Positions 1-64,000 of a stretch of 64,000 nucleotides of DNA are shown here, one piece after another. The notes under the pieces were generated by a model. It saw only the letters and a list, made by a program, of their open reading frames with translations, was not told where the DNA came from and ran no database searches. Position 1 is the stretch's first letter. Every line of letters begins with the position of its first letter. The stretch comes from Chitinophagaceae bacterium PMP191F (GTDB lineage: Bacteria > Bacteroidota > Bacteroidia > Chitinophagales > Chitinophagaceae): contig LGYU01000012.1 of assembly GCA_001302245.1 (NCBI GenBank), positions 1 to 64,000 on the forward strand, in the 5' to 3' direction. A program made the position numbers and the translations under genes.

Positions 1-178
1 TTCCTGCGGGTAACAAATAACCCATCAACTCTTTTACTCTATCCTGTCCTTGTTCCTTTTTCATCTGGACGCAAAACAACCACTTTCTTACTAATCCCCC
101 TACTTTTCAACTTGATCCGATATCCGAAGCCTTTTTGCATTCTTGTATTTCTTGCCTATTTTCATACAAACCACCTAT

Positions 179-694
179 ATGACACATCTGCAGGCTTTGT
201 TATCCGAATTCGAGCATGAAGTAAGCAATACAAGAAAATTGTTAGAGGCTGTTCCGGAAAAGGATATTCATTACAAGCCCTCGCCAGTTTGCTGGACTAT
301 GGGTGAGCTTGCACAGCATATAGCTACTATTTATTATTGGTATGCAGGTACGCTCACTAAACAGGTGTATGACATGGCAGCAGATCGTCTGGAGCGTGAT
401 AGCCCTGACAATATAAAAGCTACTATAGAACTATTTGAGAAAAATGTTGCTCTTGCAAGAAAGGCTCTTCAGGAACTGAAAGAAGAAAATCTTCAGGACG
501 AATGGACTATGAAAGTGGGAGAACGTACCGTGCTGGGACCTATGCCGCGCGGTATTGTAGCACGAAGTTTTTTATTCAATCATGTTTATCATCACCGTGG
601 AGAGATGATCATCTATTTACGTGCAACCGGTAATAAAGTTCCTGGATTATACGGACCAACTTATGAGCAGAGTCAGGCACAGAAAGCCAGGTAG
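179..694 (+). CDS. DinB-family putative metal-dependent protein
   Basis: The 171-residue protein has the size and four-helix pattern of the DinB/YfiT superfamily. Candidate metal ligands are His47 (in ELAQHIA) and the HxxHH group at His135, His138 and His139, which matches the usual three-histidine site. Family members include bacillithiol/mycothiol-dependent transferases, but the substrate here cannot be told. I chose the ATG at 179 because residues upstream of it in the same frame look like translated leader and the family starts close to this point. It runs tail to tail with the RNase Z gene, 31 bases away. The 178 bases before it show no gene. Confidence 0.8.
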   Translation: MTHLQALLSEFEHEVSNTRKLLEAVPEKDIHYKPSPVCWTMGELAQHIATIYYWYAGTLTKQVYDMAADRLERDSPDNIKATIELFEKNVALARKALQELKEENLQDEWTMKVGERTVLGPMPRGIVARSFLFNHVYHHRGEMIIYLRATGNKVPGLYGPTYEQSQAQKAR

Positions 695-725
695 ATGCTT
701 CGTATTGGGTACTTCAAACATGTAC

Positions 726-1634
726 TTACGCCTTATACGTAACTCCTTCCAGCGCCAGGCTTGTGTTCGGGAAAATTTCGCAGGCTTCCTTTTCAAACAT
801 ATCCAGCTTATCATATTTGGAGCTGAAATGGCCTATCAACAGGCGCTTTACTCCTGCTTTATTGGCAACACAGGCGGCTTGTATGGTGGTAGAGTGGAAA
901 CGGGCGGCAGCTCTTTCTTCAAGCCCCTTCAGATAAGTGGTTTCATGATACAACATATCCACGCCCCGCACTTTCTCTATCAGTTCTTCATGATACATGG
1001 TATCGGCTGCATACGCATAAGACTGCGGTTTGGGTGCCGGATCTGTAGCATCTTCATTTTTGATTACATCTCCACTTTTTGTAATATAATCGTCTCCCAG
1101 TTTCAGACGGTCATAAAAGGCAGATGGCACACCCATAGCAATTGCTTTCTGGGGGTTTACACGGCGCGGAGCTTTTACCTGCTCAAAACGAAATCCCCAG
1201 CAGGGAATACGATGGCGTGTGGTGAAACAGGTTACCTGGAACTTATCGGTCTTTACCAGTACCCCTTCATCCTGCAAAGGATGAAAATGTAATTTGTAAG
1301 GCAGTATGGTAGCGGCAGCCTTGAACTGAAGGTTCAGAATATCTTCCAGCGGTGCGGGGGCAAACAAATGCAGGTCATTTTCGCGGTGCAGCAATCCCAT
1401 GCTGTTCAGCAGGCCGGGCAGACCGAAATAGTGATCTCCATGCAAATGAGAGATAAAAATGTAGTTGATACGCGACCAGCGTATACGATACCGGGCCAGT
1501 TGTACCTGTGTATTTTCGCCGCAATCCACCAGGAACAAATGATCATCCACCGTCACTACCTGCGACGTTGGATGCCGGTCGAAGGCCGGCAAGGCTGAGT
1601 TATTTCCCAGTATTGTGACTGCCACCATCTTCAA
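726..1634 (-). CDS. rnz: Ribonuclease Z (tRNA 3'-processing endonuclease)
   Basis: This is a metallo-beta-lactamase-fold endonuclease that cuts the 3' trailer from tRNA precursors, particularly those whose CCA is not encoded, as for the tRNAs in this window. The signature HLHGDH is at residues 63-68. Further metal ligands lie in the HETTY segment, the FHST segment and the C-terminal GHFSSKY. The length of 302 residues is normal for the long-exosite bacterial form. An alternative start is the Met at residue 3. It is a single gene facing the DinB gene. Confidence 0.95.
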   Translation of the reverse strand: MKMVAVTILGNNSALPAFDRHPTSQVVTVDDHLFLVDCGENTQVQLARYRIRWSRINYIFISHLHGDHYFGLPGLLNSMGLLHRENDLHLFAPAPLEDILNLQFKAAATILPYKLHFHPLQDEGVLVKTDKFQVTCFTTRHRIPCWGFRFEQVKAPRRVNPQKAIAMGVPSAFYDRLKLGDDYITKSGDVIKNEDATDPAPKPQSYAYAADTMYHEELIEKVRGVDMLYHETTYLKGLEERAAARFHSTTIQAACVANKAGVKRLLIGHFSSKYDKLDMFEKEACEIFPNTSLALEGVTYKA

Positions 1635-1737
1635 CGATTAAAAGGACGATTTCTGCTTAAAGACTTTACAACAAAACATTTTGCTGCTTATGGCGGCAAA
1701 ATACCCTGTTACAGGTAAATATTTATGATAACGCTAA

Positions 1738-2622
1738 TCAATAATGCTGAATTGTATGCAAAATATCCGGTAGGTAACTTTCTCCGAACAAATTCAGATG
1801 TACCAGTAAGGGATACAGATTACAAACCTCCCATTGCCGGCAATAATTGGCGGGTAATGGGAAATGATATTGATAGCTTTCATAAAAAACATTGTCAAAA
1901 CCGCCAAACAAGGTGGTCATCGCCAGGTCCATGCTACGGTGCCCGTAATAAGTAGCCGGGTCCACCAGTACCGGCTGAGAATGCTCATCACACAGAAAAT
2001 TGCCGCTCCACAGATCGCCATGCAACAGGGCCGGTGGTTCGGGTGGAAAGATCTCTGGTAAACGCAGGAATAACCGCTCAAAGTGGTCCACCTCCTTTTT
2101 GCCCAGTCGCTGCGCATCCCGTGCCATCCTGATCTGCGGTACCAGGCGCTGTTGTGTAAAAAATATGCACCAGTCTGCGTCCTTTGTATTGGTCTGCGGC
2201 AAAGCGCCCATATAATTATCAATATCCAGGCCAAACGTATTACTGTCTGTTCTATGCAACAGGGCAAGCTGTTCTCCAAACGATTTCCAGAATACTGTTG
2301 TTTTTAACCCCTGTTCAATCCATTCCAGTATCAGCACCTGGTAACCCTCTACTGCTGTTACAGCTACCACACGGGGCACCCTGATCACCTTTGCAGTGCC
2401 TAATACCTCCAGGCTGTTTTTTTCTGTGGTAAACAATTGCGGGTAATTCTTTTCACTGTTCAGCTTTATAAAATACCGGAAGTTCCCGTTTATCAGCAAC
2501 TGGTAAGCATGGTTTATTGATCCACCGCCTACGGGTATAAAACGGCAATCGGTACCGACACAACTAGTAAGTTCCTGTACCTGCTCCTGAATATATTGCA
2601 ATACCAGAGGAATATGATGCAT
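1738..2622 (-). CDS. Fructosamine kinase family protein
   Basis: The 294-residue protein has an aminoglycoside-phosphotransferase/fructosamine-3-kinase fold. It shows a glycine-rich N-terminal loop (VGGGSINHAY, 32-41), a likely ATP-binding lysine (FIKLN, Lys53), the catalytic loop HGDLWSGN at 201-208 and the metal-binding DPA at 221-223 followed by YYGHRSMDLAM. Bacterial members phosphorylate fructosamine or ribulosamine adducts on proteins so that they can be removed; the substrate here is inferred only. It is separated from rnz by about 100 bases and from the HEAT-repeat gene by 35 bases, so it may share a transcript with the latter. Confidence 0.88.
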   Translation of the reverse strand: MHHIPLVLQYIQEQVQELTSCVGTDCRFIPVGGGSINHAYQLLINGNFRYFIKLNSEKNYPQLFTTEKNSLEVLGTAKVIRVPRVVAVTAVEGYQVLILEWIEQGLKTTVFWKSFGEQLALLHRTDSNTFGLDIDNYMGALPQTNTKDADWCIFFTQQRLVPQIRMARDAQRLGKKEVDHFERLFLRLPEIFPPEPPALLHGDLWSGNFLCDEHSQPVLVDPATYYGHRSMDLAMTTLFGGFDNVFYESYQYHFPLPANYCRQWEVCNLYPLLVHLNLFGESYLPDILHTIQHY

Positions 2623-2657
2623 ATTTATTAAAGATCAATCAGATGCTAAGCGTAATC

Positions 2658-4217
2658 TTACCTTAAATAAAAATCAATTCCTTCCAGCGGGTTGTGTCTA
2701 AAATATTTCTGTTCTTCATGCTTGGCATAAACAAATTTGAATACATCATTTGCTCTATCGAGATCGCCAGGATTTGGTTTGGTAAAGTAAGTTGTAGCTT
2801 TTCTTCTCCAGCGCTCCAGATATTCATAGCTTAACCTCCGTATATTCTCATTATCGTCAATTGTTCCGATCATGATCTCTCCAACAGTAGCCCATTTACC
2901 AATTTTACTGAACAATCTCAGCATCCCTTTTTTCAAAGCATAATCACCATTTGTATAAATTTCCCTTGCTCTTGACAATACTTCCGGCGTTGCCCTGGTT
3001 GATAAGTATTCTATGGATAAATTTCTCAATCCAATACACTCACTATCCAGATTCTCAAAAGCAAATCTATAAGCCTTCTCAGGAGCTAATTTTTTTAAAG
3101 CATAAAAGGCAGCCTTTCTAACCTTAATCTTCTTATCTGTCAGAAACCTTTCTATTGTATTTATATATTTTTTGCTATTTGTCTCACCCAGCCCATTCAG
3201 GGCCCCTACTACAAATTCATTTTTAAGCAAATAATCGTTATAAATAGTCGCAAAATCAGTGTTATTATTTTTCAATCTAAAACGAGCAAAATCTCTAATA
3301 GCGGCAGAATTATCAGCCAGGAACCGGAATACAAGTTCATTAAAGCCATCTGTGTTTTTGAGCTTATACAATGTTTGAATTCTAATACTCGCTGATTTAT
3401 CCCTAAGCAAACTATTAACCGCATTCTTATTTAATTGTTCAAAAACAAGAAACACAAAGCTTCTGATTAGAAAATGCTTATCTTTTAAAAGTAATTGTAA
3501 GATCTTGGAATCAGTATTTGCTTTAGTACAAAGCTTTTTAGCAATAATTATTCTGGTTCTATCATTAAATGTTCTGAAATTTTCGACTATATAGCTCTGA
3601 TTCTGTTCAATGATGAATTCCATGATATCAGAATAAACAAAACCTAGATCGACTCTTCGGACCTTTTGCAGCCATTCAAACAGAGAAAGATTATTAATAA
3701 GAGCCTTAATGTATAAAGGCTTTTTAAATTCATTAAGAGCTTTCGATGCATCCTGTCTTATTGCAGGCACCCAATCAGCTAGCCTATAAACAATAAATTG
3801 AATTGCACTTTCATTTTCAGTATAGGCAAGTTTATTTACAGCTTTTTCTCTTACATAACCACTTCCATTTAGTGAGGCTATGGCTAATAGAGTAATAAGC
3901 TGTTCCTTTGTAAAAACCAACTCATATAAATCCAGATCAGATTTTGAAATATTACAGACCTGTAAAATATTGTAATATTCTTTTTGGTGTTCAATACAGT
4001 TAAAAAGTGCAATAATGATATTGCAAACTGTTTCTTGAATCACCCGATTACTATCTGTCAGAAAAGGGATTAAAACAGGAATATCTGCTATAGAACTTAA
4101 CTCCGAAATTTTATCCAGAGCAGAGAGTCTATCTTTTGTATCGTCTTTCTTAAAAAGCCATCCCTGCTTTTTAGTTCTTAATATTTGTAAATAGTACCAA
4201 AGTTCCATTATAGGCAA
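2658..4217 (-). CDS. HEAT-repeat protein, function unknown
   Basis: The 519-residue protein is built from repeated helical pairs typical of HEAT/ARM repeats, for example around residues 35-75, 115-170, 255-300 and 320-430. No signal peptide, catalytic motif or membrane span is evident, so it is probably a soluble scaffold. The reading frame is clearly more AT-rich than its neighbours, with heavy use of AAA, ATT and TTA codons, which suggests later acquisition or relaxed constraint. The fourth residue is a second Met and could be the real start. I do not recognise a specific family. Confidence 0.75.
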   Translation of the reverse strand: MPIMELWYYLQILRTKKQGWLFKKDDTKDRLSALDKISELSSIADIPVLIPFLTDSNRVIQETVCNIIIALFNCIEHQKEYYNILQVCNISKSDLDLYELVFTKEQLITLLAIASLNGSGYVREKAVNKLAYTENESAIQFIVYRLADWVPAIRQDASKALNEFKKPLYIKALINNLSLFEWLQKVRRVDLGFVYSDIMEFIIEQNQSYIVENFRTFNDRTRIIIAKKLCTKANTDSKILQLLLKDKHFLIRSFVFLVFEQLNKNAVNSLLRDKSASIRIQTLYKLKNTDGFNELVFRFLADNSAAIRDFARFRLKNNNTDFATIYNDYLLKNEFVVGALNGLGETNSKKYINTIERFLTDKKIKVRKAAFYALKKLAPEKAYRFAFENLDSECIGLRNLSIEYLSTRATPEVLSRAREIYTNGDYALKKGMLRLFSKIGKWATVGEIMIGTIDDNENIRRLSYEYLERWRRKATTYFTKPNPGDLDRANDVFKFVYAKHEEQKYFRHNPLEGIDFYLR

Positions 4218-4305
4218 TATACCAAAAAGACTGTAGCCTCAACAGTAATATCACACAGACATTGAAATATCTTTTGGCATACTATTTTGATATATTGATC
4301 TTTTA

Positions 4306-5298
4306 TCACAATAATGTTTTACACTCTTTCAAAAGCTGTACCTTATCAATAGCAGAGGTTCCTACAATTTCACATACCAGTCCGCCGGCTATATTGGCTA
4401 CCTGTGCCATCAGATCAATTTTCTGCGTAGCAGCATATACCAGTGATGCAACAGCAATCACCGTATCACCGGCACCTGACACATCGGCTATGTTGCGCAG
4501 ATGCGATGGAATAATAGCAGCATCCTGCTCCTGCTGATAGAAAACACCTTTTTCTGAAAGTGTTATAAATGAAATACGATGCTGTAACAGTTGTTGCAGC
4601 TCTTCATGTATATGCTTTAGTGTAGGCAGGTTGACTTCATCGATCAGCAGGTTCAGTCCTTCCTTTACCTCTTTCAGGTTCGGTTTAAAAATATCAACTG
4701 TTTTATAGGAAAAGAAGTTTTTGCGTTTGGGATCTACTGCCGTAAAAACACCATGTTTTTTACAAAGTGCTATCACGCTGGCGATCACCCTTTCGGTTAA
4801 TACACCTTTGTTGTAGTCTTCAAAAATGATCACCTGCGGTTTTTCAGTTACAATGTACTGTTCTGTTCTTTCAATCAAAGCCTGTTCTTCTTCCGCAGTA
4901 AGGTCCCTGGTGGTTTCTGCATCCAGGCGCATCATCTGCTGGTTACGGCTAATGATACGGCTTTTATTGGTAGTGATCCGGGAAGACATTTGCAGCAGCC
5001 ATTCTGTACGGATATCCTGCTGTTCAAATAATCCTTTTAGTAAAATACCATCATCATCTTTTCCCATGGCAGACAATATAGCTACCTGTGCCCCCAACGA
5101 AGCCAGGTTAAGCGCCACATTGCCCGCACCACCTATACGATGTTCCTTTCTGTCAAGCGCCACAATAGGTACAGGTGCTTCAGGTGATATTCGTTCCACA
5201 TGTCCCCACCAGTAAGTATCCAGCATCACATCACCAATTACACCAGCCTTAACGGAGGGAAACTGCGCAAAAACCTTATCAAAATCAACCTTACTCAT
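4306..5298 (-). CDS. PfkB-family kinase, probable D-glycero-beta-D-manno-heptose-7-phosphate kinase (RfaE1/HldE kinase domain)
   Basis: The 330-residue sugar kinase shows IGGAGNVALN at 55-64, DYNKG at 161-165 and the PfkB signature DVSGAGDTV at 272-280, with the catalytic base Asp278. The order and spacing match RfaE1, which phosphorylates heptose-7-phosphate during ADP-heptose synthesis for the LPS core. The nucleotidyltransferase half of HldE is absent, as expected for the split form. I start at the ATG at 5298 (MSKVDFDKVF) because the longer frame overlaps the upstream permease. The permease stop is 5 bases away, so the two genes form an operon. Confidence 0.88.
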   Translation of the reverse strand: MSKVDFDKVFAQFPSVKAGVIGDVMLDTYWWGHVERISPEAPVPIVALDRKEHRIGGAGNVALNLASLGAQVAILSAMGKDDDGILLKGLFEQQDIRTEWLLQMSSRITTNKSRIISRNQQMMRLDAETTRDLTAEEEQALIERTEQYIVTEKPQVIIFEDYNKGVLTERVIASVIALCKKHGVFTAVDPKRKNFFSYKTVDIFKPNLKEVKEGLNLLIDEVNLPTLKHIHEELQQLLQHRISFITLSEKGVFYQQEQDAAIIPSHLRNIADVSGAGDTVIAVASLVYAATQKIDLMAQVANIAGGLVCEIVGTSAIDKVQLLKECKTLL

Positions 5299-5303
5299 AA
5301 TAT

Positions 5304-6752
5304 TTAAGCTGCGTTTTCTTTTTTCCTGTTCGCCACAGCGATATAATATATCGGAATGCCGGCCAGCACTATTCCCAAACCAGCCCCTGCGTACAAGGGT
5401 TTCATCATGATCAGGAACACGCAAAACGTTAATGCCATCAGAATATAGATAGCTGGCAATACAGGGTAAGCAAATGCTTTATACGGCCTTTCAGCATCAG
5501 GCCTTTTATTTCTGAGCACAAAAATACCAATAATCGTTACTGCATAAAATAAAACCACTACAAAAGCGATCATATCCAGCAGATCATTGTAACCACCGCT
5601 TAAACACAGTATACAGGCCATGATACATTGTATCCACAAAGCAAAACCCGGTACTGCATTCTTATTCAGGGTGCCTGTCTTTTTAAAGAAAAGACCATCT
5701 TTTGCCATAGTATAATATACACGGGCACCTGCCAGTATCAATCCATTGTTACAACCAAATGTAGAGATCATGATCATCACCGCAATAATGATCGAGCCAT
5801 TAGGTCCAAATATTGAATTGGAAGCGGCCACCGCCACACGCTCACCTTCCGGGAAAGCAATTTCCTTTAGCGGCAGCACATACAGGTACATCAGGTTGGC
5901 CGTAACATAAATAATAGTTACTATCAATGTTCCCATGAAAAGGCTTAATCCTATATTCTTTTTGGGGTTCTTGATCTCACCGGCAATGAACGTAACATTG
6001 TTCCAGGCATCACTACTGAAAATAGAGCCTACCATGGAAGCAGCAATAGCACCTATCAGTGCCACACCGCCTATAGAGAACCATTTACCATCCTGCACAA
6101 AATTGCCTGCATTGTCTTTTTCCAGTTGCATGGCATTTAAACCAGTTTCCCAGTTTTCGCCCCAGAAGCTATGCTTGGCCAACAGAAACCCTAATATGAT
6201 CAAGCCAAATAATGACAGTAGCTTAACGGTAGTAAAGGTGGTCTGTACTATTTTACCTCCCTTTATCCCCCGCGTATTGGTATAGGTTAAAAACACGATC
6301 ATTAAAATAGCCAGTATCTGTGCAGCCGATATATTTAAATTGCCAATGCTGAAAAGAATATTCTTCTCCCCCACTTCCGGTATCAGGTAAGCGGTATAAC
6401 GGCTAAAAGCCACTGCCACTGCAGCGATGGTAGCAGTTTGGATCACCGCAAAAAAGCTCCATCCATACAAAAACCCGGCAAGCGGATTAAAAGCTTCTTT
6501 CAGGTATACATACTGACCTCCGGCCTTGGGGTACATGCCACTTAATTCGCCATAGCTTACGGCTGCGGTAATGGTCATAAAACCAGTGATCAGCCATACG
6601 CCAATTAACCAGCCGCCACTACCTACGTGGCGTACAATGTCAGTACTTACAATAAAGATACCCGAACCGATCATTGAGCCGGCTACGATCATGGTAGCAT
6701 CCACCAGTCCAAGGGTGGGCTTAAAAGATGTGGTATTGGTTGTTTCACTCAT
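5304..6752 (-). CDS. APC-superfamily amino acid permease
   Basis: The 482-residue inner-membrane protein has about 12 hydrophobic segments. It carries the APC hallmark GSMIGSGIF at 26-34 in the first broken helix, and further conserved stretches such as YGELSGMYPKAGGQYVYL. It should transport an amino acid or related amine, probably as a LAT-like exchanger or proton symporter; the substrate is not predictable by eye. It ends 5 bases before the heptose kinase, which implies cotranscription although there is no obvious functional tie. Confidence 0.9.
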   Translation of the reverse strand: MSETTNTTSFKPTLGLVDATMIVAGSMIGSGIFIVSTDIVRHVGSGGWLIGVWLITGFMTITAAVSYGELSGMYPKAGGQYVYLKEAFNPLAGFLYGWSFFAVIQTATIAAVAVAFSRYTAYLIPEVGEKNILFSIGNLNISAAQILAILMIVFLTYTNTRGIKGGKIVQTTFTTVKLLSLFGLIILGFLLAKHSFWGENWETGLNAMQLEKDNAGNFVQDGKWFSIGGVALIGAIAASMVGSIFSSDAWNNVTFIAGEIKNPKKNIGLSLFMGTLIVTIIYVTANLMYLYVLPLKEIAFPEGERVAVAASNSIFGPNGSIIIAVMIMISTFGCNNGLILAGARVYYTMAKDGLFFKKTGTLNKNAVPGFALWIQCIMACILCLSGGYNDLLDMIAFVVVLFYAVTIIGIFVLRNKRPDAERPYKAFAYPVLPAIYILMALTFCVFLIMMKPLYAGAGLGIVLAGIPIYYIAVANRKKENAA

Positions 6753-6833
6753 AAGCAGCAGATAAATAGTATTGGTTAATTATCGCTGAAGATAAGAAAA
6801 TCGGTCAAAGCTGCATTACCGTAAAACATAAAT

Positions 6834-6863
6834 AAAAAGCGCAACTACCAGGTAGCTGCGCTT
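6834..6863 (-). terminator. Rho-independent terminator after the OmpH-like gene
   Basis: On the minus strand a GC-containing hairpin (AAGCGCAgCTACC paired with GGTAGtTGCGCTT, one mismatch, very small loop) is followed by TTTTTATTT. It lies 29 bases past the stop of the OmpH-like gene. Confidence 0.6.
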
Positions 6864-6891
6864 GCAATATAGGATGGCAAAAGCCGGGTAA

Positions 6892-7491
6892 TTAGTCTTT
6901 TTTCTTGCTTGCCTTATAGCTATCATTTAAACCTCTGATCAGGTCACCGGTAATATCGTATAAGGAGTCTTTATTGTAAATGATCCAGTTAGGCTCATAA
7001 GAAATGATAAAAGCATATTCTTTGTTTTTGTTATACACTTTCAGATAATCTTCAATCTGTCTGTGCATATCATTCCTTAATTCCAACTGACGGTTCTGTA
7101 ATTTTTCCTGCAGATCAGCTTCACGTCTGCGGTAATTCTGGTCCATCACACCTACTTCCTGACGGGCAGCTTCATCTTCAGACTGTGTCATGGTAGGTCC
7201 TTTTTTCTGTAACTCAGCAATCCTTCTCTGAAATTTCACTTTCAGTTCCTGCAACTCAGCATTGGCAGAACTTTCCTGTTTTTTCATTTGATCCAGCGCT
7301 TCGTTATAATATTGATAATGTTCCTGTAATGAATCAATATCAAAATAAGCGATTTTGAAGCCATTCTGTTTACCGGCTTCTGAAACATGAACGTCCTTTT
7401 TGGGGCTTTTTGGTGAACTGAAATGCAGATAAAATAAAACACCAATCAATACCAATGCAATGACACTTAAAATAGTAGAAATATTTCTCAT
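6892..7491 (-). CDS. OmpH/Skp-like periplasmic chaperone family protein
   Basis: The 199-residue protein has one N-terminal hydrophobic segment (about residues 5-25, signal anchor) followed by KIAYFDIDSLQEHY and a long charged coiled coil (about 60-145). This is the architecture of OmpH/Skp proteins, which hold unfolded outer-membrane proteins in the periplasm. The C-terminal part (YAFIISYEPNWIIY) matches the beta-strand return of Skp. I start at 7491 (MRNISTILSV) because the upstream extension is hydrophobic leader translation. A 15-base palindrome (GTTAAAA-C-TTTTAAC, 7538-7552) lies just upstream. Confidence 0.8.
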   Translation of the reverse strand: MRNISTILSVIALVLIGVLFYLHFSSPKSPKKDVHVSEAGKQNGFKIAYFDIDSLQEHYQYYNEALDQMKKQESSANAELQELKVKFQRRIAELQKKGPTMTQSEDEAARQEVGVMDQNYRRREADLQEKLQNRQLELRNDMHRQIEDYLKVYNKNKEYAFIISYEPNWIIYNKDSLYDITGDLIRGLNDSYKASKKKD

Positions 7492-7598
7492 TAAGATCCC
7501 TTTTGCGCAAGATAAAGGCTTATAATAAAAGAAAAGTGTTAAAACTTTTAACAAATAAAAGTAGCTGAACACCGCTGTACAACTGCAATACAGGTCAT

Positions 7599-7627
7599 AA
7601 AAAAAGCAGGAAGTTTTCTTCCTGCTT
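7599..7627 (-). terminator. Rho-independent terminator of rpoBC
   Basis: On the minus strand a perfect 10-bp stem (AAGCAGGAAG / CTTCCTGCTT, loop AAAA) is followed by seven T. It lies 40 bases past the rpoC stop. Confidence 0.9.
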
Positions 7628-7666
7628 ATATCTGTGAAATCAGATTATTAGTTCTTAAATCTGCGC

Positions 7667-10600
7667 TTACTCATCATCATCAAAGCTCATTGCTTCACGC
7701 GTTGTCTGCAGCAGTTCGTATTCTTCCTTGCTACCTACTATCATGTTTTCAAAGTCACGTAAGCCAGTACCTGCAGGTATCGGATGACCGGTGATAACGT
7801 TCTCTTTCAGACCGAGCATATCATCAGTTTTCCCCTGGATAGCAGCAGAGCTCAGTACTTTGGTTGTTTCCTGGAAGGAAGCAGCCGAGATCCAGCTTTG
7901 TGTACCCAATGAAGCTTTAGTGATACCTAACAGTACAGGATGAGAAGTAGCAGGGTTAGCATCGCGATACTCAACCAGCTTCTTATCTGCACGACGCAAC
8001 AGTGAGTTTTCTTCGCGGATCTCACGCAGGTTTGCGATCTGACCAGCTCTCATTTTGCTGCTTTCGCCCGGATCAGTAATTACTTTCTTATCAAAGATCC
8101 AGTCATTCTCATCGTTAAAGTCGAAACGATCTTCCAGGTCCTCCTCAAGGAATCTTGTATCACCCGGATCAACGATCTCAACTTTCTTCATCATCTGGCG
8201 TACGATCACCTCGATGTGTTTATCGTTAATTTTCACACCCTGTAAACGATATACCTCCTGAATTTCATTCACCACATATTCCTGTACAGCGAAAGGTCCT
8301 TTGATAGCCAGGATATCACCAGGAGCAACCTGTCCGTCAGACAGCGGAGCACCAGCTTTGATAAAGTCACCATCCTGAACAAGGATCTGGCGTGTCAGCG
8401 GAACCAGGTATTTTTTCACAACACCGTCTCTTGCTTCTACCACAATCTCACGGTTACCACGTTTGATAGCACCGAATGCAACTACACCATCAATTTCACA
8501 CACTACCGCAGGGTTACCCGGGTTACGTGCTTCAAACAGCTCTGTTACACGAGGCAGACCACCCGTGATGTCACGCTGCATACGCAGCGTACGTGGTATT
8601 TTCACCAGTACCTGTCCTGCTCTTACATCTTCAGTTTCGTCAACAGCAATGTGAGATCCTACAGGTAAGTTGTATTGTTTAACATCTTTGCTGCCTTCTA
8701 CGATCAGCGTTGGGATCTTCGTTTTATCTTTTGTTTCGATAACCACTTTCTCGCGGTGACCTGTTTGTTCGTCTGCCTCTTCACGGTAAGTGATACCTTC
8801 AATAACGCTTTCAAACTTGATCTTACCGGCAATCTCTGCTACGATTACGTTGTTGAACGGATCCCATGTACACAGTACATCGCCTTTCTTCACCTGCTGA
8901 CCGTCTTTGATCATCAGGGTAGCACCGTAAGGAACGTTGTTAGTGATCAACAGGCGGTCATTCTTCACATCTACAATTCTCAACTCACCCGTACGACCGA
9001 TAACTACCTGTATTTTTTCGCCCTGGTTGTTTTCAGCTGTTACTGAACGCAGACCGTCGAACTGTACAGTACCGTCGAACTTAGCCAGCAATGAAGATTC
9101 TACTGAAGCAGAACCAGCCACACCACCCACGTGGAAGGTACGCAGTGTAAGCTGTGTACCAGGCTCACCAATTGACTGTGCAGCGATGATACCTACAGCA
9201 TCACCTTTCTGAGCAGTATTACCTGTTGCCAGGTTTTTACCGTAACATCTTACGCACACGCCACGTTTGCTTTCGCAGGTCAGTACAGAACGGATCTCTA
9301 CCGTTTCGATACCTGCCTCTTCAATTTCTTTACCAATATCTTCATTGATCTGTGCACCTGCAGCTACAACCAGTTTATCTGTAGCAGGATTGTACACATC
9401 ATGCAGAGAGGTTCGGCCGATGATACGATCGTACAGTGGCTCTACCACCTCCTCATTATCTTTCAGCGCGCTGATGGCAATACCACGCAGCGTTCCGCAA
9501 TCTTCCTCTGTAATTACAACATCCTGTGCAACGTCTACCAGACGACGTGTGAGGTAACCCGCGTCAGCCGTTTTAAGGGCCGTATCCGCAAGACCTTTAC
9601 GCGCACCGTGCGTAGAGATAAAGTAATCCAATACGTTCAGACCACCTTTGAAGTTTGACAGGATCGGGTTTTCAATGATCTCACTTCCGCTTGAACCGGA
9701 TTTTCTTGGTTTTGCCATCAGCCCCCTGATACCGCACAGCTGTTTGATCTGCTGTTTGGAACCACGTGCACCGGAGTCAAGCATCATGTACACAGAGTTA
9801 AAACCTTGTTTGTCTGTGCTCAGCTCACGGATCAGTGTTTCAGTGATACGGGTGTCAACACGTGACCAGATGTCAACGATCTGGTTGTAACGCTCGTTGT
9901 TGGTAATAAGACCCATGTTATAGTTGTCCCATACCTCATCTACTTCACCTTTGGCATTTTCAAGTACAGTTTCTTTAATCGACGGAATGATCAGGTCATT
10001 GATGTTGAACGACAGACCACCCTGGAACGCTGTACGGAAACCAAGCTGTTTAATATCATCCAGGAACTTCGCAGTTTTAGGAACGTTAGTGATCTTGATG
10101 ATATCACCAATGATCTCGCGAAGGTTCTTTTTGGTTAACAGTGCATTGATATAACCTACTTCTTTAGGCACAAACTGGTTGAACAGTACGCGACCTACAG
10201 TAGTATCTATCAGCTTTCTTTTCAGTTCGCCGCTATCAAGACGTACATCAGCTTTTACTTTGATATTGGCATGCAGGTCAATGCTGCCCTCATTGTAAGC
10301 AATGATCACCTCTTCAGCGCTGTAGAATGCTTTTCCTTCACCACGGATCACTTCTGTTTCAGTAGTTTTCTTTCCTTTGGTGATGTAGTACAGACCAAGT
10401 ACCATGTCCTGTGAAGGCAGGGTCATTGGCGCACCGTTCTGCGGGTTGAGGATGTTGTGTGAAGACAGCATCAGCAATTGTGCTTCCAGGATAGCTGCAC
10501 TGCTCAAAGGAACGTGAACCGCCATCTGGTCACCGTCGAAGTCGGCGTTAAACGCAGAACACACAAGCGGGTGCAGTTGGATCGCTTTACCTTCAATCAG

Positions 10601-11962
10601 TTTAGGCTGGAAAGCCTGGATTGACAAACGGTGCAGTGTCGGGGCGCGGTTTAACATTACCGGGTGCCCTTTCAGAATATTTTCAAGGATATCCCAAACA
10701 ACAGCTTCCTTGCGGTCTACCAGTTTACGGGCAGATTTAACTGTTTTTACGATACCTCTTTCAATCAGTTTACGAATGATAAACGGTTTGAACAGCTCAG
10801 CAGCCATGTCCTTCGGCAAACCGCACTCATGCAGTTTCATTTCAGGACCTACCACGATTACAGAACGACCAGAGTAGTCAACACGTTTACCCAACAGGTT
10901 CTGACGGAAACGGCCTTGTTTACCTTTCAGTACGTCTGACAGTGATTTCAGCGCGCGACCACCTTCAGCTTTCACCGCGTTTGATTTACGGCTGTTGTCG
11001 AACAGTGAGTCAACTGCTTCCTGCAACATACGTTTTTCGTTACGCAGGATCACCTCAGGGGCTTTGATCTCCAGCAAACGTTTCAAACGGTTGTTACGGA
11101 TGATAACACGACGATACAGGTCATTCAGGTCGGATGATGCAAAACGACCGCCATCCAGAGGAACTAACGGACGCAATTCCGGTGGAATAACAGGAATATA
11201 TTGCATTACCATCCACTCAGGACGGTTAGTGATCCTTCCATTTGCTTCGCGGAACGCTTCTACCACGCTCAGACGTTTCAAAGCGTCTGCTTTACGTTGC
11301 TGAGAAGTTTCGGTAGCAGCCGAGTTACGCAGGCTGAATGACAGTGAATCCAGTTCAATTCTCTGCAACAAGTCATGAACCGCTTCAGCACCCATCTTAG
11401 CAATGAATTTCTGCGGATCGTCATCTGGCAGGTACTGGTTCTCTTTAGGAAGATTTTCCAGGATCTCCAGGTATTCTTCTTCAGTCAGCAGGTCACCGCT
11501 CTTCAAACCTTTATCCTCACGGATACCGGCCTGAATTACCACAAAACGCTCATAATACACAATAGTCTCTAATTTCTTAGAGCTAACACCCAGCAGGTAA
11601 CCGATCTTATTGGGTAAGCTTTTGAAATACCAGATATGAACAACCGGTACAACCAGTTTAATATGGCCCATGCGCTCACGACGTACTTTCTTCTCAGTAA
11701 CTTCTACACCGCAACGGTCGCACACAATGCCTTTATAACGGATACGCTTATACTTTCCGCAAGCACACTCATAATCCTTTACCGGACCAAAAATGCGTTC
11801 GCAGAACAAACCATCTCTTTCAGGTTTGTAGGTACGATAGTTAATAGTTTCCGGTTTCAGTACTTCACCATAGCTACGCTCCAGAATGGAGTCGGGGGAA
11901 GCAAGACCGATAGTGATCTTTGAAAATGTGGCCCTGGGACGATTATCTTTTTTAATAGCCAT
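7667..11962 (-). CDS. rpoC: DNA-directed RNA polymerase subunit beta'
   Basis: The 1431-residue catalytic subunit of RNA polymerase carries the absolutely conserved NADFDGDQM at about residue 470, which holds the three aspartates for catalytic magnesium. The N-terminal zinc ribbon ([11 protein letters not shown]...CDRCGV, about 65-90) and the second zinc site ([13 protein letters not shown], about 900) are both present. The length is typical of Bacteroidota. It lies 116 bases downstream of rpoB, with a hairpin repeat in the spacer, and is followed by a strong terminator. The C-terminus ends in an acidic DDDE. Confidence 0.99.
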
Positions 11963-12030
11963 ATTTTTTGGAGCTTTTTAGCTGTTAGCCTTCAGTAATT
12001 AGCCAAAGGCAAGATGTTTTTATCAAAACA

Positions 12031-12065
12031 GCATTGGCTAGTAGCTTACAGCTAGTAGCCAATGC
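12031..12065. repeat. Near-perfect inverted repeat between rpoB and rpoC
   Basis: Two 15-base arms (12031-12045 and 12051-12065) pair with one mismatch around a 5-base loop. A TAGCTGTTAGC-type motif recurs a few dozen bases further on (11979-11989). The hairpin lies 13 bases past the rpoB stop inside the operon spacer and has no T-run, so it looks like a dispersed repeat or processing hairpin rather than a terminator. Confidence 0.65.
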
Positions 12066-12078
12066 TTCCTTATAATTA

Positions 12079-15000
12079 CTATTCAAATTTCAGATCCAGA
12101 CCTAAGCCTCTCAACTCATGCACCAATACGTTGAAAGATTCTGGTATACCTGCTCTCGGAATGTTATCGCCTTTCACGATTGCCTCGTAAGTTTTGGCGC
12201 GACCGATAATGTCATCAGACTTAATGGTCAATAACTCCTGCAGGATATTAGATGCACCGTAAGCTTCAAGAGCCCACACCTCCATCTCACCAAAACGCTG
12301 ACCACCAAACTGTGCTTTACCACCCAGCGGCTGCTGTGTAATCAAGCTGTATGGCCCGATAGAACGTGCGTGCATCTTATCATCAACCATGTGATGCAGT
12401 TTGATCATGTAGATAACACCCACAGTTGCTTTCTGGTGGAAGCGCTCACCGGTTTCACCATCGTGCAGGTATGTGTGACCAAAGCTTGGTAAACCTGCAT
12501 CGTTGATATGCTGAGCGATCTCTTCAGTAGTAGCACCGTCGAAGATCGGAGTAGCGAATTTCACACCCAACTTCTGACCAGCCCAACCCAGTACAGTTTC
12601 ATAGATCTGTCCAAGGTTCATACGGCTAGGTACACCCAACGGGTTCAGAACGATGTCAACCGGAGTTCCGTCTGCCAGGAATGGCATGTCTTCTGCACGT
12701 ACAATTTTGGCTACGATACCTTTGTTACCGTGACGACCCGCCATTTTATCACCCACTTTCAGCTTACGCTTAACAGCGATGTATACTTTGGCCAGTTTCA
12801 ATACACCGGCAGGTAACTCGTCACCGATTGAGATGTTGAATTTCTCTCTCTTGTAACGACCCAGTTCTTCGTTGAACTTGATGTTGTAGTTGTGCAGCAG
12901 GATATTGATATTGTCATCAATAGCGTTATCGCCGGTCCAACCCAGAGGATTTACGTTCTGGTAATCGATAGAAGACAGATTTTTCGGATTGAACTTAGCA
13001 CCTTTACCGATCTGTACTTCACCGAAGTTGTTGTTTACACCTGCAGAAGCTTTATCCTTCAGTAAGGTCTGCAGCTTGCTCAGCAACAGCTCTTTCAGGT
13101 CTTCAACGTTCTTCTCATGTATTTTTTCCAGTTTCTCAAGCGCTGCTTTCTCACGGATCTTCGCATTCTTATCTTTCTTAGCGCGCTGGAACAGTTTTTT
13201 GCCGATTACAACACCTTCCACACCGTTCGGAGCTTTCAATGATGCATCTTTTGCATCACCTGCTTTATCACCAAAGATGGCGCGCAGCAGTTTCTCTTCA
13301 GGAGTAGGATCGCTTTCACCTTTAGGAGTGATCTTACCAATCAGGATATCGCCTTCTTTGATAGCAGCACCCATACGGATGATACCATTTTCGTCGAGAT
13401 CTTTGGTAGCCTCTTCAGAAACGTTGGGGATATCAGGGGTCAGTTCTTCTTCACCCAGTTTGGTGTCGCGTACTTCCAGCTCATATTCAGAAATATGGAT
13501 AGAAGTGAACAGGTCTTCGCGGGCTACTTTCTCGTTGATCACGATCGCATCTTCGAAGTTGTAACCTTTCCATGGCATGAATGCCACTTTCAGGTTGCGG
13601 CCCAAAGCCAGCTCACCAGCCTGTACAGCATAACCTTCTGTCAGGAAATCGCCTTTTTTCAGACGCTGACCTTTTTTAACAGCAGGTTTGTGGTTGATAC
13701 AGGTTTCCTGGTTGGTTTTTATGAACTTGGTCAGTTTGTAAATTTTCAGGTCGTCTTCAAAGCTGACCAGACGGTCTCCTTCTGTACGGTCGTAACGGAT
13801 ATGGATCTCGCTACCATCTACATACTCAATCACACCATCACCTTCAGCAAGGATCTGAACACGTGCATCACGTGCAGCTTTACCTTCCAGACCAGTACCT
13901 ACGATAGGATTTTCCGGACGGATCAGCGGTACTGCCTGACGTTGCATGTTTGATCCCATCAGCGCACGGTTGGCGTCATCATGCTCCAGGAACGGGATCA
14001 GAGAAGCACTCAAACCAACGATCTGGTTAGGTGCAACGTCCATGAACTCCACTTCCTGTTTCTCCAGGATGGGGAAGTCACCCGTTTGACGTGAAGCAAT
14101 TTTATCTTCCAGAAAGTTGCCTTTCTCATCCAGAGGCACGCTGGCCTGGGCGATCTTGGCAATATCCTCTTCTTCTGCACTGAGGAAAGTGAGTTTTTTC
14201 AGATCTACTTTACCATCTTCAACTTTGTGATAAGGCGTTTCAATAAAGCCCATCTCGTTGATCTTGGCGTGTACGCAAAGTGTAGAGATCAGACCGATGT
14301 TCGGACCTTCAGGTGTTTCGATAGTACACAGACGGCCGTAGTGGCTGTAGTGTACGTCACGAACCTCAAAGCCGGCGCGCTCACGACTCAAACCACCTGG
14401 TCCGAGTGCGGAGATACGACGTTTGTGTGTGATCTCGGACAGCGGGTTGGTCTGGTCAAGGAACTGCGACAGCTGTGATGTTCCGAAGAAGGAGTTGATC
14501 ACAGAAGACAGGGTTCTTGCGTTGATCAGGTCAACCGGGGTGAACACCTCATTGTCACGTACGTTCATTCTTTCACGGATGGTACGGGCCATACGGGCCA
14601 GACCAACACCGAATTGAGCATATAACTGCTCACCCACTGTACGAACACGACGGTTGCTCAGGTGATCGATATCATCAATTTCCGCTTTAGCATTGGTTAA
14701 GCGAACGAGATATTTTATGATCTCGATGATATCTTCTTTTGTTAATGTTTTCTGATCCAGCGGCTGATTCAGGTTCAGTTTGCGGTTGATCTTGTAACGG
14801 CCAACTTCACCCAGATCATAACGTTTATCGCTGAAGAACAGCTTGTCGATGATACCGCGCGCAGTTTCATCATCTGGCGCATCGGCACCACGCAACTGGC
14901 GGTAGATATGCTGTACCGCTTCCAGTTCGCTGTTGGAAGTATCTTTATTTAAAGTGTTGTAGATGATAGCAAAGTCACCACCTACATCTTCTTTCTGCAC

Positions 15001-15882
15001 AAACACGCTCTTCACGTCCATATCACCAATCATGTCGATGGCTTCTTCATCCAGTACGGTATCGCGTTCCAGCACCACCTCGTTTCTTTCGATAGACACT
15101 ACCTCACCGGTATCTTCGTCTACAAAGTCTTCAACCCATGTTCTCAGAACGCGGGCTGCCAGGCGTTTGCCGATATATTTCTGCAGAGATTTTTTGTCGC
15201 CTTTTACTTCATCGGCCATACCAAACAGCTCCAGGATGTCCTTGTCTGTTTCATAACCGATAGAGCGTAACAGGGTAGTTACGGGGAATTTTTTCTTGCG
15301 GTCAATGTACGCGTACATCACGTTGTTGATGTCGGTAGCAAACTCCATCCACGCACCTTTGAAAGGAATTACGCGGGCAGAGTAAATTTTAGTTCCGTTC
15401 GGGTGAACAGATTGACCGAAGAATACACCAGGTGAACGGTGCAGCTGGGATACTACCACACGCTCAGCACCATTGATAACAAATGTACCACGTGGAGTCA
15501 TGTAAGGAATGTTGCCCAGAAATACGTCCTGAACAATAGTTTGGAAGTCTACGTGCTCCTCATCATTACAGCTCAAACGAAGTTTAGCCTTCAGGGGAAC
15601 AGCGTAAGTCAATCCACGCTCCATACACTCTTCGATAGTGTAACGGGGAGGATCAATGAAATAATCCAGGAACTCCAGTACGAAAATATTGCGGGTGTCG
15701 GTGATAGGGAAATTCTCCTTAAACACCTTGAACAACCCCTCAATGTTACGCTTGTCCGGAGTGGTTTCTAACTGGAAGAATTCTTTGAACGATTGAATCT
15801 GTACTTCGAGTAGGTCAGGGGCTTCAGCTAAATTTTTGATTTTACCAAAGTTGACCCTGTTTTGCAGTTTTGTTGAAGACAT
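12079..15882 (-). CDS. rpoB: DNA-directed RNA polymerase subunit beta
   Basis: The 1267-residue beta subunit contains the rifampicin-region sequence [33 protein letters not shown] (quoted in two parts: [19 protein letters not shown] and [14 protein letters not shown]) and the C-terminal [17 protein letters not shown]. In the Rif cluster the usual residues appear unaltered (Q, D, H, R, S). I start at 15882 ([10 protein letters not shown]) because the longer frame has no family similarity. Its promoter lies about 200 bases upstream, after the LacI-family gene, so rpoBC can be transcribed independently of rplKAJL. Confidence 0.99.
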
Positions 15883-16080
15883 ATTGATTAAAACCGGTTT
15901 TTTAATTGTTCGAACGTCAAAATCATCTAGATACAAAACCATTTTCAAAGAGAATTGCGCTTTTAACAGGCCGGGAGGCGTTAAAAGAGCTCATTCTCAA
16001 TATACTGAATTTGAGGTAGTTATATTAATCTGGCCATGTTAAACGTACCTCAGCTAATTAGCTTTGTGAAAAATGGAGGG

Positions 16081-16111
16081 CAAAGGTAACCAAATCCCCG
16101 TTAAAAAACAA
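16081..16111 (-). promoter_or_regulatory. Bacteroidota-type promoter for rpoBC
   Basis: On the minus strand TTG (16109-16111) is followed by 20 bases and then TACCTTTG (16081-16088), matching the Bacteroidota TTG / TAnnTTTG consensus. The predicted start of transcription near 16075 leaves a leader of about 190 bases before rpoB. The whole 318-base gap 15883-16201 contains no gene. The leader has a short inverted pair TGAGGTA/TACCTCA but no element I recognise. Confidence 0.75.
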
Positions 16112-16201
16112 GGATTTTATTGCATACCCCTCCTACCCCGGGATTTCCAGGTCATTATTGAGCAAATACCATGCTGTTAATTTCAATACACGTACAATTT
16201 A

Positions 16202-17227
16202 TCAGGTAGTACCCCTTTCCAGTAAACTGGCTGGTAACTCCACCTGGGTTTTTCTGTTCACCATGTTCACTTTACCCATCTGCTCCATCAACAGGTGAAC
16301 AGCAGTTTTCGCAATTTCTTCAACGGGTTGCCGGATGCTGGTGATACCGCTAGGGAAAAGCCGGAAAACATCATGATCATCAAAGCTGATCATAGCCAGG
16401 TCGTCCGGAAGCTTTACGTTCAGTTGCTGAAGACTTTCCAGTCCCAGCAATCCCAAATAATTGGTAGCAAAAAATAATACGTCCAGGTCGGGCGTATTCC
16501 TGATGAAGCCGCTGATACTGTTAATCGCTTCTGCGGCATTATACCAGTAACCCAGTTTCAGGATCAATGATTCATCCGGTGTAATACCATGTTTTTTTAA
16601 ACATTCCCGGTACGCTTTTATCCGTTGTTCCAGTTGAATAAGATCAAGATCTACAGTAATAAAACCGATGCGCCGGTATCCTTTGCCTATCAGGTGTTCC
16701 ATACCTTTGGCTACAGCCCCGTAATTATCTACCAGTACATACGGTACATTTTCGCCCGGCAGGTAACTGTCCATCAGCACTACCGGCCTTTTCAACGACA
16801 CCAGCGTTCTGATGTCCTTTTCCATACCAATAGTAGGCGTAATGATATAACCGTCTACCTGCCGCTGGGACAGCATTTTGATCAGTTCCTGCCCTTTATC
16901 TGCGTTATTCTCTGTGCTGCAATATACTACGCGGTAACCAAACAGTGAGGCCTCATCTTCTATCACTTTTGCCAGGGAGGCAAAAAAGTTACCGGAAATG
17001 CTTTCCACCACCAGTCCCAGTAGGTTAGATTTACCGGTTCTGAGGCTTACTGCCGCCTGGTTGGGCTGATACCCTTCGCGACTGGCAATTTCAAGGATTT
17101 TATTGGCTTTGGCTTCGCTGATACGCATCTTTTTAGCCTTGCCATTCAATACGAAAGATACAGTTGACGGAGATACCCCCACCAAGTTCGCTATATCTTT
17201 AAGGGAAACCCTTTTTATATTATCCAT
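16202..17227 (-). CDS. LacI-family transcriptional regulator
   Basis: The 341-residue protein has an N-terminal LacI helix-turn-helix and hinge (VSLKDIANLVGVSPSTVSFVLNG begins at residue 7; NKILEIASREGYQPN follows). A periplasmic-binding-protein-like effector domain runs from about residue 66 (LLGLVVESISGNFF) to the end. Family members bind sugars and repress or activate carbohydrate genes. No sugar genes adjoin it: it sits between rplL and rpoB, separated by a terminator on one side and the rpoBC promoter on the other. Its regulon must therefore lie elsewhere. Confidence 0.93.
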   Translation of the reverse strand: MDNIKRVSLKDIANLVGVSPSTVSFVLNGKAKKMRISEAKANKILEIASREGYQPNQAAVSLRTGKSNLLGLVVESISGNFFASLAKVIEDEASLFGYRVVYCSTENNADKGQELIKMLSQRQVDGYIITPTIGMEKDIRTLVSLKRPVVLMDSYLPGENVPYVLVDNYGAVAKGMEHLIGKGYRRIGFITVDLDLIQLEQRIKAYRECLKKHGITPDESLILKLGYWYNAAEAINSISGFIRNTPDLDVLFFATNYLGLLGLESLQQLNVKLPDDLAMISFDDHDVFRLFPSGITSIRQPVEEIAKTAVHLLMEQMGKVNMVNRKTQVELPASLLERGTT

Positions 17228-17310
17228 TTACGGCGCCCGATATATGTCAATAATTGCTAAACTAATAAAATTACCGCAGCAACCCATATTTATACGTTCT
17301 TATTGCCATA

Positions 17311-17345
17311 AAAAATAAAAACCCCGGTTATGCACCAGGGTTTTT
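17311..17345 (-). terminator. Rho-independent terminator after rplL
   Basis: On the minus strand the stem AAAAACCC..GG / CC..GGGTTTTT (one internal mismatch, 7-base loop) runs into TTTTTATTTTTTATGG. It closes the rplKAJL unit 22 bases past the rplL stop, so the LacI-family gene and rpoB need their own promoters. Confidence 0.85.
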
Positions 17346-17366
17346 AATAACGTCAGTATGTTGGAA

Positions 17367-17741
17367 TTACTGAATTTCAACGTCTGCACCTGCTTCTTTC
17401 AGTTTAGCAGCCAGAGCATCAGCGTCTGCTTTGCTAACACCTTCTTTAACAGGTTTTGGAGCACCGTCTACCAGATCTTTTGCTTCTTTCAGACCGAGAC
17501 CAGTCAGATCTTTAACGATCTTAACTACGTTCAGTTTGTTAGCGCCACCATTTTTCAGGATAACGTTGAAAGCAGTTTTCTCTTCTGCAGGAGCAGCACC
17601 GGCAGCAGGACCAGCAGCTACAGCTACAGCAGCAGCAGCAGGCTCAATGCCATACTCTTCTTTCAGAATTTTAGCTAACTCGTTTACTTCTTTTACAGTC
17701 AGACCAACTAACTGTTCTGCAAATGCTTTTAAATCTGCCAT
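17367..17741 (-). CDS. rplL: 50S ribosomal protein L7/L12
   Basis: The 124-residue stalk protein has an N-terminal dimerisation region (1-32), an Ala/Gly/Pro hinge (about 33-52) and the C-terminal factor-binding domain ([10 protein letters not shown] to the end, with [22 protein letters not shown], about 75-96, cited as [10 protein letters not shown] and [12 protein letters not shown]). I use the ATG at 17741 ([10 protein letters not shown]), the normal L7/L12 start. It is the last gene of the rplKAJL unit. The 216-base spacer to rplJ is unusually long and filled by a repeat. Confidence 0.99.
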
Positions 17742-17835
17742 GTTGTGTAAAATTTTTTCCGCCTTCATTGCCTGCGCTCCGGCGGATGGTTTTTAAAAAA
17801 ATTTGACTTTACGTCTAATAACTCCCAGGCCGAGT

Positions 17836-17957
17836 TAATTAATTTGAAAATGTGCAAATTTGAAAATGTGCGAATGAAAGCCTCCAATTCGGAAATGATT
17901 TCGCAAAATCAGCTACCTCATTATCTAATTTTCAGATTAACACATTGGCTAATTTGC
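17836..17957. repeat. AT-rich dispersed intergenic repeat between rplJ and rplL
   Basis: Here TTTGAAAATGTGC is repeated in tandem (AATTTGAAAATGTGCAAATT, then TTGAAAATGTGCG), and the far side carries complementary ATTTTCAGATTAACACATT. Related sequences occur at 24305-24415, 26305-26395, 49146-49166 and 58049-58066. The element lengthens the rplJ-rplL spacer. Confidence 0.6.
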
Positions 17958-18491
17958 TTAGTTCGCTGCTCTTTCTTCCAGCGCCTTTACCAGACCAGCC
18001 AGTTTGTTGCCAGCGTTCAGGCCGCTGATAACATTCTTCGCAGGAGACTGCAACAGACCAATGATCTCGCCGATAAGGTCTTGTTTGCTTTTCAGCGTAG
18101 TCAGCGTTTTCAGTTGCTCATCACCGGCAAATACATCACCGTCAATGAAAGCAGCTTTCAGTGCTGGTTTACCTGAATCTTTAGGTCCTTTACGGAAGTC
18201 GCTGATAATTAAAGCAGGCTCTTTGGCATTTTCGCTGAACATCAGTGCAGTAACACCGTTCAGTGATTCAAATACGCCAGAGAAACGTGCGCTGTCGATA
18301 CCTTCCAGGGCTTTACGGATCAGTGTATTTTTTGCAACTTTCATTTCAACATTCTTATTGAAACAAACACGACGCAATTTGTTGATCTGATCAACTGTTA
18401 AAGACTCTGTATTGGTAATATAGAAATTGTTGTACTGAGAGAATTTTTCCTTCAATACTTCAATCACTTCATTTTTTTCTTGTTTGGTCAT
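17958..18491 (-). CDS. rplJ: 50S ribosomal protein L10
   Basis: The 177-residue protein anchors the L7/L12 dimers to 23S rRNA. It begins MTKQEKNEVIEVLKEKFSQY, with the conserved NTESLTVDQINKLRR and KVAKNTLIRKALEG segments. The C-terminal helix that binds L12 ends in LVKALEERAAN. It follows rplA after 68 bases. That leader contains a possible small stem (GTT-CCG with CGG-AAC on the minus strand), the position where L10 autoregulation acts in many bacteria, but I cannot confirm the motif. Confidence 0.98.
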   Translation of the reverse strand: MTKQEKNEVIEVLKEKFSQYNNFYITNTESLTVDQINKLRRVCFNKNVEMKVAKNTLIRKALEGIDSARFSGVFESLNGVTALMFSENAKEPALIISDFRKGPKDSGKPALKAAFIDGDVFAGDEQLKTLTTLKSKQDLIGEIIGLLQSPAKNVISGLNAGNKLAGLVKALEERAAN

Positions 18492-18559
18492 AACCCAAAT
18501 TTTTAGATGTTCCGCTTTTGACCTTCAACGATTGTATCCGGCAACTGCGTTACATTAGT

Positions 18560-19252
18560 TTAGTTCATCAATGATTTTGTGTCAACTGCAATGCCGGGGC
18601 TCATAGAACTAGCCATGAACACGCTTTTCAGGTAAGTACCTTTGGCTGTAGCAGGTTTTGCCTTGATAATAGCATTGATCAGCTCGGTGCTGTTCTCAGT
18701 GATTTTCTCAGGGCTGAAGCTTACGCGACCAATAGAAGCGTGAACGATACCAGCTTTGTCTACTTTAAAGGCAATTTTACCACCTTTTACCTCAGTTACA
18801 GCAGCAGCAACATCATTGGTTACTGTACCGGTCTTGGGGTTAGGCATCAGGTTACGGGGACCCAGAATTTTACCGAGTTTACCGATTTTAGGCATTACAG
18901 AAGGAGTAGCCACAATTACGTCTACATCTACCCAGCCACCTTCAATTTTCTGAACAAACTCATCCAGACCAACATAGTCAGCACCGGCATTTTTTGCTTC
19001 AGTTTCTTTATCAGGAGTACACAGCACCAACACGCGTTTGGTTTTACCGGTACCATGAGGTAATGTAACTGTACCGCGGATGGCCTGATCCGCTTTTTTA
19101 GGATCAACACCCAGGCGGATGTGAATATCTACGGAAGCATCAAATTTGGTAGTGTTAACTTCTTTTACCAGGGTAGAAGCTTCCTTCAGTGAATAGATCT
19201 TTTTCTTATCTATTTTGGCATCAACTGCTTTTCTTTTTTTAGCAATTCCCAT
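18560..19252 (-). CDS. rplA: 50S ribosomal protein L1
   Basis: The 230-residue two-domain rRNA-binding protein forms the L1 stalk. It contains [31 protein letters not shown] and the L1 signature [16 protein letters not shown] followed by [21 protein letters not shown] (given here in pieces shorter than 20 residues: [21 protein letters not shown]). Length and start are standard. It is 44 bases downstream of rplK in the same unit. Confidence 0.99.
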
Positions 19253-19296
19253 TGTCTTTCAGTTTAAGAGCCGCTGAAACAGCGGACAGTAAAAAA

Positions 19297-19740
19297 TTAA
19301 TTTTCCCAGGGCGCTGTTCCATCTACAGTAAGACCCATACTGCGTGCTGTACCAGCAACCATTTTCATGGCGCTTTCCAGGGTAAAGCAGTTCAGATCGG
19401 GCATTTTGTCTTTAGCAATAGCCTCAACCTGGTTCCAGCTTACTTTACCAACCTTGTTACGGTTAGGCTCTTTGGAACCGCTTTGCAGTTTTGCTGCTTC
19501 CAGCAATTGTACAGCCGCGGGAGGAGTTTTAATTACAAACTCGAAAGACTTGTCAGAATAAACAGTGATGATCACAGGAAGTACTTTCCCGATTTTGTCC
19601 TGCGTGCGCGCATTGAACTGCTTACAGAATTCCATGATGTTTACACCCTTGGAACCTAATGCAGGACCTACAGGAGGAGCCGGATTTGCCTGGCCACCTT
19701 TTACCTGTAGCTTTACGAAGCCGGTAATTTCTTTTGCCAT
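19297..19740 (-). CDS. rplK: 50S ribosomal protein L11
   Basis: The 147-residue protein binds the GTPase-associated centre. It shows the N-terminal [20 protein letters not shown] and the C-terminal L11 motif [13 protein letters not shown]. It is first in rplKAJL and has its own consensus promoter. In most bacteria nusG lies directly upstream; here nusG is 3.8 kb away. Confidence 0.99.
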
Positions 19741-19840
19741 GTTACTACGTTTTTGGTATTAACGCCCGCTTACATCTATTGCAGAGAAGCTGAGCTCCCA
19801 AAGCCAATTCAAACGAAAAGAACTTTTTATTTGGGGGATG

Positions 19841-19871
19841 CAAAGGTAGGAAATAAGAAAATAGTATCAAA
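19841..19871 (-). promoter_or_regulatory. Bacteroidota-type promoter for rplKAJL
   Basis: On the minus strand TTTG (19868-19871) is followed by exactly 19 bases and TACCTTTG (19841-19848), an excellent match to TTTG-N19-TAnnTTTG. Transcription should begin near 19834, giving a leader of about 95 bases before rplK. Confidence 0.8.
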
Positions 19872-19907
19872 AGATATTTAAAGCAACATAGACAACGGGG
19901 TATCATG

Positions 19908-21533
19908 TTATTTATCCAACGTAAAATACTGATAATCAGCAGTCGAATCGATCAGTACAGCCTGCCCGTAATCCGGGAAGGTGGTATGCAACAGTTCCGG
20001 CTCTGCCAGTAGGCATTTTTTTGATACTGCCGCCACAATCAATGGCCCTTTGTTGCGATACACTACTCTTTTGACTCCCCTGTCATAATTTCTGCCGGCA
20101 ATACCGGTATGCTGCAGATCAAGCAGCACATCCAAATTGGTATCTACAAAGAAGACCACCTTACGCCCGTTCTGCGTATTGCCATACTGTTTGTCCAGTT
20201 GCAGCAACTTACGGTAAGAGGCTTCATCTAGGTTGTCAATATATTCAAAGCTATCCTGGTTACGGTAAAGATAGTTCACACTCAGGTAGCGGCCACTACT
20301 CCACTTGTTCTTCAGTTGTACAAAAACAGCAGCAGTTATTATTGCCAGCAAAACAATGGCTGTGTGCAGGTACAATGGTTTAATATACCGGTACCACACC
20401 GTAACAATGCCCGGCACAAAAAGATAGGCTACCAGTTTGAAATGCCGGAAGCTGTAATCAATGTTTGTATCCATACAATAGGCATATATGAAAAAGACGC
20501 TTACAGCAGCATACAGGAACAGTATCATTTTTCTATACTCATACCCAACACATTTACGTCGTATCCAGATGTAAACGGTCCATACCAATGTCATCAGCAT
20601 CAGAATATAGAATACAGGAGCTAGGCCATCTGTAATTTCTGCAAAGCCCAAAAACTTATTAAGCCGGATAATGGCAGGTTGAAAGATCAGCAGCCCACCC
20701 AGCGGTGAAGACAATGGTATAAAAATATCGGCCATCGATACACGAAATCCGTTTATCACTGTTGGAGCTTTGGCTGTGTTCAGGAATATATATACCACCA
20801 GTACGTTGAGCACTAAAGGCACAAGGTATGTAAAACGGTTACCAGAAATAAAGCGCAGCCTGCCGGTTTGTACCCATGCATCCATCATTGGCTCACCCAT
20901 CTTAAACGACAGTATAGCCGAGCAATAAATAACCAGGGTGGTCTTGGCTACAAAACAGGCGAGGAATAAAATAGTGGTGATTGCAATACTTTTTAATGTG
21001 GGTCGCTGCTGCTGCATTACATACCATACAAACCATGGGAATACGCCGAAAGAAAGGATCTCGCCTCCCTGGTAAATGATAAAGCTGTAGTAAAAGGTAC
21101 TGCTCAATGCAATTACCAGCAGTGACAGCCATTTAATAGCCTGAGGGAAGCGGTAAAAGGAAAACACTTTATAGAACCCGGTCATACCACTTACTGCAAA
21201 GAACAATGTGGTGATAATACATGCAACACCTGTTTTAATGCCCAGCAGGTATATAAACAATCCTGGTACCATCCACTGTCCCGGCGACCACCAGCTGACA
21301 AACGTATTATAGGGTTGGTTTATATTTTCAGGCAATAGCCCGGCAATCCTGTTAAATTGCCCGGTCTCTATGGTACCTTTATAAGCCAGCAATCCTGCAA
21401 TACTGTCTATGCTTAATATCAGCGGCTTTACTATTACAAGCACGGTAACACATATACCCAATAAGGCTAATAAAACGATAAAGAGTCTGTTTGTTCTGCT
21501 AATACCTGTATTGCGGAAGGATGCCAAAAACAT
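19908..21533 (-). CDS. Polytopic membrane protein, function unknown (GT-C-like architecture)
   Basis: The 541-residue protein has roughly ten hydrophobic segments between residues 18 and 410 and a C-terminal soluble domain of about 120 residues that contains several Asp/Arg-rich turns and KKCLLAEPELLHTTFPDYG. This layout resembles membrane glycosyltransferases of the GT-C fold, but I see no diagnostic motif. It sits between rplK and nusG next to a histone-like gene and a second multi-span protein, which is not its expected context. The substrate is unknown. Confidence 0.75.
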   Translation of the reverse strand: MFLASFRNTGISRTNRLFIVLLALLGICVTVLVIVKPLILSIDSIAGLLAYKGTIETGQFNRIAGLLPENINQPYNTFVSWWSPGQWMVPGLFIYLLGIKTGVACIITTLFFAVSGMTGFYKVFSFYRFPQAIKWLSLLVIALSSTFYYSFIIYQGGEILSFGVFPWFVWYVMQQQRPTLKSIAITTILFLACFVAKTTLVIYCSAILSFKMGEPMMDAWVQTGRLRFISGNRFTYLVPLVLNVLVVYIFLNTAKAPTVINGFRVSMADIFIPLSSPLGGLLIFQPAIIRLNKFLGFAEITDGLAPVFYILMLMTLVWTVYIWIRRKCVGYEYRKMILFLYAAVSVFFIYAYCMDTNIDYSFRHFKLVAYLFVPGIVTVWYRYIKPLYLHTAIVLLAIITAAVFVQLKNKWSSGRYLSVNYLYRNQDSFEYIDNLDEASYRKLLQLDKQYGNTQNGRKVVFFVDTNLDVLLDLQHTGIAGRNYDRGVKRVVYRNKGPLIVAAVSKKCLLAEPELLHTTFPDYGQAVLIDSTADYQYFTLDK

Positions 21534-21700
21534 AGTAAGGAATCAATGGTTCTGAGTGCCTGAAGAAGCCTTTTTCCAAGGGAAATACAAGTGTCTTGAC
21601 AGAAATAACTTGTATTTTTCTATTTAAAATATTATGAGTATCTTTTCGGTTAAAGGTAATTATTATATCTTCAAATAACATTTTAAATTCTCATAACACT

Positions 21701-22153
21701 ATGGCCAAAGCAAAGAAAAAATCAGCCAAAAAAATAGCTCCCAAAAAGAAGGTAGCTAAGAAGGCGGCTCCTAAAAAAGCTGCGAAGAAGGCTGCGAAGA
21801 AAGCTGCTCCTAAAAAAGCGGCTCCTAAAAAGGCTGCCAAGAAAAAAGCAGCGAAAAAGGCGGCTAAAAAGGCAGCTCCTAAAAAAGCAGCCAAGAAGGT
21901 AGCAAAAAAAGCAGCAAAGAAGGCAGCTAAAAAAGCGGCTCCTAAGAAAGCTGCCCCCAAGAAAGCGGCTCCTAAAAAAGCAGCGAAAAAAGCTCCTGCA
22001 AAAAAGAAAAAAGCAGCTAAAAAAATAGAAGCTCCGGCTCCTCCTGTTGAAATAGTAGAACTGGATCTTTTTACTGAATCAGAGATTGTTCCTGAAGCAC
22101 CGGAAACTGAAAACGAAACTTCTCAGGAAGAAGATATCCCTACTGAAGATTAG
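21701..22153 (+). CDS. Histone H1-like Lys/Ala/Pro-rich DNA-binding protein with acidic tail
   Basis: Residues 1-112 of this 150-residue protein are almost wholly Lys, Ala and Pro, built from imperfect repeats of KKAAPKKAAKKA. This is the composition of the H1 C-terminal tail and of bacterial H1-like proteins that bind DNA nonspecifically. Residues 113-150 switch abruptly to an acidic tail rich in Glu (about 13 Glu and 4 Asp). The DNA shows the matching short tandem repeats. It is the only plus-strand gene between 694 and 28741 and is followed by a good terminator. It probably compacts the nucleoid; the acidic tail may moderate binding (inference). Confidence 0.88.
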   Translation: MAKAKKKSAKKIAPKKKVAKKAAPKKAAKKAAKKAAPKKAAPKKAAKKKAAKKAAKKAAPKKAAKKVAKKAAKKAAKKAAPKKAAPKKAAPKKAAKKAPAKKKKAAKKIEAPAPPVEIVELDLFTESEIVPEAPETENETSQEEDIPTED

Positions 22154-22177
22154 TAACAGCGCTGCATACATTATAGT

Positions 22178-22208
22178 AACCTTCCTGTAACTGCGGGAAG
22201 GTTTTTTT
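22178..22208 (+). terminator. Rho-independent terminator of the histone-like gene
   Basis: The stem ACCTTCC / GGGAAGGT (9-base loop) is followed by TTTTTTTATT. It lies 25 bases past the stop of the histone-like gene. Confidence 0.88.
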
Positions 22209-22223
22209 ATTGTACAATAACGC

Positions 22224-23450
22224 TTATGACTGGTAAAGAAAATGGATTACAAATGACAGAACATTTAGCAGTACTGCATAGATCACCATTCCTCTGAAAA
22301 GCCAGCCAGGTATGGCTGTAGCTCCTCTTGCTACCAATACATACAGCAGAGGTAAAAAGTCGAGAGCAAAACGCATGGTATTGATCTGGTGAAAGCCATT
22401 GTTGTGGTACATGCACACACCTATCAGAATAACAAGAATTGAAAGCCAGGTAAAACCCTTGAGTATAGTGGGCCATACAGCTTTTACAGAAGCCACAACA
22501 AAAGGACTGGCAGCCAGCAAAGAGGTACCCCACAGATCCATGTCTTTTATATTCATCAACCCCTTACCCGTAAATTCAATATTGAAGCCTTTGATGAAAA
22601 GAGAGTAGAGATTGAACAGGAAATAGCGCGGGCTGAAGACACCATATTCATCTACCCGTTCTTTCAGCACGCCGATATACACCACATATTTATAGCCGGT
22701 TTCCAGCAGGCCGCCAAAACGCGCATAGTTATACCACATGTATACCAGCATCATCAGGCCGGTACCTACACAAAGCATCAGGCCATTTCTGAACACTTTT
22801 TTATTATCGGGCCAGCTTTGCTGCAGCATAAAGCCAGCAGCAGCAATAAAGGCAAATAAGGTAAATTGTCTTGAAAGAAAGGCCAATCCTACATATAGTC
22901 CAACCAGCAGCCATCTTTTCCTGTAAAGAGATTCATGCAGCATAGCCAGCAAACACGTAGTGGCTACTATATGTGCCATACCATATACGTGATGACTAGT
23001 AAACAGTACATACCAGTATCCTGTGCCGGCAAAAAAGCCAACCAGCAGCCATGGAATGAATTCCTGGTTTACAGCCAGTGCCTGTAATATTTTATACAGC
23101 AGGTAAAAACTGATACAGCTCAATATTAATGCTACAAATACAGCATTCATGTGCAAGCCGAATACAGCTACAAGAGGGGTAAGTATAATAGCGGGTAAAG
23201 GCGGGTATGGCAGATAATACTGATCCTGATAGTGGATCATGTCGCCTACAAATTCGGTTTGTCCGGATGGTAAAGAAAGCCTGCCATGCAGAAAAGAATC
23301 TGCCAGCATAATATAGGCATTGTGATTGTTGGCTTCGTTGTTTAAAAGAGCGGGGATGTGTAAAACTGCAATCAGCAGAAAGATCAATAACCAATCAAGG
23401 TAGGTTAACTGCTCAAAACGAGCTAACCTGCGCAAATAAGCTATTACCAT
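22224..23450 (-). CDS. Polytopic membrane protein, glycosyltransferase-like (GT-C/ArnT-type topology)
   Basis: The 408-residue integral membrane protein has about ten spans. The first periplasmic loop contains NNEANNHNAYIMLADSFLHG followed by YQDQYYLPYPPLPAIIL, a pattern seen in lipid-sugar-dependent GT-C enzymes such as the PMT/ArnT group, where an acidic residue in this loop is catalytic. Short basic loops (SLYRKRW, SWPDNKK) fit cytoplasmic sides. Substrate and product are not predictable. It ends in the nusG upstream context and shares no obvious operon with the ribosomal genes. Confidence 0.72.
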   Translation of the reverse strand: MVIAYLRRLARFEQLTYLDWLLIFLLIAVLHIPALLNNEANNHNAYIMLADSFLHGRLSLPSGQTEFVGDMIHYQDQYYLPYPPLPAIILTPLVAVFGLHMNAVFVALILSCISFYLLYKILQALAVNQEFIPWLLVGFFAGTGYWYVLFTSHHVYGMAHIVATTCLLAMLHESLYRKRWLLVGLYVGLAFLSRQFTLFAFIAAAGFMLQQSWPDNKKVFRNGLMLCVGTGLMMLVYMWYNYARFGGLLETGYKYVVYIGVLKERVDEYGVFSPRYFLFNLYSLFIKGFNIEFTGKGLMNIKDMDLWGTSLLAASPFVVASVKAVWPTILKGFTWLSILVILIGVCMYHNNGFHQINTMRFALDFLPLLYVLVARGATAIPGWLFRGMVIYAVLLNVLSFVIHFLYQS

Positions 23451-23525
23451 AGGAGGTTTTTTACAGTCGTTACGCAGGGTCCGTCAAAACATCAAACAAC
23501 ACAAAAAACCAATATGCAGGTTGGT

Positions 23526-24110
23526 TTAACTGAGCTTTTCAACCTGCATATAGTTCAGTTCTACCGGCGTAGAACGTCCAAATATTTTTACAGTCACTTT
23601 CAGTTTCTTCTTCTCGTCGTTCACCTCTTCAATAATACCGTTGAAATCGTTGAAAGGACCTTCAATGATCTTGATAGTTTCACCAACAATGAATGGCTCG
23701 ATCATGCTAACGCCTCCAGCCTCAGCCATTTCATCCATTTTACCCAGCATCTTATTCACTTCTGCTTTACGCAAAGCGATAGGATTTTCTTTACCCAGGA
23801 AATGGATAACGTTGGTAGTATTCTTGATAGCTTCGCGCAGATCGTCAGACAATTTGCCTTCTATCACCTCGATCATTACATAACCGGGATAATAGTTCCT
23901 TTCGCGCATTACTTTCTTTCCGTTCTGAACCTTATATACTTTTTCCACGGGCAGAAACACCTGCTTTACCACTTCACCCCATCCACCACGTGAAATTTCT
24001 TTGTCAAGATATTCTTTAACCTTACGCTCTTTACCACTTACCACGCGCAGCACGTACCATTTGGTTTCCTGCTGCTGGGTATCCTGTTGTTGAGTAACCT
24101 GATTTTCCAT
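23526..24110 (-). CDS. nusG: Transcription termination/antitermination factor NusG
   Basis: The 194-residue protein has an NGN domain (KWYVLRVVSGKERKVKEYL from residue 17; RERNYYPGYVMIEV at 69-82) and a C-terminal KOW domain (VGETIKIIEGPFNDFNGIIE starting at 142). The N-terminal Gln-rich extension (residues 1-15) is typical of this lineage. The start at 24110 lies 2 bases after the secE stop, so the two are cotranscribed, probably with tuf. It couples RNA polymerase with ribosomes or Rho. Confidence 0.98.
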   Translation of the reverse strand: MENQVTQQQDTQQQETKWYVLRVVSGKERKVKEYLDKEISRGGWGEVVKQVFLPVEKVYKVQNGKKVMRERNYYPGYVMIEVIEGKLSDDLREAIKNTTNVIHFLGKENPIALRKAEVNKMLGKMDEMAEAGGVSMIEPFIVGETIKIIEGPFNDFNGIIEEVNDEKKKLKVTVKIFGRSTPVELNYMQVEKLS

Positions 24111-24112
24111 TA

Positions 24113-24304
24113 TTAAAACAATGAATAGATGAATTTGAGACCTGATTGTGCTACCAGATCCATTACCCAAACCACGGCAGTAATTATTAAAGTAGCTGCC
24201 AGTACAATAACAGTAGACTGTTGCAACTGTGCCCAGTTAGGCCAGGTTACTTTCTCTACCAGTTCCTTGTATGACTCGCTTAAATAGGTCGATACTTTGT
24301 TCAT
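24113..24304 (-). CDS. secE: Preprotein translocase subunit SecE
   Basis: The 63-residue single-span protein has the amphipathic N-terminal helix SYKELVEKVTWPNW, the SecE hallmark, followed by one transmembrane segment (about residues 30-50). It clamps SecY in the translocon. It lies between tRNA-Trp and nusG, the usual Bacteroidota position. Confidence 0.97.
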   Translation of the reverse strand: MNKVSTYLSESYKELVEKVTWPNWAQLQQSTVIVLAATLIITAVVWVMDLVAQSGLKFIYSLF

Positions 24305-24415
24305 AACTAAAAATTTGAAAATTTGAAAATGAGCCGATTTGAAAACAAAGTTCTTGAAGTGAACATGTTGCAGAACACTTCAGGATTTTCAAATCAATTC
24401 ACTTTCAAATTCATC
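24305..24415. repeat. AT-rich dispersed repeat with inverted symmetry between trnW and secE
   Basis: The stretch AAATTTGAAAATTTGAAAAT and GATTTGAAAA on one side meets TTTTCAAATC on the other, with an inner pair GAAGTG/CACTTC. It is the same family as the elements at 17836 and 26305 and forms a long imperfect hairpin in the tuf-secE transcript. Confidence 0.6.
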
Positions 24416-24417
24416 AG

Positions 24418-24488
24418 CACGGGCACTAGGATTCGAACCCAGATCGAAGGTTTTGGAGACCTCTATTCTACCATTGAACTATGCCCGT
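24418..24488 (-). tRNA. trnW: tRNA-Trp (anticodon CCA)
   Basis: This is a 71-base cloverleaf: acceptor ACGGGCA/TGCCCGT, anticodon stem GAGGT/ACCTT around the loop CTCCAAA (anticodon CCA), T-loop TTCGAAT and discriminator G. The 3' CCA is not encoded. The position between tuf and secE is the conserved Bacteroidota arrangement. Confidence 0.97.
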
Positions 24489-24492
24489 ATAA

Positions 24493-24574
24493 AAGCCATT
24501 AGCGTTAGGACGATAGCAATTTAGCAAAATCTTGCTGAAAAAGCTAAAAGCGGATCGCAAAATGCTAATGGCTT
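24493..24574. repeat. Inverted repeat spanning the tuf-trnW spacer
   Basis: Perfect 11-base arms AAGCCATTAGC (24493-24503) and GCTAATGGCTT (24564-24574) enclose 60 bases. It lies in the spacer of a very highly transcribed unit and could act in RNA processing between the tuf mRNA and tRNA-Trp; there is no T-run. Confidence 0.6.
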
Positions 24575-24592
24575 AATCTATTTTGAAATAAC

Positions 24593-25780
24593 TTATTTGA
24601 TTATTTCAGTAACCTGACCAGCACCTACGGTACGGCCACCTTCACGGATAGCGAATTTCAGACCTTTCTCCATCGCGATGGGTTGGATCAGTTTCACTGT
24701 CAGAGAAGTGTTATCGCCAGGCATTACCATCTCAGTACCAGAAGGTAATTCAACCTCACCAGTTACGTCAGTTGTACGGAAATAGAACTGAGGACGGTAT
24801 TTATTGAAGAATGGAGTGTGACGACCACCTTCTTCTTTGCTCAGTACGTAAACTTCACCTTTGAATTCAGTGTGAGGAGTGATAGAACCAGGTTTGCACA
24901 GTACCATACCGCGACGAACCTGAGTTTTCTCAATACCGCGCAGCAACAGACCAGCGTTGTCACCAGCTTCACCAGAATCCAACAGTTTGCGGAACATTTC
25001 CACACCTGTTACAGTAGAAGTCAGGGGAGCATCCATCAGACCTACGATCTCGATAGCTTCACCTACTTTAATACGACCTCTTTCGATACGACCTGTAGCA
25101 ACAGTACCACGACCTGTGATAGAGAACACATCCTCTACAGACATCAGGAATGGCAGATCAACAGGACGGGGAGGCAGAGGAATATATGTATCAACAGCAT
25201 CCATCAGTTCGTCAACTTTCTCAACCCATTTAGCTTCACCAGCCAGGGCACCAGTTGCAGAACCTTTAATAATAGGAGTATTATCACCGTCAAAGCCATA
25301 AGAGCTCAGCAACTCACGGATTTCCATTTCAACCAGCTCCAGTAACTCAGGGTCATCTACCAGGTCAACTTTGTTCATGAATACCACAATACGGGGAACA
25401 CCTACCTGGCGAGCCAGCAGGATATGCTCTTTTGTTTGAGGCATAGGACCATCGGTAGCAGCCACAACCAGAATAGCGCCGTCCATCTGCGCAGCACCGG
25501 TAATCATGTTTTTCACATAGTCAGCGTGACCAGGACAGTCTACGTGAGCATAGTGACGATTAGCCGTCTGATACTCCACGTGAGCAGTATTGATGGTGAT
25601 ACCACGCTCTTTTTCTTCGGGCGCGCCATCGATTTCATCATACTTTTTTGCCTGAGCCAGACCTTTCTGTGACAGAATGGTAGTGATAGCTGCAGTCAAA
25701 GTTGTTTTACCGTGGTCAACGTGACCGATGGTACCAACGTTAACGTGGGGTTTGTCCCTCTTAAAAGTCTCTTTTGACAT
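24593..25780 (-). CDS. tuf: Translation elongation factor Tu
   Basis: The 395-residue GTPase delivers aminoacyl-tRNA to the ribosome. The P-loop GHVDHGKT is at 19-26, followed by the switch [10 protein letters not shown] (about 80-87) and NKVD (about 135-138). The C-terminus ends [11 protein letters not shown]. It is preceded by a tRNA cluster and followed by tRNA-Trp, secE and nusG; tandem promoters lie upstream of the tRNAs. The 190-base spacer between the tRNA-like sequence and tuf shows no further gene. Confidence 0.99.
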
Positions 25781-25970
25781 CTTATTCTGTTTTTAGTTGC
25801 GGTTTTACAATATTTACTACGTTTCCCTGTTACCATAACGATTTCAGGGAATTTATGTATTCAGCAATTTCAGTCGATGAAACTGTTATTGCTTCGCACA
25901 TTACTTCTTCGGCTGTACCTGTTAAAAGGCACATGTTCACCTGGATATTTTTTTTTCCAGAAAAGCGGTG

Positions 25971-26044
25971 AACTGTTGGCGGGGAATCGAACCCGCGACC
26001 TTTCCGGTTTTAACCGGACTGCTCTGCCACTGAGCTACAACTTT
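25971..26044 (-). pseudogene. Degenerate tRNA-like sequence
   Basis: The minus strand keeps tRNA hallmarks: GTTGTAGCTCAGTGGCAGAG (D-arm) and GGTTCGATTC (T-arm). Folding is faulty, however. The acceptor AAAGTTG/CAACAGT has two mismatches. The anticodon region is TCCGG-TTAAAA-CCGGA with only six loop bases. The T-arm has one extra C, forcing an eight-base loop or a broken stem. The framework closely resembles the adjacent tRNA-Thr(GGT), so it may be a decayed duplicate. No anticodon can be assigned with confidence. Confidence 0.6.
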
Positions 26045-26059
26045 TTCAAAAAACTGCTG

Positions 26060-26131
<72 letters not shown>

Positions 26132-26231
26132 TTATAGTCGTCATTGAAGTCAGTGTTTACAAAAGCCAGACAAAAGTAACTATATCCAACCTATTTAATT
26201 TCCTGACTTTCAAACCTACTATACTGACAAG

Positions 26232-26304
26232 AGCGGAAGACGAGGTTCGAACCCGCGACCTATAGCTTGGAAGGCTATCGCTCTACCAACTGAGCTACTT
26301 CCGC
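26232..26304 (-). tRNA. tRNA-Gly (anticodon TCC)
   Basis: This 73-base cloverleaf has acceptor GCGGAAG/CTTCCGC, anticodon stem ATAGC/GCTAT, loop CTTCCAA and T-loop TTCGAAC. CCA is not encoded. In the spacer towards tRNA-Thr a TACTTTTG box occurs at 26171-26178 without a good TTG partner. Confidence 0.96.
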
Positions 26305-26395
26305 ATAACAAATTCAAGAACATACAAATTTGAGAATTCGAAAATGGCAAATTTCCATTTTCAAATTTTCAAATCAGTTAATTTTTAAAATTAAC
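26305..26395. repeat. AT-rich dispersed repeat between tRNA-Gly and tRNA-Tyr
   Basis: CAAATTTGAGAATTCGAAAATGG on one side is complementary to CCATTTTCAAATTTTCAAAT on the other (quoted: CCATTTTCAAATTTTC), forming an imperfect hairpin. It belongs to the same family as the repeats at 17836 and 24305. Confidence 0.6.
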
Positions 26396-26398
26396 CAG

Positions 26399-26481
26399 TG
26401 GGCAGGAGAGGATTCGAACCTCTGAAGTCGAAAGACAGCGGATTTACAGTCCGCCCCATTTGGCCGCTCTGGAACCTGCCC
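26399..26481 (-). tRNA. tRNA-Tyr (anticodon GTA)
   Basis: This 83-base class II tRNA has acceptor GGGCAGG/CCTGCCC, anticodon stem GCGGA/TCCGC, loop CTGTAAA, a long variable arm and T-loop TTCGAAT. Discriminator is A; CCA is not encoded. Confidence 0.96.
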
Positions 26482-26572
26482 TAAGCAAGTACGAAGGAAG
26501 AAGTTAAAAGTACGGGAAACAATTTGTAAGCAATCCGTAATTCGTATTTCTAATTTCGTATCTATTCTTATG

Positions 26573-26645
26573 AGCCACTTGTCGGAATCGAACCAACGAC
26601 CTACTGATTACAAATCAGTTGCTCTACCAGCTGAGCTAAAGTGGC
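26573..26645 (-). tRNA. tRNA-Thr (anticodon TGT)
   Basis: This 73-base cloverleaf has acceptor GCCACTT/AAGTGGC, anticodon stem ACTGA/TCAGT, loop TTTGTAA and T-loop TTCGATT. It is the first gene of the tRNA-tuf-secE-nusG unit. Confidence 0.96.
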
Positions 26646-26681
26646 GAAAAACACTTTTATCATTCAGAAACACACTGCCGG

Positions 26682-26710
26682 CAAAAGTACCACCGAAAGT
26701 ATTATTTCAA
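26682..26710 (-). promoter_or_regulatory. Downstream promoter (P2) of the tRNA-tuf unit
   Basis: On the minus strand TTG (26708-26710), 18 bases, then TACTTTTG (26682-26689). Predicted transcription begins about 30 bases before the first tRNA. Confidence 0.6.
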
Positions 26711-26788
26711 TATGAAAATCACTTGAAATTCAATGTCGTAAAGAACTCTTTTACCTTTTTCACCAACCCCTCTTATTTTTTGGGAAGG

Positions 26789-26818
26789 CAAAGGTAATCG
26801 AATTTGTTAAATACCAAA
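26789..26818 (-). promoter_or_regulatory. Upstream promoter (P1) of the tRNA-tuf unit
   Basis: On the minus strand TTTG (26815-26818), 18 bases, then TACCTTTG (26789-26796), a close match to the Bacteroidota consensus. The gap 26646-26973 holds only the two promoters and the hpf terminator. Confidence 0.75.
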
Positions 26819-26937
26819 ACTTTGAAGGAGATTTTTTTTACTAATTCTCAGCATCTTGTACTCTGCAATCACCCCGCCGTATGTAGATATCGCCGTCACT
26901 TTCAAACGAGGGTGCAAAAAAAAGGGAAAGTTTTCAA

Positions 26938-26964
26938 ATAAAAAAACCTCCCGGGGGAGGTTTT
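26938..26964 (-). terminator. Rho-independent terminator of hpf
   Basis: On the minus strand a GC-rich hairpin AAAACCTCC / GGAGGTTTT (loop CCGG-like) runs into TTTTTTT. It lies about 10 bases past the hpf stop. Confidence 0.85.
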
Positions 26965-26973
26965 TAATTTTTT

Positions 26974-27273
26974 TTACGCTGCTTGTTTTTCTTTCTTTCT
27001 TTTTATCTGGGTAACCAGGGAATCCAGAGCGTTGTCAAATGATTCCTCAAACGATTTTGATGAGGCCTTAACGAAAAATTGATGACGGGGTACCCGGACT
27101 CTGATTTCTGCGATTTTGTCTTTGATTGTATGCACCACATTATCCAGCTTCAGATATACTTCTACCTTGACAATGCGGTCGTGAAAAGTGTTTAATTTCT
27201 GTAACTTTCTGTTTACATACTCTACTAGTTTTACATCGGCATCAAACCGGACAGATTGAATGTTGACATTCAT
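26974..27273 (-). CDS. hpf: Ribosome hibernation promoting factor, short form
   Basis: The 99-residue protein of the HPF/RaiA family starts MNVNIQSVRFDADVKLVEYV and continues with KVEVYLKLD...KIAEIRVRVPRHQFFVKASSKSFEESFDNALDSL (given in parts: KIAEIRVRVP, SFEESFDNALDSL). It binds the 30S decoding region in stationary phase. It lacks the dimerising C-terminal domain of the long form. It lies 148 bases after xerC, the conserved neighbour in Bacteroidota, and has its own terminator. Confidence 0.93.
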   Translation of the reverse strand: MNVNIQSVRFDADVKLVEYVNRKLQKLNTFHDRIVKVEVYLKLDNVVHTIKDKIAEIRVRVPRHQFFVKASSKSFEESFDNALDSLVTQIKRKKEKQAA

Positions 27274-27421
27274 AACAATCGCATTTTAACTGTGAACAAT
27301 AAAAAAAAGAACTTAAAATGTATAGGTTTTATTGCATAGGCATCACACTTTGTTACTTTCTAAGTTAAAGCAACAGGCGCTTTTTTCCAAAAATTTCCGG
27401 CACTATAATATCGTTAAATTA

Positions 27422-28330
27422 TCAGGCCTTGGGATGTGCTTTTTGATACACTTCTTTCAGCTTTTCAATGGTGTTGTGTGTGTAGATTTGTGTAGCGGCA
27501 AGACTGCTATGACCCAGTAATTCTTTCACAGCATTAAGGTCTGCCCCATTATTGGTAAGATGGGTGGCAAACGTATGCCTTAAAACGTGCGGGCTTTTTT
27601 TATCGATGGTTGTTACAACGGCGAGATATTTTTTTACAGCAAGATAAACATACTTGGCATAGAGCTTTTTCCCCTTGTCACTCACCAGCAGCACAGTAGT
27701 GTCTGCATTGCCTGTAAGGGCCTTTTTAGCCCGCATATAGCTGTTAATGGCAACAATGAGCTGCTCACTTACAGGGATCACCCGTTCTTTATTGCCTTTA
27801 CCTAGTACTTTTAAAGAACGCCCCGCACTGTTTACCTGACTTTCTTTGAGGTTTACCAGTTCAGACAAACGCATGCCTGTATGATAAAAAATGGCCAGCA
27901 GCAGCTTATCAGTAAGTCCCTGCCACGAGTCGGGGAACTCAACATGCTCAAATAGTGTATAAACATCTTTCTGTTCAACATATACAGGCAGTCTTTTGCC
28001 AATTTTAGGCGCCGTAATATTGGTCATAGGAGTTTGCTCCAGTTCACCAGTACGCATAAAATATTTGAAAAAAGACTTCAGCGAAGATATTTTGCGGTTG
28101 ATAGTTTTGGCGGTAACCTTATTTTCTTTGAGGGAAGCCAGCCAGCTTCTTACAAAAGCGGCAGGGATGTCGGACAAAGCCGGTGCCGGAATAGAAAGCG
28201 CATTTTCCAGGTAATCAAAAAACTGCTGTAAATCATCCTGGTATGAACGGATGGTATGGACCGAATACCTTTTTTCAAACTTCAGATAGTTGACAAAGGT
28301 CTGTATGTTCTGTTCGGCAGATACCGGCAT
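27422..28330 (-). CDS. Tyrosine recombinase XerC/XerD family
   Basis: The 302-residue recombinase has an N-terminal core-binding SAM-like domain (EKRYSVHTIRSYQDDLQQFF) and a catalytic domain with all expected residues: Arg154 (GMRLSEL), Lys178 (GKGNKE), His248 and Arg251 (HVLRHTFATHL), His274 (LLGHSS) and the nucleophile Tyr283 (IYTH). It resolves chromosome dimers at dif. The position between rpsU and hpf is the conserved chromosomal one, so this is not a phage integrase. I start at 28330; an upstream Met at 28363 is also possible. Confidence 0.93.
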   Translation of the reverse strand: MPVSAEQNIQTFVNYLKFEKRYSVHTIRSYQDDLQQFFDYLENALSIPAPALSDIPAAFVRSWLASLKENKVTAKTINRKISSLKSFFKYFMRTGELEQTPMTNITAPKIGKRLPVYVEQKDVYTLFEHVEFPDSWQGLTDKLLLAIFYHTGMRLSELVNLKESQVNSAGRSLKVLGKGNKERVIPVSEQLIVAINSYMRAKKALTGNADTTVLLVSDKGKKLYAKYVYLAVKKYLAVVTTIDKKSPHVLRHTFATHLTNNGADLNAVKELLGHSSLAATQIYTHNTIEKLKEVYQKAHPKA

Positions 28331-28375
28331 ATTGTAGTTGCTTGAGGCATTGTACAGCTGCAATGGCCTGTAAAT

Positions 28376-28417
28376 AAAAAAGATAGCTACAAAGTTAGTA
28401 AAACTTTGCAGCTATCT
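28376..28417 (-). terminator. Rho-independent terminator of rpsU
   Basis: On the minus strand AGATAGCT-g-CAAAGTT pairs with AACTTTG-t-AGCTATCT around a 5-base loop, followed by TTTTTTATTTAC. It separates rpsU from xerC. Confidence 0.85.
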
Positions 28418-28445
28418 GAATATATTGTACGTACTGAGGAACTAA

Positions 28446-28643
28446 TTATCCTTCAATCTGACCGCTGGCGATCTTTTGCTTATAAACAGCCTTCAATATC
28501 TCGTTACGACGTTTTACAGATGGCTTTGTATAAGATTGACGACCTCTTAATTGCACCAATATTTTAGCTTTCTCAAATTTCTTTTTGTACTTTTTGAGCG
28601 CCTTGTCAATATTTTCGCAATCTTTTGAATCAATTATCAGCAT
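28446..28643 (-). CDS. rpsU: 30S ribosomal protein S21
   Basis: The 65-residue protein begins MLIIDSKDCENIDKALKKYK and has the basic C-terminal half typical of bS21 (RGRQSYTKPSVKRRNEILKA). It binds near the anti-Shine-Dalgarno end of 16S rRNA, and in Bacteroidota it helps sequester that sequence. It has its own promoter box about 34 bases upstream and its own terminator. Confidence 0.95.
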   Translation of the reverse strand: MLIIDSKDCENIDKALKKYKKKFEKAKILVQLRGRQSYTKPSVKRRNEILKAVYKQKIASGQIEG

Positions 28644-28676
28644 AGTTTGATACCTCCTTTAATGCTTTTGGGACGG

Positions 28677-28684
28677 CAAAGATA
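28677..28684 (-). promoter_or_regulatory. -7 element of the rpsU promoter
   Basis: On the minus strand TATCTTTG matches TAnnTTTG and would start transcription about 25 bases before rpsU. No clear TTG is found at the right distance; instead a palindrome occupies that region. Confidence 0.6.
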
Positions 28685-28690
28685 AGTAAA

Positions 28691-28705
28691 TTCCTGATTC
28701 AGGAA
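28691..28705. promoter_or_regulatory. 15-base palindrome in the rpsU-ribE divergent region
   Basis: TTCCTGA-T-TCAGGAA is a perfect 7-bp dyad located just upstream of the rpsU -7 box, where the -33 contact would be, and 36 bases before the ribE start. It may be an operator; the binding protein is unknown. Confidence 0.45.
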
Positions 28706-28740
28706 ACAGAATTGTAAAAAACGCCGAATTTTGCTGCATT

Positions 28741-29340
28741 ATGTTTACAGGAATTATTGAAACGACAGGTAAAATTGAGGATGTACAGGTGTCCGGTACC
28801 AATAAAATATTCCGGATCTCTTCTTCCCTATCGCACGAACTGAAAGTGGACCAGAGCGTATCCCACAACGGGGTTTGCTTAACTGTAGAAGCAATAAGCA
28901 ATGACAATCACCAACTTACAGCTATTGCCGAAACCCTTCAGAAAACCAACCTGGACCAGTGGCAGCCCGGTGACATTGTGAATATTGAACGCTGCCTGCT
29001 GATGAATGGCCGGCTGGATGGACATATTGTACAGGGACATGTTGATACCACAGCTACCTGTATTGAACGCAAAAGCCTGGACGGAAGCTGGGAATTCAGG
29101 TTCCGTTTTCCGCAGGAGTTTGCACACCTGGTAATTGAAAAAGGCTCCATTTGCCTGAATGGCATCAGTCTTACCGTATTCAACGTGGGCATCAATGAAT
29201 TTTCTGTAGCCATCATTCCCTATACATTTGAACATACTAATATCAGGAATATCCTTCCCGGACATGCTGTTAATATTGAGTTTGATATGGTGGGGAAATA
29301 TATAAGCCGAATTGCCGGACTAAAAGCATACATAAAATGA
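28741..29340 (+). CDS. ribE: Riboflavin synthase, alpha subunit
   Basis: The 199-residue enzyme converts two 6,7-dimethyl-8-ribityllumazine molecules into riboflavin. It starts with the hallmark MFTGIIETTG and contains the two lumazine-binding repeats (SHNGVCLTV about 40-48; GSICLNGISLTVF about 137-149). The domain order is normal. No FMN riboswitch fits in the 97-base gap upstream. Its TGA overlaps the ATG of the desaturase-like gene (ATGA), so the two are translationally coupled. Confidence 0.97.
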   Translation: MFTGIIETTGKIEDVQVSGTNKIFRISSSLSHELKVDQSVSHNGVCLTVEAISNDNHQLTAIAETLQKTNLDQWQPGDIVNIERCLLMNGRLDGHIVQGHVDTTATCIERKSLDGSWEFRFRFPQEFAHLVIEKGSICLNGISLTVFNVGINEFSVAIIPYTFEHTNIRNILPGHAVNIEFDMVGKYISRIAGLKAYIK

Positions 29341-30281
29341 ATAGCTCGCTTGAACATATTCCTTATGAAGCAGTCTGTTCACCTGAAAAAATAAGTTATA
29401 AACAATTCAGAAGTACTCTTACTCCCCTATACAGTAAGGTCTGGTTTCATATATCTGCAGGGTATGTATTACTGAGCTGCCCTTTCATCATTGCGGTATT
29501 CATAAAACAAATTACGCTTCAATGGTGGCTGACACCTTTATGGGCCATATGGTTCGGTTATTTCCTGGCTTATCTGCATTTATTTGTGCATGAGGCTGCT
29601 CATTTTAATATCCACCCTGATAAAAAACAAAATGACCGGTTGGCCAATATATTTTTATGCGTTTTGTTCGCATTAGACATGAAGAGTTATCGCAGTATTC
29701 ACTGGCAACACCATCTTCACCTGGCCGCTCCTGACGACAAGGAAGTATCTTATTTCAATGCCCTGACATTTATATTCCTGCTCAAAGTATTGTCAGGCTT
29801 TCACACACTTCATATTGTTTTAAACCGCCGGAAAAGCAATATTCAAAAAGAAAAAAGCAAAAAAGGACAACTATTACGTTTCGTTTTGGCTCAGACACTT
29901 TTTTGCAGCCTGGCATACATAACCGGTAATATTCCATTATTACTAAGCTGGCTGGCTGGTCTTTTTATTGTATTCCCTTTTCTGGCTACTCTGAGACAGA
30001 TACTTGAACATAGAGATGAGAGCGCATCAAATCAACCGGAATATTATTCTATCCAACGGCATACTATCAGCAGGCTGTTTGGCAGGGATATCATTTCAAG
30101 AACCTTCGGAGGTGCAGGTTTTAACAGACATATACTCCATCACTGGGATCCGCAAATATCTTATACAAGATTAAACGATGTATTAATGTTCCTTCGTCAA
30201 TCCGAAACAACAAAAGATATCATAGCACGGTCACGAACATCTTATCTAAAGACTTTCAGAAACCTGTTTTATATAAAATGA
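29337..30281 (+). CDS. Membrane fatty acid desaturase/hydroxylase-like protein
   Basis: The 314-residue protein has four to five hydrophobic segments and three histidine clusters at spacings seen in the non-haem di-iron desaturase/hydroxylase superfamily: HEAAH (85-89), HWQHHLH (122-128) and HILHH (265-269), with an additional EHRDE (224-228). It should act in the inner membrane on a lipid or lipid-like substrate. Its start overlaps ribE and its stop overlaps the next methyltransferase, so it belongs to that pathway by position. Substrate unknown. Confidence 0.82.
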   Translation: MNSSLEHIPYEAVCSPEKISYKQFRSTLTPLYSKVWFHISAGYVLLSCPFIIAVFIKQITLQWWLTPLWAIWFGYFLAYLHLFVHEAAHFNIHPDKKQNDRLANIFLCVLFALDMKSYRSIHWQHHLHLAAPDDKEVSYFNALTFIFLLKVLSGFHTLHIVLNRRKSNIQKEKSKKGQLLRFVLAQTLFCSLAYITGNIPLLLSWLAGLFIVFPFLATLRQILEHRDESASNQPEYYSIQRHTISRLFGRDIISRTFGGAGFNRHILHHWDPQISYTRLNDVLMFLRQSETTKDIIARSRTSYLKTFRNLFYIK

Positions 30282-31204
30282 TGCATCAGACTGTCTCATG
30301 TCCTCTATGCAAAAGCCAGGCTAACTGGTGGTGCAAACAAACTGATTGGGAATATTTTACAACAGAAGAATATTTCAATTATTTTAAATGCACGCATTGC
30401 GAGCTTCTTTTCATTGGGTTACCCCCGGTAAATCAGCTTTCTACGATCTATCCCCCTTCCTATTATTCATTTGTTGCCCCAGATAAAAGTATTGTTTTTA
30501 AAATCAAGGAATACCTGGATGTAAGATTGTTCAGGAAGATCATTAAAAACATTCCTGGTGACAGTTTGAATATTCTTGATATTGGCGGCGGTGGTGGCTG
30601 GCTGCTGAACAACATAAAACATACTGATAAACGTATTGCCTCAACAGCCATTGTAGACATAGATCCGCAATGCGCAGATATTGCCGCTCAAAACGGGCAT
30701 ACATACTATCTCAGTCGTATCGAGACCTTCAACACTGACAGAAAATTTGACCTGATTGTACTGTTAAACCTGATTGAACATGTTGACAATCCACAACAGA
30801 TCATCCAAAAAATTGGTACTTTTTTATCGCCTAAAGGTTGCGTTATAATCAAAACCCCTAATTGTGAAAGCTGGGATGCCCGGCTTTTCAAGAAATACTA
30901 TTGGGGAGGGTTACATTGCCCGAGACACTGGAATATATTTAGTAAAAAAAGTCTGCATTTGTTAACCGGCAACAGCCAACTGGAGATATCAAAACTGCTA
31001 TACACCCAGGGAGCCCCATTCTGGACATATAGCCTGCTTGTACTTTTAAAAGGCAACAGACTAAAAAAGGACAAAAGGCCACTTATTAACCATCCGCTTT
31101 TTCCATTTATCAGTGCCTGCTTTGCTGTTTTCGATTTTATACGGGGTGCATTTGTTCCTACATCGCAAATGTTTATACTGCTCAAACACAAACGAGATCA
31201 TTAA
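30278..31204 (+). CDS. Class I SAM-dependent methyltransferase with N-terminal zinc ribbon
   Basis: The 308-residue protein begins with a CPLC...CTHC pair (Cys8, Cys11, Cys38, Cys41), a likely zinc ribbon. The SAM-binding motif LDIGGGGGWLL follows at 100-110, then LLNLIEHVDNP and IIKTPNCESWDARLF. This arrangement is common in methyltransferases next to surface polysaccharide genes. The ATG overlaps the TGA of the desaturase gene. Its TAA overlaps the stop of the opposing methyltransferase within the palindrome TTAA at 31201-31204. Confidence 0.88.
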   Translation: MMHQTVSCPLCKSQANWWCKQTDWEYFTTEEYFNYFKCTHCELLFIGLPPVNQLSTIYPPSYYSFVAPDKSIVFKIKEYLDVRLFRKIIKNIPGDSLNILDIGGGGGWLLNNIKHTDKRIASTAIVDIDPQCADIAAQNGHTYYLSRIETFNTDRKFDLIVLLNLIEHVDNPQQIIQKIGTFLSPKGCVIIKTPNCESWDARLFKKYYWGGLHCPRHWNIFSKKSLHLLTGNSQLEISKLLYTQGAPFWTYSLLVLLKGNRLKKDKRPLINHPLFPFISACFAVFDFIRGAFVPTSQMFILLKHKRDH

Positions 31205-31965
31205 ACCTTTTGTGCCACTATAACTATTGACACACCAAAAGGAATCCTCATTCCGGGCAACAATTTCTTTTCGATACTAAAAAGCCGATAAAAAAAGCTG
31301 TTCAGTAAAGAGCTGTTTTCAAGAAGGCTGATCTCAAAGTCAGACTTCAATTCAGTTTTTTTTCGGAACATGCGTGATGTCAACCTGTACATCGCGATCA
31401 TGGGGAATAAAATAAAGTTGAATCCTGACATATACCGGATATCATATCCGTTTTGCTGCAATAATTTTCTAATATGCGCGTGGGAATACCGTCTGCAATG
31501 GTGATTTACCTCATCATGCCGGCTCCATAACCATTGGTAGGCCGGAACAGTAGCTATCAGCCAGCCGCCTACAGTATTGACACGGTACAATTCCTGTACG
31601 GCAAGCTGCTCATCTGCAATATGCTCCAATACATCAAATACACAGACCATATGAAATGCTTCGTCTGCAAAAGGCAATGCTGTAGCCGAGGCATTGACTA
31701 CGTCCATATTCAATTCATTCCTTAAAAATTCACAGCATTCTGCATCATTTTCAACGGAGGTAACCCGTCCAAATTCAGCCAGGTCTTCAGAGGTTTTGCC
31801 CGTAGCAATACCTGCATTTAATATATTCAGATCACCTGCCGGCTTTACATACCTGCTGATAAGCTTTTTAAGAATAGCAGTACGTATAAGAAACCACCAG
31901 TGCGTTCTTTCAAATACGTAATATTTACGATAATAGCTTTTCTCCATTAGCTTCAAATGTAACAT
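31201..31965 (-). CDS. Class I SAM-dependent methyltransferase
   Basis: The 254-residue protein (the Met at residue 7 may be the true start) shows FERTHWWFLIRT (18-29), which precedes the Rossmann fold in a subset of glycan-associated methyltransferases. The SAM loop is NAGIATGKT (50-58), unusual in lacking the acidic first residue of DxGxGxG. VCVFDVLEHIADE and VPAYQWLWSRHDEVNHHCRRY follow (VPAYQWLWSRHDE, VNHHCRRY). It is convergent with the previous gene and shares a TTAA double stop. Confidence 0.85.
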   Translation of the reverse strand: MLHLKLMEKSYYRKYYVFERTHWWFLIRTAILKKLISRYVKPAGDLNILNAGIATGKTSEDLAEFGRVTSVENDAECCEFLRNELNMDVVNASATALPFADEAFHMVCVFDVLEHIADEQLAVQELYRVNTVGGWLIATVPAYQWLWSRHDEVNHHCRRYSHAHIRKLLQQNGYDIRYMSGFNFILFPMIAMYRLTSRMFRKKTELKSDFEISLLENSSLLNSFFYRLFSIEKKLLPGMRIPFGVSIVIVAQKV

Positions 31966-32031
31966 TGGCGTACCGGAAAAATAAAAAATATTACTTTTAA
32001 TCGCCTATTTCCAGGGCTTCAAATCAGCAAT

Positions 32032-33534
32032 ATGATGAGTTTGTCAGGAATTCAGTACTATTTCCAGCATAATAGGATAAAACTGCTATATCTTTTTTGT
32101 TCATTATTTCTTTTAGTCCTTTTACTGGAAAGAGTTCTTATTGTCTTCAGCTATCATGGTCAGATTGCGGGCATAGACAATAACTTTTCCTACCCGGTAA
32201 TGCGGCTTCTAAAATCGCTGGATATCTATCCCGATCCGGAAAATTACCCTTTTGCTGTTAATCCCTATGCTCCTGTTTTTTTCTATATCTCCTGGTGCGT
32301 TTGCAAACTTTTTGGGATACAGGCATCCGATGGCATACAAATATTTTTTGTTACACGCGGTCTCTGCCTGTTATTTGATCTTGCAACTACTTATGTACTA
32401 TACAGAATTATGCATAAAAAGCTATCTGTTTCTGCTCCGCTAGCTTTTGCTACCGCGGTATTTTTCCTATTCCAGGTCAGTTACTGGAGCTATACCATGA
32501 ATCGTTCTGATAGCTTAATCCTATTTTGGTTCAGCCTTATTGTATCTTTCTTTATATCATATCTTAACAAATCTTCCGTAAAATTTTTATTCATCATAGC
32601 ACTACTCTGCAACCTGGCAGTTTTTACCAAACAAAATGCACTTATTTTTCCTGTTGCAATAGGTACAGTGCTATTGTATTATAAAAAATGGAATCACCTG
32701 ACGGTGCTAATACTTTTCCAGGCATGTTTACTTGGCTTATCATTATTACTTTTTACCCGTCTGTATCCTGACGGACATTTCCTAGCCCATCTTGTACGTG
32801 CGCTCAACAACAAGATTGATTTCAGATGGTTTTATGTAGAAATATTCAAACGTCTTACCTCTTCCTATATCATCATTCCATTAGCTGCAGGTATTTTTAT
32901 AGCCATCAGGCATATTTTACAAAGAAAAAAGGATGATATGACAGCGATTTCATTAATTGCTGTTATACAGACTGCATGGTCGCTGGCCATCGCTTTAAAG
33001 TGGGGCTCGCATGTAGGTTATTTGCACGAAAGCTTTTTTTGTCTGTTTATAATAATTGCTGTCTGCGCAGAAAAAAAAATGGTACTTTCAAAAATCAACA
33101 TCACATATCCCCTGTTGTTTATATTGACTTTTATTTTTGCCAACACTGCACTGCAACTTTATTTTTACAATATCAATGATCAGAAAGAAGAAAAAAAAGC
33201 TTACCAGGAACAACAGCAGGTTGCAAACATGGTTTTAAAAGAACTGCCATCTGAAAAATATGTCTTTTCCTATACAGATTTTTATCATGATTTCTTTAAA
33301 GTTTTGCTACAGGACAAAGTGGTGTTGCCCAATATCGACGCAGTAGATTGCTGCACCTTACCCGATGGCAACTTTAATTATACCCGCTTATGGGAAGGTT
33401 TTAAAACCGGCAAAATTGAGTTTATTATATACCACAAAGACTCTGTATTTACTTTTTACCAGGGAGCAGACCTGACAAAATACAAGTATTATCAAACAAT
33501 TGGCAACTACAGTATTTACAAGCACTTTGATTAA
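32032..33534 (+). CDS. Polytopic membrane protein, GT-C glycosyltransferase-like
   Basis: The 500-residue, AT-rich gene product has about ten membrane spans. A first periplasmic loop contains AGIDNNFSYPVMRLLKSLDIYPDPENYPF (quoted in part: AGIDNNFSYPV), with an aspartate in the position of the catalytic acid of GT-C enzymes, then NRSDSLILFWFSL. The C-terminal 110 residues form a periplasmic domain. It probably transfers a sugar from a polyprenyl-phosphate donor made by the adjacent GT2 protein (inference from context). Its stop shares TTAA with the GT2 gene. Confidence 0.72.
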   Translation: MMSLSGIQYYFQHNRIKLLYLFCSLFLLVLLLERVLIVFSYHGQIAGIDNNFSYPVMRLLKSLDIYPDPENYPFAVNPYAPVFFYISWCVCKLFGIQASDGIQIFFVTRGLCLLFDLATTYVLYRIMHKKLSVSAPLAFATAVFFLFQVSYWSYTMNRSDSLILFWFSLIVSFFISYLNKSSVKFLFIIALLCNLAVFTKQNALIFPVAIGTVLLYYKKWNHLTVLILFQACLLGLSLLLFTRLYPDGHFLAHLVRALNNKIDFRWFYVEIFKRLTSSYIIIPLAAGIFIAIRHILQRKKDDMTAISLIAVIQTAWSLAIALKWGSHVGYLHESFFCLFIIIAVCAEKKMVLSKINITYPLLFILTFIFANTALQLYFYNINDQKEEKKAYQEQQQVANMVLKELPSEKYVFSYTDFYHDFFKVLLQDKVVLPNIDAVDCCTLPDGNFNYTRLWEGFKTGKIEFIIYHKDSVFTFYQGADLTKYKYYQTIGNYSIYKHFD

Positions 33535-34487
33535 ATATCACCCTGGGTTTCACCTTCACTGATCCTTTCTTTTACAAGAAAAAGAGGTCGCTGCTTTACC
33601 TGGTAGAATATTCTTACAATATACTCGCCCAGGATGCCAATTGAAATCAGTTGAACACCACTAAAAATAACAATTGCCCCAATCAATGCTGTAAACCCGG
33701 AGGGAACATCGCCAAAAAAGAACTTTCTGATAAGCGTTAACACAAAATAGATCACTCCACCAGTGGTAGCGGTGAGGCCGAGGGCTGTAATGAATTTTAT
33801 AGGGAACTCGCTAAAGTTAAAAATCCCCATGTATGCCAGCTTTAGTAAACGCCAGAAGGAGTATTTAGATCTTCCATAATCACGTTTTCCGCGCTCATAC
33901 ACAATCCCTTTCTGAGAAAAACCTACCCACGACCGCATTCCACGCAAATAACGCTGTTCTTCAGGCATTTTATTCAATATGTCTACTACCCGGCGGCTGA
34001 TAAACCCGAAATCGCCGCTATCAAGGGGCGTATGTACATTGGCTATAGTACGGAACAGCCTGTAATACAATTTGTATGCAATCCGCCACCCAAAAGATTC
34101 TTTACGATTTTTACGAATGGTATATACAACATCATAGCCCTCGTAATAAACCCTCAGAAAGTCCTGAATCATTGCCGGAGGGTCCTGCATATCACCGTCC
34201 ATAATCATGACCCCGACTGTTCCCCTGGCATATTGAAGCCCTGCTGTTATAGCCAATTGATGACCAAAGTTCCGTGACAGCAGCACACAATGATAGCGAT
34301 TGTCTGCCAGCCCTAGTTGCTTCACCAAGGCAGCGGTACCATCAGTACTACCGTCATCTACCAGTATAATTTCGCAGGATTCTTTCAAACCAGCTATAGC
34401 AGCATTCAACGATTCAACCAATATTGCAAAAGACTCTGCTTCATTGTATAGTGGGATTATTATTGAAACCGCTGGTGCTTTCATCAT
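33531..34487 (-). CDS. GT2 glycosyltransferase, polyprenyl-phosphate sugar transferase type
   Basis: The 318-residue protein has an N-terminal GT-A domain with VDDGSTDG (43-50) and MDGDMQDPP (96-104), then two C-terminal transmembrane helices (about 230-255 and 265-290). This matches DPM1/GtrB/ArnC-like enzymes that load a sugar onto undecaprenyl phosphate on the cytoplasmic face. The C-terminus has the usual GEYIVRIFYQVKQRPLF. It is convergent with one multi-span protein and divergent from another, either of which could use its product. Confidence 0.92.
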   Translation of the reverse strand: MMKAPAVSIIIPLYNEAESFAILVESLNAAIAGLKESCEIILVDDGSTDGTAALVKQLGLADNRYHCVLLSRNFGHQLAITAGLQYARGTVGVMIMDGDMQDPPAMIQDFLRVYYEGYDVVYTIRKNRKESFGWRIAYKLYYRLFRTIANVHTPLDSGDFGFISRRVVDILNKMPEEQRYLRGMRSWVGFSQKGIVYERGKRDYGRSKYSFWRLLKLAYMGIFNFSEFPIKFITALGLTATTGGVIYFVLTLIRKFFFGDVPSGFTALIGAIVIFSGVQLISIGILGEYIVRIFYQVKQRPLFLVKERISEGETQGDI

Positions 34488-34601
34488 AAGCTGGTAAACT
34501 TTCTATCTATAAAAATACAATTTGCTACCGATATCAGCCAGCCAATAAAAAAATCATAGTTTTATTCATCATAAGCAACCTGTAAAAATCAACTCATTAT
34601 A

Positions 34602-36299
34602 ATGCTGCTCACCTTGCTGGTATGGACATACATTACAATACTGTCTCTGACCTGGGGCAATATATTTTTGCTCGCTGGTAAACGGCTACAAAAAAACAGT
34701 TCTGTTGAAAATACAGATCCTATTGTTATCTGCTTTGCCGGATTGGCAACCATCGGCATTATTGCACTATACCTTTCTTTATTTATTCCGCTTGGGCCAA
34801 CGGCGCACATTTGTTTATTGAGTCCTGCTATTGCATTTTTTTTCCTGCCTCATAATAGAACTCTCGTTCTGCATCAATTACAGCGAATAATAACCGGCTA
34901 TAGTACTGCTGCAGCACTCTTGTTGATTACTGGCATATGTATGACACTTATAATTAGTTCATACACGATAAAGCATCCTGATACACTAGCCTATCATGCA
35001 CAGGCTATCAAATGGTTGGAAACCTACAAAGCTGTTCCGGGATTGGTTAATATTGATTACGAAGTAGCAATGAGCAATTTATGGTTTGCTGCACTGGCAA
35101 TTTTCAGGTTTAATTTCATCTACAACAATCAGTTTCTTTTTTTAAACAGTTGCGTTCTTTACTGGTTCCTGCTCTTCATCACAAAACAGATCTCTTCAAA
35201 AAGTCAAAAGAAATCAGCACATTTTCTTTGGCTATTATTACTCGTCTATACATATTTTTCCTGGACACAATTCAGATTAACAGCAACTTCTGCCAGCCCC
35301 GATTTTATTGTAACTATATACATCTGGGCCGCTATATACCTATATCTTCAAAACAAGCTATCAGCCAATAACATTTCTAACTTGCTAATAGTATTGTTCT
35401 GTTGCGCTGCTATCACCATTAAGTTATCGTCAATTGTCATTTCCTTACTTATTGTAACAGTGTTAATACAACAGTTACTCCGGAGAAAAATAGCCTATTC
35501 GTTTGGAATCGCCTTTCTTGTCATTATTTGTATGTTTCCATACATTATGCATAATATTATTTCCTCCGGCTATCCTCTTTTTCCGTCTGCCGCGGGCGAT
35601 ATGTTTGCTGTTGACTGGAAACTCCCTATTTCAGAATTACGTGATTTCCAGCATTATATTTCTGCCTATGCCCGTATTCCCGTTGACACCAGTGCAGAGG
35701 CTACCCTGGTATTGCAAAAACCCTTTTCTCAATGGATACCATTGTGGTTTCAGCACATTTCTTTATCTGATCAGATGCTCCTGCTGCTGATTACATTACT
35801 ATTTTTGTTTTCAATTTTTATCCTGCCTGGTATCATCAAACTATTGAACACATCTGACAGAATTACCCTGTTTATCTGTATTACCGGGTGCATAGTGTGG
35901 TTTATTACAGCTCCTGATCCGCGTTTTGGAACAGGTTATTTGGTTGCAACTTGTTATTTACTATATTCTGCAATTGCTACCCGGCTTGACCTGCTTTCAC
36001 GATTAGTTAACGACCGCTTATTTATTTCAGGCATCATTATAACCGTCATTGGCGTCTCAACATATTCCGTTTTCAGATATATTAACTACAGAGTACCGCA
36101 ACAACTTATTATTCCGGCAGGTATTTCCCAGGTACCCTATAACACTTTTACCTGTCAGGGTGTTACCATGCACCAAACACTCAACCCTGAACAGTGTGGC
36201 TTAAGCCCTGTTCCCTGTATCAAGGATAGCTGTAACACTTTTCAATTAAGAGGAAGCTGTGTGGAAGAAGGATTCAGGGCTACCGGCACCAAGCATTAA
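34602..36299 (+). CDS. Large polytopic membrane protein, function unknown
   Basis: The 565-residue protein has 12 or more predicted spans. A loop at about residues 123-137 reads HPDTLAYHAQAIKW, then VPGLVNIDYEVAMSNLWF; similar segments occur in large uncharacterised membrane proteins of Bacteroidota linked to surface glycans, and the Asp/His pair resembles a GT-C loop. The C-terminal tail of about 70 residues has six cysteines, unusual for this protein class, which could form disulfides in the periplasm. The gene is AT-rich like its neighbours. Confidence 0.7.
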   Translation: MLLTLLVWTYITILSLTWGNIFLLAGKRLQKNSSVENTDPIVICFAGLATIGIIALYLSLFIPLGPTAHICLLSPAIAFFFLPHNRTLVLHQLQRIITGYSTAAALLLITGICMTLIISSYTIKHPDTLAYHAQAIKWLETYKAVPGLVNIDYEVAMSNLWFAALAIFRFNFIYNNQFLFLNSCVLYWFLLFITKQISSKSQKKSAHFLWLLLLVYTYFSWTQFRLTATSASPDFIVTIYIWAAIYLYLQNKLSANNISNLLIVLFCCAAITIKLSSIVISLLIVTVLIQQLLRRKIAYSFGIAFLVIICMFPYIMHNIISSGYPLFPSAAGDMFAVDWKLPISELRDFQHYISAYARIPVDTSAEATLVLQKPFSQWIPLWFQHISLSDQMLLLLITLLFLFSIFILPGIIKLLNTSDRITLFICITGCIVWFITAPDPRFGTGYLVATCYLLYSAIATRLDLLSRLVNDRLFISGIIITVIGVSTYSVFRYINYRVPQQLIIPAGISQVPYNTFTCQGVTMHQTLNPEQCGLSPVPCIKDSCNTFQLRGSCVEEGFRATGTKH

Positions 36300-36364
36300 T
36301 GTACAGCCTCTACACCGTCTATCTCGGCACAATTCATTAAATTACCGCCAAAGGAGAACTGATT

Positions 36365-38893
36365 TTGTTGCTGAAAGACACACCAGGATACAGGGTAATT
36401 CATGAATGGCTACAATCAAAAGGACACAAGCCCTTTTTATTCCAGGAACAAACCTGGCAACACATCGTTGATGAAAAAAGCGGACTGGTAAATGCTCCCA
36501 CCGGCTTTGGAAAAACCTTCTCCGTTTTTTTGGGCACATTGATCCGGTTCATCAATCAACATCCCGATAATTACCAGCAGAAAGCTAAAAATGGCGTACA
36601 ACTGATCTGGGTTACTCCGCTGCGGGCCCTTGCCAAAGATATTGGCAGGGCTATGGAAGAAGTGATCACCGAACTGGGAATGAGCTGGAAAGTTGGTATC
36701 CGCAACGGCGACACTGATACCAACGAACGGCAGCAGCAAAAAAGACAAATGCCCGAAGCATTTATCATTACACCAGAAAGTCTTCACCTGTTTTTAGCAC
36801 AGAAGCATTACCCTGAATCTTTTCAATCATTGCAGATCATTGCCATCGATGAATGGCATGAATTGCTGGGTTCAAAAAGAGGCGTGCAGGTTGAACTGGC
36901 TATTTCAAGATTGCTGGGCGTTACACGCAACAGGCCAGTACCTCTACAGATCTGGGGTATTTCTGCTACCATTGGTAATCTGGAACAGGCAAAAGAAGTA
37001 TTGATGTCTCCCTTACATCTTACTACCTGCGAAACAGGAGTAATTGTAAAAGCCAACCTCCGGAAAAATGTAGTCATCTCTTCTGTACTGCCGGATGAAA
37101 TTGAAAAATATCCCTGGGCAGGGCACTTGGGTATTAAGCTGGTTGATAAAGTAATACCGATACTGAACGAAAGCCGCACCACACTGATCTTCATCAATAC
37201 CCGTGGCATGAGTGAAATATGGTACCAGTCCCTGCTTACAGCTGCCCCCGAACTGGCAGGGGCTATTGCGCTGCACCATGGAAGTATTGAACAGGAATTA
37301 CGCATCTGGGTGGAGGAAGCATTGCATTCCGGGCGACTTAAAGCTGTAGTATGTACAGCAAGCCTGGACCTGGGCGTTGATTTCAGACCGGTGGAAACAG
37401 TGATCCAGGTTGGTTCGCCTAAAGGTGTTGCCCGTTTTTTACAACGTGCGGGCAGAAGCGGTCACCAACCGGATGCTGTCAGTAAGATCTATTTCCTGCC
37501 TACCCATTCACTGGAGTTGGTAGAAGCTGCCGCCCTGAAAAATGCTATCGAAGAGGAATTTATTGAAAGCCGTGAACCGATGCTGCTGTGCTTCGATGTA
37601 TTGATACAATACCTGGGTACTCTTGCCATTTCGGAAGGTTTCAGACCCGATGAAATATTTGAAGAAGTAAAAGCTACTTATTGCTATCGCGATATGACGA
37701 CCGATGAGTGGTTGTCTATTCTGCAATTTATTACTGCAGGCGGTACAGCACTGCAGCAGTATGATGAATATAAAAAAGTAGAGATCATCGACGGAGTGTA
37801 CCGCATTACCAGCAGGCGCGTTGCCATGCGGCACCGTTTGCACATTGGCACCATTGTAAGCGAATCTATGATGAAAGTAAAATTTGTGTCCGGTGGATTT
37901 GTAGGTGTTATTGAAGAATGGTTTATTACACGACTTTCTCCCGGCGACGTTTTTACACTGGCGGGGAGAAAACTTGAGCTGGTAATGATCAAGGATATGA
38001 CAGCCCTGGTACGAAAATCGAATGCACAAAAATCAATTGTTCCCAGTTGGCAGGGCGGCCGTATGCCATTGAGCGCTAACCTGGGAAAAAAGTTACGGGA
38101 AAAATTCAACGAAGCACTTGACAGCAAGTATGCAACAAACGGTATACAACACAATAAAGCCACCAATTCATCAAAGACCAGGGATATAGAACTAGAGGTT
38201 TTACAACCATTATTCCAGTTGCAGGAAGAACTATCACACGTGCCGCAGGCCAATGAATTGCTGATTGAGCAAATTGAAACTAAAGATGGTTTTCACCTGT
38301 TTGTATTTCCATTTGAAGGACGCCTGGTACATGAAGCAATGGCAGCCATCCTGGCCTTTCGTATCAGTCGCATTACTCCTATTACATTTTCATTTGCCAT
38401 GAACGATTATGGATTTGAATTACTCAGTGATCAACCCATACCGGTAGATGATACCAATGCTTATGAATTGTTCAGTTCCGAAAACCTGCTGGCAGATATT
38501 CAACGCAGTGCAAATGCTACCGAAATGGCCAAAAGAAAATTCAGGGATATTGCTGTAATCGGCGGACTCATTTTCCAGGGATATCCCGGTGAACAAAAAA
38601 AAGCCCGTCACCTGCAATCTTCCGCAGCATTGCTTTTCAATGTATTTGCTGAGTACGAACCCAATAACCTGTTACTGCGACAAGCCTACCAGGAAGTACT
38701 TGACCAGCAAATGGAAGAGGTCAGGCTACGTAATATGCTGGAGAGGATACAGCAATCCCGTATCATCATTACTTTTCCGCAAAGACTTACCCCTTTCTGT
38801 TTCCCCATTAAGGTAGACAGCATGCGCGAAAGTCTTTCTTCTGAAAAACTGGAAGACCGGGTAAAACGGATGCAAGCACAATTAAACAAATAA
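36365..38893 (+). CDS. Ligase-associated DNA repair DEXH-box helicase (Lhr-like)
   Basis: The 842-residue superfamily 2 helicase has Walker A APTGFGKT (44-51), the DEXH box DEWH (about 162-165), GISATIGNLEQA and a second RecA domain with QRAGRSGHQP. A long C-terminal half typical of ligase-associated Lhr proteins follows. In other bacteria it is encoded with a DNA ligase, an exonuclease and a phosphoesterase in a DNA repair operon; only the phosphoesterase is nearby. The start is taken as TTG at 36365 (a second TTG follows), 9 bases after AAGGAG, an unusually clear ribosome binding site for this phylum. Confidence 0.9.
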   Translation: MLLKDTPGYRVIHEWLQSKGHKPFLFQEQTWQHIVDEKSGLVNAPTGFGKTFSVFLGTLIRFINQHPDNYQQKAKNGVQLIWVTPLRALAKDIGRAMEEVITELGMSWKVGIRNGDTDTNERQQQKRQMPEAFIITPESLHLFLAQKHYPESFQSLQIIAIDEWHELLGSKRGVQVELAISRLLGVTRNRPVPLQIWGISATIGNLEQAKEVLMSPLHLTTCETGVIVKANLRKNVVISSVLPDEIEKYPWAGHLGIKLVDKVIPILNESRTTLIFINTRGMSEIWYQSLLTAAPELAGAIALHHGSIEQELRIWVEEALHSGRLKAVVCTASLDLGVDFRPVETVIQVGSPKGVARFLQRAGRSGHQPDAVSKIYFLPTHSLELVEAAALKNAIEEEFIESREPMLLCFDVLIQYLGTLAISEGFRPDEIFEEVKATYCYRDMTTDEWLSILQFITAGGTALQQYDEYKKVEIIDGVYRITSRRVAMRHRLHIGTIVSESMMKVKFVSGGFVGVIEEWFITRLSPGDVFTLAGRKLELVMIKDMTALVRKSNAQKSIVPSWQGGRMPLSANLGKKLREKFNEALDSKYATNGIQHNKATNSSKTRDIELEVLQPLFQLQEELSHVPQANELLIEQIETKDGFHLFVFPFEGRLVHEAMAAILAFRISRITPITFSFAMNDYGFELLSDQPIPVDDTNAYELFSSENLLADIQRSANATEMAKRKFRDIAVIGGLIFQGYPGEQKKARHLQSSAALLFNVFAEYEPNNLLLRQAYQEVLDQQMEEVRLRNMLERIQQSRIIITFPQRLTPFCFPIKVDSMRESLSSEKLEDRVKRMQAQLNK

Positions 38894-38968
38894 AAATCCT
38901 GCAGGCAATCAGCTTTATTCTTTATATTTCAAAACAGACATTTCATTTTACCCCCAACAATCAACTGT

Positions 38969-39445
38969 ATGAAAAGGAAAATTCTGATTGCATTACTTTT
39001 TATCTTCATCGTTATCCAGTTTATACGTCCGCATAAAAACCAGTCCGGTGAGATAGCAGCAGATGATATTACCCAACATTTTACCGTGCCACAAAATGTA
39101 CAAATAATTTTACAACGTAGCTGCAATGATTGTCATAGCAATAACACTCACTATCCCTGGTACAGCAATATCCAGCCAGTTTATTGGTGGCTTCAAAAGC
39201 ATATTAATGATGGCAAAAAAGAATTGAATTTTTCAACATTTGCCAGTTATACTCCCAAAAGACAAGTACATAAACTAAATGAGACAATTGAGCAGATTAA
39301 ATCGGGGGAGATGCCGCTCAATAGCTATCTGTTGGTACATCATGATGCCAAACTAGATACCGCCGATAAAAAAATATTAACCGACTGGGCTACTACACTA
39401 AAAAATGAAATTGCTGCCGCAAATCAACTTCCAGCAGATAAATAA
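38969..39445 (+). CDS. Haem-binding domain protein (cytochrome c-like, CxxCH)
   Basis: The 158-residue protein has an N-terminal signal anchor (residues 4-19) and one covalent haem motif CNDCH at 52-56, then NNTHYPWYSNIQPVYWWLQKHI (in parts: NNTHYPWYSN, IQPVYWWLQKHI), which is characteristic of the 'haem-binding domain' family of Bacteroidota. A Met in the C-terminal part (GEMPLNSY) is the likely second axial ligand. It is periplasmic and probably transfers electrons. It lies between the helicase and the phosphoesterase with no evident link to either. Confidence 0.88.
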   Translation: MKRKILIALLFIFIVIQFIRPHKNQSGEIAADDITQHFTVPQNVQIILQRSCNDCHSNNTHYPWYSNIQPVYWWLQKHINDGKKELNFSTFASYTPKRQVHKLNETIEQIKSGEMPLNSYLLVHHDAKLDTADKKILTDWATTLKNEIAAANQLPADK

Positions 39446-39453
39446 ACATATTG

Positions 39454-39661
39454 CTATCCATTGTTTTGCCCGTTGTTCTTTGATTGTCCCAGGCTCATAT
39501 TTTTCTTGTTCTCGTTCTGTGTTTGCTCAGCCTTGATTTCTATTGAAAATTGCTCTTTTCGCCTGGGTATTACCGGCCATGCCCATAAACATACAGACAG
39601 CTGGCATGAAAGTAAAAAGCAATAGCCGCAGGAAGTTTATCAACTTCTTTATGAATTTCAT
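39454..39661 (-). pseudogene. Candidate small membrane protein broken by a single-base frameshift
   Basis: From the ATG at 39661 the minus strand encodes MKFIKKLINFLRLL, a hydrophobic segment, then GMAGNTQAK. The frame stops at 39527. Removing one A from the AAAA run at 39556-39559 continues the protein as EQFSIEIKAEQTQNENKK and on to a stop at 39454, giving about 68 residues. The continued frame has coding-like composition. It could be a decayed gene, a sequencing error or chance. The rest of the 541-base gap 39446-39986 holds a dispersed repeat and no other gene. Confidence 0.3.
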
Positions 39662-39968
39662 TCCATCCATCAATTGATTTATTGTTGCAGGCCAGCAACA
39701 AGGAGCAAGGAGTAAATTATTGAAAAGTTGACAAGGACTCGTAACTGAAAGCAAACACCCTTTTTCTTCGTGTTCCTTTGTGCCTCTGTATGGTTCTAAA
39801 AGAATCCCCAAAGGCTGTGAACTGCATAATAACAGGATTGTTCAATAGTTATATGGTTTGATTGTTATAGCTGCTAACCATAGAGCAATCCAGCAATTCA
39901 ACCATATGAATATCACGACTGCCGACAATACATTGACAATCCCCACCCTCTATTTTATCATCTTTCCC

Positions 39969-39976
39969 TACATTTG
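39969..39976 (+). promoter_or_regulatory. -7 element before the PdeM-type gene
   Basis: TACATTTG matches TAnnTTTG and ends 10 bases before the ATG at 39987, so the mRNA would have almost no leader. There is no TTG at the right spacing. Confidence 0.4.
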
Positions 39977-39986
39977 CAGCCCACCT

Positions 39987-40643
39987 ATGCAAGCGCCTGT
40001 TTCATACCGCATATCACAACAACAACTCTGGCTATCTCCCTACCGCTGTATTTTCTGGGAAGAGGAAAAAGCACTGATTGTATCAGATCTTCATTTTGGT
40101 AAAACAGGACATTTCCGTAAATCGGGTATTGCAGTACCGCAAACTGTTTACCAGGAAGACCTGCAACGGCTGGTAACCCAGTTACAATATTTTCAACCCC
40201 GTCAACTCATTGCTGTGGGTGATCTGTTTCACAGTCATGAAAATAAAGAGTTGGAATTATTCCGGAAATGGCGACACAACTTTCCTGATCTTGACGTACA
40301 CCTGGTTCGTGGCAATCATGATATTCTGCACGACGCATGGTACCGGGAATGCAATATCTCTGTAACTGAAAATACACTTGAATTAAGCGCCTTCAGCTTT
40401 TTACATGACATTGCAGACCAGGATACTCCAACCATGCAATACCAATTCTCCGGTCATCTTCACCCGGGTATTCGCATCAATGGTATGGGCAGACAATCAC
40501 TGAGTTTCCCCTGTTTCTATTTTGCACGTTCTTTTTGTGTACTGCCTGCTTTCAGCAAATTTACCGGTCTGGCCATGATACGTCCGGAAGACGATGAAAA
40601 TGTGTTTGCCATTGTAAACAATCATATCGTACAGTTACAATGA
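39987..40643 (+). CDS. pdeM: Ligase-associated DNA damage response endonuclease PdeM-type metallophosphoesterase
   Basis: The 218-residue calcineurin-like phosphoesterase has the metal motifs SDLHFGKTGHFR (Asp34, His36), GDLFHSH (78-84), RGNHD (108-112) and SGHLHPG (155-161). The start HFGKxxHFR is the PdeM variant. It belongs to the ligase-associated repair set with the helicase 1.1 kb upstream. I start at 39987 (MQAPVSYRIS), since the longer frame is leader translation. It overlaps the deacetylase gene by four bases (ATGA). Confidence 0.9.
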   Translation: MQAPVSYRISQQQLWLSPYRCIFWEEEKALIVSDLHFGKTGHFRKSGIAVPQTVYQEDLQRLVTQLQYFQPRQLIAVGDLFHSHENKELELFRKWRHNFPDLDVHLVRGNHDILHDAWYRECNISVTENTLELSAFSFLHDIADQDTPTMQYQFSGHLHPGIRINGMGRQSLSFPCFYFARSFCVLPAFSKFTGLAMIRPEDDENVFAIVNNHIVQLQ

Positions 40644-41560
40644 GCAGTCGTACATTACACATAGCAAACCACCCCATCTACGCACATCCGCTTCCGGAAG
40701 GACATCGTTTCCCAATGGCGAAATATGAATTGATACCGGGACAACTATTATACGAGGGAACTATTACTGAACAACATCTTTTCAAACCGGAAGTATGTGC
40801 GGATGAGATCGTATTATGGACACACGATGCTGATTACCTGGATAGATTGCACCGGCAAACACTTTCAGCCCGCGAACAACGACATATTGGTTTTCCGCAA
40901 TCACCACAACTCACTTTACGCGAACTCATTATTACACAGGGGACCATTGACTGCTGTCATCACGCTATAAAAAACGGAGTAGCTTTAAATATTGCGGGCG
41001 GCACTCATCATGCCTATGCTGATCATGGCGAGGGCTTTTGTTTATTGAATGATTTTGCAGTGGCTGCCAATTACCTGCTGCATCACAAACTGGCTGAAAG
41101 AATTATCATCATTGACCTGGACGTACACCAGGGTAATGGAACAGCCCGGCTATTTGAGTACAAACCGGAAGTTTTTACTTTCAGCATGCATGGTGCGCAC
41201 AACTATCCTTTTCATAAAGAGAAAAGCGACCTGGATATTGGTCTCAAAGACGGAACAACAGATGATGTTTATCTTGGTTTGCTCGAAAACACGCTGCATA
41301 CTTTACTGAAACAACATTCCCCAGATTTTGCATTCTTTCTGTCAGGCGTAGACATTCTTGAAACTGACAAGTTTGGCAAGCTGAAAGTAACTATGGATGG
41401 TTGCCGTAAGAGAGATGAAATGGTATTTACTCAACTACACCAACTCAATATTCCCTGCGTGGTAGCTATGGGTGGTGGCTACTCTCCAAACATCAATGCT
41501 ATTGTAGAAGCGCATTGCAATACTTTCCGCACTGCAAAGCATATTTACAACCTGCAATAA
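40640..41560 (+). CDS. Histone deacetylase family protein, class IV (HDAC11-like)
   Basis: The 306-residue zinc-dependent deacetylase has the catalytic His pair His123-His124 (GGTHHA), zinc ligands Asp161 and His163 (DLDVHQGNGT), a third ligand Asp238 (SGVDILETD) and the transition-state Tyr281 (GGGYS). The sequence DILETDKFGKLKVT...KRDEMVF parallels eukaryotic HDAC11, placing it in class IV. It has no signal peptide, so it is cytoplasmic. The natural substrate is unknown; acylated lysine or polyamine are possible. It is translationally coupled to the PdeM-type gene. Confidence 0.92.
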   Translation: MSSRTLHIANHPIYAHPLPEGHRFPMAKYELIPGQLLYEGTITEQHLFKPEVCADEIVLWTHDADYLDRLHRQTLSAREQRHIGFPQSPQLTLRELIITQGTIDCCHHAIKNGVALNIAGGTHHAYADHGEGFCLLNDFAVAANYLLHHKLAERIIIIDLDVHQGNGTARLFEYKPEVFTFSMHGAHNYPFHKEKSDLDIGLKDGTTDDVYLGLLENTLHTLLKQHSPDFAFFLSGVDILETDKFGKLKVTMDGCRKRDEMVFTQLHQLNIPCVVAMGGGYSPNINAIVEAHCNTFRTAKHIYNLQ

Positions 41561-41573
41561 GTAACAAATAATC

Positions 41574-43610
41574 TTAATTGATAAAGCTCCAGAAGATACC
41601 TACACGGATCTGCAATCCCGGATAAGGGTACAGGTAAGTAGGCACATTATTTCCCAAAAATCCTCTGCCGTCGTAGGTGTTCAGGTTTTCAGCACGTACA
41701 TACGCGTTAAAGGTTTTGATACGGAAATGTACATAAGCTGAAAGCTCAGGAAAACGCATCTTAACCCTGATATTATCCTGGTAAGAATATTGCCCGATAA
41801 GCGGTGAATAAAAAGGTGCATTGTACGGAGTGAAATAACGCATTTCAAGGCCAAAGCTGGTTAGCAGACTTCTGAAACCGAGATTGCCATCATAACCAAT
41901 CTGGTTACGGGTGGTAAACAAAGGCAGGTTCAGCGCGGCATTGCCCGCACGTTGCTGCAATATGATCCAGGTACGCCAGTTAAAATGTTCTGCCAGTTTA
42001 AACTGTTTTTGTGCAGTGATCTGCAGTACATTGAACACGGTGCTTTCCTGTTCAGCCTGGTAAAATTTAGTAAAGTAGGCCATATTGCTGAACAGATAGT
42101 AGCTGGCAGATAATTTCAGATGTAACCGGGGTTGTTCCAGTGAACCAAATATATTGGTGATGTTCTCTTTTTTAAAGGTCAGCGGATCGCCCAGGTAGAA
42201 ACTGCTGGAATTATTATATACAAATGATGGTGTGCGGTTGGAATTCTGGAAACCAACTTCCAGATAACCGATCTTTCTGCTGATAAGGCGTTTCAGACTG
42301 ATGTACGCATTGTAATCCCCTGCATTCATGCCATTGATATAGAAACGCCCGTTGGCTTCAATATCCCATTTCTGGTTGCGGGTTTTATTCCGGTATTCAC
42401 CATGCAAAAACAGGTCGTAGTATGATTGACTGCGGGTTGATACAAACCCGGAATCAAAAGACACCGTCATATTTTCCATAGTGGCCCCCACCTTGATAAA
42501 CTGTTGCGCATTTTTTGCATCCGGAAACTGGTAAACAGAAAAATCGTTGACCAATCGTTTCCAGTAATCCTGCAAAAAGAACGTATCGTTGCTGGCTGCC
42601 GGCAGGGTAATATTGTAGGTGTTCTTATAAAACACACTATCACCAAAATAATCGCGGAAACGATAATTATAGGTATTGTAACTGATGGTATGCTCCAGTC
42701 GCAAACGCGGGTAAAACAACGGTATCACTACCGTATCTCTCACCAGTGAATCTTTTTGTCCCAGGTCGTATTGCTGACGAAACAGGTAAGTTGCATTGGT
42801 ATAAAAACTACCGGTACCGATATTGGTGTTAAAGAAGTCGCGGCTGTTTGCCTGCGGCGCCCCCAGGTTGGTGGGAATATTAGAACGCTCTTTATAAGCA
42901 TTGGTACTATCCAGGTATTGCATACCGGCAATACCACCATTTTCGCCCGATTGCAGTTTATTCGCCGCAATTACAAAAAAGTTCTGATATCGCTTGTTTC
43001 TCGACTGGTACCACGAACTGAATTTGTAACTGTTGTGATTGGTGTTCTGGTTCTGGAAAAATCCCGGAGCATTGATCAGCCTGTATTCAAAACCCATGTT
43101 CCAGTTGGGCTTCAGGTTTTGCGTATGCTTCAGGTGGATCATCTGTTCACCACGACTGCCCAGCATGTATCCCATTTCAGAATACGGACGCGTGGTAGTA
43201 TAAAAACGGGTATTCTCTACTGTAAAATTATAGATATCAAATGCGTGAAAGCCATTATCCCAGCCAGACTGCATACGGGGTGTAAACACCAGGTTACGGG
43301 CAGGTGTGCCAAAATTGCCCAGGTGCACGTAGGTCCAGGGTACCGGATAATACTTTGTAAAATCGTACAGGCTGGAATCGAACTGTTGCAGCCTGCTGGA
43401 ATCAAGATAACGGAAACGGATGGTAATGGAATCTTCCAGTCCGGTACGGTGCTTAATGCTATCGCCGGTACCACTTCCTGCACTGCCCAGGCTGCCACCA
43501 ATGCTCCTGATCCGGTCAAAACCACCCTGCGCGCTGCCTGTGTTAACAAAGCCTGTCAGTAAAATGACTGTAGTGAACAGTATGTAACAAAATCTTAGCA
43601 CTGGCTGCAT
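41574..43610 (-). CDS. Putative porin, outer-membrane beta-barrel
   Basis: The 678-residue protein has a signal peptide (about residues 1-28, ending GSAQ). A long beta-rich region with alternating aromatic and polar residues ends in YPGLQIRVGIFWSF, a barrel-like C-terminal strand. It resembles the large 'putative porin' family of Bacteroidota. The segment at 96-200 contains GNFGTPARNLVF and an NHNSYKFSSWYQSRNKRY-type turn region. It is a single gene, convergent with the deacetylase (13-base gap). Transported substrate unknown. Confidence 0.82.
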   Translation of the reverse strand: MQPVLRFCYILFTTVILLTGFVNTGSAQGGFDRIRSIGGSLGSAGSGTGDSIKHRTGLEDSITIRFRYLDSSRLQQFDSSLYDFTKYYPVPWTYVHLGNFGTPARNLVFTPRMQSGWDNGFHAFDIYNFTVENTRFYTTTRPYSEMGYMLGSRGEQMIHLKHTQNLKPNWNMGFEYRLINAPGFFQNQNTNHNSYKFSSWYQSRNKRYQNFFVIAANKLQSGENGGIAGMQYLDSTNAYKERSNIPTNLGAPQANSRDFFNTNIGTGSFYTNATYLFRQQYDLGQKDSLVRDTVVIPLFYPRLRLEHTISYNTYNYRFRDYFGDSVFYKNTYNITLPAASNDTFFLQDYWKRLVNDFSVYQFPDAKNAQQFIKVGATMENMTVSFDSGFVSTRSQSYYDLFLHGEYRNKTRNQKWDIEANGRFYINGMNAGDYNAYISLKRLISRKIGYLEVGFQNSNRTPSFVYNNSSSFYLGDPLTFKKENITNIFGSLEQPRLHLKLSASYYLFSNMAYFTKFYQAEQESTVFNVLQITAQKQFKLAEHFNWRTWIILQQRAGNAALNLPLFTTRNQIGYDGNLGFRSLLTSFGLEMRYFTPYNAPFYSPLIGQYSYQDNIRVKMRFPELSAYVHFRIKTFNAYVRAENLNTYDGRGFLGNNVPTYLYPYPGLQIRVGIFWSFIN

Positions 43611-43727
43611 TGAATATTATAATGGGATGCCAAATTAATCATTAATGGTTGCAGGCTGTTTTATAAGAACGTTAATCTTGTTATCGGCACGTTGTTAAAA
43701 TAAACGTCGCAATACAACCTGCTACAA

Positions 43728-44543
43728 CTATACTTCTGCCACCAATTGTTTAAAAATAGCCGACAGTTTAGGGGCAGCTTCATTGGCAGCCTGCAACACT
43801 TCTTCATGAGTAATGATATTGTCTTCCTCCCGGATACCAATATCCGTAATTACACTCATGGCCACCACCGGCAAGCCCATGTGTATAGCGGTGATCACTT
43901 CCTGCACGGTGCTCATTCCTACAGCATCGCCGCCCAGCCTGTAAATCATCTGATATTCGGCCCTGGTTTCAAAAGTAGGACCGGTAACACCAAAATAAAC
44001 ACCTTCCTGTACCGGTACATTCAGCTCACCGGCTATCTTTTTTACTTTTTTGATCAGTTCTTTGCTGTATGGTTCGCTCATATCAGGGAAACGTGGTCCC
44101 AGTTCTTCCTCGTTTTTACCAATCAGCGGGTTGGGCGTGATCAGGCTGATATGATCACGGATGATCATCAGGTCGCCTATTTTAAAAGCAGGATTTACAC
44201 CACCAGCAGCGTTTGACACCATCAGCAGGCGTATTCCCAGGAATTTCATTACACGTATGGGATAAACAACCTGTGCAGGCGTATAGCCTTCATAAAAGTG
44301 AAAACGGCCGGCCATTGCCACCACTTTCTTACCATTCAGCTCACCAAAAACCAATTTGCCATGATGTCCTTCTACGGTTGAAACAGGAAAATGAGGAATA
44401 TCGTTGTAACTGATCTCCTGTTCAATTTTTATTTCTGTAGCGAAATTTCCCAAACCACTTCCCAGCACAATACCGATCTCTGGCACATGGGAGTATATTT
44501 TTTTAATATATGTAATCGTTTCCTGCAGTTGTTGCGTCAGCAC
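43728..44543 (-). CDS. Purine nucleoside phosphorylase (PNP-I trimeric type)
   Basis: The 271-residue enzyme of the trimeric PNP family phosphorolyses purine nucleosides. It shows the phosphate loop GSGLGNFA (28-35), VEGHHGKL (58-65), SNAAGGVNP (110-118) and GPTFETRAEYQM (188-199), with the base-binding Glu196. The residue equivalent to Asn243 of mammalian PNP is Asp234 (VITDIG), which bears on base specificity. A -7 box TATATTTG lies at 44606-44613. Confidence 0.93.
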   Translation of the reverse strand: MLTQQLQETITYIKKIYSHVPEIGIVLGSGLGNFATEIKIEQEISYNDIPHFPVSTVEGHHGKLVFGELNGKKVVAMAGRFHFYEGYTPAQVVYPIRVMKFLGIRLLMVSNAAGGVNPAFKIGDLMIIRDHISLITPNPLIGKNEEELGPRFPDMSEPYSKELIKKVKKIAGELNVPVQEGVYFGVTGPTFETRAEYQMIYRLGGDAVGMSTVQEVITAIHMGLPVVAMSVITDIGIREEDNIITHEEVLQAANEAAPKLSAIFKQLVAEV

Positions 44544-44605
44544 CTTTTATTATTTTTTATGAATATTCCGGGCACTCTGGTAATAGCCCGCCCGGTAAGC
44601 GGCTG

Positions 44606-44613
44606 CAAATATA
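44606..44613 (-). promoter_or_regulatory. -7 element of the PNP promoter
   Basis: On the minus strand TATATTTG matches TAnnTTTG 63 bases before the start codon. No TTG partner is visible. Confidence 0.4.
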
Positions 44614-44642
44614 AGGAATAGCAGGTCGCGGCTTACTATGTA

Positions 44643-44671
44643 TTGATTACACTATATATTCATTATTTTTG
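44643..44671 (+). promoter_or_regulatory. Bacteroidota-type promoter for the T9SS cargo gene
   Basis: TTG (44643-44645), 18 bases, then TATTTTTG (44664-44671). Transcription would start about 17 bases before the ATG at 44695. Confidence 0.65.
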
Positions 44672-44694
44672 AAGGGTACCTTGAATTGATTGCC

Positions 44695-46632
44695 ATGTCT
44701 AAGGCGGGATACCTGCTTTTACTATTGATATTCATTCAGGCTCCCGTATGGGCACAACTGTGCAGCGGCAGCCTGGGCGACCCTGTTGTCAACATTACAT
44801 TTGGCAGTGGCGCCAATCCCGGCAATAAACTGTCGGCAGCTTCTACTTTTTACCAATATATAACTACTGATTGTCCGGCAGACGGCCAATACACTGTGCG
44901 CAACTCCACCTCGTCCTGTTTTTCTGATACCTGGCATACACTTACGCAGGATCATACGCCCAATGATGCAAACGGTTATTTCATGCTGGTGAATGCCTCT
45001 TTTCAGCCGGGAGATTTTTATGTGGAAACGGTCAGAAATCTCTGCGGCGGCACTACCTACGAATTTGCAGCCTGGATCATGAACATTCTTAAAGCCTCTG
45101 CCTGCAATGGCAATGGGATCAACCCCAATATTACATTCCGTATTGAAACTACCGGCGGCACTGTACTGGCGTCCTATAATACGGGCAATATTCCACAGGA
45201 TAATGTACCTACCTGGAAGCAATACGGTGTGTTTTTCCAGACTCCACCTTCTGTTACAGATGTGGTGGTACGCATCACCAACAATGCGGCAGGCGGCTGT
45301 GGCAACGACCTGGCGCTGGATGATATTACCTTTCGTCCCTGTGGTCCGCAGATCACTACTGTTATTGATGCTACCGGTACCACAACACGCGATCTCTGTG
45401 AAGGCGATCCCGCACCCATTTTACTGAAAGGCAATTATTCAGCGGGCTATACCAACCCGGTGCTACAATGGCAGGTAAGCGATAATGGCGGTACTTCCTG
45501 GACTGATATACCCGGTGCCAACAGCACTACCTACCTGCGCACATATACAGCAGCCCCGGGCACCTATCTGTACAGGTTGTCGATTGCCGAATCGGGCAAT
45601 ATCGGCATATCACAATGCCGCATTGCATCCAATCTGGACACTATACGCGTTAACCCCAAACCCGCACAACGGGATACCACCATTAAAACCTGTGTTAACA
45701 ACATAAGTACTTTTAATGCATCGGGAACAAGCGCATTCCAATACCAGTGGAGCGGCCCGGCGGGGTTTACTTCTACACAACAGGCCATTACGTTTTCCTC
45801 AACTGCATTTGCCAATGCCGGCAACTACCAGGTTATTGTTACTTCTGATAAAGGTTGTAAAGACACAGCCATTACCGCACTGATAGTAAACCCCGTACCT
45901 ACCGGAGCGGTCAATCCTGCAGAAACAGCTATATGCGAAGGCGACCAGATTGTGTTACAGGCATCAGGCGGTAACACTTATCAGTGGACCCCGGTTACCG
46001 GTTTATCCGGAAATACACTCCCGGCTCCGGTTGCAGCCCCTAAAGACACTACCACTTACACTGTTGTTGTATTCAATAGCTACGGATGTTCTGATACACT
46101 TCAATCAACCGTTAATGTATGGAGAAAGCCTGTTGCAAATGCAGGACCCGATAAAAAGATACGCGAAGGACAAAACGCACTTCTGGAAGGTACTGCTACC
46201 GGCACGGACATAAGCTGGTACTGGACACCTGCTGCTTACCTTTCTTCAGCAACAGCATTACAACCCATGGCCTCGCCGGTACAAAACGCCACTTACACAT
46301 TGCACGTAGTATCATCAAACGGTTGCGGCACCAGTACAGACGATGTATTTGTACGGGTGTATAAAAACATAGCAATACCCAATGCATTTTCTCCCAACGG
46401 AGATGGTGTGCATGATACCTGGCAGATCGAGGCGCTGGAAACTTACCCGCTGGCTATTGTAGAAGTGTATAACAGAAATGGACAATTGCTTTTCCGAAAC
46501 CAGGGATATAGCCGTCAATGGAATGGCACTTACAACGGGAAACCGGTTCCTGTAGGCACTTACTACTATATTATTGACCTGAAAGAAGAAGGTTTTGCCA
46601 AATTCAGCGGCTGGCTGATGTTGCTGAGATAA
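44695..46632 (+). CDS. Secreted protein with Ig/PKD-like repeats and type-B T9SS sorting domain
   Basis: The 645-residue protein has a signal peptide (about 1-19), an N-terminal beta-rich domain with several cysteines, and Ig/PKD-like repeats between about 215 and 545, including VNPKPAQRD and VNPVPTGAVNP linkers. The C-terminal gliding-motility type sorting domain starts at NAFSPNGDGVHDTW (about 563) and ends FSGWLMLLR. That domain directs export by the type IX secretion system. The surface ligand is unknown. I use the ATG at 44695, which fits the signal peptide and the promoter. Confidence 0.9.
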   Translation: MSKAGYLLLLLIFIQAPVWAQLCSGSLGDPVVNITFGSGANPGNKLSAASTFYQYITTDCPADGQYTVRNSTSSCFSDTWHTLTQDHTPNDANGYFMLVNASFQPGDFYVETVRNLCGGTTYEFAAWIMNILKASACNGNGINPNITFRIETTGGTVLASYNTGNIPQDNVPTWKQYGVFFQTPPSVTDVVVRITNNAAGGCGNDLALDDITFRPCGPQITTVIDATGTTTRDLCEGDPAPILLKGNYSAGYTNPVLQWQVSDNGGTSWTDIPGANSTTYLRTYTAAPGTYLYRLSIAESGNIGISQCRIASNLDTIRVNPKPAQRDTTIKTCVNNISTFNASGTSAFQYQWSGPAGFTSTQQAITFSSTAFANAGNYQVIVTSDKGCKDTAITALIVNPVPTGAVNPAETAICEGDQIVLQASGGNTYQWTPVTGLSGNTLPAPVAAPKDTTTYTVVVFNSYGCSDTLQSTVNVWRKPVANAGPDKKIREGQNALLEGTATGTDISWYWTPAAYLSSATALQPMASPVQNATYTLHVVSSNGCGTSTDDVFVRVYKNIAIPNAFSPNGDGVHDTWQIEALETYPLAIVEVYNRNGQLLFRNQGYSRQWNGTYNGKPVPVGTYYYIIDLKEEGFAKFSGWLMLLR

Positions 46633-46644
46633 ACCACTGACTAT

Positions 46645-47448
46645 TTAATAGCTGTAACAATCGCAAAATTCTTCATCACAAAGTAATGCACGCCATACGG
46701 GGTGCTGTAACACTGTTTTATAATCTACCCATTTGCCGTTTACCCGGATTTTTCGATACACCAGTCGTATACCATGACTATAGTCTACATACCAGTTCAC
46801 ATGCCCCGTGTATAAGGGCTGGATAGGTTTGCCACCGGGCATATGCCAGCCATAGATCGCTACCCTGCCCGGCTTTGCATCAGGACTGATCTTTACGGAG
46901 ATCACAACATCTTTTTTGATCCCCGCAATCAATCCTTTTTCGTTTTTCCGCTGACCTTCAATAATAAGATGATGCTGCCAGAAGGTCAATGCGCTGTCTC
47001 TGTAAATGTGCATAGGCACTGGTTCTACTTTTATGCGGGCCTGGTTGTAGATATCATTCACCATTTTACGTGTAGGTAAAAAACATTGCCAGGCATTGGC
47101 TACCTGTTGCGCAGTAAAAGGAGTGAGGGGAATACGGGCAAAATCGTCATTATTACCAATAGCCAGGTAGTCCGGTGCTACAAAATAGGTGGCACGGAGC
47201 ACATTACCGGCTGAGTCTGTAACAGTAGCTGTAATAGGAACAAAATGTTTTAAAAAAGCAGGCACATTACCGGCCAGCAGTTCATTCAGTGCTATACGTT
47301 CGCGCTCATCGCGTGTAAGCGGGATCACTTTTTTATAAAAAGCTCCTCCACCTATTGCTGCTTTGCTGCGGGAAGGCGTTTTAATGTGCAGTGATGAACC
47401 GCATGAAACGAGAAATAATATGATGCAATACCAATAGCAGCGAAACAT
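46645..47448 (-). CDS. Putative lipoprotein, function unknown
   Basis: The 267-residue protein has a short hydrophobic N-terminus ending in the lipobox LVSC (Cys16), so it is probably a lipoprotein. The mature part is beta-rich with GRVAIYGWHMPGGKPIQPLY and ends in CDEEFCDCYSY, a cysteine-containing tail. I do not recognise the family. It is convergent with the T9SS cargo gene, 12 bases apart. Confidence 0.7.
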   Translation of the reverse strand: MFRCYWYCIILFLVSCGSSLHIKTPSRSKAAIGGGAFYKKVIPLTRDERERIALNELLAGNVPAFLKHFVPITATVTDSAGNVLRATYFVAPDYLAIGNNDDFARIPLTPFTAQQVANAWQCFLPTRKMVNDIYNQARIKVEPVPMHIYRDSALTFWQHHLIIEGQRKNEKGLIAGIKKDVVISVKISPDAKPGRVAIYGWHMPGGKPIQPLYTGHVNWYVDYSHGIRLVYRKIRVNGKWVDYKTVLQHPVWRALLCDEEFCDCYSY

Positions 47449-47690
47449 ACAGGCAAAGTTTCCGGTTACAAGTTACAGGATTCACAAGGTTTCCGTTCTT
47501 ACTGATTTAAATGGAAATTTAACCTGCAGACAATGTTCTGCAATTTTCCGCTATTGCTGTGCATTGCAGGCCGGTTCTGCATATGCTATTCCGGGATAAA
47601 CACATATCAATTATCCGCCACGTCTTGCCCTTCATCCTGCAAATTTTTCTATTCCCCTATTCTCGCTTATTTTCGCCAAAATTTTGCTAC

Positions 47691-48902
47691 ATGAATCTCC
47701 ACGAATACCAGGCTAAAGAATTACTGAAAAAGTATAATGTACCCGTACAGGAAGGCATCCCGGTAGATAGAGCCGATGCTGCAGAAGAAGCATACAAAAA
47801 TCTGAAAGTACAGTTTGGCAACAATTTCGCAGTGGTAAAGGCGCAAATTCATGCCGGAGGTCGCGGTAAAGGAAAGATACAGGGCACTGAACAACGCGGT
47901 GTGGCTGTTGGTAAAAGTGCAGAAGAGATCAAGCAGATCGCCTCTAACATTCTTGGCGGAACACTGGTAACCATCCAGACCGGTGCTGCCGGTAAAATGG
48001 TAAATAAAGTACTGGTTGCGCAGGACGTATACTATCCTGGTGCTAACCCTGTAAAAGAATTTTACCTGTCTATCCTGCTGGATCGTACAAAAGGACAGAA
48101 TGTGATCATGTACAGCACCGAAGGTGGTATGGACATTGAAGAAGTAGCACACAATACGCCCGAGAAGATCTTTAAAGAGTGGGTACATCCCGGTGGTGGC
48201 TTACAGGGTTTCCAGGCACGTAAAATTGCCTTTAACCTGGGTCTGAAAGGCGAAGCATTTAAAAACTGCGTAAAATTTGTTACCAATTTATACAACGCAT
48301 ACGTAGGACTGGATTGCAGCATGCTGGAAATTAACCCGCTGTTTAAAACATCCGACGAGAAGATACTGGCTGTTGACTGTAAAATGAACCTGGACGATAA
48401 CTCACTGATGCGTCATCCTGACCTGGAAGCAATGCGCGATATCAGTGAGGAAGATCCTACAGAAGTAGAAGCCGGTAAATTTAACCTGAACTTTGTAAAA
48501 CTGGACGGTAACGTGGGTTGTATGGTAAACGGTGCTGGTCTGGCCATGGCCACTATGGATATGATCCAGTTAAGTGGTGGTGAGCCAGCTAACTTCCTGG
48601 ACGTAGGTGGTACTGCCAATGCCCAGACAGTAGAAGCTGGTTTCCGCATCATCCTGAAAGATCCTAAAGTAAAAGCGATCCTGATCAATATCTTTGGAGG
48701 TATTGTACGTTGCGATCGTGTTGCACAAGGTGTAATTGACGCTTACAAATCTATCGGCACCATCAACGTACCTATCATTGTACGTTTACAGGGTACTAAT
48801 GCAGAAGAAGCTAAAAAACTGATTGAAGAAAGTGGCCTGAAAGTACAGTCTGCTATCCTGCTCAGCGAAGCTGCTGCACTGGTAAACAAAGCCGTAGCTT
48901 AA
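47691..48902 (+). CDS. sucC: Succinyl-CoA ligase (ADP-forming) subunit beta
   Basis: The 403-residue TCA-cycle subunit starts with the hallmark MNLHEYQAKELLKKY and has the ATP-grasp region (HAGGRGKGK, about 54-62) and the C-terminal ligase domain with INIFGGIVRCDRVAQGVI. I start at 47691, as the longer frame is leader translation. The alpha subunit is not adjacent, so sucCD is split. The 242 bases before it contain no gene. A terminator follows. Confidence 0.97.
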   Translation: MNLHEYQAKELLKKYNVPVQEGIPVDRADAAEEAYKNLKVQFGNNFAVVKAQIHAGGRGKGKIQGTEQRGVAVGKSAEEIKQIASNILGGTLVTIQTGAAGKMVNKVLVAQDVYYPGANPVKEFYLSILLDRTKGQNVIMYSTEGGMDIEEVAHNTPEKIFKEWVHPGGGLQGFQARKIAFNLGLKGEAFKNCVKFVTNLYNAYVGLDCSMLEINPLFKTSDEKILAVDCKMNLDDNSLMRHPDLEAMRDISEEDPTEVEAGKFNLNFVKLDGNVGCMVNGAGLAMATMDMIQLSGGEPANFLDVGGTANAQTVEAGFRIILKDPKVKAILINIFGGIVRCDRVAQGVIDAYKSIGTINVPIIVRLQGTNAEEAKKLIEESGLKVQSAILLSEAAALVNKAVA

Positions 48903-48929
48903 TAAAAGTTGATATCTTATTCTGGAAAG

Positions 48930-48956
48930 AGCCGTCTCGTAAGAGATGGCTTTTTT
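48930..48956 (+). terminator. Rho-independent terminator of sucC
   Basis: The stem AGCCGTCTC / GAGATGGCT (GTAA loop, one G-T pair) is followed by TTTTT. It lies 28 bases past the sucC stop. Confidence 0.88.
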
Positions 48957-49218
48957 GTTGGAGGCCGGTTACAAGATAGAGGTCGCCGGATGTAGGTTTG
49001 AAGCAGTGAATGGTCAATAGTCAATTCCGATTCCAGGCTATTTGAACCCAAAGAAAGGTATCAGGAATCAGGTTTTAGCTGTTAGCAGCAACCCCTTGTC
49101 AACTTCTCAACCTTTACCCCTTGAACCTTGTTCCTTGTAGCCTATCATTTCAAATCTGCACATTTTCGCATCATCCCCGGAGGGCACGATTTTTTTACCC
49201 GCTTACTGAAAATGTTGT
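48957..49218. other. Intergenic region with decayed repeat sequences
   Basis: There is no gene. It contains AGTGAATGGTCAATAGTCAAT (compare 63063-63085), TTTAGCTGTTAGCAGC (compare the rpoB-rpoC spacer), and CCTTGTCAACTTCTCAACC followed by CCTTGTTCCTTGTAGCC, which resembles the minus strand at about 39711-39750. Confidence 0.5.
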
Positions 49219-49731
49219 ATGAAAAATAAATCGTCAGATACCAATACACAAAAAGCTGTTAATAAGCAATCCACAAAGCCCCCTCAACAACAGGAAGATG
49301 AGGATATTATAATGGATATGCCTGAAGTAAAAGATATTCCCGGACAGGAACATATTGTAGCACCGCCATTGGGTGAACTGGCAGATACTACTGCCTCATC
49401 TGCCGATGAAGAAGGAGCCGGTTTATTGGATGATCTCAATAACCCCTCCGGTGAAGATGAAATAATTTCTGATAACAACAGCAATGTTTCGGCCATTGAG
49501 AAAAACATGTTGCGCAAAAGTGCAGGCCACCCAACTAATGAAGAGACCGAAAATCTCACTAATCTGGCATTAGATAATAAAGACGATGACGGTACACCGC
49601 TCAATGAAAAAGGCATTACCGAAGATCGTTCCGGTGCAGACCTGGATGTACCCGGCAGTGAACTGGATAATGATAACGAAGACATTGGTGAAGAAGACGA
49701 AGAAAACAATATTTACAGCGGACGGTATTAA
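49219..49731 (+). CDS. Acidic, low-complexity hypothetical protein
   Basis: The 170-residue soluble protein is rich in Asp, Glu, Asn and Ser, with an N-terminal Lys/Gln patch (residues 1-27) and a C-terminal run EEDEENNIYSGRY. No domain or membrane segment is visible and most of it is probably disordered. It lies 12 bases before the MscS channel gene and likely shares its transcript. I cannot assign a function. Confidence 0.65.
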   Translation: MKNKSSDTNTQKAVNKQSTKPPQQQEDEDIIMDMPEVKDIPGQEHIVAPPLGELADTTASSADEEGAGLLDDLNNPSGEDEIISDNNSNVSAIEKNMLRKSAGHPTNEETENLTNLALDNKDDDGTPLNEKGITEDRSGADLDVPGSELDNDNEDIGEEDEENNIYSGRY

Positions 49732-49743
49732 TATGCCAGCATT

Positions 49744-50532
49744 ATGTGGAACCCTGAAAAATTTTACGATAAAGTATACACCTGGATCCTTACGTACGGG
49801 CCCAGAATCATTATCGCCATCCTGGTTTTGGTAATTGGTGAATGGATCATAAGATTACTAAACAAATGGTTAAGAAAAATACTTTCCAGCAAAGACTTTG
49901 ATCCATCCCTGGAAAGTTTTTTTCAAAGCCTGTTTGGCATCATATTGCAGGTAATATTGTTCCTGCTGCTGATGCAGATTCTTGGCATGCAGATGACTTT
50001 ATTTGCATCGGTCATTGCAGCATTTGGTGTGGCTGCCGGCCTGGCATTATCGGGCACCTTGCAAAACTTTGCCAGCGGTATACTGATCATGATATTGAAA
50101 CCATATCGTGTAGGTGATAATATTGTAACGCAGGGAATGACAGGAAAGGTTACAGCCATCCAGCTTTTTTATACCTACGTGGTAACGTTTGACAATCGTA
50201 CTGTCATTGTTCCCAATAGCAAGTTATCCAATGAAATTATCCTTAACCTCAGCAGGGAAGGCAAAAGGCGCATGGACATTGAGGTGAAAGTGCCTTACGC
50301 TATTGATTTTGATGCTGTCAAAAACATCGCACTGGATGCTATAAAAACAACGCAAAATTTTCTGCAGGAGCCACCCAATCGTATTGGTGTTTCTGTACTG
50401 GAACCAGATGGCTATAAAATACTGATAGAAGTATGGACCAATGAACATGGCTTTGAAGATGTGCGGCTGGCTTTCCAGGAAAAGCTACTCAAAGACATTA
50501 AATCTTCCGGCATTAAACTGCCAGGTATGTAA
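49744..50532 (+). CDS. Small-conductance mechanosensitive channel (MscS family)
   Basis: The 262-residue protein has three N-terminal transmembrane helices. The pore-lining third one is GVAAGLALSGTLQNFASGI, with the alternating Gly/Ala packing of MscS, followed by ILKPYRVGDNI and a cytoplasmic beta/alpha vestibule. It opens under membrane tension to release osmolytes. Length is close to E. coli MscS. Confidence 0.95.
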   Translation: MWNPEKFYDKVYTWILTYGPRIIIAILVLVIGEWIIRLLNKWLRKILSSKDFDPSLESFFQSLFGIILQVILFLLLMQILGMQMTLFASVIAAFGVAAGLALSGTLQNFASGILIMILKPYRVGDNIVTQGMTGKVTAIQLFYTYVVTFDNRTVIVPNSKLSNEIILNLSREGKRRMDIEVKVPYAIDFDAVKNIALDAIKTTQNFLQEPPNRIGVSVLEPDGYKILIEVWTNEHGFEDVRLAFQEKLLKDIKSSGIKLPGM

Positions 50533-50544
50533 CTACATAAAAAA

Positions 50545-50575
50545 GTCCCGGGTGTCGGCCCGGGACAATTTTTTA
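50545..50575. terminator. Bidirectional Rho-independent terminator
   Basis: The perfect 8-bp stem GTCCCGGG / CCCGGGAC (6-base loop) has AATTTTTTT on the plus side and, on the minus strand, ends in TTTTTTATG. It can terminate mscS transcripts and also a minus-strand RNA entering from about 50755. Confidence 0.85.
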
Positions 50576-50755
50576 CTGCGGACGATCTCTTTGTCATCAC
50601 AGTGGTCTTCGACGGATTTCACAGATATTGGAGTCTGTTTTTTTGGTCTTCACAGGTTTCGGATCTTAACGGACTCTGGACATTGGATTGGTTTTTCTAG
50701 GACTTTCTTTATTCTTCGCCTTAACAATACAAAGATGCATCCGCGAGGGCCCCTA
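50576..50755 (-). ncRNA. Candidate structured small RNA
   Basis: The minus strand has a -7 box (TATATTTG, 50759-50766) and a terminator at 50545-50575, with no convincing reading frame between. The RNA ends can pair: TCCGC/GCGGA (50740-50744 with 50578-50582) and TCTTTGT with ACAAAGA (50588-50594 with 50729-50735), separated by a small internal loop. Inside, GAGTC/GACTC encloses CTGT/ACAG. A rod of about 180 bases with paired ends would fit a 6S-like RNA, but I cannot verify homology. The remaining gap up to 51117 shows no other gene. Confidence 0.35.
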
Positions 50756-50758
50756 TTC

Positions 50759-50766
50759 CAAATATA
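50759..50766 (-). promoter_or_regulatory. -7 element for the candidate small RNA
   Basis: On the minus strand TATATTTG matches TAnnTTTG. No TTG is found at the usual distance upstream. Confidence 0.35.
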
Positions 50767-51117
50767 ACGTTCTCTAATACATGATGTTATTAGTATAGCA
50801 CTATATGCACTACTACAAAACCATTACCGATAGTAGTTCCAGCAAGGCCTATAGTAAATTTACCATTCAAATTCAAAGCATTAATTATCAATTATTTACA
50901 AACAATAAGTGTAAAAAAGAAAATTATAATGTTATTTACATGGATCCATAACCGCAGATTTTTATCATGCATTTGTATCCTGTATTATGGGAATATAGCT
51001 CGCTTATCAAGCCGCAAGTGAAACATGATAAATACAATGCTAAAAAGTAATATCTGGCATGGATTTTTCGTTAGTACCACACATTATTCAAGCCGGCAAC
51101 ATTAAAAACCTTGCTTT

Positions 51118-51201
51118 ATGAAAAACGCTACAACCTTCTTTTTTGGATTTATAGCCCTCGGTTACATTATCATTTACAGCCTCATAGCCCTGATCAGTTA
51201 A
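51118..51201 (+). CDS. Possible 27-residue single-span membrane peptide
   Basis: The ATG at 51118 opens a 27-codon frame: MKNATT, then an almost entirely hydrophobic stretch (FFFGFIALGYIIIYSLIALI), ending with Ser and TAA. The one charged residue is at the N-terminus and the hydrophobic length suits one membrane span. It precedes the GNAT gene by 45 bases. No Shine-Dalgarno sequence is seen, as is common in this phylum. Chance occurrence cannot be excluded. Confidence 0.4.
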   Translation: MKNATTFFFGFIALGYIIIYSLIALIS

Positions 51202-51222
51202 AAACAGCTTACCATTACCGGA

Positions 51223-51246
51223 GCTGCAAAGATTTATCTTTGCAGC
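51223..51246. promoter_or_regulatory. Perfect inverted repeat abutting the GNAT start codon, with a -7 box inside
   Basis: GCTGCAAAGA (51223-51232) and TCTTTGCAGC (51237-51246) are exact complements around TTTA, ending one base before the ATG at 51247. The second arm contains TATCTTTG (51235-51242), a -7 box. Transcription from it would begin at about the start codon (leaderless mRNA). Confidence 0.5.
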
Positions 51247-51732
51247 ATGAATGAGATCATAATCAGGCCTATAAGCTCTACTGATAATCCTGCCATTGCT
51301 GTCATTATCCGCAATACACTAACAGAGTTCAACGCCAATCATCCCGGCACTGTTTACTACGATAAAAGCACAGACGCACTTTACGAATTATTCCAGGTAC
51401 CAAACAGCATGTATAACGTGGCTGAAGTAAATGGGGTACTTGCAGGCGGGGCGGGCATTTTCCCCTCCGATGGTCTGCCGGAAGATACCTGCGAGCTGGT
51501 TAAAATGTACCTGGTACCGGAAGCACGCGGACTGGGCCTGGGGAAACTATTGATAGAGAAAGCGATGGAATTTGCACGTACAGCGGGCTATAAAAAAATT
51601 TACCTGGAAACAATGCCTGAACTACGACAGGCCGTGCGCGTGTATGAAAAATTTGGCTTCCGCTATCTGGATGGCCCTGTAGGAAACACAGGTCATTTTG
51701 GTTGCGATATCTGGATGCTGAAAGATCTGTAA
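51247..51732 (+). CDS. GNAT-family N-acetyltransferase
   Basis: The 161-residue acetyl-CoA-dependent transferase has the acetyl-CoA-binding motif A ARGLGLGKLLIEKA (about 95-108), then YKKIYLETMPELRQAVRVYEKFGF (in parts: YKKIYLETMP, AVRVYEKFGF). It is cytoplasmic; the substrate is unknown. Just upstream lies a perfect inverted repeat that touches its start codon. Confidence 0.9.
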   Translation: MNEIIIRPISSTDNPAIAVIIRNTLTEFNANHPGTVYYDKSTDALYELFQVPNSMYNVAEVNGVLAGGAGIFPSDGLPEDTCELVKMYLVPEARGLGLGKLLIEKAMEFARTAGYKKIYLETMPELRQAVRVYEKFGFRYLDGPVGNTGHFGCDIWMLKDL

Positions 51733-51739
51733 AAAGAGG

Positions 51740-51779
51740 AGGTATAAAGTGTAAACATAATTGGTTACGCTTTATACCT
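51740..51779. terminator. Long hairpin between convergent genes, probable bidirectional terminator
   Basis: Fifteen base pairs (AGGTATAAAGTGTAA with TTACGCTTTATACCT, one G-T) surround a 10-base loop, between the GNAT stop and the outer-membrane protein stop. T-runs are weak, so termination is less certain than the fold. Confidence 0.55.
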
Positions 51780-51808
51780 CTTGTGTTTATATTTTATTCC
51801 TTACATGA

Positions 51809-52327
51809 CTATTTTCCCAGCAGGTATACCTGGAAACCAAGCTGAAAACGAAATCCACCTTCAGAACCATTGCTTCCTACTTTACTGCGGTTATAGCCTG
51901 CCAATCCTTCCAGGGCCACATTCTCATTAATAAAATACGCACCACCACCAGCAATATATAAACGGGTAACCGTGTTGTGTATTTTGGTAATATCATCCTT
52001 TACTGTTTGCCTGGAGATACTGAAGCTGCTATGTACCAGCGGTTTAAACTTTGCATCTTTCAGAAAATAGTAACGGGCAAAAGGACCTATGCCCCATTCT
52101 GATGTTTTAGTGTTACCTGTTTTACCAAAACTCATTAACAACTCAGCACCAGCGGCAAAGTTGTTGGCAAAAAAATAGCCTGCATTGGGTCTGAATGTAA
52201 AATCACTGTTACCTGTAGTGGTATTGATAGTGAAGTTACCTCCTACCAGCCAGTCTTTCTGCGATGTTTGTGCCAGCGCCGCAAAGGAAACCATCATACA
52301 AACGAGCAGGAAAGTACATTTTTTCAT
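51809..52327 (-). CDS. Outer-membrane beta-barrel protein
   Basis: The 172-residue protein has a clear signal peptide (about 1-19, ending ALAQ) and alternating hydrophobic strands (GGNFTINTTTGNSDFTFRP, FAAGAELLMSFG, GGFRFQLGFQVYLLGK at the C-terminus). It resembles small 8-stranded barrels of the OmpX/OprF-N type. Specific role unknown. A good promoter lies 31 bases upstream. Confidence 0.82.
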   Translation of the reverse strand: MKKCTFLLVCMMVSFAALAQTSQKDWLVGGNFTINTTTGNSDFTFRPNAGYFFANNFAAGAELLMSFGKTGNTKTSEWGIGPFARYYFLKDAKFKPLVHSSFSISRQTVKDDITKIHNTVTRLYIAGGGAYFINENVALEGLAGYNRSKVGSNGSEGGFRFQLGFQVYLLGK

Positions 52328-52357
52328 AGACTATAATTTTAGGTTATAAAATAACAG

Positions 52358-52385
52358 CAAATGTAACAACATATTAATGAACCAA
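52358..52385 (-). promoter_or_regulatory. Bacteroidota-type promoter for the outer-membrane protein gene
   Basis: On the minus strand TTG (52383-52385), 17 bases, TACATTTG (52358-52365). Predicted leader is about 25 bases. Confidence 0.6.
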
Positions 52386-52442
52386 TTACAAACATAGACA
52401 AAATTCACCAGAAACCGTTGACGGGGATAATGAAGAAGGAGT

Positions 52443-52461
52443 ATAAAAAAGGCTGTCAGCC
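52443..52461 (-). terminator. Terminator overlapping the SprT-like stop codon
   Basis: On the minus strand GGCTG-A-CAGCC includes the TGA stop (52456-52458) in the hairpin and is followed by TTTTTTATAC. The stem is short (5 bp) but GC-rich. Confidence 0.55.
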
Positions 52462-53091
52462 TGCTTTTCGTTCGGGATATTCTTTTACCTCATAAATGGG
52501 GCTAAACAGGTATACCTTACCTGTTTTTACTTCTGTGCACTGGTAGCGCTTACGCAGTTTTCTGCCTTTTTTAAAGATGCGTCCTTCACCGATATCGAAC
52601 AACTGGCCTTCGGGTAATTGTTCTACCATGACCATGTGTTCGCTTTGAGGATCATAATTTCTTAAAATACGCATCAGGTTCTCATCTGCACAACTACTGG
52701 CCGGCAGATCGTGTATAGATGCGCGTAAGGCACTTTCAACAGGTTCGGGGAAAATCCTGTTCTCAAGAAAATCTTTCAGTAAACGTGCAAATGTATTTTT
52801 CCATTCGCGCCCGTGCGATTGCACACGATTGCCATATTGCATAAAGGTAACCAGGTGGGCCAATTCATGAATAAGGGTGATGAGAAAGGCATACGGGTTA
52901 AGATTACCATTTACGCTGATGCGGTGCGCCTGGTTGTTGGTAGCGTGTCTGTAATCACCCAATATCGTTTTTCGCTCACGGGTAATAGTAAGATGTACCT
53001 TGTAGTGATGCAGGTAATTCAGTATTCCGGGCACAGCTGCCGTTGGAATAAATTGTTGAAGATATTGAAGAGGCGCTTCCTTTTTAGACAT
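52456..53091 (-). CDS. SprT-like zinc metalloprotease domain protein
   Basis: The 211-residue protein has the zinc motif HELAH (LITLIHELAHLVTF, about residues 70-83) and SHGREWKNTFARLL with a second-sphere histidine, both typical of SprT/Spartan-like proteases. YRHATNNQAHRISVNGNLNPY is also typical. Related proteins degrade DNA-protein crosslinks, but for bacterial SprT the role is unsettled. No zinc-ribbon cysteines are evident at the C-terminus. Its start overlaps the end of the preceding membrane protein gene by 8 bases. Confidence 0.85.
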   Translation of the reverse strand: MSKKEAPLQYLQQFIPTAAVPGILNYLHHYKVHLTITRERKTILGDYRHATNNQAHRISVNGNLNPYAFLITLIHELAHLVTFMQYGNRVQSHGREWKNTFARLLKDFLENRIFPEPVESALRASIHDLPASSCADENLMRILRNYDPQSEHMVMVEQLPEGQLFDIGEGRIFKKGRKLRKRYQCTEVKTGKVYLFSPIYEVKEYPERKAG

Positions 53092-53488
53092 GCTTATTTT
53101 GCTTGCTCAGCTTCATCAGTATAGCAACCTCCGTAAAGGTATATACAAAATACAGGAACATAAACCCAAAAACATCTGTTTTATTCACTGCACTTCCTGC
53201 AATGCTAATATAAATCAAAACTGCCAGCAGGCATATCATCATTCTGATAAGCATGCTGCCGTACAACGCGCGCAGAAAAGCCTGTGTGTTTTTATTCCTT
53301 ATGGCTTTAAGATGAATAAAGAAGGAAATAGCAGTAGCAACAAACAATACAATATTACCGCCGATCAATATATTAACATCTGTTTTCAACTGTTGTAACC
53401 AGCCTCGTCCGAATAAAAGAATAGCAGAAATGATAACAAAAGCAATTGTAAGCGGGGCAAATGATCTTGCAGCAGATTTATTTTCCAT
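53084..53488 (-). CDS. Small four-span membrane protein, function unknown (AtpI-like size and topology)
   Basis: The 134-residue protein has four hydrophobic helices (about 13-30, 40-60, 78-98, 107-125) and a basic C-terminus. Size, topology and a bactofilin neighbour recall the small membrane protein found before the ATP synthase a-subunit gene in other Bacteroidota, but no atp gene is here, so this link is tentative. It overlaps the SprT-like gene by 8 bases. A -7 box TACATTTG lies at 53519-53526. Confidence 0.65.
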   Translation of the reverse strand: MENKSAARSFAPLTIAFVIISAILLFGRGWLQQLKTDVNILIGGNIVLFVATAISFFIHLKAIRNKNTQAFLRALYGSMLIRMMICLLAVLIYISIAGSAVNKTDVFGFMFLYFVYTFTEVAILMKLSKQNKHV

Positions 53489-53518
53489 AATACATCAGTT
53501 TCCGTTGCGGTAAGGGCA

Positions 53519-53526
53519 CAAATGTA
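53519..53526 (-). promoter_or_regulatory. -7 element upstream of the four-span protein gene
   Basis: On the minus strand TACATTTG (TAnnTTTG) lies 31 bases before the start codon. No TTG partner was identified. Confidence 0.45.
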
Positions 53527-53644
53527 CTATTCAGCCGCTAGAAAAGAATCATAGCTTTTTTATATAACAGGCAATAAGCGTGTTGTCCGCCGGAATGCCG
53601 ACGGACATTATGCAATTATTATCAATACGGCAAGAGGTAAAAAA

Positions 53645-54094
53645 CTAAGCTTCTACAGGCCTTTCTGCTTTTTTAGCAACACCATTACTATGTGCATTTA
53701 CAGGGCTTTCAGCCGCTGTAGACATGTGGCATTGTCCGTTAAAATTGGCAGAAGGTTCAATCTGAAGTTTACCGGCGTAAATGTTACCCTGTACATTGCT
53801 GCCCCCTTTCAGTTGCAGCAGTTCTTTCACTTTAATAGTACCTGTTGTTTTTCCCATAATATCCGCCTGCTGGCCGCTGATATCGCCTTCTACAACACCA
53901 TTGGCCCCAATAACTACTTTAGCGCTGCATTGAATATTGCCTTGTAAAGTTCCGTCGATGCGGATATCACCATTGCTGGTAAGATCGCCCTTCAGGGTAG
54001 TACCGGCTGCAATAATGCTGGCTCCGCCGGGTGTGGATGTTTTGGTTGCTGGAGTTTCAGTGAAATTCTCGGATTTGGATTTTTGATTGAACAT
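53645..54094 (-). CDS. Bactofilin (polymer-forming cytoskeletal protein)
   Basis: The 149-residue protein has a disordered N-terminus and a central right-handed beta-helix built of short repeats: ASIIAAGTTLKGDLTSNGDIRIDGTLQGNI, KVVIGANGVVEGDISGQ, QADIMGKTTGTIKV, LQLKGGSNVQGNIYAGKL (cited repeat by repeat; first repeat core GTTLKGDLTSNGDIRIDG). Bactofilins form membrane-associated filaments that localise cell-wall enzymes. I start at 54094 (MFNQKSKSEN), 10 bases after the preceding stop. A hairpin TGTCCGCCGG/CCGACGGACA lies downstream at 53582-53608. Confidence 0.93.
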   Translation of the reverse strand: MFNQKSKSENFTETPATKTSTPGGASIIAAGTTLKGDLTSNGDIRIDGTLQGNIQCSAKVVIGANGVVEGDISGQQADIMGKTTGTIKVKELLQLKGGSNVQGNIYAGKLQIEPSANFNGQCHMSTAAESPVNAHSNGVAKKAERPVEA

Positions 54095-54104
54095 AAATAT
54101 AGGT

Positions 54105-54500
54105 TTAATCTTCAATGTTTTCTGCTTTGGGAATATCGAGCATCGTCGTATCCAGCTTCACAGTTACATCGCCTTCCAATACACTTTTCACATTGTCCAG
54201 GTACTTATCTTTGTAACGCATCGCCTGCTCCAGCGAATCCGTACGTATCTTTAATTCACGTAACTCCTTGGTAGCATTCACATCACCATAACCGGGAATA
54301 TACATTCGCAGCGGGGTAAACACAATCAGTGCTACGGTAAGGCCCGTTAAAAGCACAAAAATTGTGCTAAGAACGATATAAACACTCAATCTCGACAACT
54401 TAAACGTCACTACCTCTTCGTAGGTATCATCATTCATCACCACCAAGCGGTAACGGTTCTGTAAACGTTTTAGTGTAGAGTTTGCATCAAATCGCGCCAT
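54105..54500 (-). CDS. Membrane-anchored coiled-coil protein, partner of bactofilin
   Basis: The 131-residue protein has a basic cytoplasmic N-terminus (MARFDANSTLKRLQNRYRLV), one transmembrane helix (about 40-63), and a periplasmic coiled coil (TKELRELKIRTDSLEQAMRYKDKYLDNVKSVL; heptads about 80-110). The N-terminal half (YRLVVMNDDTYEEV) resembles the N-terminus of M23 peptidases that accompany bactofilins, but here the protein ends before any peptidase domain. It may be a truncated or split version. The bactofilin gene follows within 10 bases. Confidence 0.7.
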   Translation of the reverse strand: MARFDANSTLKRLQNRYRLVVMNDDTYEEVVTFKLSRLSVYIVLSTIFVLLTGLTVALIVFTPLRMYIPGYGDVNATKELRELKIRTDSLEQAMRYKDKYLDNVKSVLEGDVTVKLDTTMLDIPKAENIED

Positions 54501-54632
54501 ACATAGTTTTTCAGGGATTTAAAGGTAGTAAGTTTCACCAGAAAACGGGCATGGCGCATCCACAAAAAAATAGCAGTATTTTTAAAATATTTTTCTTGAA
54601 AATCAGTTATTAAGCATTTAGTTTGTGCTCCC

Positions 54633-57600
54633 ATGCCAAAGGTTTTGACGAGGATAGTTTTGATGTTGTTTTTTTGTTACGCCTGGCTTCCGGACGTTTC
54701 CGGGCAGCCTTCGCTTTCTTTTGACCTGAAGAAGCCTAAAAAATACGAAGACCGCCTGCTCGGTTCTGAAAAAACGGCTACCAAAAAATTCACCATTCCC
54801 AGAAGGTTTGTCCAAAACGGTATTACCAAGTTCAACTGGCATTACAACGCCAATGTGAAACTGGAAGAAGTGATAGCCCGCGCCAAAGCCGCCTACAAAG
54901 ACGACTACTCTAAACTGATCAGTTTTTATAATTATAGTCTCGATTACACCTCTGCAAGTGAAAAAACAGAACTCGATTCCGTGATCTATAAGGCCAATGC
55001 AGGCATCCTGATACACGACCTGCGCAATAGCTGGATCGACAACCTGTACATGCTGATGGGCAAAGCCTATTATTTTAAGAAGGAACTCGATACAGCCTTT
55101 CTTACCTTTCAGTATATCAACTATGCTTTCTCTCCCAAAGAAAAAGATGGTTATGATATTCCCATCGGCAGTAATGCCAATGCTGCAGAAGGTGGTAATG
55201 CTTTTACCATTTCTACTAAAGAAAACCGAAACGTGTTCCAGCGGGCATGGTCAAGAGCCCCTAGCCGTAATGAATCTTTCATCTGGCAAACACGCACGTA
55301 CATAGCGCACGACCAGTTGTCAGACGCTGCCGGCTTAATTGAGATACTGAAACATGACCCGCAATTTCCTGACAGGTTGAAAACTGACCTGAAAGAAATG
55401 CAGGCATGGTGGTTTTACAAGGAAAATATTTACGACAGTGCCGCCATTTATCTTGAAATGGCATTGCCCAATGCGCAAAACAAACAGGAAGAAGCCCGTT
55501 GGGAATACCTGATAGGACAACTGTATGAACGCGCAGGTAAAGTAACACTTGCTGAAGATTTTTACAATCGAGCCGCCGCTCATACCTACAACCCCGTACT
55601 GGAAGTATATGCACGTTTAAATGCCATCCGTCAGCATAAAGGAGATGACAAGATCATTCAGCAGAATATAGATGCGCTGGTAAAAATGGCGCGCAAGGAC
55701 CGTTACATTTCCTATCGCCAGATCATTTATTATACAGCCGCACAAATGGAACTGGAACGCAAAAATACAGAAGGTGCCAAAGCACTGCTGTTGCGTGCTA
55801 CCAGGATCAATACTATTTCCGGTGACGATAATAGTCAGAAATCGAAGTGCTTCCTGTTGCTGGCAGAACTGTTTTTCCGTGAAAGAAATTTCAGCGAATC
55901 CAAACGCTTTTATGACAGTGTAAATATTACAGAGATTGCACCGCCTGATATTCCGGCTATTGAAAAACGTAAGCTCTCTTTATCTGTTATTGTACAGCAA
56001 CAACAGATCATGTACCGGCAGGACAGCCTGCAACGCCTTGCTGCCATGCCTGAAGAAGAACGCGAGGCGTTCCTCCGTAAACTGGCGCGCCAGTTACGTA
56101 AACAACAAGGATTGAAAGAGGAAGAATTTTCCGGCAGTGCGGCATTACCCGGCAATAACGATAACCAGTCTGCTGACATGTTTGGTTCAAATGCCAAAGG
56201 TGAATGGTATTTTAATAACAACAGCCTCAAGGCAAAAGGATTTACCGAGTTTAAAAATAAATGGGGTACACGTCCCAATGTAGATAACTGGCGCAGATCT
56301 GCTGTTATGAGCCAGGTGAACAATGTACCGCAGGGCAATAACAATGTGCAGCAAACAGCTACAGCTACGGAGCCCGGCATCCAGGCAGGGATAAACAGCT
56401 ACGAAGGATTGCTGAAGAACATACCCCTTACACCGGCACAAAAAATACAATCAGACGATTCTATAGAAAATGCACAGCTTAGACTGGGTAAAGAACTGGT
56501 GGATGGCCTGGAAGACTATGAATTTGCCATTCCCACGCTGGAAGAATTTATCAGCAGGTTCCCATCCAGCAGCAAACAACCCGAAGCGTTGTTCTATTTA
56601 TATTACTGTTATCTTAAAACAGGTCGTACGGCAAAAGCCGATGCCACTGCCAACAACCTGAAACAACGTTTCCCGGGTTCTGAGTACGGCAAAAAAATAG
56701 CCGACCCAGGTGGAATGGATGCGCCGCAGAAAGATATGACGCGTCGATACGATAATATTTACAACCTGTTCATTGAAGGTAACTTCACTGAGGCACTGGC
56801 ACAGAAACATATTGCAGACAGTTTGTACGGTACCAACTACTGGACACCACAATTATTATATATCCAGTCTATTTATCACATCCGTCAGCAGGAAGATGGT
56901 GAAGCGAAAAAAGTATTGCAGAATATCATCCGTTTATACCCGAATGCGCCACTTGCCAATAAAGCAAAAACTTTACTGGATGTATTGAACCGTCGCAGGG
57001 AGATAGAAGATTACCTGACAAAACTGCAAATAGAACGTCCGAAAGAGGATACACTGGCCAAAATTGATGACTCACCGGCTCCCGTTGTGGTTAAACAACA
57101 GGCACCACCGCCTGTTGTAGCAAAAGACACCACACAACAGCAACAGAATGTTGTGAAGAATGAACCCAAACCATCGGCCATTAAACAACCGGTAGTTAAA
57201 AAAGATAGTACACAAAACGCACCGGCAGTAGCAACGCGCAAAGACAGCGTGCAGGCCGTAGCTCCGCCTGTAGTGAAGAAAGACAGTGTGAAAATGCAGC
57301 AACCTGTTGCAAAAGATACTACCACACTGCAACCACCTGTTGTAGTTAAAAAAGACAGTATACAGGCTAAGCCACCTGTAATACAAAAAGATACCACACA
57401 AAGCAAAGCTCCTGTAGTGGTTAAGAAAGATAGCGTACAAAGCAAACCGCCTGTGCTGAAAGATACTACTACACAGCAACCACCTGTTACCGTAGTACCT
57501 AAAGACACTACACAGGTGAAACCCACTATAACTCATAAGGATACCACCAAAGCAGCACCTGTTGTTGTTAAAAAAGACAGCATACAGGCCAAACCATTGC

Positions 57601-58007
57601 CACAGGGACCAGTCATTAATTCTGTATTTACCTACAATGCTGCAGCGCCGCAATATGTAGCAGTTGTGATGGATAAGGTAGATCCGGTATATGTAACAGA
57701 AGCCCGCAATGCGTTCAACCGCTATAACCGCGAAAATTATTCAGGTAAAGCCATTGAGATCAGCAATATTGCACTCACCGATGATATCAAGTTGGTTGTA
57801 ATGAACAATTTCGCCAATGCGGCTGAAGCAATTGCCTATATTGAAAAGGCAAAACAAACTGCAGCCACAGAAATTATTCCATGGCTACCGGCAGCTAAGT
57901 ACACATTTATCACCATCAGTGCACAGAACCTGGATCTGCTGAAAACCAATAAGGACGTGAAGGCATACAAGGATTTTCTGCAACAGGCATTTCCCGGTAA
58001 ATTTTAA
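54633..58007 (+). CDS. TPR protein, PorW/SprE-like component of the type IX secretion system
   Basis: The 1124-residue protein has a signal peptide (about 1-25). TPR-like helical repeats run to about residue 800, with FNWHYNANVKLEEVIARAKA near residue 66. A low-complexity linker of PPVVVKKDS-type repeats spans about 815-990. The C-terminal alpha/beta domain (YVAVVMDKVDPVYVTEARNAF...FITISAQNLDLL) resembles the end of SprE. PorW/SprE links the T9SS translocon to its motor ring. No lipobox cysteine is evident, unlike the lipoprotein form. It precedes PBP1A. Confidence 0.72.
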   Translation: MPKVLTRIVLMLFFCYAWLPDVSGQPSLSFDLKKPKKYEDRLLGSEKTATKKFTIPRRFVQNGITKFNWHYNANVKLEEVIARAKAAYKDDYSKLISFYNYSLDYTSASEKTELDSVIYKANAGILIHDLRNSWIDNLYMLMGKAYYFKKELDTAFLTFQYINYAFSPKEKDGYDIPIGSNANAAEGGNAFTISTKENRNVFQRAWSRAPSRNESFIWQTRTYIAHDQLSDAAGLIEILKHDPQFPDRLKTDLKEMQAWWFYKENIYDSAAIYLEMALPNAQNKQEEARWEYLIGQLYERAGKVTLAEDFYNRAAAHTYNPVLEVYARLNAIRQHKGDDKIIQQNIDALVKMARKDRYISYRQIIYYTAAQMELERKNTEGAKALLLRATRINTISGDDNSQKSKCFLLLAELFFRERNFSESKRFYDSVNITEIAPPDIPAIEKRKLSLSVIVQQQQIMYRQDSLQRLAAMPEEEREAFLRKLARQLRKQQGLKEEEFSGSAALPGNNDNQSADMFGSNAKGEWYFNNNSLKAKGFTEFKNKWGTRPNVDNWRRSAVMSQVNNVPQGNNNVQQTATATEPGIQAGINSYEGLLKNIPLTPAQKIQSDDSIENAQLRLGKELVDGLEDYEFAIPTLEEFISRFPSSSKQPEALFYLYYCYLKTGRTAKADATANNLKQRFPGSEYGKKIADPGGMDAPQKDMTRRYDNIYNLFIEGNFTEALAQKHIADSLYGTNYWTPQLLYIQSIYHIRQQEDGEAKKVLQNIIRLYPNAPLANKAKTLLDVLNRRREIEDYLTKLQIERPKEDTLAKIDDSPAPVVVKQQAPPPVVAKDTTQQQQNVVKNEPKPSAIKQPVVKKDSTQNAPAVATRKDSVQAVAPPVVKKDSVKMQQPVAKDTTTLQPPVVVKKDSIQAKPPVIQKDTTQSKAPVVVKKDSVQSKPPVLKDTTTQQPPVTVVPKDTTQVKPTITHKDTTKAAPVVVKKDSIQAKPLPQGPVINSVFTYNAAAPQYVAVVMDKVDPVYVTEARNAFNRYNRENYSGKAIEISNIALTDDIKLVVMNNFANAAEAIAYIEKAKQTAATEIIPWLPAAKYTFITISAQNLDLLKTNKDVKAYKDFLQQAFPGKF
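57072..57605. repeat. Degenerate coding tandem repeat in the PorW/SprE-like gene
   Basis: The DNA repeats units encoding xPPVVxKKDSxQxKPPV and KDTTxQ at 12 to 20 codon spacing, at least ten times. This makes a Pro/Lys/Asp/Thr linker and open frames on the opposite strand that are artefacts. Confidence 0.8.
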
Positions 58008-58176
58008 GTAAAAAGAATGCTTCAGTGCTTGTAAATGAGCCAACTACGTGGTTAATTTGAAAATTAAGAATACTTTTAGCCACCGTGGCTGTTTTGGCTA
58101 TTTTCGAGTACGATTTTTGTATAAATGCACCCGTACTGAGAAAACGACAACACATTAAAAAATAATCAACTACTAT

Positions 58177-60585
58177 ATGTCCCGTGTAGTTCGCATTTAC
58201 TGGAGAATATTTTTGGGCGGCGTACTGGCTTTTATACTCTTTATCACCCTCATTATGCTGGGTGTTTTTGGTAAAATGCCATCGCTGGCCGAACTGGAAA
58301 ACCCCTCACTGGTACTGGCTACAGAAGTATATGGTGATGACGGCACCCTGATGGGGAAATACTATACCGAAAAAGGCAACCGTAGTGTAGTTCAGTATAA
58401 AGATATTTCCAAATACATTGTAGATGGTTTGGTGGCCACAGAAGACAAACGTTTTTATGATCACTCCGGCATTGATGCCAAAGGCGTATTCCGCGCGTTT
58501 GCCTACTTCGGCAGACAGGGGGGAGCCAGTACCATTACACAGCAGCTGGCGCTGAATATGTTTGCTGAACGTTCATCCAACATTTTTGTGCGTGGTATCC
58601 AGAAGCTGAAAGAATGGATCATTGCCGTTCAACTGGAGCGCAATTTCACCAAACAGGAGATCATTGCATTGTACCTGAACACGGTTCCTTTCAGCGATAA
58701 CGTGTTTGGTATCCGCAATGCATCACGTACATTTTTTTCCAAAGAGCCTGACCGTCTTACAGTAGAAGAAGCTGCCGTACTGGTAGGTATGGTAAATGGT
58801 ACCGGACTATACAATCCACGCACCAAGTACAAAGCCTCGTTCGACAGAAGGAATCTGGTACTGGATCGTATGGCAGAAGGCAAATACATTTCTGATGCAC
58901 AGGCTGAATCTGCTAAAAAATTACCTATTCGCCTCAACTATAAAAAGACCGATGAGAACAATGGTATAGCACCGTACTTCCTCAGCGTGTTGCGCGACGA
59001 CATCAAAAAATGGTGTAAGGAGAACAAAAAGCAAGACGGTAGTAACTACGATATTTATGTAGATGGTCTTAAAGTATATACCACCATCAGTCCGCGTATG
59101 CAGCTATATGCAGAAGAAGCAGTAGCGCAGCACATGCCCGTATTGCAACGTGTATTGTCTGGCCAGCGCGATATTAAAAATGATGCAGTATGGAAGGGCC
59201 ACGAAAACGTAGTGGAAGCCGCTATGAAGGCCAGCGACAGGTGGAAAAAGATGAAAGATGATAATATCAGTGAGGCTGAGATCAAAAGATCTTTCAATGA
59301 AAAAACACCCATGAAAGTGTTTGCCTGGAATCCTAAACGGGAAAAAGATACAGTAATGACCCCGATGGATTCTATCAGGTACCACCATGAAATGATGCAG
59401 ACCGCATTTATGGTAATGGACCCTATGAACGGACAGGTAAAAGCATGGGTAGGCGGTATTGATTTTAAGAACTACAAATACGATCATGCCAACCTGAAAA
59501 CCAAACGTCAGGTAGGTTCATCTATCAAGCCTTTCCTATATGCACTGGCTGTAGAGGAATATGGTTTTACACCTGAAACCATGTGTGAAGACAAACAACA
59601 ATACTTCCCCGGATCTGGTTACGTACCAGCCAGGAACAGGGGCCATGATGGACAACGTACAATGGCCAACGCGCTGGCATGGTCTGTGAACGAAGTAGCT
59701 GCATACATCATTAAACAAACCACTCCGCAACGCTTTGCAGAGTTCTTACACCAGATCAATATTCCTACCAAGGTAGAACCCTATCCTTCAATCAGCTTAG
59801 GTTCATGCGATCTTTCACTGTATGAAATGATGTGGGGATATACCATGTTCCCATCAGGCGGATTCAGCAACAAACCGATCTATATTACACGTATTGAAGA
59901 TAAAGATGGAAATGTGCTGGCCCGTTTTGATACTGAACGCAAAGAAGCTATCAGCCAGGCCACAGCTTACACCATGAGCCGTATGATGCAGGGAGCTGTT
60001 GATTATGGTACTGCTGCCGGTTTACGTGGCAGACTGGGCGTAGCTGAAATGGGTGGCAAAACCGGTACTACCAACGACAACTCCGATGCGTGGTTCATGG
60101 GCTTTACCCCGCAATTGCTGGGTGGTGTGTGGATTGGTTGCGACGATCGTTTTATACGCCTGGAAGGAGGTTTGGGTTATGGCGGACAAGCCGCGCGTCC
60201 TATATGGGAAAGCTTTTTCCAGAAAGCACTGGCCGATAAAACCCTGGGGCTTGACAGACAGGCAAAATTTGTACAGCCCGAAAACATGAAGACCTCTTAC
60301 GATAATATTGATATGCTGGGGCAAACGATGCCTCCTCCTTCTGAAAATGAAAATGCTGCTACCAATGCCGCTGATGAATATTTAGGGAAACCGGATACAC
60401 AGAACATTCCTACAGATTCCAAACAGGCATTGGAAGAACAAAAGGTATTGAAAGAGGCAACTAACTCCAAAAACCAGGTTCCGTCAGATAAAAAGGAACC
60501 GGCTAAAAACGACCAGAACAATACAGAAGAGAAGAAAAAAAAAGGATTCTTTAAACGTCTCTTCGGCAAGAAAGACGGTAAATAA
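58177..60585 (+). CDS. Penicillin-binding protein 1A (bifunctional transglycosylase/transpeptidase)
   Basis: The 802-residue protein has one N-terminal transmembrane helix (about 8-32). The GT51 glycosyltransferase motif ATEDKRFYDHSG carries the catalytic Glu89, with GGASTITQQLALNMF after it. The transpeptidase has Ser448-x-x-Lys451 (SSIK), SVN and KTGTTNDNSDAW from Lys628. The C-terminal 90 residues are charged and end in a basic KKKKGFFKRLFGKKDGK tail that may bind membrane or partner proteins. It polymerises and crosslinks peptidoglycan. Confidence 0.96.
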   Translation: MSRVVRIYWRIFLGGVLAFILFITLIMLGVFGKMPSLAELENPSLVLATEVYGDDGTLMGKYYTEKGNRSVVQYKDISKYIVDGLVATEDKRFYDHSGIDAKGVFRAFAYFGRQGGASTITQQLALNMFAERSSNIFVRGIQKLKEWIIAVQLERNFTKQEIIALYLNTVPFSDNVFGIRNASRTFFSKEPDRLTVEEAAVLVGMVNGTGLYNPRTKYKASFDRRNLVLDRMAEGKYISDAQAESAKKLPIRLNYKKTDENNGIAPYFLSVLRDDIKKWCKENKKQDGSNYDIYVDGLKVYTTISPRMQLYAEEAVAQHMPVLQRVLSGQRDIKNDAVWKGHENVVEAAMKASDRWKKMKDDNISEAEIKRSFNEKTPMKVFAWNPKREKDTVMTPMDSIRYHHEMMQTAFMVMDPMNGQVKAWVGGIDFKNYKYDHANLKTKRQVGSSIKPFLYALAVEEYGFTPETMCEDKQQYFPGSGYVPARNRGHDGQRTMANALAWSVNEVAAYIIKQTTPQRFAEFLHQINIPTKVEPYPSISLGSCDLSLYEMMWGYTMFPSGGFSNKPIYITRIEDKDGNVLARFDTERKEAISQATAYTMSRMMQGAVDYGTAAGLRGRLGVAEMGGKTGTTNDNSDAWFMGFTPQLLGGVWIGCDDRFIRLEGGLGYGGQAARPIWESFFQKALADKTLGLDRQAKFVQPENMKTSYDNIDMLGQTMPPPSENENAATNAADEYLGKPDTQNIPTDSKQALEEQKVLKEATNSKNQVPSDKKEPAKNDQNNTEEKKKKGFFKRLFGKKDGK

Positions 60586-60595
60586 ATAACAGCAA

Positions 60596-60627
60596 AACGC
60601 TCCGCATAATGCGGAGCGTTTTTTTAT
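60596..60627 (+). terminator. Rho-independent terminator of PBP1A
   Basis: The stem AACGCTCCGC / GCGGAGCGTT (10 bp, loop ATAAT) is followed by TTTTTATT. It also borders the end of the convergent lipoprotein gene. Confidence 0.9.
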
Positions 60628-61262
60628 TCGGTATTGCGTTTTATATATTGAAAATTATCTCCTTTCAGTAGCGGGTGCCGCCCTATCAAACGATTATTCA
60701 TTATAGTCAGTTGAAACTGCTCAAAGAATACTTCTGCTATCCAGGGTTCCATACGAAATACAAAATAGTTCCGGTTCCGTGCTTCAGGAACAAATTCAGA
60801 ATACCTGTCGGGACATAACTGAAAAATGAGCGATATGGCTTCAACATCCTGCCCCGGAAAAATAATAATGCCATCTGCATCGGTAGTACCCTTCTGATTG
60901 CCGCTGCTTCCCTTCAGCAAACAGTCAACATACCTTAAGATGGCCGTATTATTGTCTTTGATAACAACAACTACAGAATCGCCGGGTATCCTTCTGCTTT
61001 CAATCAATGCAAAATCCAGAGTTGGCCTACGTTGGCTATTGAATTGTATGGTATTATTTTTCACACTCCATGTACCAGACCCGGACCGGTCGAGAGCGCC
61101 TTGTGAGAAGAAAAATTCAAAGGTGGAATCGGCATTCAGCCGGAAACCGGAAGCAGTTTCCATAACACCGGTAAGATAGTAATCACCCGTCATAGAAGTA
61201 GTCTGCACCTGCAAACTACACGATGTAAAAACAATAATACCCAGAGCAAACCTGTATAACAT
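60624..61262 (-). CDS. Putative lipoprotein, function unknown
   Basis: The 212-residue protein has a hydrophobic N-terminus ending in FTSC (Cys15), a lipobox-like site. The mature part has GDYYLTGVMETASGFRLNADSTFEFFFSQG followed by SGTWSVKNNTIQF (cited GFRLNADSTFEFFFSQG, SGTWSVKNNTI), a lipocalin-like strand pattern seen in small outer-membrane lipoproteins. No specific family recognised. Confidence 0.7.
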   Translation of the reverse strand: MLYRFALGIIVFTSCSLQVQTTSMTGDYYLTGVMETASGFRLNADSTFEFFFSQGALDRSGSGTWSVKNNTIQFNSQRRPTLDFALIESRRIPGDSVVVVIKDNNTAILRYVDCLLKGSSGNQKGTTDADGIIIFPGQDVEAISLIFQLCPDRYSEFVPEARNRNYFVFRMEPWIAEVFFEQFQLTIMNNRLIGRHPLLKGDNFQYIKRNTE

Positions 61263-61369
61263 AGGAAGAAGGTTTAAAGTATAGTACTAAAGGTTCTCAA
61301 ACAGGTACTCTCAAAAACTCAGCCGGCGTTACTACTATACCAACCTTCAGCTTTATTAAACCTATCCTT

Positions 61370-62461
61370 TTAATTACATCCCAGCAATTCGCACAGTTTG
61401 GCTTCCAGACCGGCACCATGCAGGTTCCTGGCAACAATTTTACCATTCGGGTCTACCAGGAAGTTCTGCGGAATACTTTCTATTTTATAGATACGGGCTA
61501 CGTTATTGTTCCAGTATTTCAGGTCACTGACCTGTGTCCAGCTTAAACCATCATCCTGGATCGCTTTTATCCAGGCATCACGGCTTTTGTCCAGTGAAAC
61601 ACCCAGTATAGCAAAGTTTTTATTTTTAAACTTATTGTATGCTGTTACTACATTGGGATTTTCCATACGGCATGGGCCACACCAGCTTGCCCAGAAATCA
61701 ACCAGTACATATTTACCACGAAATGAAGAAAGCGCCACTGCTTTACCCGTGGTATCGTTCTGTGTAAACTCAATAGCATCTGTGCCCACTGCACCTATTT
61801 TGGCATCGCCTAAACGTTGTGCCAGTATCTTTCCATAAAAGTTATGCTGCACAGCAGTATCCAGAGAATGAAATCTTCTGTCTGTAGCATTTACATCCTC
61901 TTCTATTTCACTGGTCACTACCAACGCAAAAGAAGCCACAGGTGATGTTTTTTTGTTGGCTACAAATTTATCCAGCGTGGCTTTTACCTTGTCAATCTGC
62001 TTCATATACGCCACTACCATGCTATCATCTTTCCTGATATTAGGATTACCGGACAAACGTTGGTTCATTTCGGTCAACTGCCTGAACAAAGGAGAAAAGG
62101 TATTCTGGAATTCCATGAAATCGCTGTTGATAGCAGATCCCTTTACATCCAGTTGCTGTACATTGTCAATACTTCCTTTTACGGTCATATTTTCATTGCC
62201 CATAAACAACACAGCCTTTTTCTGTCCGCCTGCAAAATTCAACTGGTGCAGGTTAGCCTCTTCAATGGTTCCTTTCAATACAAACGAACCATTCTGTACA
62301 GTACCGCTGGCAAGCGTATCAGTGGGATTGTTGACATCCGTTAATGATACTACTGATTTATCAGCAAGCCCTGTAATAGTTCCGTTGATCACAAATCCTT
62401 TCTTCTGTGCAGATGCAGTGAACGATGCACCCAGTAAACAAAACAACAAATACTTTTTCAT
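61370..62461 (-). CDS. TlpA-like thiol-disulfide protein with DUF4369 domain
   Basis: The 363-residue periplasmic protein has a signal peptide (about 1-19), an N-terminal DUF4369-type beta domain (about 20-115), a helical middle and a C-terminal thioredoxin fold with DFWASWCGPCRMENPN (Cys261, Cys264). The family in Bacteroidota is redox-active outside the cytoplasm; the partner proteins are unknown. It follows hisIE by 6 bases, so it is probably read from the histidine operon. Confidence 0.92.
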   Translation of the reverse strand: MKKYLLFCLLGASFTASAQKKGFVINGTITGLADKSVVSLTDVNNPTDTLASGTVQNGSFVLKGTIEEANLHQLNFAGGQKKAVLFMGNENMTVKGSIDNVQQLDVKGSAINSDFMEFQNTFSPLFRQLTEMNQRLSGNPNIRKDDSMVVAYMKQIDKVKATLDKFVANKKTSPVASFALVVTSEIEEDVNATDRRFHSLDTAVQHNFYGKILAQRLGDAKIGAVGTDAIEFTQNDTTGKAVALSSFRGKYVLVDFWASWCGPCRMENPNVVTAYNKFKNKNFAILGVSLDKSRDAWIKAIQDDGLSWTQVSDLKYWNNNVARIYKIESIPQNFLVDPNGKIVARNLHGAGLEAKLCELLGCN

Positions 62462-62467
62462 ACGTTT

Positions 62468-63064
62468 CTATTTTGCATGTCGCGCCTGTAAAACGCCTGC
62501 AATATCCCGTAAATTATGGCCTTTTGCGTTAAGTAAAACCAAATAATGGAATAACAGGTCAGCCGCTTCATTTATAAAGCGTTCATCGTCATTGTCTTTT
62601 GCCTCAATCACCACTTCCACAGCTTCTTCTCCCACTTTCTGCGCTATTTTGTTAATGCCCTTTTCAAACAATTGTTTTACATACGATTTTTCGTCGGTGC
62701 TTTTTTTACGCAACTCAATGATATCTTCCAGATAGTACAGAAAATCATCGTGGTGATTGCGTTCGCTCCAGCAGGTATCAGCCCCGGTATGACAGGTGGG
62801 TCCCAGTGGTTGTGCTTTTATCAGCACAGTATCATTGTCACAGTCTGACAAGATTTCTTTTACCAGCAGGTGATTACCGCTTTCCTCCCCTTTTGTCCAC
62901 AATCTTTTTTTACTGCGACTATAAAAGGTCACCCTACCTTCAGCCATTGTTTTTTGCAGGGCTTCTTCGTTCATAAAACCCAGCATCAGTACTTTATGTG
63001 TTTTAAAGTCCTGTACAATAGCCGGTGCCAGCCCGTCGGAATATTTTTTAAATTCAATCTTCAT
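62468..63064 (-). CDS. hisIE: Bifunctional phosphoribosyl-AMP cyclohydrolase / phosphoribosyl-ATP diphosphatase
   Basis: The 198-residue fused enzyme carries out the second and third steps of histidine synthesis. The HisI part (about 1-110) has LWTKGEESGNH, DCDNDT (metal ligands at 74-79) and zinc cysteines Cys91 and Cys98 (CHTGADTCW). The HisE part (about 110-198) has KVGEEAVEVVIEAK and FINEAADLLFHYLVLL. I start at 63064 (MKIEFKKYSDG). It is 62 bases after the small membrane protein gene. Confidence 0.96.
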   Translation of the reverse strand: MKIEFKKYSDGLAPAIVQDFKTHKVLMLGFMNEEALQKTMAEGRVTFYSRSKKRLWTKGEESGNHLLVKEILSDCDNDTVLIKAQPLGPTCHTGADTCWSERNHHDDFLYYLEDIIELRKKSTDEKSYVKQLFEKGINKIAQKVGEEAVEVVIEAKDNDDERFINEAADLLFHYLVLLNAKGHNLRDIAGVLQARHAK

Positions 63065-63126
63065 AGTGAATTGTGAATAGTCAATGTTCAAAAGGCAAAT
63101 AACCCAGGAAGTCAACAGATAGCTGC

Positions 63127-63315
63127 TCATTCAGCTATTCCATCTTCATTATTTTCCTGCATTTTCTTTCCTGACTGTAATAGTTTTTCCAGCATTTCCT
63201 CCCTCCTCTCCTGCATGCGTTCATGTTGCCGATCCCTTCTTCTTTGTACACTCCGGTTAATGTAAATGAACAAAATCAGTCCGATGAAAACTCCCGAAAG
63301 GACAATCTGGATCAT
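63127..63315 (-). CDS. Small single-span membrane protein in the histidine operon
   Basis: The 62-residue protein has one N-terminal transmembrane helix (about 4-20), then a highly charged Arg/Glu/Gln-rich segment ([20 protein letters not shown] and on) likely to be a coiled coil, ending NEDGIAE. Its ATG overlaps the hisF stop (ATGA), so the two are translationally coupled. No family is recognised and no histidine-pathway role is known. Confidence 0.6.
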
Positions 63316-64000
63316 ATTCTGACAACAATATTATGTTGTTGCAAATATCCCTTTAATTCGGGAATTGCCACCTCTTTAAAGTGAAAGATACTGGCCGCCA
63401 GTGCTGCATCTGCCTTTGCCTGCTCAAATACATCTACAAAATGCTGCGCAGTACCACCTCCGCCAGAGGCAATTACGGGTACCGGCAGTTCCGCAGCCAG
63501 TTTCCCGGTAATATCCAGGGCAAAACCCTGCTTGGTACCATCGTGGTTCATAGAGGTGAGCAGAATTTCGCCTGCACCCATGTCTACCGCCTGCCTGGCC
63601 CAGTCAAAACAGGTCGTGCCGGTTTTTACCCGGCCGCCATTCAGGTATACATACCATTCTCCATCTTCTTCCTTGCGTGTATCAATGGCCAGCACCACAC
63701 ATTGACTGCCAAATTCCTTTGCCAGTTCATTTACCAGGCCTGGATTTTTAAAAGCAGCAGTATTGACAGATATCTTATCTGCACCGTTCTGCAGTAATAC
63801 CTGTACATCTTCCACACTGCTGATACCACCACCTACTGTAAAAGGGATATTGATATGGTGCGCAATCCTGTTCACCAGTTCGCTCAGTGTTTTTCTTCTT
63901 TCATTGGTAGCTGTAATATCCAGGAACACCAGCTCATCAGCACCCTGTTGTGCATACAATGCACCCAGCTCTACGGGGTCACCTGCATCACGCAGATCCA
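63312..64000 (-). CDS. hisF: Imidazole glycerol phosphate synthase cyclase subunit HisF (N-terminus cut by window edge)
   Basis: The frame is open to the window edge and already in the conserved sequence ([17 protein letters not shown], about residue 25). It contains [20 protein letters not shown] and [15 protein letters not shown], typical of HisF. It closes the imidazole ring and makes AICAR using ammonia from HisH. The missing start is estimated at about 25 codons beyond the window. The stop overlaps the next gene. Confidence 0.96.

Follow-up and report, generated by a model that had tools for sequence, protein, structure and literature searches.

The minus strand of the window, the 64-kb stretch of DNA analyzed here, holds what its sequence features support as a previously unrecognized RNA gene with its own promoter and intrinsic terminator. 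It would be transcribed into a short noncoding RNA of about 185 nt built around an array of degenerate short motifs (Table 1), and this RNA very probably belongs to a genuine noncoding RNA family of paralogous repeat-array RNAs. Searches located arrays of this kind at some 50 loci; these span 20 or more genera, all of the family Chitinophagaceae (Niastella, Longitalea, Pseudoflavitalea and others). With a probability of roughly 0.5, we favor the reading that these paralogues act as decoys for an RNA-binding protein, resembling CsrB and RsmZ in action without being members of that group.

Table 1. Features of the window and further array copies in the same genome
Feature	Position	Strand or class	Basis and remarks
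sucC-like gene	47559..48902	+	Pfam ATP-grasp_2 and Ligase_CoA, synteny; outer conserved neighbor in class A
mscS-like channel gene	49744..50532	+	Pfam MS_channel_2nd; convergent neighbor of the array
Predicted transcript, ~185 nt	50539..50724	-	+1 near 50724 (+/-2); end at the terminator T-run
Intrinsic terminator hairpin	50545..50566	both	T-runs on both strands
Array of 12 degenerate motifs ([AG]TCC / A[AG]ACC), one of them GAAAAACC	50563..50703	-	array caller, blastn
Putative -7 promoter element CATCTTTG, then TATTG	50730..50737	-	relaxed form of TAnnTTTG
Putative -33 promoter element TATATTTGG	50758..50766	-	contains the TATATTTG box of the initial annotation; TTTG spacing fits a Bacteroidetes promoter
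GNAT acetyltransferase gene	51247..51732	+	Pfam Acetyltransf_1, synteny; divergent neighbor, conserved in class A
Copy L229	contig 5, about 268.3-268.5 kb	class B	16 motifs
Copy L232	contig 65, about 242.9 kb	class C	7 motifs, below threshold
Copy L233	contig 8, about 24.5 kb	class D	9 motifs

A stretch was called an array if it had eight or more motifs, [AG]TCC or A[AG]ACC, separated by no more than 32 nt; this rule was set after the first members had been seen. The window array, with 12 motifs, falls under this rule and is the sole one called on either strand of the 64 kb; arrays appeared in 0 of 100 Markov copies of the window and nowhere in the background (46 loci, 157 kb). As the family criterion describes, a promoter with the relaxed box CATCTTTG precedes it and a terminator follows it on the same strand. 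The array is short, less G-poor than the remaining arrays (C 0.24 and G 0.18, against array medians of 0.27 and 0.13), and lies among the more foldable ones (z -0.57, MFE/nt -0.133). The array element of locus L053 (genome G355) matches it by blastn at 50675-50706 on the minus strand (E 4.1e-4), and its homology to the family is suggested by this value of about 4e-4 together with its position. The initial annotation had placed the RNA in a gene-free gap of 585 bases, a length that holds for 50533-51117 if a 27-residue ORF at 51118 is counted; the distance to the GNAT start is 714 bases. This ORF (51118-51201, plus strand) encodes a short hydrophobic peptide and lies between the array promoter and the GNAT gene. 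The ATP-grasp_2/Ligase_CoA gene, which we take to be sucC, probably has its true start inside the ORF as called.

Promoters of Bacteroidetes follow the consensus TTTG-N19..21-TAnnTTTG, and the TTTG of the -33 element begins 29 nt ahead of that of the -7 box, a spacing that fits. The window's CATCTTTG-TATTG corresponds to TACTTTTG-TATTG in the paralogous copies L229 and L233 of the same genome, and ATCTTTGTATTG immediately precedes the arrays in L009, L054, L080 and L082. A promoter of the form TTATTTGG..AAAGGGG..GATGCATCTTTGTAT is common to the window and other genomes (blastn match to window 50764-50705). At L051, L052 and L055 the match consists of this shared promoter only, and these loci were rejected as arrays; there the promoter stands ahead of very small membrane-protein-like ORFs, and G303 and G286 each have two matches to it with small ORFs. 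A scan for sigma-70-type promoters gave 3 sites versus 3.2 in shuffles, no excess. The +1 was predicted by analogy to the class-B units described below, in which a conserved RNA start lies about 6 nt past the TTTG. The terminator could serve mscS as well as the array RNA.

The initial annotation had read the same stretch as a candidate rod-shaped RNA with paired ends, 6S-like or another structured regulator. Several of the elements it named are present: the minus-strand box TATATTTGG, which fits as a -33 element, the strong bidirectional terminator with a T-run on either strand, and the complementary segments GCGGA (50740-50744) with TCCGC (50578-50582) and TCTTTGT (50729-50735) with ACAAAGA (50588-50594). 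The pairing of the ends, by contrast, is not predicted: the MFE structure of 50766-50545 folds both 5' arms locally, away from the 3' arms. In a 208-nt version, the end pairs reach probabilities of 0.045-0.069 and forcing them yields -47.6 kcal/mol versus -48.5 unforced, so that the rod is near in energy yet not preferred. By rough estimate, a 7-base match close to both ends is not rare (~5%), and the fold z-score of 50766-50545, which includes the terminator, is -1.69, with 8 of 200 shuffles equally good. The rod also lies outside the predicted transcript, because part of its 5' arm falls within the -7 box at 50730-50737; it would require promoter sequence, and it is more likely that TATATTTG is the -33 box, CATCTTTG the -7 box and the proposed 5' arms promoter DNA. 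No relatives were found in which these ends can be aligned, and the consensus fold of 10 class-A relatives shows no rod.

In the Rfam search, RF00013 and RF01685 had no match in the window at gathering, and the array region had none to any family. When the limit was relaxed to E 10, the region 50500-51250 matched just two families, one of snoRNAs and one of microRNAs, both scoring well short of their cut-offs, and no 6S family. RF00013 had no match in the whole genome, and five control genomes gave matches; RF01685 also had none, and none in the control genomes either, so that this search does not show absence. A 6S RNA would suit the length near 185 nt and the lack of an Rfam 6S match elsewhere in the genome (for RF01685, a search without positive control). 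The long, centrally bulged rod closed by paired ends that marks 6S RNA and 6S-Flavo is nevertheless missing from the predicted transcript, as is any Rfam match, and the likeness is one of length only. This structured 6S-like reading is strongly disfavored and almost certainly wrong: the minus-strand RNA gene is retained as sequence-supported, and the rod shape and 6S kinship are not.

Relatives were sought by blastn, with match counts that vary with the E-value cut-off, and by pattern. The window element matched 44 of 394 family genomes at E<=0.05, the window included, and among the loci fetched from the first searches the caller flagged only L053 and L009 besides the window. L054 holds a looser array by eye that is not an array by the caller; L053, L054 and L009 show motif runs (GAAAAACC, ATCCAA, GTCCAA) ending in a terminator-like hairpin. 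With L053 as query, 24 of the 394 genomes (13 of 101 genera) matched at E<=1e-3, its own genome and the window included, and the caller found an array at 22 of these 24 loci, the others being L083 and L085. A joined query of 791 nt from five elements matched 65 of the 394 genomes and 26 of the 101 genera, the five source genomes included; the window's genome fell below the cut-off in this search. An array is present at 29 of the 30 loci fetched with it: 20 new ones, five from which the query itself was built and four already matched by L053. L083, L085 and L178, matched by one of these two queries, carry no array and were set aside.

Among the 63 stretches that a pattern scan of a named genome collection yielded, 56 are background and 7 are arrays. 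The arrays lie in Niastella vici, N. caeni, a Niastella sp., Longitalea luteola, Pseudoflavitalea sp. G-6-1-2 and two bins titled Chitinophagaceae (UBA3961 and BIN25); N. vici, L. luteola and Pseudoflavitalea belong to the Chitinophagaceae. Three caller-flagged stretches of the background (L120, L125 and L148) were dropped for their differing composition. Four of the seven are identical to arrays in genomes of the window's family (L065 and N. vici, L064 and L. luteola, L068 and N. caeni, and L009 and UBA3961), which assigns the window to the Chitinophagaceae. Removal of repeats left 51 distinct arrays (46 loci, counting the window), which come from 20 numbered genera and two further named records. 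L193, L219, L223, L229, L232 and L233 were added after these 51.

A search of the order (218 genomes, family members included) gave matches in eight genomes outside the family, where each of the 10 viewed loci proved to be either an isolated match or a simple run of the heptamer (GTCCRAA)n; L217, which the caller accepts with a count of 18 motifs, was rejected as a perfect heptamer run. Short tandem runs of GTCCRAA, the same 7-mer that recurs in the arrays, occur in other families of the order (L217, L220 in imperfect form, L221, L224, L225, L230 and L231). So far, in the sampled genomes, repeat-array RNAs are confined to the Chitinophagaceae. Viral contigs gave 0 matches to the array pattern, and the few matches that blastn gave to plasmids and phages were weak (E 0.06 to 0.8) and lay outside the array. 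An Rfam search of 13 loci, including the three other copies in the window's genome, returned nothing at gathering.

The arrays share a motif vocabulary and largely lack structure. In 22 representatives (5392 nt), GAAAAACC was observed 58 times against 2.4 expected (in 21 of the 22) and TCCAA 111 times against 30.1 (in all 22), counts biased upward by the fact that the arrays were found partly through such motifs. The spacing between CC dinucleotides is mostly 5-12 nt with a peak at 5-8, whereas the null peaks at 2, although the gap rule of the caller trims long spacings. Folding is weak, with z-scores at or above 0 in 41 of the 51 arrays. In the consensus fold of the 10 class-A RNAs (nine of genus g103 and one Niastella bin), pairing is limited to the terminator region and to one hairpin of five pairs toward the end of the array. 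Changes on both sides occur in four pairs, two in the small array hairpin and two in the terminator hairpin, which sits at the same place in these relatives and shows C-G / U-A in 5 of 10 and G-C / A-U in 1 of 10. The arrays are largely unpaired, but not wholly unstructured, because two of the four compensatory pairs sit in the hairpin inside the array.

Promoters and terminators follow the orientation of the arrays. A -7 box precedes 28 of the 51 arrays, compared with 2 of 51 on the opposite strand; it was sought within 160 nt before the array as TAnnTTTG, relaxed YATCTTTG or TTTCTTTG, the relaxed forms having been picked after members were seen. A terminator follows 32 of the 51 arrays against 1 of 51 on the opposite strand, the one called at L172 falling inside an ORF. 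For both counts, 52 loci were entered; L054, not an array by the caller, was excluded, and L073, which holds an array, was left out. Class-A arrays of g103 carry CGATCTTTA or CGATATTTA in place of the -7 box, and class-B and class-C arrays mostly have no terminator call. Fully open frames occur in 12 of the 51 arrays on their own strand and in 37 on the other. A coding role was rejected: gap lengths in alignment A1 are multiples of three in only 32 of 189 cases (gaps taken sequence by sequence), and the open frames are therefore attributed to a scarcity of stop codons.

The arrays also recur beside the same genes, whose protein names were taken from Pfam. In class A, the array lies between sucC and the GNAT gene (window, G391, G196 and G355, by tblastn), the position that the window array occupies; an acidic ORF and mscS intervene between sucC and the array in the window, and another ORF does so in G355. 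The GNAT gene also adjoins the arrays L063, L064, L068, L070 and L141. With GNAT as the anchor, 120 genomes matched and 30 loci were fetched, only four of which show a genuine array within the flanks retrieved (window, L184, L185 and L193); L194, L197 and L205, with six motifs, were rejected (L194 and L205 viewed, L197 by place). The class A position is thus conserved patchily. With MscS as the anchor, no related locus was confirmed. Among 29 mscS loci of relatives (L021-L049), the array was absent from the fetched flanks and neither GNAT nor sucC was found beside mscS, which makes mscS merely a local neighbor.

In class B, the array lies between a CBS-domain gene and a Peripla_BP_2 gene, in units of 102-341 nt whose RNA start, GAAGUUGAUUGAUA, is complementary to UAUCARUCAACUUC at their opposite end. 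In 14 of 14 units, this conserved start is preceded by a perfect TAnnTTTG only a few bases away; the count omits two rows reading the same units on the other strand. In 13 aligned units, 98.3% of the cells of the end pairing can pair, compared with 18-46% in slid versions; 8 of its 14 pairs are invariant and one shows a compensatory change, and 45 of 500 shuffles do as well, so that covariation support for it is weak. A hairpin near CCCTCCTGC..GCAGGAGG, without a T-run, lies between the class-B array and the Peripla_BP_2 gene at L071, L136, L157, L169 and L229 and is possibly a regulatory element of that gene. In class C, a short-chain dehydrogenase gene and an MFS transporter gene flank the array (L232, L163 and L177; at L173 and L009 the dehydrogenase only), and a conserved stretch near AAATTTGTACCTATTGATGRCC was seen by eye after the arrays of L163, L173, L177, L009 (looser) and L232. 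Class D places the array between peptidase M24 and rhodanese/thioredoxin genes (L233 and L082), and a further set of five loci lies behind a 4HBT thioesterase gene. The window's genome holds at least four arrays, three of them outside the window. Each of these three is flanked by genes that flank arrays in other genera and has a TAnnTTTG box, which TATTG follows in L229 and L233 as in the window.

A typical member of the family would thus consist of its own promoter, an intrinsic terminator and, between them, a largely single-stranded array of RUCCRA and GAAAAACC copies. A binding platform is suggested because the RNA is free-standing and largely unpaired, carries many motif copies and has paralogues that otherwise differ in sequence. 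The motif copies may bind a sequence-specific RNA-binding protein, the multi-site decoy would titrate it off its mRNA targets, and the paralogues would feed one shared pool, as CsrB/CsrC or RsmX/Y/Z do; the motif number, which ranges from 9 to 39 within class A, is as expected if only the total number of sites counts. An RRM protein is one candidate partner: RRM_1 was found at seven places in the window's genome, five of them strong, and nothing links them to the arrays. RbpB of Bacteroides is reported to prefer other sequences (PMC11697453, PMC12119571), a point against the decoy reading.

Other modes of action were weighed against titration. The arrays might be sRNAs that base-pair at multiple sites, their repeated UCC/ACC pairing with GGA- or GGU-containing mRNAs, for example near start codons. 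Repeated unpaired seeds within a free-standing RNA suit this idea, and the paralogous FopS sRNAs of Bacteroides are described, in the part of the report available, as repressing PUL operons in that way (PMC11697453); the motifs are, however, short and degenerate, and their surroundings differ among paralogues, so that we regard base pairing as unlikely. A role in loading Rho, as rut-like sites serving as decoys or terminators, is improbable. The arrays' median composition (C 0.27, G 0.13) and weak folding do match the general description of rut sites as C-rich, G-poor and weakly structured, as given in the available parts of PMC9160355 and PMC6407284. Under the RUT rule as published (a C/G ratio above 1 and a C every 11-13 nt within 78 nt), however, none of the 78-nt stretches of the window RNA qualifies, and the share of array stretches that pass, 15% on average, is near the window background (13% on the plus and 6% on the minus strand) and below the 24% of shuffled arrays, although 25 of the 51 arrays pass somewhere. 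The YC chains of the window array are ordinary, with 6.9% of the window's 100-nt stretches scoring as well, and specific flanks such as GAAAAACC would be needless for Rho.

Local action as a cis-acting leader or spacer, with the arrays forming 5' UTRs of neighboring genes, is likewise improbable, and slightly more so. It would account for the five loci in which the array reaches an ORF start (L160, L164, L170, L179 and L172), which fit a leader better than a decoy, and for class-B arrays, which precede the Peripla_BP_2 gene mostly without a terminator call. Against it stand the terminator-like sites after 32 of 51 arrays (that of L172 inside its ORF) and the orientation of the window array, which points away from GNAT and toward the mscS 3' end, with no downstream gene to lead. 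At L160, L164, L170 and L179, which belong to genera g127 and g123, the array abuts a small ORF at its start; the two forms of these ORFs that were tested have no Pfam match, and the same motifs seem to serve there as a leader. It is very unlikely that the arrays are low-complexity or minisatellite DNA without function: simple (GTCCRAA)n runs exist in other families of the order (L217, L221, L224, L225, L230 and L231), but the arrays are not periodic tandem repeats, and promoters, terminators, orientation and gene neighbors are kept across genera.

The decoy reading draws on a known precedent. CsrB, CsrC and RsmX, Y and Z are decoy RNAs of CsrA/RsmA, with the GGA motif mostly in hairpin loops. 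The arrays resemble them as short noncoding RNAs with their own promoter and terminator, here predicted from sequence, with many copies of a short motif and with several paralogues per genome that vary in motif number; they differ in that the motif is RUCCRA / GAAAAACC rather than GGA in hairpin loops, in being largely unpaired and in having no Rfam match. Rut sites share the excess of C over G and the weak structure, whereas their spacing rule does not describe the window RNA and the arrays have specific motif flanks. The FopS/GibS sRNAs of Bacteroides, ligands of RbpB, are likewise paralogous multicopy sRNAs of the same phylum; by their description in the available part of the report, FopS members are set apart by one shared 41-nt motif, in contrast to a short-repeat array in another family of the phylum (PMC11697453). 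The TAACTGA repeats of MacGregor (2015) involve a different heptamer in direct repeats, which in the main genome lie mostly just upstream of start codons, and a free-standing promoter-to-terminator RNA is not described in the part of that paper available (PMC4679880). No description of arrays like those reported here was found in the literature by title or abstract opening, and the available part of the Flavobacterium psychrophilum transcriptome paper mentions none (PMC9723704). From their sequence, the arrays look like an undescribed family of bacterial small RNAs.

To our knowledge, few regulatory RNAs are known in free-living Bacteroidetes, and we know of no RNA decoys such as Csr/Rsm in the phylum. 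Structure-based RNA discovery would overlook array RNAs because they are defined by repeated single-stranded motifs and not by a fold. A family with at least four copies in one genome, positions common to genera and no Rfam match offers a concrete handle, and the array RNA itself is a ready bait for the protein that reads it. More tentatively, and with less confidence than in the decoy reading itself, the arrays may form the RNA side of an as yet undescribed system of global post-transcriptional control in the Chitinophagaceae, in which several largely unstructured, 'beads-on-a-string' paralogues per genome would jointly sequester one sequence-specific RNA-binding protein reading RUCCRA / GAAAAACC. 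If true, this would be an equivalent of Csr/Rsm built from unrelated parts.
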